Of a stretch of 46,057 nucleotides of DNA, positions 1 to 46,057 are shown piece after piece (position 1 is the first letter of the stretch; every line of letters begins with the position of its first letter). A program made the translations under genes and the position numbers. This DNA is from Acidocella sp. (GTDB taxonomy: Bacteria; Pseudomonadota; Alphaproteobacteria; Acetobacterales; Acetobacteraceae): positions 1-46,057 of the forward strand of contig NZ_DAIEIF010000048.1 of NCBI RefSeq assembly GCF_027352905.1, written 5' to 3'. Below the pieces are notes generated by a model. It was not told where the DNA came from. It worked only from the letters and a program-made list of their open reading frames with translations, and did not search any database.

Positions 1-973
1 GCAGCTCCCGCCGCAGCCGGGGGGCGAGGGCGGCGAAGCGGCGCACATGCCCCCTGAGCGCCTCCTCCGGCACGTGGCGAGCGGCGCGGGCGGCGCGGGC
101 TGCGGCGCGGCGGCGCCAGGGCAGGGCGGAGGCGAGGCCGGGATGGACGAAATCCGGCCAGGGCGAGTCCCGGAACAGGGCGGCGAAGGCCGCGGCCTCC
201 CGCCGGCCATAGAGCGAGGCCCATTCCGGGTCGCGCCAGGGTTTGAGAACGTTGAGGTAATGGATGACGCGCGGCGCCAGCCCCGCCTCCAGCCCCAGCC
301 CGAGATAATGGGTGGGAAAATTCCAGCGCGGCGAAAGCTCCCGGACGCGCCCCGCCGCCAGCACGTTGAGCGCGTCCTGATCCATGAAGCGCAAAGCCGG
401 GCCGCGCGCGGCGATGAAGGCGGCGGCGCGCTCCCAGAGGCGCTCCGCCCGCCAGAGCGGCGCGTTGATGAGGATGACGCCGCTGTTGAAATAGGGAGAG
501 GCGAGGGGCAGGCCGATGCGGCGGCGGTAGGCATCCCAATCCTCCCGGCCGGCGGCCTCGCCCAGATATTCGCCGCAATCCTCGGCCATCGCCGCGAGGG
601 CGCCGCCCATCTCCAGGGCGAAAAGCGGGGCGAGGCCGCCGGTGAGGCGCGTATCGGCATCGAGGTAGAGCAGGCGGTCATAATCCGGCAGCCAGAGTTC
701 CGCCGCCGCCAGCCGCGCATAGGCGAAGGGCGACATATGGGCGGGACCGCCCGCCTGGCTCAGCCCGGCGGGGAGGCTGACGGCGCGGATGTTGAGGCCG
801 GGCGCGGCGGGCAGCGCCGCCGCCACCGCCGGGGGGGTCAGCAGCCAGACATCGAAATTCCGGTGCGGCTGCGCCGCCGCGCTCCGCGCCGCCACCCAGG
901 CGAGCTTGGCATAGGTTTCATCGGCGGCGAGGACCACCGCGTTGCCCGCTCCGCCGCTTCCGGCCTGGCGCAT
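1..973 (-). CDS. Glycosyltransferase family 8 protein (C-terminus cut by window edge)
   Basis: This reading frame stays open from an ATG at 971-973 (complement) to the left edge, giving about 324 residues without a stop. It carries the hallmarks of family 8 glycosyltransferases. These are a DxD metal/nucleotide-sugar motif in YLDADTRL (D105, D107), the block YFNSGVILINAPLW, a DQDALN motif, and a late HYLNVLKPW motif matching the family's conserved H...KPW. Such enzymes retain anomeric configuration and transfer hexoses from UDP-sugars to lipopolysaccharide or other acceptors; the acceptor here is unknown. The start is supported by GGAGG about six bases upstream. It diverges from the transglutaminase gene. 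The C-terminal stretch visible is Arg/Ala-rich. Family assignment is firm; substrate is not known. Confidence 0.85.
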   Translation of the reverse strand, partial: MRQAGSGGAGNAVVLAADETYAKLAWVAARSAAAQPHRNFDVWLLTPPAVAAALPAAPGLNIRAVSLPAGLSQAGGPAHMSPFAYARLAAAELWLPDYDRLLYLDADTRLTGGLAPLFALEMGGALAAMAEDCGEYLGEAAGREDWDAYRRRIGLPLASPYFNSGVILINAPLWRAERLWERAAAFIAARGPALRFMDQDALNVLAAGRVRELSPRWNFPTHYLGLGLEAGLAPRVIHYLNVLKPWRDPEWASLYGRREAAAFAALFRDSPWPDFVHPGLASALPWRRRAAARAARAARHVPEEALRGHVRRFAALAPRLRREL

Positions 974-1074
974 TCCTGCCCTCCGAATCGGCAAACTCAG
1001 CCCGCCCATGCTCGCACCGCGCGCAAAATCTGGCAATCGGCCGCGCTTTCGGTTTGCTTGCTATTGCGTTGCGA

Positions 1075-1100
1075 AAGCGCCATGCGCCATGCTGGCGCTT
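1075..1100 (+). other. Inverted repeat in the leader of the transglutaminase gene
   Basis: AAGCGCCA (1075-1082) pairs perfectly with TGGCGCTT (1093-1100) around a 10-base loop, ending 19 bases before the downstream ATG. It lies in the 146-base divergent region between the GT8 and transglutaminase genes. No T-run follows, so it does not look like a terminator. It may be a leader hairpin or an operator; function unknown. Confidence 0.4.
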
Positions 1101-1119
1101 CCTGCCTTCCGGAGCCTTC

Positions 1120-4100
1120 ATGTCCATCCACGCCGCCATCACCCACCGCACCAGCTATAAATACGACCGCCCGGTGACGATGGGCCCGCAGACCATCAGG
1201 CTGCGCCCGGCCCCTTATGCGCGCACCCCCATTCTCTCCTATTCCCTGCAAATCGCGCCCAAGCCGCATTTCCTCAACTGGCAGCAGGACCCGCAAGGCA
1301 ATTTTCTCGCCCGCGTGGTTTTTCCGGAGCCGGTGACGAGCTTCGAGGTGGTGGTGGATCTCGTCGCCGATATGGCGACCATCAACCCGTTTGATTTCTT
1401 CCTGGAACCGCAGGCCGAGACCTTTCCCTTCGCCTATGACCCGGTGCTGGCGGAGGAATTGGCGCCCTTCCGGGTGGTGCATGCGCCCGGCCCGGCTCTG
1501 GCCGGGCTGATAGGGGCGGCGAAGGCGAAATTCTCCGGCGAGCCGCCGCGCACGGTGGACATGCTGGTCGAGATCAACCGCATGGTGCAGGAGCGGATCG
1601 CCTATGTCGTGCGGCTGGAGCCGGGGGTTTATACGCCGGAGGAGACGCTGGAGCTGGGCATGGGCTCCTGCCGCGATTCCGCCTGGCTGCTGGTCAATCT
1701 GCTCCGCCATCTCGGCTATGCGGCGCGGTTCGTCTCCGGTTATCTCATCCAGCTCGCCGCCGATATGAAGCCGGTGGACGGCCCGGCGGGGCCAGAGGCC
1801 GATTTCACGGATCTGCACGCCTGGGCGGAGGTTTACCTGCCCGGCGCGGGCTGGGTGGGGCTGGACGCCACCTCCGGCCTGTTCGCGGGGGAGGGGCATA
1901 TCCCGCTCGCCGCCACCCCTTCGCCGCAATCCGCCGCCCCCATTTCAGGCGGCTTCACCGCCGGGGAGGATACCAAGACCGATTTCGATTTTCATATGGA
2001 GGTGCGGCGCGTCGCCGAGACGCCGCGCGTCACCAAACCCTATACGGAGCGGCAATGGCAGGACATTCTGGCGCGCGGCGCGCGGGTGGACCGCGCCTTG
2101 CTGCAAGGCGATGTCCGCCTGACCATGGGCGGCGAGCCGACCTTCGTCTCCGCCACCGACCATGAGGGGGAGGAATGGAATATCGATGCGCTGGGGCCGA
2201 CCAAGCGCGCCTATGCCGGACGGCTGATCCGCAAGCTCACCCCGCTCTGGGGCAAGGGCGCGGCGCTCACCTACAATATGGGCAAGCATTATCCGGGCGA
2301 GCAATTGCCGCGCTGGGCGATTCACGCCCATTGGCGGGCGGATGGCGAGGCGGTGTGGAAAGACCCCGCCCTGCTGGCCTCGGACGATGATTTCGACACC
2401 GCCACCGCCGAGGACACCGCCCGCTTCGCCAGAGCTTTGGCGGAACGTTTGCAGGTGGACCCGGGGCTGGTGCAGGCGGCTCACGAGGACATCCATTATT
2501 ATTTGTGGCGGGAGAAGCGCCTGCCCGCCAATGTCGTGGCCGAGGACGCCAAATTGCGCGACCCCCTGGAGCGGGCGCGGCTGGCGCGGGTGTTCGGCCA
2601 GGGCCTGGCCGCCAGTGTCGGCTCCGTGCTGCCGCTGCGGCGCGTGATTATGGATGGCCAGCGCCGCTGGCAATCCGGCCATTGGTTCTTCCGCGATGAT
2701 CTACTCTTTCTCATCCCCGGCGATTCGCCCATCGGGCTGCGGCTGCCGCTGGACAGCCTGCCCTGGGCCGACCCCGCCCATATCGAGCAGGATTTCGAGC
2801 CCGACCCCTTCGCGCCGAAAACCCCCTTGCCCCGGCGCGACGCGTTTCAGCGCGCGCGTTTCCGCGATGGCGCGGGCGAGGGGCGGGGGGCGATCGAGGG
2901 TTTCCGCCCCATGGCGCAAAGCCTGCCGGTGGTGGGGCGCGAGGAGCCGGGGGTGGTGCGCACCGCCCTTTGCGTCGAGGCGCGGGACGGCAAGCTGCAT
3001 ATCTTCTACCCGCCGCTTTACGACGCGGAGGATTGGCTGGACCTGACCGCCGCCATCGAGGAAACCGCCGCCGAATTCGGCCGCAAGGTGGTGCTGGAGG
3101 GGTATCTGCCGCCCGAGGATGAGCGCATCGTCAATTTCTCGGTGACGCCCGACCCGGGCGTGATCGAGTGCAACATCCCCGCCTCGTCCAGCTGGGCGCA
3201 GCTTGTCGAGCGTACCGGCCAGCTCTACGAGGCGGCGCGCGAGGTGGGGCTGGCGGCGGAGAAGTTTTTACTGGATGGCCGCCATGTGGGCACTGGCGGC
3301 GGCAACCATGTGGTGATGGGCGCCAGCGCCGCCGCCGATTCGCCCTTTCTCAGGCGGCCCGATTTGCTGAAATCCATGCTGGGTTTCTGGCATAATCATC
3401 CGAGCCTCTCTTATCTGTTTTCCGGACTGTTCATCGGCCCCTCCTCCCAGCATCCGCGCATCGACGAGGCGCGCGACGATTCCATCAACGAGTTGGAGAT
3501 CGCTTTCCGCGAGACGGGCCGCCAGGCGCAAACCCCGCCCTGGCTGGTCGACCGTTTGTTCCGCAACATTCTGTGCGACATGACCGGCAACGGCCACCGC
3601 ACCGAGTTCTGCATCGACAAGATGTACGCGCCGGAGTCCGCCTCCGGCCGGCGCGGGCTGGTGGAGTTCCGCGCTTTCGAGATGCCGCCGCACCCTGAGA
3701 TGTCCGCCGCGCAGCAATTGCTGATGCGCGCCGCCATCGCCGCCTTCTGGGAGCGGCCCTATGAGCGGCGGCTGATCCGCTGGGGCACCCGGCTGCATGA
3801 CGAGTTTCTGCTGCCCCATTATTGCGAGGAGGATTTCAAGGATTCGCTGGAGGAGCTGGCGGCTTTCGGGTTCCCGCTGGAGGCAGGCTGGTTCGCCCCG
3901 CATATCGAGTTCCGCTTTCCCAAGCTGGGCGAGGTGAATCTGCGTGACATGAGGCTGGAGCTGCGCCATGCGCTGGAACCCTGGCACGTGCTGGGCGAGG
4001 AGCAGGCCCAGGGCGGCACCGCCCGTTACGTGGACAGCTCCGCCGAGCGTTTGCAGGTGAAGCTGGATGGCTGGGTGGATGAGCGCTACGTGCTCGCCTG

Positions 4101-4458
4101 CAATGGCGTCGCCATGCCGGTGCAGCGTACCGAGGTGCAGGGGCAGTATGTCGCCGGGGTGCGCTTCAAGGCGTGGCAGCCTTATTCGGCGCTGCATCCG
4201 ACCATCCATGCCCAGACGCCGCTGATCTTCGACGTTTACGATAGCTGGAGCGGCCGGTCCATTGGCGGCATGACCCACCATGCCGCGCATCCGGGCGGCC
4301 GCGCCTATGAGGATTTCCCGGTCAATTCCAATGCCGCCGAGGCGCGGCGCCGGTCGCGCTTCTGGCCCTTCGGCCATACGCCGGGGCCCAGCCCGCTGCC
4401 GCTGCCGCCCGCCGGGCCGGAAAATCCCCGCTGCCTCGATCTGCGCCGCTATGCTTAA
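1120..4458 (+). CDS. Transglutaminase-like protein fused to DUF2126
   Basis: A 1112-residue protein. Residues 1 to about 280 hold a bacterial transglutaminase N-terminal domain followed by a transglutaminase-like core with a complete Cys-His-Asp triad: C184 in GSCRDS, H233 in DLHAWAEVY, D249 in GLDATSG. The remaining ~800 residues correspond to DUF2126, the usual partner of this core in large proteobacterial proteins of about 1100 residues, so the gene is full length. No signal peptide is visible. These proteins usually lie beside circularly permuted ATP-grasp and alpha-E genes and are thought to act in peptide ligation or cleavage, but the substrate is unproven; those partners are not in this window. 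An in-frame ATG 66 bases upstream exists, but ATG 1120 has GGAG five bases before it and begins at the normal family N-terminus (MSIHAAITH). Its last codons overlap the next ORF by 8 bases. Confidence 0.9.
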   Translation: MSIHAAITHRTSYKYDRPVTMGPQTIRLRPAPYARTPILSYSLQIAPKPHFLNWQQDPQGNFLARVVFPEPVTSFEVVVDLVADMATINPFDFFLEPQAETFPFAYDPVLAEELAPFRVVHAPGPALAGLIGAAKAKFSGEPPRTVDMLVEINRMVQERIAYVVRLEPGVYTPEETLELGMGSCRDSAWLLVNLLRHLGYAARFVSGYLIQLAADMKPVDGPAGPEADFTDLHAWAEVYLPGAGWVGLDATSGLFAGEGHIPLAATPSPQSAAPISGGFTAGEDTKTDFDFHMEVRRVAETPRVTKPYTERQWQDILARGARVDRALLQGDVRLTMGGEPTFVSATDHEGEEWNIDALGPTKRAYAGRLIRKLTPLWGKGAALTYNMGKHYPGEQLPRWAIHAHWRADGEAVWKDPALLASDDDFDTATAEDTARFARALAERLQVDPGLVQAAHEDIHYYLWREKRLPANVVAEDAKLRDPLERARLARVFGQGLAASVGSVLPLRRVIMDGQRRWQSGHWFFRDDLLFLIPGDSPIGLRLPLDSLPWADPAHIEQDFEPDPFAPKTPLPRRDAFQRARFRDGAGEGRGAIEGFRPMAQSLPVVGREEPGVVRTALCVEARDGKLHIFYPPLYDAEDWLDLTAAIEETAAEFGRKVVLEGYLPPEDERIVNFSVTPDPGVIECNIPASSSWAQLVERTGQLYEAAREVGLAAEKFLLDGRHVGTGGGNHVVMGASAAADSPFLRRPDLLKSMLGFWHNHPSLSYLFSGLFIGPSSQHPRIDEARDDSINELEIAFRETGRQAQTPPWLVDRLFRNILCDMTGNGHRTEFCIDKMYAPESASGRRGLVEFRAFEMPPHPEMSAAQQLLMRAAIAAFWERPYERRLIRWGTRLHDEFLLPHYCEEDFKDSLEELAAFGFPLEAGWFAPHIEFRFPKLGEVNLRDMRLELRHALEPWHVLGEEQAQGGTARYVDSSAERLQVKLDGWVDERYVLACNGVAMPVQRTEVQGQYVAGVRFKAWQPYSALHPTIHAQTPLIFDVYDSWSGRSIGGMTHHAAHPGGRAYEDFPVNSNAAEARRRSRFWPFGHTPGPSPLPLPPAGPENPRCLDLRRYA

Positions 4459-4741
4459 ACGCTGGCTGCGCCGCTGGCGGGAATTCCTGGGGGCGGACAT
4501 CACGGCGGCGCTCGACCGGATGCAGCCCGAATTGCGGGAGTTGCGGGCGGAAACCGCCGCCTTGGCCTTGGCCGCCCAAGAGCGGCATGAGCGGCTATTG
4601 GCGGAGCTGGCCGCCTTGCGGACGGAATTGGCCGGGCAGCGGGCGGAGATGGCGGCGCATCATGGCCGGGACGGCGCCCTGGCCCGGCAAATGGAGGCCG
4701 CCTTGCTCGCCATAGCCCTCAACCAGCGGGGCGCGGCATAG
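4451..4741 (+). CDS. Small coiled-coil protein, unknown function
   Basis: A 96-residue ORF starting inside the last codons of the transglutaminase gene (8-base overlap), which suggests translational coupling. It begins with a basic amphipathic stretch (MLKRWLRRWREFLG) and continues as an Ala/Leu/Glu/Arg-rich segment with heptad-like spacing (LRELRAETAAL, LLAELAALRTEL), predicting a coiled coil over roughly residues 25-75. There is no signal peptide, membrane segment or recognised domain. Its 3' end overlaps the convergent GT4 gene by 23 bases. The coupling suggests a helper to the transglutaminase/DUF2126 protein, but that is inference. Composition is what high-GC non-coding frames can also give, so confidence is moderate. 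Confidence 0.5.
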   Translation: MLKRWLRRWREFLGADITAALDRMQPELRELRAETAALALAAQERHERLLAELAALRTELAGQRAEMAAHHGRDGALARQMEAALLAIALNQRGAA

Positions 4742-6863
4742 CCGGGCCGGACTCCAGCAGCAGCGACAGCAGCCGCCGCGCGTAGCCCGCCATGGAATGC
4801 GCCTCGATATAGGCCGTCCGCGCCGCCTCCCGCTCCTCGGCGCCGCTCAGGCAGTCGAGCAGCGCCCCGGCGATCTCGCCGATATCCGGCCAGTCGCTCA
4901 CCCGCCGGACATAGGCGGGCGCGGCGATGTTCTCCGCCAGATCGCGGCTGGCGGCGCAAGGCAGCCCGGCGCCGATGAGATCCTGCAGCGCGGCCGAGAT
5001 GCCGCCCGGCTGGCCGAGGCGCAATTGCAGGCCGGCATCCGCCGCCGCCATCCAGGCGCGGTATTCCGCGGCCGGGAGATAGCCCGTGCCGAGCGTGACG
5101 CCCAGCGCCTTCGCCTCGGCGGCGAAGGGGGCGAGATTCATCTCCGCCGCCCCCGCGAAGACCAGCCGGGCGCGGGGGAGCCTGGCTTTCACCCGCGCGA
5201 AGGCGCCCAGCGCCTCGGCGATGCCCTTGCCGGGGACGAGAAAGCCCAGCGAGACGACAAGCCGCTCCTCCGGCGCGATGCCAAGCCGCGCCCGCGCCGC
5301 CGCGCGCTCCGCCCCGGTGACGGGCGGATACGGGCGCATCATGGGGAAGGGGAGAAACGCCGCCTCCGCCCCGAAGCGCGCCCGGCACAGGGCGGCGGGC
5401 TGCGGCGCGTGAAAGATGAGGGGCCGGGCGGCGCGGGCGAGCGGGCCGAGAAAACTCGCCTCGCGCCGGGATTCGTCCGCGGCCCAGCGCGCCACCTCCG
5501 CCGCGCTCACCGCCCGCCCCAGCTCGGCGCTCGCCTGCGCCGCCGCGGGTTCCAGCCCCGCGGCGGTGGCGAGGCCGAGCAGGCGGGAATCGTGGCAGAG
5601 GGCGCCCGCGCCGTGGCGCAGGCAGAGATCGTGGATGCTCTTGTGCAGGGGCGAATTGCCGATGACGCAAAGCGCCGCGTCGTAGGCGCCCTCCAGCAAG
5701 GGCAGGGGCGAGAGGAGCGGGGGGGCGAAGACATCCACCCGCCCCAGCCCGCGCAGCGCCGCCAGCAGCGCGGCGGAATGGTCCGCCACCCCGCTGCGCG
5801 CCGGCGGCAGGGGGGTGAGCATCGCCAGGCGGGGCGGAGACACGGGCCGGGGCGGAACGCCTTGTTCCAGCGCCGCGAAGACCCGGCTGGCGACCGCGGC
5901 CTCGGTGAAGGGCGCGGCCAGATCCGCCTGGGCCGCCACCACCTCCGCCCGCCGCGCCAGGGTCTCCTCCAGCAGCCGCGCCAGGGCGGGGGCGTCATCC
6001 ACGCCGAACAGGAACCGCCCGGGCAGTAAAGCCCGGTGGGCGGGAATGTCCGAGGCGAGGGAGGGCGCGCCGGCCTTGCACGCCTCCATGACCGGCAGGG
6101 AGAACCCCTCGGCCCGCGAGGGGGTCACCACCGCGAGCGCGCCGGCATAAAGGGCGGCCATCTCCGCGTCGCTCACCCGCCCCGGCAACGTAACCGGGCT
6201 GAGCGCCCGCAGCCGCGCCGCCGCCTGCGGCCCGTAAGCGCCGGTGATGACCAGGGGAATCTCGCGCAGCGCCGGGCTGGAGGCGTGGGCGCGCAGCAGC
6301 GTCTCCGGGTTTTTGCGGGGATCGTCGCCGCCGACCATGAGGATATGGCGGGGCGCGGCGGGCGGCAGCGCCTCAAGAAAGGGCGGCAGGCCGACGCCGG
6401 TGACCGCCGCCTCCACCGCGCCGAACAGCTCGCGCAGCCGGGCCAGGGTCGGCTGCGAGATCGGCAGGAAGACATCGTAGCGGCGCAGCCAGGCGAGGGC
6501 CGCGAGATAGTCGAGCCGCGCCACCGGATCGCCCAGATAGCGCTCCGGCTCGTCGAAGGGGATGAAATCATAGACGCAGGCGGCCTTGCGCACCCCTGTA
6601 TCGGTGAGCAGCCGGGCGCAGAAATTCTGATCCGGGGAGAAAGGGGAGGGGTTGAGGAAGCGCCGCGCTCCCGGCACATAGGCGTGCGGCGAGAGCCGGG
6701 CCGCCTGCCTCGCCACCGCCTCCGGCAAGGGGGGCAGGCGCGGATCGTACAACCCCACCCAGCCGGGGGGCGCGTGGCGCAGCAGGGCGCGGGCATGGTT
6801 GCCGATGCCTCGCTCCGCGTATTGCGTGTCCTGCAAGCAGCGCAGATCAATCACCATGGTCAT
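4719..6863 (-). CDS. Tandem GT4-GT4 glycosyltransferase
   Basis: A 714-residue protein made of two GT-B, family 4-like glycosyltransferase units. Unit one (about 1-335) starts with a typical N-terminus, has the NPETLL region near 185 and the donor-binding E-x7-E motif SRAEGFSLPVMEA (E252, E260). Unit two begins near residue 345 with TPLPPARSGVADHS, a classic GT4 N-terminal signature, and runs to GYLPAAEYRAWMAAAD and a late LQDLIGAGLP segment. In unit two the acidic residue usually found in the RGExS-type donor loop is absent (QPGGIS), so it may be weakened or use another donor. Bifunctional fusions of this kind build polysaccharide or LPS outer core chains on the cytoplasmic side of the inner membrane. 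The start is ATG 6863; a GGAGAG lies 12 bases upstream, and a second ATG two codons later is also possible. Confidence 0.85.
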   Translation of the reverse strand: MTMVIDLRCLQDTQYAERGIGNHARALLRHAPPGWVGLYDPRLPPLPEAVARQAARLSPHAYVPGARRFLNPSPFSPDQNFCARLLTDTGVRKAACVYDFIPFDEPERYLGDPVARLDYLAALAWLRRYDVFLPISQPTLARLRELFGAVEAAVTGVGLPPFLEALPPAAPRHILMVGGDDPRKNPETLLRAHASSPALREIPLVITGAYGPQAAARLRALSPVTLPGRVSDAEMAALYAGALAVVTPSRAEGFSLPVMEACKAGAPSLASDIPAHRALLPGRFLFGVDDAPALARLLEETLARRAEVVAAQADLAAPFTEAAVASRVFAALEQGVPPRPVSPPRLAMLTPLPPARSGVADHSAALLAALRGLGRVDVFAPPLLSPLPLLEGAYDAALCVIGNSPLHKSIHDLCLRHGAGALCHDSRLLGLATAAGLEPAAAQASAELGRAVSAAEVARWAADESRREASFLGPLARAARPLIFHAPQPAALCRARFGAEAAFLPFPMMRPYPPVTGAERAAARARLGIAPEERLVVSLGFLVPGKGIAEALGAFARVKARLPRARLVFAGAAEMNLAPFAAEAKALGVTLGTGYLPAAEYRAWMAAADAGLQLRLGQPGGISAALQDLIGAGLPCAASRDLAENIAAPAYVRRVSDWPDIGEIAGALLDCLSGAEEREAARTAYIEAHSMAGYARRLLSLLLESGPAMPRPAG

Positions 6864-6901
6864 TGGCGCGGCGGTCTCTCCGGGTTAGAGCCGCACCTAA
6901 T

Positions 6902-8503
6902 ATGGTTTCCCGTTCCTATCCAAGGCGCCTCGAGGAGTTGCGCCTGCCGCTCGACCATGGCGAGGCCGAATTGAAGGCCGCGATCGCGCGGGGATTCGGC
7001 GTGGCGGAAGCGGACCTGCTCTCCTACCGCATCCACCGCCGCGCCTGGGACGCGCGGCGCAAAGCGCGGATCATGCTGGTCTACACCATCGACGCCGAGC
7101 TGGCGGCGCCGGTGGCGGCGGGCGTGGCGGTGCCGGATATGGAGTATAAATTTCCGGTGCGCGCCGCCCGCCCGCCCGCCCAGCGGCCGGTGATCATCGG
7201 CGCGGGGCCGTGCGGCTTGCTGGCGGGGCTGAGTCTCGCCGAGGCGGGGTTCCGCCCGCTGATCCTCGAACGCGGCAAGGCGGTGCGCGAGCGCACCAAG
7301 GACACCTGGGGGCTCTGGCGGCGGGGCGAACTCGACCCCGGCTCCAATGTTCAGTTCGGCGAGGGCGGGGCGGGCACGTTCTCGGACGGCAAGCTTTATT
7401 CCCAGATCAAGGACCCGCGCCATCTCGGCCGCAAGGTGCTGGAGGAGTTCGTGGAGGCGGGCGCGCCGGAGGAGATCCTCTACATCGCCAAGCCGCATAT
7501 CGGCACGTTCCGGCTGGTTTCCATGGTCGAATCCATCCGCGCCAAGATCATGGCGCTGGGCGGGGAATACCGCTTTGGTTGCCGGGTGGAGGATTTCGAG
7601 ATCACGGCGGGGCGGATGCGCGCCGTCATCCTCGAAGGGGGCGAGCGGATCGAGAGCGGCCATGTGATTCTCGCCATCGGCCATTCCGCGCGCGACACCT
7701 TCGCCCGGCTGCACGCGCGCGGGGTGGCGATGGAGGCGAAGCCCTTTTCCATCGGCCTGCGCATCGAGCATCCGCAGGGGATGATCGACCGCCACCGTTT
7801 TGGCGCCTTTGCCGGGCACAAGCTGCTGGGGGCGGCGGATTACAAGCTGGTGCATCATGCCGGCAATGGCCGCTCCGTCTATAGTTTTTGCATGTGCCCC
7901 GGCGGCACGGTGGTGGCCGCCACCTCCGAGCCGGAGCGCGTGGTCACCAACGGCATGAGCCAGTATTCCCGCGCCGAGCGCAACGCCAATGCCGGGATCG
8001 TGGTGGGGGTTTCGCCCGCTGACTATCCGGGCGGGCCGCTGGCCGGGATCGCGTTTCAGCGCCGCTGGGAAAGCGCGGCCTACCAGGCGGGCGGCGGCGG
8101 CTACCAGGCACCCGCCCAGCTGGTGGGGGATTTTCTCGCCGGGCGGGCCTCGCGGGGATTCGGCGCGGTGGCGCCCAGCTATAAGCCGGGCGTGCGTCTC
8201 ACCGATCTCGCGCCGGTTTTGCCGGATTACGCCATTACCGCGATCCGCGAGGCGTTGCCCGCTTTTGCCGGGCAAATTCCGGGGTTCGACCGCCCGGATG
8301 CGGTGCTGACCGGCGTGGAGACCCGCACATCCTCGCCCGTGCGGATTCCCCGCGGGAAAGATTTTTGTTCTTTGAACGTATATGGTTTATACCCTGCGGG
8401 AGAGGGCGCCGGATATGCCGGGGGGATTCTCTCGGCGGGGGTGGATGGGCTGAAAGTCGCCGAGGCGGTGATGCGCCATGCCGGACAAGACATAACAGAT
8501 TGA
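6902..8503 (+). CDS. FAD-dependent dehydrogenase of the COG2509 family
   Basis: A 533-residue protein. Residues 1-90 form the small N-terminal domain seen in this family (LPLDHGEAELKAAIARGFGV). It is followed by an FAD-binding Rossmann motif VIIGAGPCGLLAGL (G100-x-G-x-x-G) with ILERGK, and then the family block NVQFGEGGAGTFSDGKL. The length matches COG2509 members, predicted flavoproteins whose substrates are not established. There is no signal peptide, so it should be cytosolic. Start choice: an upstream in-frame TTG at 6863 overlaps the divergent GT4 start; ATG 6902 gives the family-like N-terminus, although no strong ribosome binding site precedes it. The C-terminal GLYPAGEGAGYAGGI block closes the FAD site as expected. 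Confidence 0.85.
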   Translation: MVSRSYPRRLEELRLPLDHGEAELKAAIARGFGVAEADLLSYRIHRRAWDARRKARIMLVYTIDAELAAPVAAGVAVPDMEYKFPVRAARPPAQRPVIIGAGPCGLLAGLSLAEAGFRPLILERGKAVRERTKDTWGLWRRGELDPGSNVQFGEGGAGTFSDGKLYSQIKDPRHLGRKVLEEFVEAGAPEEILYIAKPHIGTFRLVSMVESIRAKIMALGGEYRFGCRVEDFEITAGRMRAVILEGGERIESGHVILAIGHSARDTFARLHARGVAMEAKPFSIGLRIEHPQGMIDRHRFGAFAGHKLLGAADYKLVHHAGNGRSVYSFCMCPGGTVVAATSEPERVVTNGMSQYSRAERNANAGIVVGVSPADYPGGPLAGIAFQRRWESAAYQAGGGGYQAPAQLVGDFLAGRASRGFGAVAPSYKPGVRLTDLAPVLPDYAITAIREALPAFAGQIPGFDRPDAVLTGVETRTSSPVRIPRGKDFCSLNVYGLYPAGEGAGYAGGILSAGVDGLKVAEAVMRHAGQDITD

Positions 8504-8549
8504 TATTTCAGGTGAGGACGGGCCAGAGGGGGTTTTTCGGGAAGGGAAA

Positions 8550-9917
8550 TTGATATATGGGGACGTTGTCTTGCTGCCCGTGAGGCTCTGGCCCCGGCGG
8601 TTCCGTCTCATGCTGGCGCAAGCGGCGCGGCGGCTGCGTCCGCCCCGCCATGACGAGGTGACCTGCCTGCTCAACCGGCGGGGTATGCGGGACAAGCTCA
8701 AGAGTTTCGCCCGGGGCTCGCCCATGCTGCTCTGTCTCGGCCTGGAATGGCTGAAACCGGTGGATGACCTGTTCGGGCGGGACGGCGTGAATGAATTGCT
8801 AGTCGAGGCCGCGGCGCGCCTGGGCGCGCGGCTGCAGGATGGAGATATCCTCGCCAGGGCGGGCGGCGATGAATTCATGATTTTACGGGCGGAATCGCTG
8901 GGCAGGGACGCCGCGATCGCCTACGCCCGGGCCATGATCAATTGCCTATCTCAACCTTTTACCCTGAAGGGCGGCAAGGCCCAGATCAGCGCCTGCGCCG
9001 GGCTGGCGCGCGGCTATGGCCACGGGGAGACCGCCGAGGGCCTGCTGGACGCCGTGCATATCGCGCTGGGGCAGGCCAGGGCCGCCGGAGCGGGACAGGT
9101 GCGGCTTTTCACCGAGGTGATGAACGAGCGGTTATCGCGCCCGCCCCAATGGGAAGAGGAGTTCCAGGCGGCGTTGCGCGACCGGGATTTCCTTCTCCTC
9201 TTCCAGCCCATATTCGCGTGCCAAAGCCTGACCCTATGCGGCTTCGAGGCCCTGGCGCGCTGGCGGCATCCGGGGCGCGGCATGATCGGCCCCGAGGAAT
9301 TCATTCCCATCGCCGAGGCGGGAGACATGATCGGGGCGTTCGGAACCTATATGCTCGAAGCGGCCTGCCGCGCGGCGAGCGCATGGCCGGGGGCGTTGCG
9401 GGTGGCCGTCAATCTCTCGCCTGTGCAATTGCGCGACCCGGCCCTGCCGGAACGGGTAAGAGAGATCCTGGACAAGACTGGTTTGGCCTCGGGGCGTTTG
9501 GAATTGGAATTGACCGAGGGAACGATGCTGGAGCCGACCCGCCAGACCCAGGCGAGCCTGGCGGCGCTCAAGGCCATCGGCGTCAGCCTGGCGATCGACG
9601 ATTTCGGGATCGGCTATTCCAGCCTCAGCTATCTGCACCGTTTTTCGTTTCAACGCTTGAAAATCGATAAATCCTTCGTCGAGGACGCCGCCTGGTGCGG
9701 GGATGCCGGCATCGTGATCCGGGCGATCATCGGGCTGTGCGCGGCCTTGGGGATGGAAAGCCTCGCCGAGGGGGTGGAAACCCGGGAACAATTGGAATTT
9801 TTGCGCGAGGCGGGCTGCAACGAGGTGCAGGGATATCTGCTTGGGCATCCGCTGGCGGAGGAGGAAATACCCGCCCTGCTAGCGCGGCTGGGGGGCGGGC
9901 CGCTCATCCTGCCTTGA
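8550..9917 (+). CDS. GGDEF-EAL protein, probable c-di-GMP phosphodiesterase
   Basis: A 455-residue protein with an N-terminal GGDEF domain (about 35-190) and a C-terminal EAL domain (about 200-450). The EAL half keeps the key motifs: FEAL, ELTEG, IDDFGIGYSSL, KIDKSFV, AEGVET and EVQGYLLGHP, so it should hydrolyse c-di-GMP. The GGDEF half keeps GGDEF itself (105-109) but is degenerate. The metal-binding first Asp of the DxD-F-K block is Gly (LGLEWLK), the guanine-binding Asn is Asp (VDD for IND), the later Asp is Asn (GVN), and the I-site RxxD reads QDGD. It may therefore only bind GTP or serve as a regulatory module. There is no transmembrane segment or sensor domain. Start uncertain: TTG 8550 with GAAGGG upstream, or ATG 8610 without a clear binding site. 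Confidence 0.9.
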   Translation: MIYGDVVLLPVRLWPRRFRLMLAQAARRLRPPRHDEVTCLLNRRGMRDKLKSFARGSPMLLCLGLEWLKPVDDLFGRDGVNELLVEAAARLGARLQDGDILARAGGDEFMILRAESLGRDAAIAYARAMINCLSQPFTLKGGKAQISACAGLARGYGHGETAEGLLDAVHIALGQARAAGAGQVRLFTEVMNERLSRPPQWEEEFQAALRDRDFLLLFQPIFACQSLTLCGFEALARWRHPGRGMIGPEEFIPIAEAGDMIGAFGTYMLEAACRAASAWPGALRVAVNLSPVQLRDPALPERVREILDKTGLASGRLELELTEGTMLEPTRQTQASLAALKAIGVSLAIDDFGIGYSSLSYLHRFSFQRLKIDKSFVEDAAWCGDAGIVIRAIIGLCAALGMESLAEGVETREQLEFLREAGCNEVQGYLLGHPLAEEEIPALLARLGGGPLILP

Positions 9918-10445
9918 GGCGAGGCCGGTCAGCGCCGCCGCCATGGCGGCGGCGAGCTCCGCATCCGGACAGCGCAGCCGCCAGAGCGGGGGTTCCTGGC
10001 CAGGCGTCTCCACCTCCAGCACATGCTCCTGGAAGCCGTTTTCCACCTTCAGACGCGCCGCATGCGCGCCGAGCGCGGCGAGGGGGAGGATGGCGGAGCG
10101 GACCCGCGCGCCATCAGGCTCGGCAAGAAATACCAGCCCCCGCCCCCGGTCCGCCGCAAGGCCGCCACCGCGGGGCAGGAAATTATCATCCGGCGAGAAG
10201 GGGCCGGGATGGCTCCGCAAGGCCGCCTCCAGCCGCTGCCAGCGGCTGCGCAGCCTGGAGGCCCGGAAGCGGCCGGCGAGGCCGAGCCAGGCGCGGGTGG
10301 GCAGGGCCGCGATGGCGCAGAGAACAAGCGTGCCGATGATGAACAGCCAGTGGAAAAACACGACGCGGGGAAATCCTGAAGGGATGGTGGCCAATCCACG
10401 GGACTTAAGGCAGCGCCCCGCCCCCGGCAAGGCCGCGCGCTCCAC
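9879..10445 (-). CDS. Hypothetical protein with one N-terminal membrane helix
   Basis: Up to 188 residues, immediately downstream of the acyl-CoA dehydrogenase gene on the same strand (25-base gap) and overlapping the 3' end of the convergent GGDEF-EAL gene by 39 bases. One hydrophobic stretch, VVFFHWLFIIGTLVLCAIAAL (about residues 28-48), predicts a membrane anchor, followed by a soluble domain of ~130 residues rich in Arg and Leu with FSPDDNFLP and LWRLRCPDAELAAAM. I recognise no family. The true start could be further in, for example a GTG at 10361 placing the helix at the very N-terminus, as is usual for anchored proteins; none of the candidates has a strong ribosome binding site. Existence is supported mainly by the clean hydrophobic segment. 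Confidence 0.5.
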   Translation of the reverse strand: MERAALPGAGRCLKSRGLATIPSGFPRVVFFHWLFIIGTLVLCAIAALPTRAWLGLAGRFRASRLRSRWQRLEAALRSHPGPFSPDDNFLPRGGGLAADRGRGLVFLAEPDGARVRSAILPLAALGAHAARLKVENGFQEHVLEVETPGQEPPLWRLRCPDAELAAAMAAALTGLASRQDERPAPQPR

Positions 10446-10470
10446 CCCAGCCCTTCCCTCCCGCCATGGC

Positions 10471-11643
10471 TCAGGCCATGCGCTTCGCGACTTCCTCCAG
10501 CATCACCTCAGTGGCGCCGCCGCCAATGGCCTGCACCCGGGCATCGCGCGACATGCGCTCAACCGTGGTTTCGCGCATGTAGCCCATGCCGCCATGGAAT
10601 TGCACGCAATCATACATGACCTCGTTGACGAGGGTGCCGCACAGGGCCTTGAGCATCGAGACCTCCTTGGCCACGCGCTCGCCCTGGGCGTCGCGCCAGG
10701 CTATGCTGTAGAGGAAGGCCCGCGCCGCCTCCACCTGGGCCGCGCGCATCGCCAGACGCTGGCGGATGGCGCCTTTGTCCCACAGGCTGGCGCCGAACGC
10801 CTTGCGCTGCTGCACCCATTCCAGGGTCAGCTCGATGGCCCTGGCAGCCTCGCCGACAGTCTGGGCACCCAGGGTGATACGCTCATTCTGCAAATTTTTC
10901 ACCAGGGAGTAGAAGCCCTTATCCTTCTCGCCAAGGAGATTGCCGGCGGGAACGCGGCAATCGGCAAAGGTGAGCTCGGCGGTGTCGCTGCACAGCCAGC
11001 CGGTTTTCTTCAACGGCCGGGCGACGGAGAAGCCGGGCGTGCCCTTCTCGACGATGAACATCGAGATTTGGTGATTGCGGCCCGGCGCGCCGGTTTTCGC
11101 CGCGACGAAATAGATGTTGGCGTGGACGCCATTGGTGATGAACATCTTGGCGCCGTTCAGCACCCAGTGGTCGCCCTGGAGCACGGCGGTGGTGCGCATG
11201 CTGGCGAGGTCGGAGCCCGCATCCGGCTCGGTCATCGCGATGGCGGCGATGGATTTGCCCGCGATGATGTCCGGCAGGTAGCGCGCCTTCTGCTCGGGCG
11301 TGCCGGCATGGTAGAGATGCGGACTCGCCATATCCGTATGCACGAGGACGGAGGCGGCGAAGCCGCCATAGGTGCAGCGCCCCAGCTCCTCGGCCAGCAC
11401 CACGGTGCCGAGCGTGTCCATGGCGCTGCCGCCATACTCGGTGGGGTAGCGGATGCCGAACAGCCCCAGCTCGCCCATCTCCCGCAGGGTTTCGCGGGGG
11501 ATGAAGCCGGATTCCTCCCAGGCATCGCCGAAGGGGATCACCCGCTCCTCGACGAAGCGCCGCACCGTGCGGCGCAGCTGCTCATGCTCCTCCCGGAAGA
11601 CGAGATGGGGGAATTCTGTGGGGGTCATGCGGTTTTCGAGCAT
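10471..11643 (-). CDS. Acyl-CoA dehydrogenase
   Basis: A 390-residue flavoenzyme of the acyl-CoA dehydrogenase superfamily that oxidises an acyl-CoA to the trans-2-enoyl-CoA, passing electrons to ETF. Visible hallmarks are the N-terminal helical domain (LRRTVRRFVEERVIPF), the FAD/substrate motif AMTEPDAGSD, WVLNGAKMFITNG, the block QRKAFG and the C-terminal IGGGATEVMLEEVAKRM. The C-terminal loop lacks the Glu found in YEGT of short- and medium-chain enzymes. The catalytic base is therefore more likely a Glu in the helix before QRKAFG (ARAIELT), as in isovaleryl- and long-chain enzymes. Start: ATG 11643, five bases after the MaoC stop, is preferred over an upstream in-frame ATG that would overlap that gene. 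It is co-transcribed with the MaoC hydratase and divergent from an acyl-CoA carboxylase, so branched-chain acyl-CoA breakdown is likely. Confidence 0.88.
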   Translation of the reverse strand: MLENRMTPTEFPHLVFREEHEQLRRTVRRFVEERVIPFGDAWEESGFIPRETLREMGELGLFGIRYPTEYGGSAMDTLGTVVLAEELGRCTYGGFAASVLVHTDMASPHLYHAGTPEQKARYLPDIIAGKSIAAIAMTEPDAGSDLASMRTTAVLQGDHWVLNGAKMFITNGVHANIYFVAAKTGAPGRNHQISMFIVEKGTPGFSVARPLKKTGWLCSDTAELTFADCRVPAGNLLGEKDKGFYSLVKNLQNERITLGAQTVGEAARAIELTLEWVQQRKAFGASLWDKGAIRQRLAMRAAQVEAARAFLYSIAWRDAQGERVAKEVSMLKALCGTLVNEVMYDCVQFHGGMGYMRETTVERMSRDARVQAIGGGATEVMLEEVAKRMA

Positions 11644-11648
11644 CGGGA

Positions 11649-12143
11649 TCAGCCTTTGACGGGGCGTTTGTGCATGAAGGCCTGGCGGCGGCATTCCGCC
11701 ACCAGCACGCCGTTCTGGTTATAGCCGCGATGGAGGAAATCCACGATGCCGGCGGTGGGGCGGGAGCGGGATTCGCGCTTGGCGGCGATCTCGGTGGTGG
11801 CGCGGATGGTGTCGCCCTCGAAGACCGGGGCGGGGAATTTGATATCGGTCATGCCAAGATTGCCGATGGTGGTGCCGACGGTGGTGTCGTTGACCGAGAT
11901 GCCGATGACCAGGCCGAGCGTGAACAGGGAATTGACGATCGGCTTGCCCCATTCGGTTTCCGTCGCGCAGAAATGCGCGTCTATGTGCAAGGGCTGAGGA
12001 TTGAGCGTCATGTTGCAGAACAGCATGTTGTCCATCGTCGTCACCGTGCGGGTGAGCCGGTGGGTGAAGACGAAGCCCAGCTCGAAATCCTCGAAATAAA
12101 GGCCGCCGCGCGGATGCGTGGACCTGGGAAACTCGCTGCTCAT
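11649..12143 (-). CDS. MaoC family enoyl-CoA hydratase/dehydratase
   Basis: A 164-residue single hot-dog-fold protein of the MaoC family. The characteristic segment is TLNPQPLHIDAHF (H53 as probable catalytic His), followed by GKPIVNSLFTLGLVIGISV and FEGDTIRATTEI. The usual D-x-N-P-x-H hydratase signature is altered here, with an insertion (NPQPLH) and no Asp two residues before the Asn; I believe this form is common in this MaoC subgroup. Expected role: hydration of the enoyl-CoA made by the adjacent dehydrogenase, whose gene starts five bases downstream. It heads the leftward operon, and its start ATG faces the carboxylase gene across a 134-base divergent region. It could stand in for the crotonase-type methylglutaconyl-CoA hydratase of leucine operons, but this is not shown. 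Confidence 0.82.
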   Translation of the reverse strand: MSSEFPRSTHPRGGLYFEDFELGFVFTHRLTRTVTTMDNMLFCNMTLNPQPLHIDAHFCATETEWGKPIVNSLFTLGLVIGISVNDTTVGTTIGNLGMTDIKFPAPVFEGDTIRATTEIAAKRESRSRPTAGIVDFLHRGYNQNGVLVAECRRQAFMHKRPVKG

Positions 12144-12212
12144 GTAAAACGTTCCTCCGGCATGGCGTTCGGGCGGGCAGGGCGGGCGCCGCCGGCGCGG
12201 CCCTTGTCCACC

Positions 12213-12232
12213 TAACTAACGCTTGTTATGTA
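12213..12232. promoter_or_regulatory. Candidate operator between divergent acyl-CoA operons
   Basis: The AT-rich core TAACTAACGCTTGTTATGTA stands out in an otherwise GC-rich intergenic region. It contains the inverted repeat TAAC-GCTT-GTTA (12217-12228). Its position between divergently transcribed acyl-CoA catabolic genes suits a TetR- or MerR-type regulator sensing an acyl-CoA, but no regulator gene lies nearby. Short arms make this tentative. Confidence 0.35.
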
Positions 12233-12277
12233 CCCGGGCGGCGGGGCGACATCAAGCCGCGCGGGGGAGGGCTGGCA

Positions 12278-13876
12278 TTGCCTGTACTGGAAACCAGGAT
12301 TCGCGGTGGCGAGCAGTTTGAGCGCAACGCCGCCGCCTACGCGGCATTGCTGGAGGAGCTGCGCGCCCGCCACCGCCACGCGGCCGCGGGCGGCGGGGAG
12401 AAGCTGCGCCGCCGCCATATAGAGCGCGGCAAAATTCCGGTGCGGGACCGTATCGACCATCTCGTCGATCCGCTCTCGCCATTTCTTGAGTTCTCGCCGC
12501 TGGGCGCCTGGGGATTATACGATAACGAGGTGCCCTGCGCCGGGATCGTCACCGGCATCGGCGTGATTTCCGGCCAGGCTTGCGTGATCATCGCCAATGA
12601 CGCGACGGTGAAAGGCGGCTCGCTGTTTCATGAAACGGTGAAGAAGCATTTCCGCGCCCAGGAGATCGCGTTCGAGAACAAGCTGCCCTGCGTCTATCTG
12701 GTGGATTGCGGCGGCGCGTATCTGCAGGAGCAGGACAGGGTGTTTCCCGACCGGGACCATTTCGGCGGCACGTTTTTCCAGCAATGCCGGATGTCCGCCG
12801 CCGGGCTGCCGCAGATCTCCGCCGTGTTCGGCGGCTGCACGGCGGGCGGCGCCTACATACCCGCCCTTTCCGATGAGCTGGTGATGGTGCGCGGCACCGG
12901 GCGGATTCATCTCGGCGGCCCTCCCATCGTCAAGGCCGCCATCAACGAGATCGTGGATGGCGAGACGCTGGGCGGCGCGGAGATGCACACGCTCGTCTCC
13001 GGCGTCTCCGATTATCTGGCGGAGACCGAGCTGGCGGCGCTGGCCAAACTGCGCGACATCATCGGCTCCCTGGGTCTGCGCGAGCAGCCGCGCGCCGCGC
13101 CCGGGCCCGCGCGCCCGCCGCTCTATGACCCGGCCGAGCTGGGCGGGATTGTCGGCACCGACCTCAAGCGGCCCTACGATGTGCGCGAGGTGATCGCCCG
13201 CATGGTGGATGGCAGCGAGTTTCAGGAATTCAAGCCGGCTTACGGCTCCACTTTGGTCTGCGGTTTCGCGGAGATTCATGGCGAGAAGGTGGGGATTCTC
13301 GCCAATAACGGCGTGCTGTTTTCAGAGGCCGCGACCAAGGGCGCGCATTTCATCGAATTATGCGACCAGCGCGAAACGCCGCTGCTCTTTTTGCAGAACA
13401 TCACCGGCTTCATGGTCGGCACCGAGGCCGAGCGCGGCGGCATCGCCAAGCATTCCGCCAAGCTGGTCTATGCCGTCGCCAATGCCCGCGTGCCGCGTTT
13501 CACCGTCATCATCGGCGGCTCCTACGGCGCGGGCAATTATGGCATGTGCGGGCGCGGATTCCGCCCGCGCTTTCTGTTCAGCTGGCCGAATGCGCGCATC
13601 GCCACCATGAGCGCCGATGTCGCCGCCACCGTCGTCACCGATCTGCGCCGCGCCAGCCTCACGCGCGGGGCGGCGGATGAGGAGGAGATCGCGCGGGTGG
13701 ATCGCGAGACGCGCGCCCAGTTCGAGGCGCAGAGCACGCCCTATTACGCCACCGCCCGCATCTGGGATGACGGCATCATCGAGCCGCAGCAAACCCGCGA
13801 TGTGCTCGGCCTTTGCCTGGCTCTGGCCGCCCGGCGGGTGGAGTTGCCGCCCAACCGGCCGGTTTACCGGATGTGA
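12278..13876 (+). CDS. mccB: Biotin-dependent acyl-CoA carboxylase, beta subunit (methylcrotonyl-CoA type)
   Basis: A 532-residue carboxyltransferase subunit. The N-terminal half begins with the family's HIERGKIPVRDRI, then SPFLEFSPLGAWGLY, DCGGAYLQEQ and FGGCTAGGAYIPALSDE. The C-terminal half has LFLQNITGFMVGTEAERGGI and GGSYGAGNYGMCGR, forming the second oxyanion hole. This order and the QNITGFMVG/SYGAGNYGM signatures place it with 3-methylcrotonyl-CoA and geranyl-CoA carboxylases rather than propionyl-CoA carboxylase. It transfers CO2 from carboxybiotin on the alpha subunit to the enoyl-CoA. The start is TTG 12278, supported by GGGGGAGGG about eight bases upstream; no ATG fits. The alpha subunit follows after five bases. 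Methylcrotonyl versus geranyl substrate cannot be decided by eye. Confidence 0.88.
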   Translation: MPVLETRIRGGEQFERNAAAYAALLEELRARHRHAAAGGGEKLRRRHIERGKIPVRDRIDHLVDPLSPFLEFSPLGAWGLYDNEVPCAGIVTGIGVISGQACVIIANDATVKGGSLFHETVKKHFRAQEIAFENKLPCVYLVDCGGAYLQEQDRVFPDRDHFGGTFFQQCRMSAAGLPQISAVFGGCTAGGAYIPALSDELVMVRGTGRIHLGGPPIVKAAINEIVDGETLGGAEMHTLVSGVSDYLAETELAALAKLRDIIGSLGLREQPRAAPGPARPPLYDPAELGGIVGTDLKRPYDVREVIARMVDGSEFQEFKPAYGSTLVCGFAEIHGEKVGILANNGVLFSEAATKGAHFIELCDQRETPLLFLQNITGFMVGTEAERGGIAKHSAKLVYAVANARVPRFTVIIGGSYGAGNYGMCGRGFRPRFLFSWPNARIATMSADVAATVVTDLRRASLTRGAADEEEIARVDRETRAQFEAQSTPYYATARIWDDGIIEPQQTRDVLGLCLALAARRVELPPNRPVYRM

Positions 13877-13881
13877 CCCGC

Positions 13882-15891
13882 ATGATCCCCTCCCTGCTCA
13901 TCGCCAATCGCGGCGAGATCGCCGTCCGCATCATGCGCAGCTGCGCGCGGCTCGGTATCCGCACCATCGCCGTCTATTCCGATGCCGACCGCGAGGCGCC
14001 GCACGTGCGCCTCGCCGATGAGGCGGTGCGGATCGGCCCCGCCCCGGCGCGCGAAAGCTATTTAAGAGCCGAGGCGATCATGGAGGCCGCCGCCCGCGCC
14101 GGCGCCGCCGCCATCCATCCGGGTTATGGATTTCTCTCCGAGAAACCCGAGCTTCCCCGCCTCTGCGCGGCGGCGGGGCTGGTCTGGGTGGGACCCTCGG
14201 CGGAATGCATCGCCATGATGGGCGACAAGATCCGCGCCAAGCGCATCGCCGCCGAGGCGGGGGTGAAGAGCGTGCCCGGGTATGCGGGGGATGAGCAATC
14301 CACCGCCCGGCTGCGGGAGGAGGCGCGGCGCGTCGGATTTCCGTTGATGGTCAAGGCCTCGGCCGGGGGCGGCGGGCGCGGCATGCGCCGGGTGCACGCG
14401 CCGGAGGAGCTCGACGCCGCGCTGGATATCGCCCGGCGCGAGGCGGAGGCCGCCTTTGGCGACCCGGCTCTGCTCATCGAGCGCCTCGTGCTGCGCCCGC
14501 GCCACCTGGAGGTGCAGGTGGCCGGGGACAAGCATGGCAATCTCGTGCACCTTTTTGAACGCGATTGCTCCGTGCAGCGCAACAACCAGAAGGTGCTGGA
14601 GGAGGCGCCCGCGCCCAACCTGCCCCCGGCGGCGCGGGCGGCGCTTCTGGGCAATGCCGTCAAGCTGAGCCGGGCGATCGGCTACGATAATCTCGGCACG
14701 GTGGAGTTCATCTTCGAGGATGGCCAGGACGAGCCGTGGTTTCTGGAAATGAACACTCGGCTGCAGGTGGAGCACCCGGTGACGGAGGCGATCACCGGCC
14801 AGGATCTGGTGGAGTGGCAGATCCGCATCGCCTCGGGCGAGGCGCTGCCCTTGCGCCAGGAGATGATCCAGGCGCGCGGCCACGCCATCGAGGCGCGCAT
14901 CACGGCGGAGCGGGCGGAGCAGGGCTTCCGCCCCGATGCCGGAGTGGTCATGGCCTACAGGGCGCCCGAGACGATCCGTTTCGATTCCGGCATCGCGCCG
15001 GGCAGCGAGGTGACGCTCTTCTACGATTCGCTGCTGGCCAAGGCCATCGCCCATGGCGAGACGCGGGCGGAGGCGCTGGCGCGTCTCAAGGAGGGGCTGC
15101 GCCATACCGTGATCCTGGGGCCGCGCACCACGCTTGCCTTTCTGGCCAGCGCGCTGGACCAGCCGGATTTCGCTAATGGCCTCGCCACCACGCGCTTCAT
15201 CGAGGAGGCGTTTCCGGAAGGCTGGCAGCCGCCCGCCACGCATCTGGCCTTGGCGCGCGCCATTGCCGCCGTGCTGGCCGCCACGGCCCCTCAGGCGTCC
15301 ATGCCCGCTTCCGCGTGGGGGGCGCCGGCTCTGGCGGGCTTCCGGGTGCTGGCCCCGGCGGGGGCGGGCGCGGCCGCGCATGTGCTGGTGAGCGATGAGG
15401 ACGAGGCGGCGGAACTGGCGGTGACGCTGCCGCGACCCGGCGTCTACCGGGTCGCGGGCAAGGCGGGCGCGATCGAGCTCCGTTTGCGGCGGCAAGGGGA
15501 GGCTTTCGAGGCGGAACATGAGGGGCGCGTCATCCCGGGCTGGCATGCCCAGGCGGGCGAGGCCATCTATCTCCAGCTGGCGGGCGAGACGCACGGGGTC
15601 TCCATTTCCACGCCCGCCCGCGCGGCGGCCTCCGGCGGGGGTAAGGGCGGCGCCGCCTCCGGCGCGGTGCTGGCGCCGATGCCAGGGGTGATCGCCGAGA
15701 TCAAGGCCGGGCCGGGCGAGCGGGTGGAGGCGGGGCAGACCATATTGGTGCTGGAATCGATGAAATTATTCACCTCGCTCAGCGCGCCGGTGAGCGGCCT
15801 GGTGGAGGAGATTTTCTGCCGCGCCGGCGAGACGGTGGCGGCAGGGGCGCGGCTCATGGTGATCGAACCGGACGCCGCTTCGCCCACATAA
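13882..15891 (+). CDS. mccA: Acyl-CoA carboxylase, biotin carboxylase/biotin carrier alpha subunit
   Basis: A 669-residue fused subunit. It has a biotin carboxylase N-terminal domain (SLLIANRGEIAVRI), an ATP-grasp domain with the glycine-rich loop ASAGGGGRGMR, the catalytic segment FLEMNTRLQVEHPVTE, then a middle BT domain. The C-terminal biotinyl domain carries the target Lys in LVLESMKLF (K628). It carboxylates its own biotin with ATP and bicarbonate and hands it to the beta subunit encoded just upstream. The start ATG 13882 gives the standard N-terminus; a GTG three codons earlier would overlap the beta stop. The linker before the biotin domain is Ala/Gly-rich (AAASGGGKGGAASG). No HMG-CoA lyase or further leucine-pathway gene follows, unlike typical liu operons. 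Confidence 0.9.
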   Translation: MIPSLLIANRGEIAVRIMRSCARLGIRTIAVYSDADREAPHVRLADEAVRIGPAPARESYLRAEAIMEAAARAGAAAIHPGYGFLSEKPELPRLCAAAGLVWVGPSAECIAMMGDKIRAKRIAAEAGVKSVPGYAGDEQSTARLREEARRVGFPLMVKASAGGGGRGMRRVHAPEELDAALDIARREAEAAFGDPALLIERLVLRPRHLEVQVAGDKHGNLVHLFERDCSVQRNNQKVLEEAPAPNLPPAARAALLGNAVKLSRAIGYDNLGTVEFIFEDGQDEPWFLEMNTRLQVEHPVTEAITGQDLVEWQIRIASGEALPLRQEMIQARGHAIEARITAERAEQGFRPDAGVVMAYRAPETIRFDSGIAPGSEVTLFYDSLLAKAIAHGETRAEALARLKEGLRHTVILGPRTTLAFLASALDQPDFANGLATTRFIEEAFPEGWQPPATHLALARAIAAVLAATAPQASMPASAWGAPALAGFRVLAPAGAGAAAHVLVSDEDEAAELAVTLPRPGVYRVAGKAGAIELRLRRQGEAFEAEHEGRVIPGWHAQAGEAIYLQLAGETHGVSISTPARAAASGGGKGGAASGAVLAPMPGVIAEIKAGPGERVEAGQTILVLESMKLFTSLSAPVSGLVEEIFCRAGETVAAGARLMVIEPDAASPT

Positions 15892-15919
15892 CCTAATCGC
15901 AATCGCGGCGTTATCCTTT

Positions 15920-15936
15920 CCCGCCGCGGCGGCGGG
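15920..15936. other. GC-rich inverted repeat after the carboxylase operon
   Basis: CCCGCCG (15920-15926) pairs with CGGCGGG (15930-15936) around a three-base loop, 28 bases after the mccA stop and 49 before the efflux operon. It could be a terminator or attenuating hairpin, but no T-run follows on either strand. Confidence 0.3.
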
Positions 15937-15984
15937 GTGCGTGCCTTGCCGCGGCTTTCATGAATGCATACTTGCAAGGCAGTC

Positions 15985-17124
15985 ATGAATGGAGAGGCTT
16001 CCTTGGCGGAGCAGGGCGAAGAGAAAGACAAACAGGACGACGAGGCGAAGCACGAGCCTGGGAAGCGGGAGGAGGAGGATAACAAACCCCGCAGCAAATG
16101 GCCGCTGATCATCGCGGGCATCGCCGTGGTGGTGCTTGTTATTGCCGGGCTGATCTATTGGCTCGTGACCAGGGGAGAGGTGACGACGGAGGACGCTTAT
16201 ACGGATGGGCGCTCCATTTCCCTCGCCACCAATACCTCCGGCTATGTCACCGCGCTTTATGTGGACGACAATACCTTCGTGCATAAAGGCGATCTGTTGA
16301 TGATCGTCGATCCGCGCACGAATGATTCCCAGCTGGCGCAAGCGAAATCGAACCTGCTTCTGGCGCAGGCCAACCTGGCCTCCGCCCAGACGAATCTCCA
16401 GATCGAGGAGGTTCGGGCGCCGGCTCAACTCACCCAGGCCCAGGCGCAGCTCGAGCAAGCGCAGGCGCAGCTCGCCAATGCGCGGCGCAATTATAACCGC
16501 CAGGTTTCCGTCAACCAGCGCGCCACGGCCGCCACCGATATCGACCAGGCGACGGAGCAGCTGCGCACGGCCTCCGCCCAGGTCAAGCAGGCGGAGGCGA
16601 ATCTCGCCGTCGCCACGCTGGTGCAGCAGAATATCGAAACCGCGGTGCAGCAGGTGGCGCAGCGCGAGGCGCAGCTGGCCCAGGCCCAGGCCAATCTAAA
16701 ATCCGCGGAGGTGGCGCTTTCCTATAATTACATCCGGGCGCCGCAGGATGGCTGGATCACGATGCGCAATGTCGAGCTTGGCACCTATCTGCAGAGCGGG
16801 GCGCAGGTGTTTTATATCGTCGTGCCGCAGACCTGGATCGTCGCGAATTTCAAGGAAACGCAGCTGAACGGCATGCGCGTCGGCCAGAAGGTCACGATCT
16901 CGGTGGATGCGTTCCCCGCCCTCAAGCTGCGCGGGCATGTGCAGAGCATGCAGCAGGGCTCGGGCGCGGTTTTCTCCGCCTTCCCCGCCGAGAACGCCAC
17001 GGGCAATTTCGTGAAGATCGTCCGGCGCGTGCCGGTGAAGATCGTCATCGATTCTGGCTTGCCCGCCTCTCTGCCCATGCTGCCGCTCGGCATCTCCGTC
17101 GAGCCCACGGTGCATGAGCGATGA
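15985..17124 (+). CDS. emrA: EmrA-type membrane fusion protein of a drug efflux pump
   Basis: A 379-residue HlyD/EmrA adaptor. Residues 1-38 are a charged cytoplasmic tail, 41-62 a single membrane helix (LIIAGIAVVVLVIAGLIYWL), then a barrel/lipoyl half (TTEDAYTDGRSISLATNTSG). A long coiled-coil hairpin follows, very rich in Ala/Gln repeats (QAQAQLEQAQAQLANA), and then the second lipoyl half and a beta-barrel (YNYIRAPQDGWITM, VGQKVTISVDAFP). It would span the periplasm and link the MFS pump to the outer membrane channel. ATG 15985 is preferred over an ATG seven codons earlier because AAGG lies six bases upstream of it. Its stop overlaps the emrB start (ATGA). Confidence 0.88.
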   Translation: MNGEASLAEQGEEKDKQDDEAKHEPGKREEEDNKPRSKWPLIIAGIAVVVLVIAGLIYWLVTRGEVTTEDAYTDGRSISLATNTSGYVTALYVDDNTFVHKGDLLMIVDPRTNDSQLAQAKSNLLLAQANLASAQTNLQIEEVRAPAQLTQAQAQLEQAQAQLANARRNYNRQVSVNQRATAATDIDQATEQLRTASAQVKQAEANLAVATLVQQNIETAVQQVAQREAQLAQAQANLKSAEVALSYNYIRAPQDGWITMRNVELGTYLQSGAQVFYIVVPQTWIVANFKETQLNGMRVGQKVTISVDAFPALKLRGHVQSMQQGSGAVFSAFPAENATGNFVKIVRRVPVKIVIDSGLPASLPMLPLGISVEPTVHER

Positions 17125-18671
17125 GCAAGGGCGGCCATAATCCATGGGCGGTCGCCATCGTCGTCACCCTCGCCGCCTTCATGGAGGTGCTGGACACCAC
17201 CATCGTCAATGTCTCGCTGCCGCATATGGCGGGGTCGCTCTCGGTCTCCAATGACGACGCGACTTGGGCGCTCACCACCTATCTCGTCGCCAACAGCGTC
17301 GTGCTCACCATTTCCGGCTCGCTTTCGCGTCTCATCGGCCGCAAGCGTTTCTTTCTCATCTGCATCGGCATCTTCACCATCGCCTCCTTTGGCTGCGGCG
17401 TGTCCACCTCCTTTCCGGAGTTGCTGTTGTTCCGGGCCATCCAGGGCTTCTTCGGCGGCGGATTGCAGCCTTTGCAGCAGGCGATCATCCTGGACGTCTT
17501 CCCTCCCGAAAGCCGCAGCCGCGCCTTCTCACTCACCGCCCTGGCGATCATCGTGGCTCCGGTGCTGGGGCCACTTGCCGGAGGCTGGCTCACCGACACC
17601 TATTCCTGGCATCTGATCTTCCTCATCAATGTTCCCGTTGGCCTGATCACTTTTTTCGGGGTCATGCATTTCGTCGAGGATTCCGAGGAGATCAAACGCG
17701 AGCAGGCCAATGCGCCGCCTTTCGATTATATCGGGACGATTTTCATCTTCCTGGCTTTGGGCTGCCTGCAGATCGGGATGGACAGGGGGGAGGATTACGA
17801 CTGGTTCGGCTCTATGTTCATCCGCGTGACCTTGGGGATTTCGTTTCTGTCGTTTTTGTTTGGCTGCCTCTATCTGCTCTATACGCGCCACCCGGCGGTG
17901 GATTTGCGGGTGCTCAAGGACCGCAATTTCGCTTTCGGTTTCGTGCAGATCGGTATCGTCGGGCTGACGCTTTATTCCAGCTCAGTCTTGATCCCGCAAT
18001 TCACCCAGCAGCAGCTCGGCTATACCTCCATGCTGGCGGGGCTGGTTCTCGCTCCCGGCGCGGTGGTGCTGATGTTTCTGATCCCGATGGTGGGCCTCGC
18101 CATGAATTATCTCTCGCCCAAAATGCTCATCGTCTTAGGGGGAGCGGCGCTCGCCGCCTCTTTGTTCTATTCCATGGATCTGGTGCCGGACGACAGCTTC
18201 GATCATCTCGTCATATTGCGCGCCACGCAGACCATAGGGCTGGCGTTTCTCTTCGTGCCGATCAGCACCGTTGCCTATTTCACTCTGCCCAACAGCAAGC
18301 AGGGCGATGCCGCCGCCCTGTTCTCCATGTCGCGCAACATCTTCGGCGGTATCGGCATTTCCATCGCCACCGCCATCGTCACCGAGCGGGCGCAGGTTCA
18401 TCAGACCTATCTGGTCGATCACCTGCTCCCCTCCCCGGGATACGACTCGCTGCTCGCCCGGCTGGAACAGGCTTATCAGAATCATGGCGTGCCGGCGGTT
18501 GCCACCGCCTCCCAGGCCATCAAGCAAGTTTACCAAATGCTGCAAACCCAGGAGGCCGTCCTCGCTTACATCGATGTGTTCTGGTACACGGGCTTGCTGG
18601 CGCTCGTGCTGATCCCGACGGCCCTGTTGATGCACTCCGGGGCCGGCCAGCATAAAGCTTCCGGTAAATGA
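17121..18671 (+). CDS. emrB: EmrB/QacA-type MFS multidrug transporter (DHA2, 14 helices)
   Basis: A 516-residue inner membrane transporter of the DHA2 family. Visible signatures are VLDTTIVNVSLPHM in helix 1 (motif D1), the loop 2-3 motif GSLSRLIGRKRFF, and the motif C-like APVLGPLAGGWLTD in helix 5. About 14 hydrophobic segments fit the family. It should use proton exchange to expel hydrophobic compounds through the partner adaptor and outer membrane factor. The start ATG overlaps the emrA stop by four bases and the stop overlaps the next start in the same way, so the three genes are translated as one coupled unit. The periplasmic loop before the last helix (about 420-475) is Gln/Ala-rich. 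Substrate range is unknown. Confidence 0.9.
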   Translation: MSKGGHNPWAVAIVVTLAAFMEVLDTTIVNVSLPHMAGSLSVSNDDATWALTTYLVANSVVLTISGSLSRLIGRKRFFLICIGIFTIASFGCGVSTSFPELLLFRAIQGFFGGGLQPLQQAIILDVFPPESRSRAFSLTALAIIVAPVLGPLAGGWLTDTYSWHLIFLINVPVGLITFFGVMHFVEDSEEIKREQANAPPFDYIGTIFIFLALGCLQIGMDRGEDYDWFGSMFIRVTLGISFLSFLFGCLYLLYTRHPAVDLRVLKDRNFAFGFVQIGIVGLTLYSSSVLIPQFTQQQLGYTSMLAGLVLAPGAVVLMFLIPMVGLAMNYLSPKMLIVLGGAALAASLFYSMDLVPDDSFDHLVILRATQTIGLAFLFVPISTVAYFTLPNSKQGDAAALFSMSRNIFGGIGISIATAIVTERAQVHQTYLVDHLLPSPGYDSLLARLEQAYQNHGVPAVATASQAIKQVYQMLQTQEAVLAYIDVFWYTGLLALVLIPTALLMHSGAGQHKASGK

Positions 18672-20227
18672 ACGCCTCCTTTCTGCGCGCCGCGCTTTGC
18701 CTTGGCCTCAGCGGCTGCATGCTGGGGCCGGATTTCACGCCGCCCGCGCCGCCCGCCGCGGCGAATTTTCAACATGCCGGAGCCTTCACCACCGAGCAGA
18801 CGAACCCGGACCCCAATTGGTGGAACGGCTTCGACGATCCGGTGCTGACCCAGATCATGCAAACCGCCATCGCCGGAAATATCAGCCTGCAGCAGGCGGT
18901 GCTGCGGGTGGAGCAGGCGCATGAGAACGTGGTGCAGACCCGGGCGGAGGGGTTGCCTTCCATCAACGCCGGCGCCTCCTTCATGCGGGAGCAGGAGGGG
19001 ATCAAGGGAATCGCCGAATCCTCGGGCGCGTATGACCAGCTCGACCAGGTGGCCGCGCAGGCCAACGCCGCCCTGCCGGGCAGCGGCCCCGCCGTTACCA
19101 ATGCCGTCAATTCGGCGCTGGACAAGCTGGGTCAGCCGGTGAATTTCTGGCAGTACCAGCTCTCCTCCTCCTGGGAGCTTGATCTTTTCGGCAGGGTCCG
19201 CCGTTCCGTTGAGGCGGCGCGGGCGAATGAAAACGCCTCTCTGGAAGCGGCGCGGGATTCGCTCGTCATGCTCGAATCCCAGGTGGCGCAAGCCTATTTC
19301 CAGCTGCGGGCCGCCCAGGCCGCGCTGGCGCGGCAACAGCAATCCGTGGCCTCGGCCCAGGATGAACTCGATCTCACCATCAACCGCGCCGATCACGGGC
19401 TGGTGCCGCAATCGGATGTCGATCAGGCGCGGACGGTGTTTCTCTCCGCCCAGGGGCAATTGCCGGGTTACGAAAAGCAGGTGCAGCAATATCTCACCCA
19501 AATCGACACACTGGCCGGGCGGCCGCCCGGCGCGCTGGATGCGATGCTGACGACGCCGGCTGCCTTGCCCGTGCCGCCCGCGATGATCGCCACCGGCGTG
19601 CCCTCCACCCTCGTGCGGCGGCGCCCGGATATCCGCGAGGCCGAGGACCAGCTGCATCAGGCCACGGCGCAGATCGGCGTGGCGATCGCCAGCTTCTTTC
19701 CCGATATCAGCCTGACCGGCAGCGTCGGCTTCCACGCGCTGGATGCCTCCTACCTCACCAACTGGGCCAGCCTGTTCTATTCCTTCGGCCCTTCCATCTC
19801 GCTGCCGATTTTTCAGGGCGGGCGGCTGGTCTCCAACCTCCGCCTGGCGCGGTTGAGCCAGCAGAACGCGGCGCTGCAATACCGCGCCACGGTGCTGAAC
19901 GCGCTGGCCGAGGTGGAAAACGCGCTGGTCGCCTGCCATGCCGACCAGCAGGCCTATGCCGACGCTCTCGCCACCGCCCAAACGGCGGAGGACACGCTGG
20001 TTCTGGCCCAGAGCCGTTACGCCCAGGGCCTCACCAGTTTTCTGCCGGTGCTGGATGCCGAGCGCACCGCTTTTTCCGCCCAGCAACAGCAAATCCAGGC
20101 GCAATCCCAGCTCGATATCGACACGGCCGCCCTTTATACCGCCTTGGGCGGCGGATGGCAGGAAACCCAGCAACCGGTGGGGCCGGCCGCCGCCGCGCCT
20201 CCCGCGCCCGCTCCGTCCACGGGATAA
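18668..20227 (+). CDS. Outer membrane efflux lipoprotein, NodT/OprM family
   Basis: A 519-residue TolC-like outer membrane factor. The N-terminus is a lipoprotein signal with lipobox LSGC (C17), followed by the family start MLGPDFTPPAPP. Two outer membrane efflux repeats follow, with ISLQQAVLRVEQA, SSSWELDLFGRVRRSVEAA and RRRPDIREAEDQL, all typical of NodT-type proteins, and SISLPIFQGGRL before the second coiled coil. The C-terminus ends in an Ala/Pro-rich tail. It would form the trimeric exit duct for the EmrAB pump encoded directly upstream; the ATGA overlap with emrB supports an obligate set. No TetR or MarR regulator gene is adjacent. Confidence 0.9.
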   Translation: MNASFLRAALCLGLSGCMLGPDFTPPAPPAAANFQHAGAFTTEQTNPDPNWWNGFDDPVLTQIMQTAIAGNISLQQAVLRVEQAHENVVQTRAEGLPSINAGASFMREQEGIKGIAESSGAYDQLDQVAAQANAALPGSGPAVTNAVNSALDKLGQPVNFWQYQLSSSWELDLFGRVRRSVEAARANENASLEAARDSLVMLESQVAQAYFQLRAAQAALARQQQSVASAQDELDLTINRADHGLVPQSDVDQARTVFLSAQGQLPGYEKQVQQYLTQIDTLAGRPPGALDAMLTTPAALPVPPAMIATGVPSTLVRRRPDIREAEDQLHQATAQIGVAIASFFPDISLTGSVGFHALDASYLTNWASLFYSFGPSISLPIFQGGRLVSNLRLARLSQQNAALQYRATVLNALAEVENALVACHADQQAYADALATAQTAEDTLVLAQSRYAQGLTSFLPVLDAERTAFSAQQQQIQAQSQLDIDTAALYTALGGGWQETQQPVGPAAAAPPAPAPSTG

Positions 20228-20272
20228 ACCGCCCCCGCTGGCGTTTTTGCCCGGCAGCCTCTATATAAGCAT

Positions 20273-20290
20273 CGCGCCGCTTCCGGCGCG
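20273..20290 (+). terminator. Possible weak terminator after the efflux operon
   Basis: A perfect 7-bp stem CGCGCCG/CGGCGCG with loop CTTC, 45 bases after the efflux operon stop. Only TTAAA follows rather than a full T-run, so termination may be partial. The rest of the 273-base gap to pnp holds a TATATAAG stretch (around 20261-20269) that may be part of a promoter; no rpsO gene is present there, unlike in many genomes. Confidence 0.35.
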
Positions 20291-20500
20291 TTAAACCAAG
20301 CGGCAGAACGGGGCGAACGCCATCGGGCTGATCTGCGCCGCCGCCGGCGATATTGCTCCCGCGGCGTTTCCGGCCACATGGTCCGTGGTTGCGGCTTTAT
20401 GCCCCAGCCAGACCCATGCCGCCCGAGGCGCCGCCCGAACCTCCGGCCCAAGCGCGATTTTCCGAAGCATGCTCCGTCTGGCCGCGCATGGAGTATGTCG

Positions 20501-22654
<2,154 letters not shown>

Positions 22655-22674
22655 AGCGCGCCGGGGCTGTTTAG

Positions 22675-22698
22675 GATGGGGGCTGAAAAGCCCCCATC
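22675..22698 (+). terminator. Terminator hairpin of pnp
   Basis: GATGGGGGCT (22675-22684) and AGCCCCCATC (22689-22698) form a perfect 10-bp stem closed by a GAAA tetraloop, 20 bases after the pnp stop. The downstream tract GTGATTCTTA is only moderately T-rich, but the stem is very stable. The ribosome binding site of the next gene begins about 10 bases further on. Confidence 0.75.
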
Positions 22699-22719
22699 GT
22701 GATTCTTAGGGAGTGTGAG

Positions 22720-23979
22720 ATGGGGCAATCGCGGAGCGGGCGCTGGCGGATGATCGCGGCTGCCTCGGCGGGGAACGCGCTGGAATTCTACGATTTCTTC
22801 ATTTACGGTTTTTTCGCCCTCAGCCTGTCCAAGTCGTTTTTTCCCGGCCATGACCAGACGGCGCGGCTGCTGCTGACCTTCGGCACCTTTGGCCTCTCCT
22901 TCTTCGCCCGGCCCGTCGGCGCGCTGGCGCTGGGCGCCTATGCCGACGCCAAGGGGCGGTCGGCGGCGATGATCCTCGCCGTGGCGATGATGAGCCTTTC
23001 CATGTTGCTGATGACGGTTCTGCCTGGCTATGAGCGGATCGGCCTGCTCGCCCCGGTGGGGGTGCTGCTGGCCCGGCTGGTCCAGGGCTTCGCCCTGGGC
23101 GGGGAGTTTGGCAGCGCCACCGCCCTGATGATCGAGCATTCCGCCGGGGCGGAGACCGAGGCCGCGACCTGGCAGGGGGTGAGCCAGAATCTCGCCGGGC
23201 TGATGGCGGCGGGCGTGGCCTGGCTCCTCTCCTCAGCGGGTCCCACGGTGTTCGGCGTGCCGGCCTTCCGCCTGGCCTTCGCCCTCGGCGTGCTGGGCGG
23301 CGGGGTGGCGCTGTTGCTGCGCCGGCGTCTGGGCGAGGCGCCGGTCTTCCTCGAACAGAAGGAGAAGGCCGTCCCGCTGCCGCCTGCCGGCCAGGTGGCG
23401 CAAGGCGTCGCCATCGCCGGGGGCATGGTGGCGGCGGGGGCGGCGCAGACCTATCTGCTGCTCTATTTGCCGACCTATGCCCAGACGGAGCTCGGCCTGC
23501 GGACCTCCCAGGCTTTGGGCACGGTGTGCCTGCTCTATCTGGCGCTGCTGCTGCTGACGCCGTTGCGCTTGTTCATCGCCCGGCATTTCGACGCCAAACG
23601 CCAGAGCCGCTACATGTTGGCCTCCTGCCTCGCCAACGCCGCTCTCGCCTATCCCGCCTTCATCCTTCTCGCGCGCTGGCCGGGCCAGGCGGCGCTGTTT
23701 CTGCTGCCGCTGCTCTTCAACCTCGTCTCGCTTCCCTATAACGCGCCGCTCAACGGCTTCATGGGGCTCGTATTCTCGGTGCGGGAGCGGGGGCTGGGGC
23801 TGTCGCTCGGCTACGCGCTCGGCATCGCCGTGTTCGGCGGGGCGGCGCCGTTCATCTTCACCTGGCTGATCGCGGTAACGGGCAATCCCCGCAGCCCGGC
23901 TCTCTATCTGGTTTTTTCCGCCTTCATCACCCTGGCCGCGATCTGGGCGGGGCGGCGGCGTTTGCGCTCCCGCGCCTGA
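22720..23979 (+). CDS. MFS transporter of the metabolite:H+ symporter (MHS) type
   Basis: A 419-residue transporter with about 12 membrane helices. The start of helix 1 (AGNALEFYDFFIYGFFA) is the signature of the MHS subgroup (citrate, alpha-ketoglutarate, proline/betaine, shikimate symporters). The loop 2-3 motif FARPVGALALGAYADAKGRSA and the VQGFALGGEFGSA block in helix 5 agree. The substrate cannot be read from sequence; organic acids or betaines are usual. ATG 22720 has GGGAG at the right distance, so a GTG seven codons earlier, which would sit on the pnp terminator, is rejected. It stands alone between pnp and the monooxygenase gene. Confidence 0.85.
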   Translation: MGQSRSGRWRMIAAASAGNALEFYDFFIYGFFALSLSKSFFPGHDQTARLLLTFGTFGLSFFARPVGALALGAYADAKGRSAAMILAVAMMSLSMLLMTVLPGYERIGLLAPVGVLLARLVQGFALGGEFGSATALMIEHSAGAETEAATWQGVSQNLAGLMAAGVAWLLSSAGPTVFGVPAFRLAFALGVLGGGVALLLRRRLGEAPVFLEQKEKAVPLPPAGQVAQGVAIAGGMVAAGAAQTYLLLYLPTYAQTELGLRTSQALGTVCLLYLALLLLTPLRLFIARHFDAKRQSRYMLASCLANAALAYPAFILLARWPGQAALFLLPLLFNLVSLPYNAPLNGFMGLVFSVRERGLGLSLGYALGIAVFGGAAPFIFTWLIAVTGNPRSPALYLVFSAFITLAAIWAGRRRLRSRA

Positions 23980-24089
23980 GCGCCGCTTTTCCCGGCATCA
24001 TCTTCAGAAAAGCAAAACCAGAAGGTTCATAATTTTTTCTTTTTCTAAGAAGGCGGCTTGGCTATCGGTTGGATGAGAAGGGAGCCGTC
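23980..24089 (+). promoter_or_regulatory. AT-rich promoter region before the monooxygenase gene
   Basis: A markedly AT-rich 110-base gap in a GC-rich genome. It contains CATAAT (24028-24033) as a possible -10 element followed by a pyrimidine-rich run (TTTTTTCTTTTTCT). No convincing -35 is visible. GGGAG precedes the ATG at 24090. It probably holds the promoter for the monooxygenase-ridA pair. Confidence 0.35.
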
Positions 24090-25316
24090 ATGCCGCTGGA
24101 AACCGTCGAAACGCTGATCATCGGGGGCGGCCAGGCCGGCATCGCGATGAGCCGGCATTTAGGGGCGCTGGGCTTGCCGCATCTGGTGGTGGAGCGCCAC
24201 CGCATCGCCGAGCGCTGGCGCTCCGAGCGGTGGGATTCGCTGGTCGCCAATGGTCCCGCCTGGCACGACCGCTTTCCAGACCAGGACTATGCCCGCACCC
24301 CGCCGGAGGGCTTTCCTCCCGCCGCGGAAATCGCCGATTACCTCGTCAGCTATGCGGAGCGGGTGAAGGCGCCGGTGCGCACCGGGGTGGAGGTGAGGGA
24401 GCTGCGCGCGGAGGGGAAGGGGTTCGTGGCCGAAACCACCCAAGGGCCGGTGAGAGCAAACAACGTCGTCACCGCCACCGGGCCGTTCCAGCGCCCCCTG
24501 ATCCCCACGCTGGTGCCCCAGGCGGCGGGGTTCGCGCAGCTTCATTCGGCCCAGTACCATAATCCGGCGCAACTGCCCGAGGGAGCGGTGCTGGTGGTGG
24601 GCGCCGGCTCTTCCGGCGTGCAGATCGCGGAGGAGCTGCGCCAGGCCGGGCGTGAGGTTTACCTCTCCGTCGGCCCGCATGACCGCCCCCCGCGCCGGTA
24701 TCGCGGCAAGGATTTCGTCTGGTGGCTGGGTGTGCTCGGGCTATGGGACGCGAAGGCGGCGCAACCGGGCATGGCGCATGTCACCATCGCGGTGAGCGGC
24801 GCGAATGGCGGCCACACCGTGGATTTCCGCCGCCTGGCCGCCAGCGGCATCACCCTGCTGGGCCGCGCCGGCGTCTATGAGGAGGAGGTGCTGCATTTCG
24901 CGCCGGATCTGGCCCGCAACATCGCGCTGGGCGACGCCAATTACCTTGGCATGCTGGACGCCGCCGACGCCTATGCCGCGCGGGAGGGGCTGGATTTGCC
25001 GGAGGAGCCCGAGGCGCGGCGCCTGGCGCCGGACCCGGATTGCGTGACCAGCCCGCTGCTCAAACTCGATCTCAAGCAAGCGGGCGTTGGCGCGATCATC
25101 TGGGCCACCGGCTACGCGCCCGATTTCGGCTGGATGCGGTTCGGCATCTTCGATCAGCTCGGCAATCCCCGCCACCAGCGCGGCGTGTCCGAGGTGCCGG
25201 GCCTATATTTCCTTGGCCTGCCCTGGCTCTCCCGCCGCGCCTCCGCCTTCATCTGGGGCGTTTGGCACGATGCCGGGTATCTGGCCGGGCACATCGCCGC
25301 ACGGAGACGCGCATGA
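24090..25316 (+). CDS. Flavin-binding monooxygenase (FMO/CzcO-like)
   Basis: A 408-residue NAD(P)/FAD-dependent oxidoreductase. An FAD-binding motif at the N-terminus (LIIGGGQAGIAMSRHL) is followed by ERWRSERWDSL, the segment typical of flavin-containing monooxygenases. A second Rossmann motif VLVVGAGSSGVQIAEEL binds NADPH, then comes IIWATGYAPDF, equivalent to the conserved ATGY of FMOs. Such enzymes insert oxygen at N, S or carbonyl carbon of small molecules. The substrate is unknown, but co-transcription with a RidA-like gene (ATGA overlap) and nearby amidohydrolase and NCS1 permease genes suggest a nitrogenous compound. ATG 24090 with GGGAG is chosen over a TTG 21 bases upstream. Confidence 0.85.
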   Translation: MPLETVETLIIGGGQAGIAMSRHLGALGLPHLVVERHRIAERWRSERWDSLVANGPAWHDRFPDQDYARTPPEGFPPAAEIADYLVSYAERVKAPVRTGVEVRELRAEGKGFVAETTQGPVRANNVVTATGPFQRPLIPTLVPQAAGFAQLHSAQYHNPAQLPEGAVLVVGAGSSGVQIAEELRQAGREVYLSVGPHDRPPRRYRGKDFVWWLGVLGLWDAKAAQPGMAHVTIAVSGANGGHTVDFRRLAASGITLLGRAGVYEEEVLHFAPDLARNIALGDANYLGMLDAADAYAAREGLDLPEEPEARRLAPDPDCVTSPLLKLDLKQAGVGAIIWATGYAPDFGWMRFGIFDQLGNPRHQRGVSEVPGLYFLGLPWLSRRASAFIWGVWHDAGYLAGHIAARRRA

Positions 25317-25720
25317 TCCATAAACGCATCCGCCCGTTCAACACCCGCGACACCTATCCGGAGCAGCGGCTCGACAATGATCTCTGCCAGGCGGTGGTGG
25401 CGGGCAAGACGATTTATCTGCGCGGCCAGGTGGCGCAGGATCTCGAAACGCGGGACAACGTCGCGGTCGGCGACCCGGCGGGACAGGCCGAGAAGGTGAT
25501 GGAGAACATTGCCCTGCTGCTGGGCGAGTGCGGCGCCTCGCTCGGCCATATCTGCAAGGTTACCATCTACCTCACCGATATCCGCCACCGGGAGGCGGTG
25601 TATCGCGTGCTCGGCCGCTGGCTGAAGGGGGTCTACCCAGTTTTCACCGGTCTCGTGGTGGTGGCGCTCGCGCGGCCGGAATGGCTGGTCGAGGTCGATG
25701 TGATCGCCGAGCTGGAGTGA
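25313..25720 (+). CDS. RidA/YjgF-family protein lacking the deaminase arginine
   Basis: A 135-residue RidA (YER057c/UK114) family protein whose ATG overlaps the monooxygenase stop. Family features include TIYLRGQVAQDLE, the helix QAEKVMENIALLLGECGASL, VTIYLTDIRHREAVYRV and the end LVEVDVIAELE. In imine-deaminating RidA proteins an Arg (R105 in E. coli numbering, motif PARS) binds the substrate carboxylate. Here the aligned segment is YPVFTG, with Phe111 at that place. It is therefore unlikely to be a general 2-aminoacrylate deaminase and more likely belongs to a pathway-specific Rid subgroup. Linked to the FMO, it may hydrolyse or rearrange the oxidised product, as has been proposed for RutC in pyrimidine breakdown (inference). 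Confidence 0.88.
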   Translation: MIHKRIRPFNTRDTYPEQRLDNDLCQAVVAGKTIYLRGQVAQDLETRDNVAVGDPAGQAEKVMENIALLLGECGASLGHICKVTIYLTDIRHREAVYRVLGRWLKGVYPVFTGLVVVALARPEWLVEVDVIAELE

Positions 25721-25721
25721 G

Positions 25722-26399
25722 CTATTCGTCGCCCGGCACCCCGTAGCTGGGGGCCGCCGCGGGGTTGAGGGCGCGGGTCACGTAATCGCGCATTTGCGGC
25801 GCCCATATCTCCCAAAAGCGGGAGAGTTCGCTCAGCGGTTCGTCATGCCAGTCCACCCGCAAATCCGCGAGCGGCCAGGCCTCGCGCTCCGCCACCAGCA
25901 GCCCGGCGGAGCGCAGGCTTCCCGCCTCGCCCCCCGCCGCCAGCCCGGCCTGCATCGCCGTCACCATGCGCGCGCCGAGTTCCGCCGCCGGGTCGGCGGC
26001 CCGGAAGGCGGCGAGAACCGCCGCCGGCACGCCGGGATTGGCGAGGAGGTTGCCCGCCGCAACCGCGCCATCGCCCACCGCCTCGGCATAAACCCCCAGC
26101 GTTTTCGCCCCCGACCACGCCGCCGCCCGCCCGGAGGAATCCAGCACCGTGAGCTGCCGGTATTCAGCAAAGGTCGCGGCGGCGCGCACCTGGGCGAGCG
26201 CCGCCGCCGCGTCCAGCCCCTGGGAAAGGGCCGCGAGCAAAGCCGGGCCGAGCCGCGGATCGGTGACGTTCTGCGTGGTGGCCGCGCCCAGCCCGGCCCG
26301 GACATAAGCGCAGCGCGCCGCCACCGCTGGCGAGGACGAGGCGACGGAAACAGCGAATTGGCCGGTGCGGCGGCAATGCGCAATGAGGGAAAAGGTCAT
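25722..26399 (-). CDS. DUF1028 family protein (Ntn-hydrolase-like)
   Basis: A 225-residue DUF1028 protein. Visible features are the N-terminal MTFSLIAHCRRTGQFAVSVA, the ALSQGLDAAAALAQV region, QLTVLDSSGRAAAWSGAKT and a GNLLANPGVPAAVLAAF block. DUF1028 resembles Ntn hydrolases and its members often accompany peptidases, RidA proteins or amide-degrading genes; a biochemical role is not established to my knowledge. The C-terminal ~60 residues (WPLADLRVDWHDEPL) are an extension common in the family. Its stop is one base from the ridA stop (convergent) and its start is divergent from the LysR gene, the classic arrangement for a LysR target. An amidase or peptidase role in the same pathway is plausible but unproven. 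Confidence 0.82.
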   Translation of the reverse strand: MTFSLIAHCRRTGQFAVSVASSSPAVAARCAYVRAGLGAATTQNVTDPRLGPALLAALSQGLDAAAALAQVRAAATFAEYRQLTVLDSSGRAAAWSGAKTLGVYAEAVGDGAVAAGNLLANPGVPAAVLAAFRAADPAAELGARMVTAMQAGLAAGGEAGSLRSAGLLVAEREAWPLADLRVDWHDEPLSELSRFWEIWAPQMRDYVTRALNPAAAPSYGVPGDE

Positions 26400-26492
26400 C
26401 GGCGTGCGTCTCCGTTCGCGCGCATCATGTTGCCAGCCGCCCGGTTTTGTAAATTATATTCATACGAAGTTCCGCATCGAAAAGACCTAACC
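26400..26492. promoter_or_regulatory. Divergent promoter region between DUF1028 and LysR genes
   Basis: A 93-base gap with an AT-rich centre (TTTTGTAAATTATATTCATA). It includes a short dyad TTC-ATAC-GAA at 26459-26468 that could be part of a LysR binding site; LysR proteins commonly bind T-N11-A dyads between their own gene and a divergent target. No exact box can be fixed by eye. Confidence 0.4.
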
Positions 26493-27410
26493 ATGCGCTT
26501 CACCCTCAAACAGATCGCCTATTTCGTCGCCACGGCGGAAACCGGCAGCATCACCCTGGCCTCGGAGCGGGTGAACATCTCGCAGCCTTCCATCTCCTCG
26601 GCGATCACGGCGCTGGAGGAGGCGTATGGCATCCAGCTTTTCATCCGCCACCACGCCCAGGGGCTGTCCCTCACCGCCGAGGGGCAGCGTTTTTTGCGCG
26701 AGGCCCGGGCGTTGCTGCTCCAGGCCGAGGAGGTGGAGAACGCCGCCCTGCTCATTTCCACGCGCGTTGCCGGGCCGCTCGAAATCGGCTGTCTTTCGAC
26801 ATTGTTTCCGCTGGTGGTGCCCGAGCTCATCTCCCGGTTCCGCAAGCGCCATGAGGCCGCGCGCGTCTTCGCCATCGCCGGCAGCCAGGCGGAGCTGTTC
26901 GAGCATCTGCGCACCGGGCGGATTTCCCTGCTGCTCACCTATGATCTCGCCATTTCGCCCGATATCGAATTCCTGCCGCTGGCGCCCGTGCCGCCCTATG
27001 CCTTCGTCGGCGCCAAGCACCGCTTCGCCCGCCGCCGCGCGGTGACGCTGCGCGAGCTCGCGGAGGATGATTTTTTGTTGCTCGATCTGCCGATGAGCCG
27101 GGATTACTTCCTGTCTCTGTTCCGCCAGGCCGGGGTAAATCCCAATATCACCGCCCGCTACGCTTATATCGAGGTGATACGCGGGCTGGTGGGGCGAGGG
27201 GAGGGGTACAGCCTGGCCAATGCGCGGCCGCGCAACCTTTCCACGCTGGACGGCCGCAAGCTCACCTATCTGGCGCTGGAGGACACGCTGCGCCCGCTGA
27301 ACTATGGCATCGCTTTGTTTCGCGGGCTGCGGCGCACGCCGACCGCCGAGGCGTTCATCGAACTCTGCCGCGAGGTTCTGCTGGGCCAGGCCCTGCCGGG
27401 GATTCGTTAA
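26493..27410 (+). CDS. LysR-family transcriptional regulator
   Basis: A 305-residue LysR regulator. Residues 1-60 form the winged helix-turn-helix (MRFTLKQIAYFVATAETGSI, VNISQPSISSAITALEEAYG), followed by a linker helix and an effector-binding domain starting near GPLEIGCLSTLFPLVVPEL. The effector is unknown. It is divergent from the DUF1028 gene and convergent with the M20 deacylase gene, their stops overlapping by four bases, so it sits in the centre of the monooxygenase/RidA/NCS1 cluster and probably controls it. No strong ribosome binding site precedes ATG 26493, which fits the low expression expected for a regulator. Confidence 0.9.
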   Translation: MRFTLKQIAYFVATAETGSITLASERVNISQPSISSAITALEEAYGIQLFIRHHAQGLSLTAEGQRFLREARALLLQAEEVENAALLISTRVAGPLEIGCLSTLFPLVVPELISRFRKRHEAARVFAIAGSQAELFEHLRTGRISLLLTYDLAISPDIEFLPLAPVPPYAFVGAKHRFARRRAVTLRELAEDDFLLLDLPMSRDYFLSLFRQAGVNPNITARYAYIEVIRGLVGRGEGYSLANARPRNLSTLDGRKLTYLALEDTLRPLNYGIALFRGLRRTPTAEAFIELCREVLLGQALPGIR

Positions 27411-28540
27411 TGGAGCGTGGCGATCACCCGGTCGAGAAACGCGTCGCAGGCGGCGAGTTCCTCCGGGGTGACATCTTCATCCGCCTTATGGGCGCGGTCG
27501 ATACTGCCGGGGCCGCAAATCACCGCCGGCAGGCCCAGGGTTTGCGTGAATAGCCCGGCCTCGGTGCCGAAGCCGGCCTTGCCGGTTTTCTGCGTGCCCG
27601 CCGCCGCCAGGGCGATCCGTGTGACCGCCGCGCCGGGTGGCGTTTCCACGCCCGGATAGGCGTTGGTGACGCGTATCTCTACCGCGCCGCCAGGGCTGGC
27701 GGCGGCCAGGCGCTCGCCCGCCTCCCGCAGCCGGGCGACGATCGCCTGCGGGTCATCGCCGGGCAGATGGCGGATCTCGAAGGCGATGTCACAGGCATCC
27801 GGGACAATATTGAGGGCGACGCCGCCCTTGATGAGGCCGGGTTGCAGGCTGGTGAACGGAAACGCAAAGGCGTCGTCCCGTTTCCCCCTTGCCAGATCCG
27901 CCTGGAGGGCGCGCATCTCCTCCAGCATGGCGCCCGCCAGCATGATGGCGTTGCAGCCAAGCGCCGGGTTGGCCGAATGCGCGGCCCAGCCCCGGCAGCA
28001 CACGCAACCCGCGACCTTTCCCTTATGCCCGGTGAACACGCGCATTTCCGTCGGCTCACCGATGATGCATCCCTGCGCCTGAAAACGCTCCGCCCGCAAC
28101 CGGTCCAGCAGGTCGCGCACGCCGACGCAGCCGATCTCTTCATCATAGGAGAAGGCCAGATGCAGCGGCCGCGCGAGTTTCGCCGGGTCGCACCGCTCCG
28201 CGGCGGTGAGCATGGCGGCCAGAAATCCCTTCATGTCGGAGGCGCCGCGCGCGTAAAGCCGCCCCTGCCTCTCGGTGAGGGTGAAGGGATCGCTATGCCA
28301 GTCCTGGCCGGTGACCGGCACGACATCGCTATGGCCGGAGAGAACGATCCCCGCCCCCGTGCTGGGACCGAGGCTCGCCAGCATGTTGAATTTTCCCGGC
28401 TGCGCCCCGGCGAGAAGATGAATGCGCCCGCCCGCTTCCGTGATCCTCCGCGCCGCGTAACGGATCAGCGCCTCGTTGCTCTCAGAGCTGACCGTGGGAA
28501 AGGCGGCGAGCGCGGCCAAGGTGGCGATGGTGGGGGACAT
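27407..28540 (-). CDS. M20 metallopeptidase, ArgE/acetylornithine deacetylase type
   Basis: A 377-residue M20 family deacylase. Zinc ligands and catalytic residues are visible: SGHSDVVPV (H70, with D72), GASDMKGF (D102 bridging), YDEEIGC (E134 base, E135), GEPTEM (E162) and a late DRAHKADE (His ligand). The lid domain spans roughly 175-285. It closely fits acetylornithine deacetylase, which removes an N-acyl group from ornithine. However, no arginine genes are nearby and the locus is shared with a monooxygenase, RidA-like, DUF1028 and NCS1 permease genes, so hydrolysis of an N-acyl or carbamoyl intermediate of that pathway is equally possible. The start ATG 28540 has no strong binding site. 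It is divergent from the permease gene. Confidence 0.85.
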   Translation of the reverse strand: MSPTIATLAALAAFPTVSSESNEALIRYAARRITEAGGRIHLLAGAQPGKFNMLASLGPSTGAGIVLSGHSDVVPVTGQDWHSDPFTLTERQGRLYARGASDMKGFLAAMLTAAERCDPAKLARPLHLAFSYDEEIGCVGVRDLLDRLRAERFQAQGCIIGEPTEMRVFTGHKGKVAGCVCCRGWAAHSANPALGCNAIMLAGAMLEEMRALQADLARGKRDDAFAFPFTSLQPGLIKGGVALNIVPDACDIAFEIRHLPGDDPQAIVARLREAGERLAAASPGGAVEIRVTNAYPGVETPPGAAVTRIALAAAGTQKTGKAGFGTEAGLFTQTLGLPAVICGPGSIDRAHKADEDVTPEELAACDAFLDRVIATLH

Positions 28541-28730
28541 GGCCGGAGTTTAGCAAAGCGGCACGCCATGGCCACCCTGTGGCTCACGGAGGGCAGGGGG
28601 AGGGCACATCTGCCTTTTCTTTGGGCGGAACCATGGCTGAGCCTGCGTCCTGCTTCAATAAATTCAATGCAACACGGATGAAAATTAGGCTAGGTATCGG
28701 AGTCAATAATGCAAGAGAAGTTTTCCGCTG
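28541..28730. other. Intergenic region between M20 gene and permease operon
   Basis: 190 bases without a convincing gene. The part from about 28650 to 28715 is AT-rich (AATAAATTCAATGCAAC, ATGAAAATTAGG) and probably holds the promoter for the small ORF and NCS1 permease. I see no clear riboswitch fold or terminator. Confidence 0.4.
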
Positions 28731-28883
28731 ATGCCGCGCGACGGGCGCTGGTCGGCGGCGGTGTTCGCCGGGCGCCGCTATGCCGAGGAATTGGGCACCC
28801 CGGCCGATCCCGGCCGCCCGCCGTTCAAACGGGAGGTTGCCGAGCTCTTACCCTACGATCCCGCCACCCTGTTGGCGGGTTGA
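28731..28883 (+). CDS. Small 50-residue ORF before the NCS1 permease, unrecognised
   Basis: ATG 28731 to TGA 28883, 19 bases before the permease ATG. The protein, beginning MPRDGRWSAAVFAGRRYAEE and ending in FKREVAELLPYDPATLLAG, has normal soluble-protein composition with balanced charge, unlike the Arg/Ala-rich shadows in other frames. The frame is closed by a TAA only eight codons upstream. The start has only a weak AGAGAAG about 10 bases before it. It could be a real small protein, a leader peptide coupled to the permease, or the preserved C-terminal remnant of a longer deleted enzyme of the cluster. No family recognised. Confidence 0.45.
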   Translation: MPRDGRWSAAVFAGRRYAEELGTPADPGRPPFKREVAELLPYDPATLLAG

Positions 28884-28902
28884 ACCCAGAAAGGAGACTT
28901 CC

Positions 28903-30282
28903 ATGGCCACCGAGCGCCCAGCCGCTGTCGAGCAGCACACCATTTATCAAATTCCCCATGACGAGCGCCACGGCACGTTCCGCGATCTGTTCACCATCTG
29001 GTTCGGCTCCAACATCATGATGCTCACCATCGTGACCGGCGCCCTGGCCACCACCGTCTTCAAGCTGGATTTCCTGGCCTCGCTTCTCGCCATCGCCATC
29101 GGCAATTTCGTCGGCGCCATTTTCATGGCGCTCCACGCCGCGCAGGGGCCCCGGCTCGGCGTGCCGCAAATGGTGCAGACGCGCGGGCAGTTCGGCTCGA
29201 TGGGCGCGGTGCTGGTGGTTGGCATCGTCATCATCATGTATGTGGGCTTTCTCGCCTCCAACATCGTGCTCGGCGGCCAATCCCTGCACAGCATCATCCC
29301 CGGCGTTGACGAGAAGCTGTTCATTATCCTCATCGCCGCCATCAGCGTCGTCGCCACCATTTTCGGGCATGACCTGATTCATGCCTATACCCGCTTCCTC
29401 ACCTTCGCCTCGGGCGCGGCGCTGGCGCTCACGTTCATATGGATGATCTTCGTTCATGGTCTGCCCGCGGGCGTGCTGCGGATGAACGGCTTCACCATAG
29501 CCGGCTTTTGCTCGATGATTTCCGTCGGCGCGCTCTGGCAGATCGCCTACGCCCCTTATGTCTCCGACTACACGCGCTATATGCCGCACGACACCGGCGC
29601 CGTTCCGGCTTTCTGGGCGTCCTATCTCGGCTGTTCGCTCGGCTCCATCCTGCCGATGATCCTGGGCGCCCTGCTCGGCCTCGTGGCGGCGAATGGCGAT
29701 CCGGTGACGGGGCTGACCGCCTATACCGGCGCGGCCGCCATCCCCATCGTGCTGGTCTTTTCGGTCGGCATCGCCGGGACCAACGCCATGAATCTCTATT
29801 GCGGCGTGCTCTCCACCATCACGCTTCTCCACACCTTTGCCCCGCAATGGCGGGCGGGCCCGGCGGCGCGCATCGTCACCGCCATCGTCATCACCCTCAT
29901 CGGCCTGGGGATCGCCTTGTTCGCGGCCGGCAATTTCCTCGAAACCTACACCAATTTCATTCTGCTGCTGCTCTATGTCCTGGTGCCCTGGACCGCGATC
30001 AATCTGGTCGATTACTACCTCGTGCGCCATGGCAATTACGAGGTGGAGTCGTTTTTCACCGCCGCCGGGGGCGTTTATGGGCGCTATAACAGGCTGGCGA
30101 TCGGCTGCTATCTGTTCGGCATCGTCATTCAACTGCCCTTCGTGGATACCGCGCTCTATACCGGCCCCATCGCGCGCATGCTGGGCGGCATCGACCTCTC
30201 CTGGATCGTCGGCCTCGCCGTGGTCAGCCCGGTTTATTACGTGCTGGCCAAACGCCACGCGCCGCGGCTGGCGGCGGCGTGA
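28903..30282 (+). CDS. NCS1-family permease (cytosine/purine/allantoin type)
   Basis: A 459-residue membrane transporter of the nucleobase:cation symporter-1 family with about 12 helices. Family features are the start of helix 1 (FTIWFGSNIMMLTIVTGALA), the GPRLGVPQMVQTRGQFGSMG motif after helix 2, SDYTRYMP in the middle (the conserved SDYTRY of NCS1 proteins) and VDYYLVRHGNYEVESFF near helix 10. Known substrates of the family are cytosine, purines, uracil, allantoin, hydantoins and thiamine. It supplies the strongest clue that the neighbouring monooxygenase, RidA-like, DUF1028 and M20 genes handle a heterocycle or ureide. AAGGAG lies seven bases before ATG 28903. It converges on kdsD with a 21-base gap. 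Confidence 0.88.
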   Translation: MATERPAAVEQHTIYQIPHDERHGTFRDLFTIWFGSNIMMLTIVTGALATTVFKLDFLASLLAIAIGNFVGAIFMALHAAQGPRLGVPQMVQTRGQFGSMGAVLVVGIVIIMYVGFLASNIVLGGQSLHSIIPGVDEKLFIILIAAISVVATIFGHDLIHAYTRFLTFASGAALALTFIWMIFVHGLPAGVLRMNGFTIAGFCSMISVGALWQIAYAPYVSDYTRYMPHDTGAVPAFWASYLGCSLGSILPMILGALLGLVAANGDPVTGLTAYTGAAAIPIVLVFSVGIAGTNAMNLYCGVLSTITLLHTFAPQWRAGPAARIVTAIVITLIGLGIALFAAGNFLETYTNFILLLLYVLVPWTAINLVDYYLVRHGNYEVESFFTAAGGVYGRYNRLAIGCYLFGIVIQLPFVDTALYTGPIARMLGGIDLSWIVGLAVVSPVYYVLAKRHAPRLAAA

Positions 30283-30303
30283 GAATGTTTGGATTCAAAT
30301 GCT

Positions 30304-31308
30304 CTAAGCCACCCCGGCGCGGAGCAGATCGTGGATATGCAGCACCCCCACCGGGCGCCCCGCCTCCACCACGAACATGCAGGTGATGCTGGCATCGCTC
30401 ATCCGGGCCAGCGCCTCGGCGGCGAGGGCGTCGGCGGTGATCGTCTGGGGCGGTTGGCGGCGGCCCATCGCCTCATCCACCTTCATATCCCGGAACCCGC
30501 CCTGGAAGGCGCGGCGCAGATCGCCATCGGTCAGCACGCCAACCAGCGCCCCCGCCTCATCCACCACGGCGGCGATGCCGAAGCGCTTGGAGGTCATCTC
30601 GACGATCCCGTCCGAGAGCGCCATGCCCTCGCGCACCAGCGGCACCTCCTCGCCTTTATGCATCAGCTGGCCGACGCTGAGCAGCTGCGCCCCCAGCCGG
30701 CCGCCGGGATGGTAGCGGCGAAAATCCTTGGCGGAAAAACCGCGCCGCTCCAGCAGGACCATGGCCAGCACATCCCCCGCCACAAGCTGCATGGTGGTGC
30801 TGGTGGTGGGGGCAAGGCCGTTGGGGCAGGCTTCCTCGGCGGCGGGAAGATACAAGCCGATATCCGCCGCCTTGCCCAAAGCGGAGCCGGGCCGGGAGGT
30901 GAGGGCGATGAGCCGGTTGCCGAAACGCCTTGTATAGGTGATGAGATTGGCGAGTTCCGGCGCCTCCCCCGACCAGGAGAGGGCGAGCACCACGTCGCGC
31001 GGCGCGATCATGCCGAGATCGCCGTGGCTCGCCTCGGCGGGATGGACAAAATGGGCGCGCGTGCCGGTGCTGGCCAGCGTCGCGGCGATCTTGCGGCCGA
31101 TATGGCCGGATTTACCCATGCCGGTGACGATGACCGCGCCGCCGCTTTGCTCGATGGCGTCGGCGGCGGCGAGAAACGCCTCCGCCAGCCCCTCGGCCAA
31201 GGCGGCGCGCATGGCGGCGAGGCCGTTCATCTCGGTGTCGATGGTGGCGGTGATTCGCGCCCGCTCCCGCGCCCGCCCGTCCGCCTGGATGGCCGCCGCC
31301 CCGCTCAT
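30304..31308 (-). CDS. kdsD: D-arabinose-5-phosphate isomerase (KpsF/GutQ family)
   Basis: A 334-residue protein with an N-terminal SIS sugar isomerase domain (about 45-185: [44 protein letters not shown]) and two C-terminal CBS domains (about 210-330: [22 protein letters not shown]). It converts ribulose-5-phosphate to arabinose-5-phosphate, the first step towards KDO of lipopolysaccharide. The next enzyme, KdsA, is encoded immediately upstream with an ATGA overlap, so the pair is coupled. The catalytic His in the PAEASHGD block is present. Full family length. Confidence 0.95.
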
Positions 31309-32156
31309 GCCGCCGCCTCCTTGGCCAGCCGGTCGAAGCGCATCAGCCGGCGCAGCAGCGGCTCGAAATCCTTGAGCGCGATCATGTTCGGCCCATCCGA
31401 GGGCGCGTGATCCGGGTCCGGATGTGTCTCGATGAACAACCCGGCCACCCCCACCGCCACCGCGGCGCGGGCCAGCACCGGCACGAATTCCCGCTGCCCG
31501 CCGGAGGAAGCGCCTTGGCCGCCCGGCTGTTGCACGGAATGGGTGGCGTCGAAAATCACCGGGGCGCCGGTGGCGGCCATCACCGGCAGGCCACGGAAAT
31601 CCGAGACCAGCGTGTTATAGCCGAAGCTGGTGCCGCGCTCGGTGAGCAACACCCGGGAATTGCCGGAACCGGTGAGCTTGGCCACCACGTTGCCCATATC
31701 CCAGGGGGCGAGAAACTGGCCCTTCTTCACGTTCACCACCGCGCCGGTCCGCGCCGCGGCGGTCAGCAGATCGGTCTGGCGGCAGAGAAAGGCGGGGATC
31801 TGTAAAATATCCACCACCCCCGCCAGGGGATCGCATTGCCCGCGCTCATGCACGTCCGTGAGCAGCGGCAGGCCGTAGCGGGCCTTGATCTCGGCGAAGA
31901 TCGCCAAGGCGGCGTCCAGCCCCACGCCGCGCGCGCCGGTGAGGCTGGTGCGGTTCGCCTTGTCGAAGGATGATTTGAAAACGAGGCCGATGCCGAGCCG
32001 CGCGCTGATCTCCTTCAGCGCCGCCGCGCATTCCAGGGCATGCTGGGCGCTTTCGATCTGGCATGGCCCGGCGATGACCGCCAGCGGCAGGGCGTTGCCA
32101 AAACGCACGCCGCCCGCAGTGACGATGGAGTCGGGCGGGGAGGGGGGGCCGCTCAA
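31305..32156 (-). CDS. kdsA: 3-deoxy-8-phosphooctulonate synthase
   Basis: A 283-residue KDO-8-phosphate synthase, condensing phosphoenolpyruvate with arabinose-5-phosphate. Motifs: AGPCQIES (C32), [50 protein letters not shown] and [18 protein letters not shown]. The Cys in AGPC, where E. coli KdsA has Asn, marks the metal-dependent class. The longest frame starts at TTG 32156, which overlaps the stop of the upstream complex I subunit gene (TTGA), a coupling arrangement like ATGA; an internal GTG near codon 17 is an alternative. Downstream it overlaps kdsD. The three genes form one leftward operon. Confidence 0.95.
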
Positions 32157-32458
32157 TGGGTCCAGTTTTCCTTGCGGTCCGGGCGGAAATTATCGGCATA
32201 GGATTTCGGCTTGCGCAGATGCGCCGCCGGCAGCTCAAGGTCGTAGGGAATGCCATGCGCCTCGGCATAGGCGATCGCCGCCTCCTTGGTGGCGAAGGTC
32301 AGCTTGATCTGCTGGCGCATATCGTCGGAGCCGGTCCAGCCCATCAGCTGGTCGCGCAGTTTGGGCCGCTCCGGCTCATATTGCAGCACCCAGCGCCGCG
32401 TTCCCGCCAGGCCGGATTGCATGGCGGATTTGGGAGGCAGAAAGATATGAGCCCGCAT
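32153..32458 (-). CDS. NDUFS4-like accessory subunit of respiratory complex I
   Basis: A 101-residue protein of the ETC complex I subunit conserved region (NDUFS4) family, typical of alphaproteobacteria and mitochondria. It begins [20 protein letters not shown] and contains the family signature [47 protein letters not shown] and a terminal [13 protein letters not shown]. It binds the peripheral arm of NADH:ubiquinone oxidoreductase. The start ATG 32458 has GGAGAG seven bases upstream; the frame runs on upstream into the tRNA, which is not coding. Its location in an operon with kdsA and kdsD rather than nuo genes is usual for such accessory subunits, which are scattered, but the stop/start overlap with kdsA is notable. 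Confidence 0.93.
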
Positions 32459-32515
32459 GGTTTTCTCTCCTGACTGGCCGGGCGCCCGGATCGCGATGAC
32501 GTATGCAAAATACCG

Positions 32516-32589
32516 TCGGAGCGAGAGGATTCGAACCTCCGGCATCCAGCTCCCAAAGCTGGCGCTCTACCAGGCTGAGCTACGCTCCG
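32516..32589 (-). tRNA. tRNA-Pro (anticodon TGG)
   Basis: The minus strand folds into a full cloverleaf of 74 bases. The acceptor stem is CGGAGCG/CGCTCCG with discriminator A. The D arm contains GCTCAGCCTGGTAGAGC, the anticodon stem-loop is CCAGC-TTTGGGA-GCTGG giving anticodon TGG, and the T arm has GGTTCGAATCC. The 3' CCA is not encoded. It lies 57 bases upstream of the complex I subunit gene on the same strand, so read-through into that operon is possible. Confidence 0.97.
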
Positions 32590-32677
32590 TGCGATGGGTA
32601 CTAAACAAAAAACTATCGAATGGCGAGATGCCCCCGTCAGAAAGCGATGACCGCCTGTGCGAAACCCATTACTTTCC

Positions 32678-32705
32678 ATAATATAGATTCTGCGATTTTT
32701 GTCGG
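32678..32705 (-). promoter_or_regulatory. Candidate promoter for tRNA-Pro
   Basis: On the minus strand CCGACA (32705-32700) lies 16 bases before TATTAT (32683-32678), a near-consensus -10. Transcription would start near 32671, about 80 bases before the tRNA. The surrounding region (32600-32700) is AT-rich and has no gene. Confidence 0.45.
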
Positions 32706-32709
32706 TGGG

Positions 32710-32740
32710 AAATAAAGGGCGGTATCGCGCCCGCCCCTTG
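32710..32740 (-). terminator. Terminator of the OmpA-like lipoprotein gene
   Basis: On the minus strand a GGGCGG/CCGCCC stem (32736-32731 with 32722-32717, 8-base loop) is followed by TTTATTTCC, giving a stem plus T-rich tract 20 bases after the lipoprotein stop. It separates this gene from the tRNA promoter just downstream. Confidence 0.6.
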
Positions 32741-32756
32741 GCTTAACCTCGGATTT

Positions 32757-33152
32757 TTAGCCGCCGATCCGGATCAGCACCCGCCGGTCGGCCTGGACCG
32801 GCGTCCCGGGCGCCACCAGCTTCGGCTTGATCTCGCCCACGGTATCGACCCGCAGCCGTTCGCGCGCCACCCCATCCGCCACCAGCTGGTTGGCCACCGC
32901 CTGCGCCCGCGCCTGGGCGAGCTGCTCATTCGCCTGGGTATCTCCCACGCTATCCGCCGCGCCGGTCACCTCCACCGGCGCATCCGGCTGGGCGTTGGCC
33001 GCCTTCGCCACCGTGGCGATGGTGGTCAGCGCCGGCTGGTCGAGCGCGGCCGACCAGGGCTGGAAAAACACCGGCGTGGCGGGCGGCGTCTGCGGGGCGG
33101 AGGCGCAGCCCCCCAGCCCGGCCAGCATGCTGAATATGATGATTTTTTTCAT
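32757..33152 (-). CDS. OmpA-family outer membrane lipoprotein
   Basis: A 131-residue lipoprotein. The signal MKKIIIFSMLAGLGGC has a lipobox ending at C16, followed by a Pro/Ala-rich linker. An OmpA-like peptidoglycan-binding domain follows (about 45-131) with PVEVTGAADSVGDTQANEQL, ARAQAVANQLVADGV, LRVDTVG and a final ADRRVLIRIGG, matching the family's R-x-V-x-I end. The peptidoglycan-binding Asp region reads TGAADSVGDT, so the usual G-x-T/A-D is kept. It would tether the outer membrane to the wall. AAGGGGG five bases before ATG 33152 supports the start. It stands alone, divergent from pyrB. Confidence 0.85.
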   Translation of the reverse strand: MKKIIIFSMLAGLGGCASAPQTPPATPVFFQPWSAALDQPALTTIATVAKAANAQPDAPVEVTGAADSVGDTQANEQLAQARAQAVANQLVADGVARERLRVDTVGEIKPKLVAPGTPVQADRRVLIRIGG

Positions 33153-33253
33153 GAAGCCCCCTTATTTTACAATGTATCATGTTATGAAGGCGGATAAAAA
33201 ATCAACCGCTCTCATCTCCCGCGGCGCCGGATTATGGGTTAAGGCTGGCGGCC

Positions 33254-34177
33254 ATGGCGCCGCTGAAACACCTGCTGGGGATCGAAGGGCTCAACCCGGT
33301 CGCCGTCACCAATCTGCTGGATCTCGCGGAAAGCTACGCCCTTCTCAACCGTTCCGGCAAAACCCAGCGCGACCTGCTGCGCGGGCGCACCCTCATCAAC
33401 CTGTTCTTCGAGGATTCCACCCGCACCCGCACCAGCTTCGAGCTGGCGGGCCGCCGCCTCGGCGCGGATGTGGTCAACATGGCCGTCGCCACCAGCTCCG
33501 TCTCCAAGGGCGAGACCCTGCTGGACACCGCCGCCACGCTCAACGCCATGAATTGCGACCTCCTGGTCGTGCGGCATAACAGCTCCGGCGCCCCCGCCCT
33601 GCTCGCCCAGAAGGTCGGCGCCTCCGTCATCAATGCCGGGGACGGCACGCATGAGCACCCCACCCAGGCGCTGCTGGACGCGCTCACCATCCGCCGCAAC
33701 AAGGGCCGCCTCTCCGGCCTCACCATCGCCATTTGCGGCGACATCGCCCATTCCCGCGTCGCCCGCTCCAACATCCTCTTGCTGACGATGATGAATAATT
33801 TCGTCCGCCTCGTCGGCCCCCCCACCCTCATGCCGGGCGGCATCGGCGTCGGCGGGGTCGAGATTTTCCACGACATGGCGGCGGGGCTGCAAGGCGCGGA
33901 TATCGTCATGATGCTGCGCCTGCAAAAAGAGCGCATGTCCGGCGGCCCCGTCCCCTCCTCGCGCGAGTTCTTCGCCTTTTACGGGCTGGACCGCGCGAAG
34001 CTGGCCCATGCCAAGCCGGACGCCCTCATCATGCATCCCGGGCCGATGAACCGGGGCGTGGAGATTGCCAGCGAGGTCGCGGACGACCCCCAGCGCTCAC
34101 GCATCAAGGAGCAGGTGGAGATGGGTGTGGCCGTCCGCATGGCGGTGCTGGAAACCTGCGCGCGGAGCAATTATTGA
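33254..34177 (+). CDS. pyrB: Aspartate carbamoyltransferase catalytic chain
   Basis: A 307-residue ATCase, second enzyme of pyrimidine synthesis (carbamoyl phosphate plus aspartate to N-carbamoylaspartate). The carbamoyl phosphate loop STRTRTSFE (S55-E63) and the aspartate-side segments [37 protein letters not shown] and [11 protein letters not shown] are intact. There is no pyrI regulatory subunit gene. The next gene is a dihydroorotase homologue starting at a TTG that overlaps the stop, as in pyrBC-prime pairs where the inactive dihydroorotase completes the enzyme complex. The start ATG has AAGG nine bases upstream. Confidence 0.96.
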
Positions 34178-35448
34178 ATATTTTATTTCGTAAAATCAAA
34201 TATTTGGACGAGTCAGCTCAACATATGCATGAAGGTGAGCTGCTGGTCCTGAACGGCCGCATCGCCGATCACGGCCCCTCCCTCGGCGCGCCGGAAGGGG
34301 TGGAGATCATCGAGGCGGAGGGCGCGGTGCTCTGCCCCGGCCTGGTCGATCTGCGCGCCGCCATCGGCGAGCCGGGATATGAATATCGCGAGACCATCGC
34401 CGCCGCCGCCGAGGCCGCCGCCGCGGGCGGCATCACCACCCTGGCGGTGCTGCCGGAGACGCAGCCGGTGATCGACGACCCCGCCTTGGTGCGCTTCATC
34501 CGCGCCCGGGGGGAGGAAACCGGCAGCCTCACCCTCCTCCCCTATGCCGCCGCCACGCGCGGGCTGGCGGGGCGGGAGCTGGCGGAATACGGGCTGTTGC
34601 AGGCGGCCGGGGCCGTCGCCTTCACCGATGGCGCGCGGCAGATCGCCTCCTCGCGCATCATGCGCCTCGCCCTCGCCTATGCCGCCGGGTTCGGCGCGCG
34701 CATCGTCCAGCATCCCGAGGATGCCGGCCTCGCCCAGAGCGGCGCCGCCACCGCCGGGGCGCGCGCCACCTGGATGGGCCTGCCCGGCATCCCCGCCGCC
34801 GCCGAGGCGATCGGCGTCGCCCGGGACATCCGCCTCGCCGCGCTCACCGGGGGCGCGGTGCATTTCGCCCATGTCTCCACCGGCGAGGCGCTGGACCTCA
34901 TCCGCGCCGCCAAGGAACAGGGCCTCAACATCACCTGCGACACCGCCCCGCCCTATTTCGATCTCACCGAGACGGCCATCGGCGATTACCGCACCTACGC
35001 CAAGCTCTCGCCCCCCTTGCGCGGCGAGGCCGACCGCCAGGCCGTGGTCGCGGCCCTGCGCGATGGCACGGTGGACGCCATCGCCTCCGACCATCAGCCA
35101 CGCGACGCGGATGACAAGCGCCTGCCCTTCGCCGATGCCGCGCCCGGCGGGGCCGGCCTCGCCACCCTGCTCGCCGTCACCCTGGCGCGGGTGCAGAACG
35201 GGGATCTGACCCTGCCCCAGGCTCTCGCGCTGCTCACCCTGCGCCCCGCCGCCTGGCTCGGCATCGAGGCCGGGGCGCTGGCCCGCGGCCGCCCGGCGGA
35301 TCTCTGCCTGTTCCATCCGGAAAAATCCTGGCAGGTTCAGGCCGGGAAGCTGCCGGGCAAGGCGCAGAACACGCCGTTTGACGGCCGCGCCCTGGAGGGC
35401 GTGGTGCTCGGCACCTGGAAGGCGGGGCGGAGGGTGTTCGGGGCATGA
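34174..35448 (+). CDS. Dihydroorotase-like protein without metal ligands (PyrC-prime)
   Basis: A 424-residue class I dihydroorotase homologue, probably non-catalytic. Active enzymes carry D-x-H-x-H followed by R-E-P-G; here the segment is [10 protein letters not shown] (D59, R61, A63, G65). Both N-terminal zinc His and the substrate Arg are lost, although later His (QHPEDA, HFAHVST) and SDHQP remain. In Pseudomonas such PyrC-prime chains are needed to assemble ATCase, and the overlap with pyrB (TTGA at 34174-34177) suggests the same here. A functional pyrC should lie elsewhere. The first ~13 codons are strikingly AT-rich. The stop overlaps plsY (ATGA). Confidence 0.85.
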
Positions 35449-36038
35449 TCGCGTATTATCTCACCGTGGCGTCATTCGGGTATCTCATGGGCAGCGTGCC
35501 CTATGGGCTGCTGCTCACCCGGCTGGCGGGGCTCGGGGACATCCGGGCCATCGGCTCCGGCAATATCGGCGCCACCAACGTGCTGCGCACGGGCAGCAAA
35601 AAACTGGCGGCGGCCACTCTGCTGCTGGACGCGCTCAAGGGCACGGTCACCGTGCTGTTGGTCCGGCATCTCGGCCATCACGGCGTCGCCCTGGCGGGCA
35701 TCTGCGCCTTTCTCGGGCATCTCTTCCCGTTCTGGCTCGGCTTCAAGGGCGGCAAGGGGGTCGCCACCGGCTTCGGCGTGTTCTTCGGCATCGCCTGGCC
35801 GGTGGGGGTCATCTGCTGCGCCGTCTGGCTGCTGGCGGCGCTGCTGTTCCGCTATTCCTCGCTGGCGGCGCTGGCCGCCTATGCGGCCGCCCCCTTCGCG
35901 GCGTGGTATTTCGACGGCGAGGCCGGGCTCGGCGTCGCGCTGTTCATCGCGCTGATGGTCTATTGGCGGCACGCCGCCAATATTGGCCGCCTCGCCACCG
36001 GGCAGGAGCCGCGCATCGGCCGGAAATCCCCGGCATGA
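35445..36038 (+). CDS. plsY: Glycerol-3-phosphate acyltransferase PlsY
   Basis: A 197-residue inner membrane acyltransferase that uses acyl-phosphate to acylate glycerol-3-phosphate, starting phospholipid synthesis. The three cytoplasmic PlsY motifs are visible: GSGNIGATNVLRTGSK, GHLFPFWLGFKGGKGVATG and the late HAANIGRLATGQEPRIG. About five membrane helices (for example ICCAVWLLAALLFRY). Its start and stop both overlap neighbouring genes by ATGA, placing it inside the pyrB-dprA transcript. No sign of damage. Confidence 0.95.
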   Translation: MIAYYLTVASFGYLMGSVPYGLLLTRLAGLGDIRAIGSGNIGATNVLRTGSKKLAAATLLLDALKGTVTVLLVRHLGHHGVALAGICAFLGHLFPFWLGFKGGKGVATGFGVFFGIAWPVGVICCAVWLLAALLFRYSSLAALAAYAAAPFAAWYFDGEAGLGVALFIALMVYWRHAANIGRLATGQEPRIGRKSPA

Positions 36039-36406
36039 GGCGCTGTCTCCCCCTCGCCTTTTTCCTGTTGGCCGGCCCGGCCCTGGCGCTCAGCCATTTC
36101 CAGGCCAACCGCATCCATATCTTCACTCCCGCCGGCTGCCCCGCCGCCTATAACCCGGTCTGGATCACCCTTGGCGCCGGCCAGGCGGCGCCCGGCTTTC
36201 ACAACGTCACCGCGCCGCAATTCGACGAGATCGGCGCGCTGCTCACCGGCAACCAGCCGGGCCAGACGGAGGCCGCCCTCGCCAGCCAGCCCGGCGCCTG
36301 CGGGCTGATCGCCAGTTTTTACGAGAATGCCAGCCCCGCCGGGGCCTGGCCCATCCCCGCCGAAAAACTGCCCCAGCTTCTCGCCATCCTCAACGGCAAT
36401 GGCTGA
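36035..36406 (+). CDS. Small exported protein between plsY and dprA, unknown function
   Basis: A 123-residue ORF whose ATG overlaps the plsY stop (ATGA) and whose end overlaps dprA by eight bases. MRRCLPLAFFLLAGPALALS is a clear signal peptide with probable cleavage after ALA. The mature part has AGCPAAYNPVWITLG and GACGLIASFYENASP, with two Cys that could form a disulfide, and a short Pro/Ala-rich end. I recognise no domain. The overlaps on both sides and the signal peptide make it a real gene; a periplasmic role is inferred. Link to the neighbouring membrane lipid and DNA uptake genes is not evident. Confidence 0.7.
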   Translation: MRRCLPLAFFLLAGPALALSHFQANRIHIFTPAGCPAAYNPVWITLGAGQAAPGFHNVTAPQFDEIGALLTGNQPGQTEAALASQPGACGLIASFYENASPAGAWPIPAEKLPQLLAILNGNG

Positions 36407-37508
36407 TCCGCTCAGCCTGTTGCGGCTGGCGCGCTCGGAGGGCGTCGGCCCCCTCACCTACCGGCGGCTGCTGGCCCGTTTCGCGGGGCCTGAGGAGGCG
36501 CTGGCCGCCCTGCCCGCTTTGGCGGCGGCGGGCGGGCGGGCGCACCCGCCCCGCGTTCCGTCCCCGGAGGAGGCGCGGCGGGAATGGGAGGCGGTGCGCC
36601 GGCTGGGCGGGCGGTTCCTGTTCCTGGACGAGCCCGGCTACCCGCCCCTGCTCGCGGAGCTTGCCAATGCCCCGCCCGTCCTCGCCGTGCTGGGAGACGC
36701 GGCCCTGCTGGCCGCGCCCGCCATCGCCATCGCCGGGGCGCGCAACGCCTCGGCCAACGGCCTCGCCCTCGCCGCCCAGCTCGCCGCCGAGCTCGCCCCC
36801 CATCTCACCATCGTCTCCGGCCTGGCGCGCGGCATAGATACCGCCGCGCATGAGGGCGCGCTGCGGGGCGGGCGCACCGTCGCCGTCATCGCCGGGGGGC
36901 TGGACGTGCCCTACCCGGCCGAGAATGCCGGGCTCCAGCGCCGCATCGCCGAGACTGGCGCGGTGGTCACCGAGGCGCCGCTCGGCACCGAGCCGCTCGG
37001 GCGGCATTTCCCCAAACGCAACCGCGTCATCGCCGGGCTCAGCCTCGGGCTGGTGGTCATCGAGGCCGCCCCCCGCTCCGGCTCGCTGCTCACCGCCCGC
37101 CTCGCCGCCGAGGCCGGGCGGGAAATCTTCGCCGTTCCCGGCTCCCCGCGCGACCCGCGCTCGCGCGGAGGGAACGACCTGCTCCGCCAGGGTGCCCATC
37201 TCACCGAAACCGCGGAGGACGTGCTCGCCAACCTGCCCGCCCACCCCGCCTTGCGCCGCGCCGCCCTCACCGGCTTCGCCGAGCCGCCGCCGCTCTGGGA
37301 GGATGACGCCCCCGGTCCGGATGAGCTGGAGCGCGGGCGGGGCGAGATCCCGTCTTTGCTGGGGGTGGAACCCGTCCTGGTTGACGAGATCGCCCGGCGC
37401 TGCCAACTCTCGCTGACGGCGGTGCGGACCGTCATTCTGGAACTGGAACTGGCGGGACGCGCGGAATGCCTGCCCGGAGACAAGGTGGTCCGCCCCGCGG
37501 ATGGGTAA
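36399..37508 (+). CDS. dprA: DNA-processing protein DprA
   Basis: A 369-residue DprA/Smf protein, which binds single-stranded DNA and loads RecA during natural transformation. An N-terminal helical region (LLRLARSEGVGPLTYRRLL) precedes the Rossmann-like core with AIAIAGARNASANGLALA, the signature SGLARGIDTAAHEGAL, VIAGGLDVPYPAENAGL and PKRNRVIAGLSLGLVVIEA. A C-terminal winged helix (about 310-369) ends in LELELAGRAECLPGDKVVR. Start ATG 36399 is the family start and overlaps the upstream small gene; longer frames upstream have no support. topA follows as in many alphaproteobacteria. Confidence 0.95.
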   Translation: MADPLSLLRLARSEGVGPLTYRRLLARFAGPEEALAALPALAAAGGRAHPPRVPSPEEARREWEAVRRLGGRFLFLDEPGYPPLLAELANAPPVLAVLGDAALLAAPAIAIAGARNASANGLALAAQLAAELAPHLTIVSGLARGIDTAAHEGALRGGRTVAVIAGGLDVPYPAENAGLQRRIAETGAVVTEAPLGTEPLGRHFPKRNRVIAGLSLGLVVIEAAPRSGSLLTARLAAEAGREIFAVPGSPRDPRSRGGNDLLRQGAHLTETAEDVLANLPAHPALRRAALTGFAEPPPLWEDDAPGPDELERGRGEIPSLLGVEPVLVDEIARRCQLSLTAVRTVILELELAGRAECLPGDKVVRPADG

Positions 37509-37553
37509 ATCCGACCGGCGCCGGGCGGATGTTTGAGAGAATGGAACGGCTCG

Positions 37554-40229
37554 TTGACTGATATCGTCGTCGTCGAATCCCCCGCGAAGGCCAAGACGAT
37601 CAATAAATATCTGGGGGATTCCTATAAGGTTCTGGCCAGTTTCGGCCATGTCCGCGACCTGCCCCCCCGGGACGGCTCGGTGCGCCCGGATGAGGATTTC
37701 GCCATGGACTGGCAGGCCGATGAGCGCGGCGCCCGCCAGCTCGGCGAGATCGCCAAGGCGCTGAAAGGAGCCAAGACGCTCTACCTCGCCACCGACCCGG
37801 ACCGCGAAGGCGAGGCGATTTCCTGGCATGTCCAGGCGGCGCTGCTGGAGCGCAACGCGCTCAAGGGCGTGCACGTCAAGCGCGTCACCTTCAACGAGAT
37901 CACCAAGAGCGCGGTCAAGGCCGCCATGGCCCACCCGCGCGACCTCGATACGCCGCTGATCGAGGCCTATCTCGCCCGCCGGGCGCTGGATTACCTGGTC
38001 GGCTTCACCCTCTCCCCGGTGCTGTGGCGCAAGCTGCCCGGCTCCCGATCCGCCGGGCGGGTGCAATCCGTCGCCCTGCGGCTCATCTGCGAGCGCGAGG
38101 CGGAGATCGAGGTTTTCAAGCCGCGCGAATACTGGACGGTGGAGGCGGCGCTGCTCTCCTCCACCGGCGCCCCCTACCCCGCCCGCCTCACCCATTACCA
38201 GGGCAAAAAGCTCGACCAGTTCGATCTGGCGGACGCAACGGCGGCCGCCGCCGCCAAGGCCGCGGTCGAGGCCGGGCAATTCAGCGTCGCCTCGGTGGAG
38301 AAAAAACGCGTCCGCCGCTCGCCGCCGCCGCCCTTCATCACCTCCACCCTGCAGCAGGAGGCGAGCCGCAAGCTCGGCTTCTCCTCCCAGCACACGATGC
38401 GCCTCGCCCAGCAGCTCTACGAGGGGGTGGAGATCGGCGGCGAGACGGTGGGGCTCATCACCTATATGCGGACGGATGGCGTCCAGCTGGCGCAGGAGGC
38501 GGTGAGCGCCATGCGCAAGCAAATCGCCGCCGAGTTCGGCGAGGCCTATCTCCCCGTGGCGCCGCGCGTCTACCAAAGCAAGGCGAAGAACGCCCAGGAG
38601 GCCCATGAGGCCATCCGCCCCACCGATACCGGGCTCAAGCCGGAGGCGGTGGCGCGCCGCCTCTCCCCGGACCAGGCCCGGCTTTACGAGCTGATCTACA
38701 AGCGCGCCCTGGCCTGCCAGATGGCCCCGGCGGAGCTGGACCAGACGGTGGTGGAACTCACCGACGGCAAGGGCCAGACCCTGCGGGCCACCGGCTCGGT
38801 CCTGGCCTTCGACGGGTTCCTGCGCCTCTATCGCGAGGATCAGGACGACCCCGCCGAGCAGGACGAGGACAGCCGCATCCTGCCGCCTCTGGCCAAGGGC
38901 GACCCGGCCCATACCCGCGAGGTCACCGCCACCCAGCATTTCACCCAACCGCCGCCCCGCTATTCCGAGGCCTCGCTGGTCAAGAAGATGGAGGAGCTGG
39001 GCATCGGCCGCCCCTCCACCTACGCCTCCATCCTCTCGGTGCTGCGCGAGCGCAATTATGTCCGGCTGGAAAACCGCCGCTTCGTGCCGGAGGACCGGGG
39101 CCGGCTGGTCACCGCCTTCCTGGTCAGCTTCTTCGCCCGTTATGTGGACACCGGCTTCACCGCCAATCTGGAGGAGGAACTGGACCGGATCGCCGAGGGC
39201 AGCGCCGATTGGCGCGAGGTGCTGCGCGCCTTCTGGGAGGATTTTTCCGCCGCCATCGCCCAGACCAAGGATCTCAAGATCTCGGACGTGATCGACGCGC
39301 TGGACGCCGATCTCGGTCCGCATTTCTTCCCCCCCCGGGAGGACGGCTCGGACCCGCGCGCCTGTCCGGCCTGCGGCACGGGCCGGCTGGGGCTGAAGCT
39401 GGGGCGCTATGGCAGCTTCATCGGCTGCTCGAATTACCCGGCCTGCCAGTACACGCGCAAGCTGGCGGTCGAGACTGGCGAGGAGGGGGACGACACCCTC
39501 AAAGACGGCGTGCGTGTGCTTGGCACCCATCCGGAAACGGGGGAGGAGATCACCCTGCGGCGCGGCCCTTACGGGCTTTATGTCCAGCAGGGCGAGCCCG
39601 ACCCCGGCGACAAGAAAGCCAAGCCCAGGCGCGCCTCGCTGGCGCGGGGGATGGACGGGGCGAGCCTGACGCTGGAGGAGGCGCTCGGCCTGCTCTCCTT
39701 GCCCCGCCTGGTCGGGCTGCATCCGGAAACGGGGCAGAAGATCGAGGCCAATATCGGCCGCTTCGGCCCCTATGTGAAACTCGGCTCGCTCTACGCCTCG
39801 CTGGACCGTGATGACGACGTGCTGCATCTCGGCCTCAACCGGGCGATGGAGCTGATCGCCCGCAAGCAGGATTCGGTGAAAATCCTGGGGCCGCACCCCA
39901 AGGACGGGGCGGAAATCTCGGTGCGCAAGGGCCGCTTCGGCCCCTATGTGCAATGGGGCAAAACCGTCGCCAACCTGCCCAAGGGCACGGAGATGGAGAG
40001 TGTGAGCCTGGAGGAGGCGGTGGCGCTGCTGGCCGAGAAGGGCAAGACCCTGGCGCCGCGCGGCAGGAAGGGGGCGAAGGCGGCGCCCGCCCCCAAACCC
40101 GCCGCCGCGCCCAAGGCGGCGAAGCCGGCGGCGAAGGCCAAACCGGCAAAGGCCAAACCGGCGGGAAAAAAGAAAGCGCCCGCCCGCAAGCCCCCCGCCC
40201 CGCCCGTCAAAAAAACCGCCGCCCGTTAA
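37554..40229 (+). CDS. topA: DNA topoisomerase I
   Basis: An 891-residue type IA topoisomerase relaxing negative supercoils. The Toprim domain is at 1-115 (VVVESPAKAKTINKYLGD, TDPDREGEAISWH). The central body has the catalytic Tyr304 in GLITYMRTDG and PTPLIEAYLARRALDYLVG-like segments. One C4 zinc ribbon lies near 604-632 (CPACGTG...CSNYPAC), then several GRFGPYV-type repeats, and a Lys/Ala/Pro-rich tail of about 55 residues that is low complexity and probably binds DNA. The start is TTG 37554, giving the conserved start TDIVVVESPAKAK; a TTG seven codons earlier is also open. No ATG fits. It follows dprA by 45 bases. Confidence 0.96.
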   Translation: MTDIVVVESPAKAKTINKYLGDSYKVLASFGHVRDLPPRDGSVRPDEDFAMDWQADERGARQLGEIAKALKGAKTLYLATDPDREGEAISWHVQAALLERNALKGVHVKRVTFNEITKSAVKAAMAHPRDLDTPLIEAYLARRALDYLVGFTLSPVLWRKLPGSRSAGRVQSVALRLICEREAEIEVFKPREYWTVEAALLSSTGAPYPARLTHYQGKKLDQFDLADATAAAAAKAAVEAGQFSVASVEKKRVRRSPPPPFITSTLQQEASRKLGFSSQHTMRLAQQLYEGVEIGGETVGLITYMRTDGVQLAQEAVSAMRKQIAAEFGEAYLPVAPRVYQSKAKNAQEAHEAIRPTDTGLKPEAVARRLSPDQARLYELIYKRALACQMAPAELDQTVVELTDGKGQTLRATGSVLAFDGFLRLYREDQDDPAEQDEDSRILPPLAKGDPAHTREVTATQHFTQPPPRYSEASLVKKMEELGIGRPSTYASILSVLRERNYVRLENRRFVPEDRGRLVTAFLVSFFARYVDTGFTANLEEELDRIAEGSADWREVLRAFWEDFSAAIAQTKDLKISDVIDALDADLGPHFFPPREDGSDPRACPACGTGRLGLKLGRYGSFIGCSNYPACQYTRKLAVETGEEGDDTLKDGVRVLGTHPETGEEITLRRGPYGLYVQQGEPDPGDKKAKPRRASLARGMDGASLTLEEALGLLSLPRLVGLHPETGQKIEANIGRFGPYVKLGSLYASLDRDDDVLHLGLNRAMELIARKQDSVKILGPHPKDGAEISVRKGRFGPYVQWGKTVANLPKGTEMESVSLEEAVALLAEKGKTLAPRGRKGAKAAPAPKPAAAPKAAKPAAKAKPAKAKPAGKKKAPARKPPAPPVKKTAAR

Positions 40230-40307
40230 AGCACTGATCATCTGAGTTGAATCATGGGCATGCGCTGCGACAACGCTCCCATGCGGCGGGTGCCCGTTGC
40301 CGGTTGG

Positions 40308-40335
40308 TTGCCGCGCCGCACAAATCCATTATATT
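40308..40335 (+). promoter_or_regulatory. Candidate sigma-70 promoter of hfq
   Basis: TTGCCG (40308-40313) and TATATT (40330-40335) are separated by 16 bases, in the 210-base gap between topA and hfq. The start point would be about 95 bases before the hfq start codon, leaving a leader long enough for regulation. No terminator for topA is obvious in the gap. Confidence 0.5.
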
Positions 40336-40439
40336 CCAGGCATGGGCGGGGCGCGCCGCAGCCGCCTGAACTTGGAATTTTACGACCATCTCAATCACTC
40401 GTCCGGCAAAGCGGGCGACAAAAAACAAAGGATCGGGCT

Positions 40440-40769
40440 TTGGCCAACGAAAAATCGCAAAATGTGCAGGATGTCTTTCTCAATCATGTCCGTAAGAGCA
40501 AAACGCCGGTGACGGTGTTTCTCGTCAATGGCGTGAAGCTGCAGGGCGTCATCACCTGGTTCGATAATTTCTCCGTCCTGCTCCGCCGTGACGGTCATAC
40601 CCAGCTCGTCTACAAGCACGCCATCAGCACGGTGATGCCGGGCGCGCCGATCATGCTCTTCGACGCCTCGCGGGCCGAGGGCGCCGCCACCGCCGCCCCG
40701 GCGGCGGGCGAGGCCGGACCCAGCACATTGAAACTCAGCCGCGCCGAGCCGCAGCATGAGCCGGAATGA
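40440..40769 (+). CDS. hfq: RNA chaperone Hfq
   Basis: A 109-residue Hfq. The Sm1 motif ([20 protein letters not shown]) and Sm2 motif ([10 protein letters not shown], the YKHA signature) are intact, and the start [17 protein letters not shown] is canonical. A ~35-residue Ala/Pro-rich C-terminal tail ending AEPQHEPE is longer than in many alphaproteobacteria. It forms a hexamer that pairs small RNAs with mRNAs. The start is TTG 40440 (AAAGGA about seven bases before); the frame continues upstream but with no Hfq-like sequence. It is followed by hflX, as is common in proteobacteria. Confidence 0.96.
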
Positions 40770-40784
40770 GACGCGGATGACACG

Positions 40785-42065
40785 GTGAGGGACACGGCGC
40801 CGCCGCCCGCGCGCGCGGCGATCCTGCTGCCTTGGGACAGGCAGGCGGCCCATGCCGGCGGTCATAACCGCACCGCCGAGGCGCGGCTGGCCGAGGCCGT
40901 GGGTCTCGCCGCGTCGATCGGGCTGGTGGTCGTTTACGAGAAGACCTTCCCGCTGCGGGCCATCGCGCCCGCCACCTTGTTCGGCAAGGGCCAGGTGGAG
41001 GCGGCGGGCGCCGCGCTGCGCCAGGCCGGGGTGGATGTGGCGGTGGTGGATGCCACCCTCACCCCCGTGCAGCAGCGCAATCTGGAACGGGCCTGGGACA
41101 CCAAGGTGATCGACCGCACCGGGCTGATCCTCGATATTTTCGGCGAGCGCGCCCGCACGCGGGAGGGCGCGTTGCAGGTGGAGCTGGCCCATCTCGAATA
41201 TCAGCGCTCGCGCCTCGTCCGCTCCTGGACCCATCTCGAGCGCCAGCGCGGCGGGTTCGGCTTTCTCGGCGGCCCGGGCGAAACCCAGATCGAGACCGAC
41301 CGGCGGCTGATCGGCGAGCGCATCGTCAGGCTGAAGGCGGAGCTTGAGGATGTGCGGCGCACGCGCGGCCTGCACCGGGGCGCGCGGCGGCGGGTGCCCT
41401 ATCCGGTGGTGGCGCTGGTCGGCTACACCAATGCCGGCAAATCCACCTTGTTCAACGCCCTCACCGGCGCGGCCGTCACCGCCGAGAATCAGCTTTTCGC
41501 CACGCTCGATCCCACCATGCGCGGCCTCGTTCTGCCCTCGGGGCGGGAGATCATCCTCTCCGACACGGTGGGCTTCATTTCGGATCTGCCGACGGAACTC
41601 GTCGCCGCCTTCCGCGCCACGCTGGAGGAGGTGGCGGAGGCCGACCTCCTGCTGCATGTGCGCGATATTTCTCACCCGGATACCGAGGCGCAGGCCCGCG
41701 ACGTGCGCGCCGTGCTCGACCGCATGGCCCAGGAGGGCACGCTGGACGAGGACTGGCCCCGGCGCACATTGGACGTGCTGAACAAGGCGGATCTGGCCGG
41801 CGGCGTGGCGCAGGTGGTGCAGGGCGAGGGCGTCGCCGTCTCGGCCCTCACCGGGGAAGGCCTGCCCCGGCTGCTCGCCGCCATCGATTCCCGCCTCGCC
41901 GCCTTCCGGGAGGTCTGCGATCTCGAATTGCCGGTGACGGACGGCGCGGGCATCGCCTGGGTCTACAACCATGGCGAGGTGCTGGGCCGCGAGGATGACG
42001 AGCGTCACGTCCGCCTGCGGGTGCGGCTCTCCCCGGAGGACAGAGCAAGGTTCGCCGCCCGATGA
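40785..42065 (+). CDS. hflX: Ribosome-associated GTPase HflX
   Basis: A 426-residue HflX. The N-terminal HflX domain (AEAVGLAASIGLVVV, TLFGKGQVEAAGAAL, RNLERAWDTKVIDRTGLILD) is followed by a coiled hairpin with GGFGFLGGPGETQIETDRR. The GTPase domain has GYTNAGKST (G1), DTVGFISDLP (G3) and NKADL (G4). It splits stalled or idle ribosomes after heat stress. The start is GTG 40785, 15 bases after the hfq stop; no better start is visible. The stop overlaps the next gene by ATGA. Full length with all G motifs. Confidence 0.95.
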   Translation: MRDTAPPPARAAILLPWDRQAAHAGGHNRTAEARLAEAVGLAASIGLVVVYEKTFPLRAIAPATLFGKGQVEAAGAALRQAGVDVAVVDATLTPVQQRNLERAWDTKVIDRTGLILDIFGERARTREGALQVELAHLEYQRSRLVRSWTHLERQRGGFGFLGGPGETQIETDRRLIGERIVRLKAELEDVRRTRGLHRGARRRVPYPVVALVGYTNAGKSTLFNALTGAAVTAENQLFATLDPTMRGLVLPSGREIILSDTVGFISDLPTELVAAFRATLEEVAEADLLLHVRDISHPDTEAQARDVRAVLDRMAQEGTLDEDWPRRTLDVLNKADLAGGVAQVVQGEGVAVSALTGEGLPRLLAAIDSRLAAFREVCDLELPVTDGAGIAWVYNHGEVLGREDDERHVRLRVRLSPEDRARFAAR

Positions 42066-42880
42066 ACGCCGACGATGCGCGAGCCGTCATGGAGTTGCTG
42101 CGTCATGTCGCCCGCACGGAAATTCTCACCCGCTTCAAAAAACTGCGCCCGGAGGATGTGCGCACCAAGGCGGGGCCGCTCGACCCGGTGACGGTGGCGG
42201 ACGAGGCGGCGGAGCGGGCGCTGCGGGCCGGGCTCAACCGGCTTTTTCCGGCGGATGACGTGATCGGGGAGGAGGCGGTGGCGGATGGCGCCGCCAGTCT
42301 CGGCCGGCTGCGCGCCCCTGGCCGGGTATGGGTGCTGGACCCCATAGACGGCACCGCCAATTTCACCGCCGAATTGCCGCTCTTCGGCGTGATGGCGGCG
42401 CTGGTCGAGGCGGATGAGATATTGGCGGGCTTCATCTACGACCCGTTCGGGGATGATTGCGCGCTGGCGCTGCGGGGCGGGGGGGCGTGGCTCGTCGCGG
42501 CGGATGGCGCCCGCCGCCGCCTGCGCGTCGCCGCGCCCGTGCCGGTGAATCAGATGGTGGGCTCAATGTCCTGGCGTTATATGCCCGAGCCGTTGCGCGG
42601 GCATATTCTGCACCGGCTGGACCGGCTGGCCGCCGTTACCGATTATCGCTGCGCCGCGCATCAATACCGCATGCTGGCGGCGGGATATTGCCACGCCCAG
42701 ATGTTCCGCAAGCTTTTGCCCTGGGATCACGCGGCGGGCGTGCTCCTGCATCGCGAGGCGGGCGGTTACGCCCGGCAATTCGATGGCGGGGAATATCACC
42801 CTTCCGCTACCGATGGCGGGTTGTTGCTCGCCCCGGACGAGGCGAGCTGGAACGCCCTCGCCGACGCCATACTTCGCTGA
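42062..42880 (+). CDS. Inositol monophosphatase family phosphatase
   Basis: A 272-residue Mg-dependent phosphatase of the IMPase fold, coupled to hflX by ATGA. Metal ligands are in VIGEEA (E70/E71) and WVLDPIDGTANF (D93, D96), with the second motif PWDHAAGVLLHREAGG (D222). Closest functional candidates are histidinol-phosphatase (HisN), inositol-1-phosphatase and 3'-phosphoadenosine phosphatase; the sequence alone does not decide. The short block between GEEA and WVLDP is compact, as in HisN-type enzymes. Ends before an AT-rich 218-base gap. Confidence 0.85.
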   Translation: MNADDARAVMELLRHVARTEILTRFKKLRPEDVRTKAGPLDPVTVADEAAERALRAGLNRLFPADDVIGEEAVADGAASLGRLRAPGRVWVLDPIDGTANFTAELPLFGVMAALVEADEILAGFIYDPFGDDCALALRGGGAWLVAADGARRRLRVAAPVPVNQMVGSMSWRYMPEPLRGHILHRLDRLAAVTDYRCAAHQYRMLAAGYCHAQMFRKLLPWDHAAGVLLHREAGGYARQFDGGEYHPSATDGGLLLAPDEASWNALADAILR

Positions 42881-42886
42881 TATAAT

Positions 42887-43033
42887 TTAATATTTTTTAA
42901 GCGCCCCGCCGCGTCCTTCGCGGCGGCGGGTTAAATTCGCGCTCCGCGGAAAACTTCGTTCACCCATCTCGAATATAGTTGTTAATCTTTTCGCTTCGCG
43001 TTTCTTAAAAATAACACGCATTGCGTGCATTAA
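42887..43033. promoter_or_regulatory. TTAA-rich upstream region and palindrome before the CtrA-like gene
   Basis: Six TTAA tetramers begin at 42887, 42897, 42931, 42982, 43005 and 43030. TTAA is the half-site core of CtrA boxes (TTAA-N7-TTAA), although no pair here has the exact 7-base gap; the first two are 6 bases apart. A perfect palindrome CACGCA-T-TGCGTG lies at 43015-43027, 16 bases upstream of the -35 box. This looks like a regulated promoter, possibly by CtrA or the gene's own product (inference). Confidence 0.4.
42906..42926 (+). terminator. Possible terminator after the phosphatase gene
   Basis: CCGCCGCG (42906-42913) and CGCGGCGG (42919-42926) form an 8-bp GC stem with loop TCCTT, 26 bases after the stop. 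The following CGGGTTAAATT is only partly T-rich. It probably insulates the hfq-hflX-phosphatase unit from the downstream regulator. Confidence 0.45.
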
Positions 43034-43043
43034 ACAAAAAATA

Positions 43044-43071
43044 TTGACATTATGCTATCGCCGGTTGTATT
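43044..43071 (+). promoter_or_regulatory. Promoter of the CtrA-like regulator gene
   Basis: A perfect -35 box TTGACA (43044-43049) followed after 16 bases by TGTATT (43066-43071), a fair -10. The start point would lie near 43078, leaving a leader of about 20 bases with GGAGG at 43089-43093 before ATG 43099. Confidence 0.6.
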
Positions 43072-43098
43072 TCATGCCTCAACACCACGGAGGACATC

Positions 43099-43836
43099 AT
43101 GAAAATTCTATCTTTTGATACTGGTGCCATTAAAAAAGATTACCTTACGGCCTTTCTACGCTCGCGCATGGCCATCGTCGATGAAACCAACGACCCGGCC
43201 GAGGTCCTCGATCTAGTTAAATTCTATGATTACGACGCGATCCTGCTGCGTGTGTCGGAGACCCGGATGGGAGACCTCGATCTCATTCGCAAGCTCCGCC
43301 TGGCCCGGGTCGCGGTGCCCATCATCGCCATCGCCCAGATGATGAGCGAGGCGGCGCGGCTGCGCGTTCTGCAAAGCGGCGCGGATGATCTCATCGTCGA
43401 CGCGCTCTCCCATGAGGAAATCTTCATGAAGATACAGAACCTCATCCGTCGGTCCCGCGGCTTTCAAGACAACGCCCTGCGCATCGGTCGGGTCGAGATC
43501 AACATGAACGCGAAAAAAATCTTCGCCAACGGCAAGCCGGTCACGCTCACCAAAAAGGAATATCAGATCGCCGAGATCCTGGCGCTGCGCAAGGGCGTGG
43601 TTCTCAGCAAGGAAGCGATCCTCGATCATCTCTATGGCGGGCTGGACGAGCCCAACCCCAAGATCATCGACGTGTTCATCTGCAAGATCCGCAAGAAGCT
43701 CCAGCAGCTTGGCGTCAATGATTTCATCGAAACCAATTGGGGGCGCGGCTATATGGTCATCGACCACCGCCAGGACAAACCATCCCTGCCCGCGCCGCCC
43801 CACGCCCTGCCCCTCGCCAATCAGAGCGTGGCCTGA
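43099..43836 (+). CDS. CtrA-like OmpR-family regulator with a degenerate receiver
   Basis: A 245-residue protein aligned over its length with the cell-cycle regulator CtrA. The C-terminal winged helix (about 125-228) is strongly conserved: LTKKEYQIAEILALRKGVVL, DHLYGGLDEP, KIIDVFICKIRKKL and ETNWGRGYMV. The N-terminal receiver keeps the fold (KFYDYDAILL, SGADD) but not the chemistry. The phosphoacceptor Asp51 is Arg51 (ILLRVS for ILLDLN), the acidic pocket EDD at 7-9 is DTG, the switch Ser is Ala79, and the conserved Lys of TKPF is Asp101 (VDAL). It cannot be phosphorylated in the usual way and probably acts as a constitutive or partner-controlled DNA-binding protein. Strong binding site GGAGG precedes the ATG. 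Confidence 0.88.
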   Translation: MKILSFDTGAIKKDYLTAFLRSRMAIVDETNDPAEVLDLVKFYDYDAILLRVSETRMGDLDLIRKLRLARVAVPIIAIAQMMSEAARLRVLQSGADDLIVDALSHEEIFMKIQNLIRRSRGFQDNALRIGRVEINMNAKKIFANGKPVTLTKKEYQIAEILALRKGVVLSKEAILDHLYGGLDEPNPKIIDVFICKIRKKLQQLGVNDFIETNWGRGYMVIDHRQDKPSLPAPPHALPLANQSVA

Positions 43837-43849
43837 CCTTCCGGGAAGG
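43837..43849. other. Short palindrome just after the CtrA-like gene
   Basis: CCTTCC-G-GGAAGG begins immediately after the stop codon. It could serve as a weak terminator stem or a protein site; the following ATTTGG is not a T-run. Confidence 0.3.
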
Positions 43850-43988
43850 ATTTGGTCCATCATCGAGACATATCCGGGCGGGGCATGACGAATATGAAAT
43901 TCCGGGGAAGGATGCCTGACGCGGACTGAAAACATGGTATCATCGCCCGATCGTCCGGGGGCGGATCATCCGTCCCGAGATCAAGGGG

Positions 43989-45266
43989 ATGAGATCGTTG
44001 AACGTAATCAAAACGCCGACCGGCGTGCAGGCGCCGCACCCTCTTGTCACCTTGCGTGGCAATGAATCCGGGCTTCCCAGCCATGATCTTCCCAGCGTGG
44101 AGAGCCTTGTCGCCTCTCTCCGGCCGGAGGAGCCGCTGCATTGCATACGCCCCCTGGCGATCACCGCCGCCGCTCGCGCCTTCGCCGCCGGTTTCCCGGG
44201 CGATGTGCTCTATGCCGTCAAATGCAACCCGGAACCCGCCGTGTTGCGCGCGGTCTGGGCGGGCGGCATCCGGCATTTCGATTGCGCCTCCATCGCCGAG
44301 GTTGAACTCGTCCGGCGGCTCTTTCCCGCCGCCATCATTCATTTCATGCATCCGGTGAAAGCCCGCTTCGCCATCCGCGAGGCGTGGACCAAGCATAACG
44401 TGCGCGACTTCATCCTCGATTCCGAGGCCGAGCTTCATAAAATCCTGGAGGAAACCGGTCAGGCGGCGGCCGCCCCCTCCGTCACGGCGGAGCGGCCCGG
44501 CCTGTTCGTCCGCTTCGCCCTGCCGGAGACCGGTGCCGCCATCAATCTTTCGCAAAAATTCGGCGCCGAGCCGGAGATGGCGGCCGCCCTCCTGCGCGCG
44601 GCGCGGCCCGTCGCGGCCCGGCTCGGCCTCGCCTTCCATGTCGGCTCGCAATGCCTGGCCCCCGCCGCCTGGGGCGAGGCCATCGCCATGGCGGGCGAGA
44701 TCATCCGCGCCGCCGGCGTGCCGGTGGAGGTGCTGGATATCGGCGGCGGCTTTCCCGTCGCCTATCCGGATATGGAGCCGCCCCCCCTCTCCGCCTTCAT
44801 GGCTGAGATCACAACCGCTTATGAGGCGTTGCGGATGCCGGGTCTCAGGTTATGGGCCGAGCCGGGCCGCGCCTTGGTCGGGGGCGGCGCCTCGGTCGTG
44901 GTGCAGGTGCAGCTGCGCCGGGGTGAGATGCTCTACATCAATGATGGCGTCTACGGCGCCCTCTCTGATGCGGGGGCGCTGCGCTTCCGCTTCCCCACCA
45001 GGCTGATCCCGGCCCGGCCCCGCCCCGGCGCGCCGGACGCGCCCTTTGGCTTCTTCGGCCCCACCTGCGATTCGCTCGACGTGATGCGCGGCCCGTTCTT
45101 CCTGCCGGCGGACGTGGCGGAGGGAGACTGGATCGAGATCGGCCAGCTCGGCGCCTATGGCGCCTGCCTGCGCACGGGCTTCAACGGCTTCGACCGCGCC
45201 ACCCTGGCCGAGGTGCGGGACGGCCCGATGATGGGAACGCCCGGATACGGGCCGGAGCGGGAATGA
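43989..45266 (+). CDS. Ornithine/diaminopimelate decarboxylase family enzyme (fold III PLP)
   Basis: A 425-residue alanine-racemase-fold PLP decarboxylase. PLP binds K78 in YAVKCNPEP; further motifs are HVGSQ (217-221), GGGFP (252-256), EPGRALV (291-297) and the dimer-interface CDSLD (C360, D361) with GAYGACLRTGFNGF near the end. The CDSLD and AVKCN forms match eukaryotic-type ornithine decarboxylases found in alphaproteobacteria, making putrescine for spermidine or homospermidine; lysine/ornithine dual use is possible. The start ATG 43989 directly follows AAGGGG, rather too close; TTG 43998 has better spacing to the same site. It is preceded by a 139-base gap and no other polyamine gene is adjacent. 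Confidence 0.88.
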   Translation: MRSLNVIKTPTGVQAPHPLVTLRGNESGLPSHDLPSVESLVASLRPEEPLHCIRPLAITAAARAFAAGFPGDVLYAVKCNPEPAVLRAVWAGGIRHFDCASIAEVELVRRLFPAAIIHFMHPVKARFAIREAWTKHNVRDFILDSEAELHKILEETGQAAAAPSVTAERPGLFVRFALPETGAAINLSQKFGAEPEMAAALLRAARPVAARLGLAFHVGSQCLAPAAWGEAIAMAGEIIRAAGVPVEVLDIGGGFPVAYPDMEPPPLSAFMAEITTAYEALRMPGLRLWAEPGRALVGGGASVVVQVQLRRGEMLYINDGVYGALSDAGALRFRFPTRLIPARPRPGAPDAPFGFFGPTCDSLDVMRGPFFLPADVAEGDWIEIGQLGAYGACLRTGFNGFDRATLAEVRDGPMMGTPGYGPERE

Positions 45267-45272
45267 GGCGCC

Positions 45273-45464
45273 TCAGCGCTGGCCCAGCGCGGCGCTGATC
45301 TTCCGGTCGGTCTTGTACTGGCTCAGCGCGTAGACCGACCAGATCGCCGCCGGCAGCCAGCCGATCAGCGTGAGCTGCAACACCAGGCAGATCAGCCCGG
45401 CGAAGGGCCGCCCGATGGTGAAAAATTGCAGCCAGGGCAGCAAAATGGCGAGAATGAGCCGCAT
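45273..45464 (-). CDS. Pmp3/YqaE-like small membrane protein
   Basis: A 63-residue protein with two hydrophobic helices (MRLILAILLPWLQFFTIG and GLICLVLQLTLIGWLPAAIW), then a basic tail YKTDRKISAALGQR. Length, helix placement and the LLPWLQFF and IGWLPAAIWSVYAL segments resemble the Pmp3/YqaE (UPF0057) family of proteolipids, some members of which protect against salt or acid stress. GGAGGGG just before ATG 45464 is one of the strongest ribosome binding sites in the window. It is convergent with the decarboxylase gene, with a 6-base gap. Confidence 0.75.
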   Translation of the reverse strand: MRLILAILLPWLQFFTIGRPFAGLICLVLQLTLIGWLPAAIWSVYALSQYKTDRKISAALGQR

Positions 45465-45561
45465 ATCCCCTCCGCTTGCGGGCGCGGCGGCATGGTGCCG
45501 GGGCCGCGCCGCTTGTCAATCCCTTTTCGCGGGGGCTGAATTTTGCCACAATCGTCTTACC

Positions 45562-45999
45562 ATGCATTGGCACGCATCCTGCGCCGCCCGGCAAAGCCAG
45601 CCGGGCGGTGATGCCTTATTGATCCTCGGCCCCTCCGGCGCCGGGAAATCGGATCTGCTGCTGCGCCTCATCCATGCCGGCTTCACCCTGGTCGCGGATG
45701 ACCAGGTCATCATCGAGGACGGCCAGGCCAGCCCACCCGCTCCCCTGGCCGGGCTGCTGGAGGTGCGCGGGCTCGGGTTGTTCCGCCTCGCCCATATCGC
45801 TCCCGCCCGGTTGCGCCTCGTCATCGCCCTGGGCGCAACCCCGGCGGAGCGCCTGCCCTCGCCCTGCCGCCATCCGGATCTCGGCCTGCCGCTCATCCAT
45901 CTGGAGGCCGCCCATCCCGCCGCCCCGGCGCGGGCGGCCCTGGCGCTGGAGGCGGCGTGCGGGCGCGTCGCCGCCGTGGCGGGCGCCCTCGCGCCATGA
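45562..45999 (+). CDS. hprK: HPr kinase/phosphorylase, short alphaproteobacterial form
   Basis: A 145-residue protein holding only the C-terminal kinase domain of HprK. The P-loop GPSGAGKS (G23-S30) is followed by LVADDQVIIED and LLEVRGLGLFRL, which contain the family's catalytic Asp and signature region. Alphaproteobacterial HprK proteins lack the N-terminal domain of Bacillus enzymes, so the length is normal. It phosphorylates HPr of the regulatory PTS. Its stop overlaps the rapZ start (ATGA), and rapZ, an EIIA-Man and ptsH usually follow. The ATG has no strong ribosome binding site. Confidence 0.9.
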   Translation: MHWHASCAARQSQPGGDALLILGPSGAGKSDLLLRLIHAGFTLVADDQVIIEDGQASPPAPLAGLLEVRGLGLFRLAHIAPARLRLVIALGATPAERLPSPCRHPDLGLPLIHLEAAHPAAPARAALALEAACGRVAAVAGALAP

Positions 46000-46057
46000 A
46001 CGGTTCGTCCGCCAAGGTGCAGATCGTGCTGGTCACCGGCCTCTCCGGCGCGGGCAA
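45996..46057 (+). CDS. rapZ: RNase adapter RapZ, N-terminal fragment (cut by window edge)
   Basis: Only about 20 codons are visible, starting with the ATG that overlaps the hprK stop. They encode a short polar start followed by VQIVLVTGLSGAG, the beginning of the P-loop of RapZ/YvcJ nucleotide-binding proteins. The hprK-rapZ order is standard in alphaproteobacteria. The gene runs off the right end. Confidence 0.8.
   Translation, partial: MNGSSAKVQIVLVTGLSGAG

Follow-up and report, generated by a model that had tools for sequence, protein, structure and literature searches.

The ctrA locus and its product

The window analysed here, a 46,057-nucleotide stretch of an Acidocella sp. genome, contains on its forward strand an orthologue of ctrA (positions 43099–43836, ATG start) whose 245 amino acid product has a receiver without the phospho-acceptor aspartate. 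CtrA is the textbook phosphorelay-driven cell-cycle regulator, and its activity depends on phosphorylation of Asp51 through the CckA-ChpT relay. Both of its Pfam domains score above their curated cut-offs (Response_reg, PF00072, 35.3 bits against 30.2; Trans_reg_C, PF00486, 67.8 bits against 26.2), and by this measure the window protein is an OmpR/PhoB-type response regulator. The receiver comprises amino acids 1–118 (43099–43452, forward strand) and is 30% identical to that of L123, a canonical CtrA of the family; the winged helix DNA-binding domain, placed by alignment at amino acids 126–222 (43474–43764, same strand), is 61% identical to the L123 domain, and its recognition helix, KIIDVFICKIRKKL, is that of canonical CtrA apart from a single Ile/Leu exchange. 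The close CtrA match of the DNA-binding half that a previous, sequence-only reading of this DNA had claimed is thus borne out. The nearest named relatives of the protein are from an Acidocella MAG (83% identity) and, farther away, an Acidiphilium MAG (64%). The best NCBIfam model is the CtrA equivalog NF045991, by its name a Rhodobacterales model; the score of 216 bits is under its cut-off of 350.

Alignment with canonical Acetobacteraceae CtrA proteins shows that E7-D8-D9 has become D-T-G, D51 has become R (codon 51, CGT, 43249–43251, forward strand), S79 has become A, K101 has become D, and F98, which we take to be the switch aromatic position of OmpR-type receivers, has become L. Every residue named in the sequence-only reading (the DTG pocket, Arg51, the switch Ala and Asp in place of Lys) is confirmed. 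These residues support its view that a receiver unfit for the usual Asp phosphorylation sits on a CtrA-type DNA-binding domain, and, since the usual phosphorylation would be impossible for such a receiver, they also favour its suggestion that the protein may exert control without phosphorelay input. The set of features by which a CtrA is usually recognised (Asp51 acceptor, acidic pocket, Ser/Thr and Lys) is lacking; what is present, a receiver fold without the acceptor Asp, is the definition of an aspartate-less receiver or pseudo-receiver.

A GGAGG at 43089–43093 (forward strand) resembles a ribosome-binding site as read from the sequence, and a footprint at 43002–43071 on the same strand has been kept across the genus (as seen in an alignment of 16 upstream regions out of 27 for the genus). 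It consists of a CTTAA..ACACG block followed by TTAAACAA..TTGACA, with GGTTGTA 13 bases on; by eye the TTGACA/GGTTGTA pair is −35/−10-like and near the expected distance, and a consensus promoter scanner called none at 43002–43071. A CtrA box (TTAA-N7-TTAA) upstream of ctrA itself was looked for and rejected: the 16 genus regions examined contain no exact match, and upstream of the window gene one match with a single mismatch, at 42886–42900, is at chance level (mean 0.81 in the window). GANTC sites are found in six of these 16 regions. Directly downstream of ctrA lies a gene for an ornithine/DAP-type decarboxylase (43989–45266), which adjoins ctrA at many loci of the genus and not at the Acidiphilium-type locus; because this pairing does not extend beyond the genus, synteny was rejected as proof of orthology.

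A single CtrA in the genus

The window genome (2.30 Mb, 99% complete) has one CtrA that we could find. Its next best proteins are OmpR-type regulators with at most 31% identity and E-values of 4.7e-16 or weaker, and a search of the assembly for a canonical CtrA with Asp51 gave none. Exactly one CtrA-like match at E ≤ 1e-30 is present in 22 of 25 genus genomes (window genome included); the three without a match are 77–83% complete, and ctrA is present in every one of the 25 that is at least 90% complete. The term "paralogue" in the sequence-only reading therefore does not hold, as no canonical CtrA was found beside the window gene, and its proposal of competition with canonical CtrA finds no second match at E ≤ 1e-30 in the genus genomes searched to compete with. 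In place of the separate layer over CtrA that it envisaged, the protein looks like the lineage's only CtrA, from which the relay has been removed (ChpT and CckA were not found; see below).

Arginine occupies position 51 in all 27 aligned genus sequences (25 distinct proteins; at least one named record duplicates one of our genomes) and in all five Acidiphilium-type sequences; the neighbouring genus g40 has Ser51. Since it is common to these two groups, Arg51 is no sequencing accident, and the alignment answers in the affirmative the question of whether it extends to relatives: it is fixed in the genus sequences aligned and not specific to one assembly. The window protein lies within the Acetobacteraceae CtrA tree, as expected of a protein of CtrA descent, on a long branch whose attachment point the tree does not fix.

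Selection and structure of the receiver

The receiver is under purifying selection. Its median pairwise dN/dS over the 27 genus sequences is 0.053 (310 usable of 351 pairs) and that of the DNA-binding domain is 0.023 (288 usable pairs), values that are rough because synonymous change is near saturation. R87, D96, D97, E107, K111 and R118, presumably the charges of the α4-β5-α5 dimer face of OmpR-type regulators, are present in 27 of 27 genus sequences. In an AlphaFold model (mean pLDDT 80.3, pTM 0.59) the (βα)5 fold of the receiver and the winged helix are both intact, with the active site gone. Among the 50 structure matches listed the best whole-chain fits are DNA-bound chains of PmrA and of CosR, a Campylobacter OmpR-type regulator that acts without phosphorylation (TM 0.74–0.76). 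Two of the top three are DNA-bound CosR chains; we place little weight on these fits because the partner CosR chains reach only 0.44 and domain placement in the model is uncertain.

ChpT and CckA

A ChpT profile matches none of the 25 genus genomes, although elsewhere in the class it matches 14 of 16 genomes. Across the family it matches 157 of 249 genomes, 150 of them above the cut-off; the 157 include G262, a further genus genome outside the 25, whose match is marginal (E 8.5e-4). CckA was sought in 44 genomes. The threshold of E ≤ 1e-60 was reached in 35, and 30 of the best hits were made into loci; the tree was built from the best CckA-like kinase of these 30 genomes and the second kinase of the window genome. 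The CckA clade (SH-aLRT 99) contains eight sequences, all from ChpT-bearing genomes, and those from the family have E-values of 1e-86 to 1e-111. At E ≤ 1e-60 the window genome has just two CckA-like candidates, both of which lie outside this clade, and four other genus genomes have no CckA-like match at that threshold. The absence of CckA is less firm than that of ChpT, as the test was built on best hits and the best hits of five ChpT-positive genomes (G043, G051, G087, G103 and G111) also lie outside the clade. With these observations the CckA-ChpT kinase chain appears to be gone from the Acidocella-type lineage.

Brilli et al. describe a Rhodospirillales cluster in which relay members are missing to varying degrees and chpT was not found, and did not find ctrA itself in Granulibacter; they also report cckA in relatives without chpT, which speaks against a firm absence of CckA (PMC2877005). 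A later count gives ctrA, gcrA and ccrM in 72–82% of Rhodospirillales genomes and chpT, cckA and divL in only 27–36% (PMC8116508). The same source describes ChpT as small and quick to diverge, so a substitute for it could escape detection.

The acceptor residue and ChpT across the Acetobacteraceae

We classified 102 CtrA sequences of the family, from genomes whose CtrA had been retrieved, by acceptor residue and by the presence of ChpT in the genome, with plus and minus labels assigned by hand (plus being a match at E 4.2e-5 or better). All 52 ChpT-positive sequences have Asp51. Thirty of the 42 ChpT-negative ones do not (16 Glu, 12 Arg, 1 Ser and 1 Ala), and the other 12 have Asp; eight sequences with doubtful ChpT (4 Asp, 2 Arg, 1 Glu and 1 Ala) were set aside from this count. 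The 42 are not one per genus (nine are from the window genus and three from an Acidiphilium-type genus), the genomes behind some of them are incomplete (G132 at 79%, G126 at 84% and G079 at 87%, among others), and in the case of L129 another member of the same genus has ChpT. Fisher's p for acceptor state against ChpT is 3e-15 with kinship ignored; once kinship is considered, the association goes back to few independent events, with a single starred independent pair and a sign test that does not reach significance. In a quick tree all sequences without Asp, except L234, lie within one clade of 47 (SH-aLRT 98), a clade that a careful tree did not resolve. Among the Acetobacteraceae sequences classified, then, no loss of the acceptor occurs outside genomes in which ChpT is missing or in doubt. 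Sequences with Asp51 and no ChpT do exist, some of them within the clade of 47, so an order in which the relay was lost first and the acceptor later would fit.

Glutamate at position 51 is found in named acetic acid bacteria, namely two Gluconobacter and Acidomonas methanolica (L040, L042 and L051). The other Glu51 sequences are L165, L166, L168, L170–L172, L175, L176, L178, L179, L181, L182, L184, L210, L234, L245 and L252; Ser or Thr at position 79 is kept in 20 of the 20, and 19 of the 20 have Lys or Arg at 101.

Some genomes of the family have unusual additional or damaged copies. One Acidiphilium-type genome (G270) has a second Arg51 CtrA, L247, on a branch longer than that of its first copy, and the ctrA frames of G102 (L256) and G072 (L253) are short or interrupted at the N-terminus. 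Six other genomes encode second, strongly degenerate CtrA-like proteins (L248–L251, L254 and L255), three of which have Gln at the acceptor position. Kinship of the window protein with these degenerate copies was considered and is unsupported, as they group apart (91/79, on long branches). The DNA-binding domain of the Arg51 clade scores 283–322 against those of twelve main CtrAs (53–61% identity) and 178–273 against those of the six second copies (35–54%).

CtrA boxes and the fliE promoter

The gene fliE was located in 11 of 14 genus stretches of 20 kb, which were placed by the position of flagellin (in G009 by fliE itself). Within 200 bases upstream of fliE, 10 of these 11 genomes have a TTAA-N7-TTAA box that is either exact (three genomes) or one mismatch away; the fliE promoters are related to one another, and G009 and G262 were noticed through their own N7 sites, so that with these two genomes left out the count is eight of nine. 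Thirteen other spacings give 0–5 of 11 at the same promoters, and none of 1000 dinucleotide shuffles reached 10. By eye, an A+T-rich, −10-like stretch follows 3' of the box at a similar distance in most of them. The fliE gene of the window genome is absent from the 100 kb of that genome examined; as it was not located, we infer a CtrA box at this fliE from its relatives. Nor was fliE found in the eight Acidiphilium-type stretches examined. The whole 20-kb flagellar stretches contain 62 one-mismatch N7 sites, as against 25–50 at nine other spacings, and the excess is mostly due to the 16 sites at fliE.

For a genome-wide view TTAA-N7-TTAA was counted against spacings 8 plus 9, pooled, in 33 genomes picked by hand. 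Four Arg51 Acidiphilium-type genomes show an excess of the N7 spacing (37 vs 28, p 8e-5), as do six other members of the class (103 vs 62, p 2e-14) and five Glu acetic-acid-type genomes (66 vs 59, p 6e-6), but one genome of the last group, G062, has 13 vs 26. The N7 spacing is not clearly enriched in nine ChpT-positive members of the family (25 vs 31, p 0.05), and it is not enriched in g40 (5 vs 11) or in eight genomes of the window genus (80 vs 137, ratio 1.17, p 0.15), where the ratio falls to 0.91 without one outlier genome. Among the eight, G020 stands apart from the rest, with 24 N7 sites against 14 for the other two spacings. The window genome has six N7 sites, and none of the four inspected by eye precedes a recognisable flagellar gene. 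Flagellin itself is present in 35 of 36 genomes tested and so does not separate the roles of CtrA.

Exact N7 sites were also seen upstream of genes that by eye are chemoreceptor-like, in two of 12 stretches, L315 (from G262) and L314 (from G191). In L315 the gene concerned has a globin-like start, and the site precedes its start codon by about 55 bases.

Alternative explanations

Several other accounts of an Arg51 CtrA deserve consideration. The sequence-only reading would have the protein compete, as a paralogue, with canonical CtrA at TTAA-type sites. Degenerate second CtrA-like copies such as L248–L251, L254 and L255 do occur elsewhere in the family, but with no canonical CtrA found in the 99% complete window genome or in the genus, and with an Arg51 clade that is separate from those copies and nearer to the main CtrAs in its DNA-binding domain, we reject this idea and give it almost no credence. 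We think it just as improbable that the gene is decaying and, the relay having gone, will itself disappear. The very long branch to the Arg51 clade and the short or interrupted frames of G072 and G102 could be read in that way, but the low dN/dS across the 27 sequences (about 0.05 for the receiver, 0.02 for the DNA-binding domain), the conserved upstream block and the presence of the gene in all the more complete genomes of the genus argue against it, and for the genus the substitution pattern rules it out. It is also very doubtful that phosphate is received at another residue, for example at Arg51 from an arginine kinase, or by way of another phosphotransferase; phosphorylation of Arg has been suggested for receivers that have it at the acceptor position (PMC4395418), but here the rest of the pocket has been lost too, and the Acidiphilium-type proteins keep the Arg yet also lose the first acidic residue.

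A less remote, though still rather unlikely, alternative is that the receiver has turned into a sensor or docking domain, in which a ligand, the acid or redox state, or a partner protein acts on the remodelled pocket and toggles CtrA. The constancy of R51, T8 and L98 and the replacement of K101 in 27 of 27 genus sequences, together with purifying selection, would suit such a role, and there are aspartate-less receivers that respond to other inputs, such as RitR, one of the structure matches to our model. On the other hand, no partner gene was seen to travel with ctrA (the decarboxylase is not at the Acidiphilium-type locus), and no ligand-binding feature came to notice.

A probable phosphorylation-independent CtrA

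The most likely explanation is that the protein is a phosphorylation-independent CtrA whose action is set by its amount or by its partners. The Acidocella-type lineage would have lost the CckA-ChpT phosphorelay and retained its single CtrA, a step with which the lost acceptor and pocket, the single gene copy and the failure to find a ChpT or CckA orthologue, all evident from the sequence comparisons, are in accord. The receiver would then have abandoned Asp phosphorylation and persisted as a folded dimerisation module; purifying selection has acted on it, and the dimer-face charges, the DNA-binding domain and, in the relatives, the fliE box have demonstrably been retained in sequence. It is because the receiver was kept as such a module that, we propose, unphosphorylated CtrA could dimerise, bind TTAA-N7-TTAA boxes and activate, for example, the fliE-fliF flagellar operon. 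Output would be set by the level of CtrA, through its synthesis and degradation, or by protein partners. We consider this reading as a whole, from a sole CtrA and a lost relay through a receiver kept for dimerisation to unphosphorylated activation of genes of the fliE-fliF type, to be probably correct.

We hold with somewhat less assurance, while still favouring it, a wider version in which a branch of the Acetobacteraceae lost the relay, CtrA persisted, and the acceptor was rebuilt, to Glu in acetic acid bacteria or to Arg with a new pocket in the Acidocella and Acidiphilium types, such that CtrA there would be hard-wired and phosphorylation-independent and would still run the flagellar hierarchy. 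If true, these lineages would be nature's equivalent of the laboratory alleles and would put the relay's purpose to a natural test, for where CtrA is strongly selected and the relay apparently gone, functions of CtrA that are independent of the relay should be revealed. Ready-made tests are offered by the natural D51E of Gluconobacter and relatives, by the natural D51R of the Acidocella and Acidiphilium types, and by the Asp51 sequences without detectable ChpT.

Comparison with known systems

The window protein has its domains arranged as in CtrA from Caulobacter and other Alphaproteobacteria and resembles it in the DNA-binding domain and recognition helix, and relatives of the window genome share with them the TTAA-N7-TTAA box at the flagellar operon. 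It differs from the Caulobacter type in having no acceptor Asp, intact acidic pocket, switch Ser and aromatic residue, or Lys, and its genome differs in that ChpT and CckA were not found. The D51E change is used as a phosphomimetic CtrA allele in Caulobacter and Rhodobacter (PMC12186491, PMC6363796), and in a model of gene transfer agent control in Rhodobacter capsulatus unphosphorylated CtrA acts on its own (PMC6363796). Like CtrA(D51E), the window protein should be free of Asp phosphorylation, and the two Gluconobacter and Acidomonas methanolica carry that Glu naturally; unlike it, the window protein has Arg and a pocket remodelled throughout.

Decay of the relay in Rhodospirillales has been published, and we found no report of loss of the acceptor in the open-access literature. 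PMC2877005 uses none of the words receiver, aspartate and D51, and the titles and abstract openings among the open-access matches listed for Acidiphilium, Acetobacteraceae, Acetobacter and Gluconobacter gave no treatment of the CtrA receiver; two of the papers listed do not mention CtrA anywhere in their main texts. Outside the CtrA family, ChxR of Chlamydia and HP1043 of Helicobacter are dimers without phosphate (PMC3960148). With these and CosR the window protein may share an OmpR-type mode of action without phosphorylation, a likeness hinted at by the CosR chains among the best fits to its model, whose partner chains fit poorly; these regulators belong to other families with other DNA targets, and here a whole phosphorelay appears to be missing behind a known master regulator. 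The lack of an acceptor Asp is shared with the aspartate-less receivers and pseudo-receivers (PMC4395418, PMC12632262); neither main text mentions CtrA. As judged from sequence, the window protein is a CtrA that is also an aspartate-less receiver protein, from an acid-loving lineage in which the searches did not recover the relay. Arg at the acceptor position is uncommon among such receivers, accounting for 63 of the 2,976 sequences in one set (PMC4395418).
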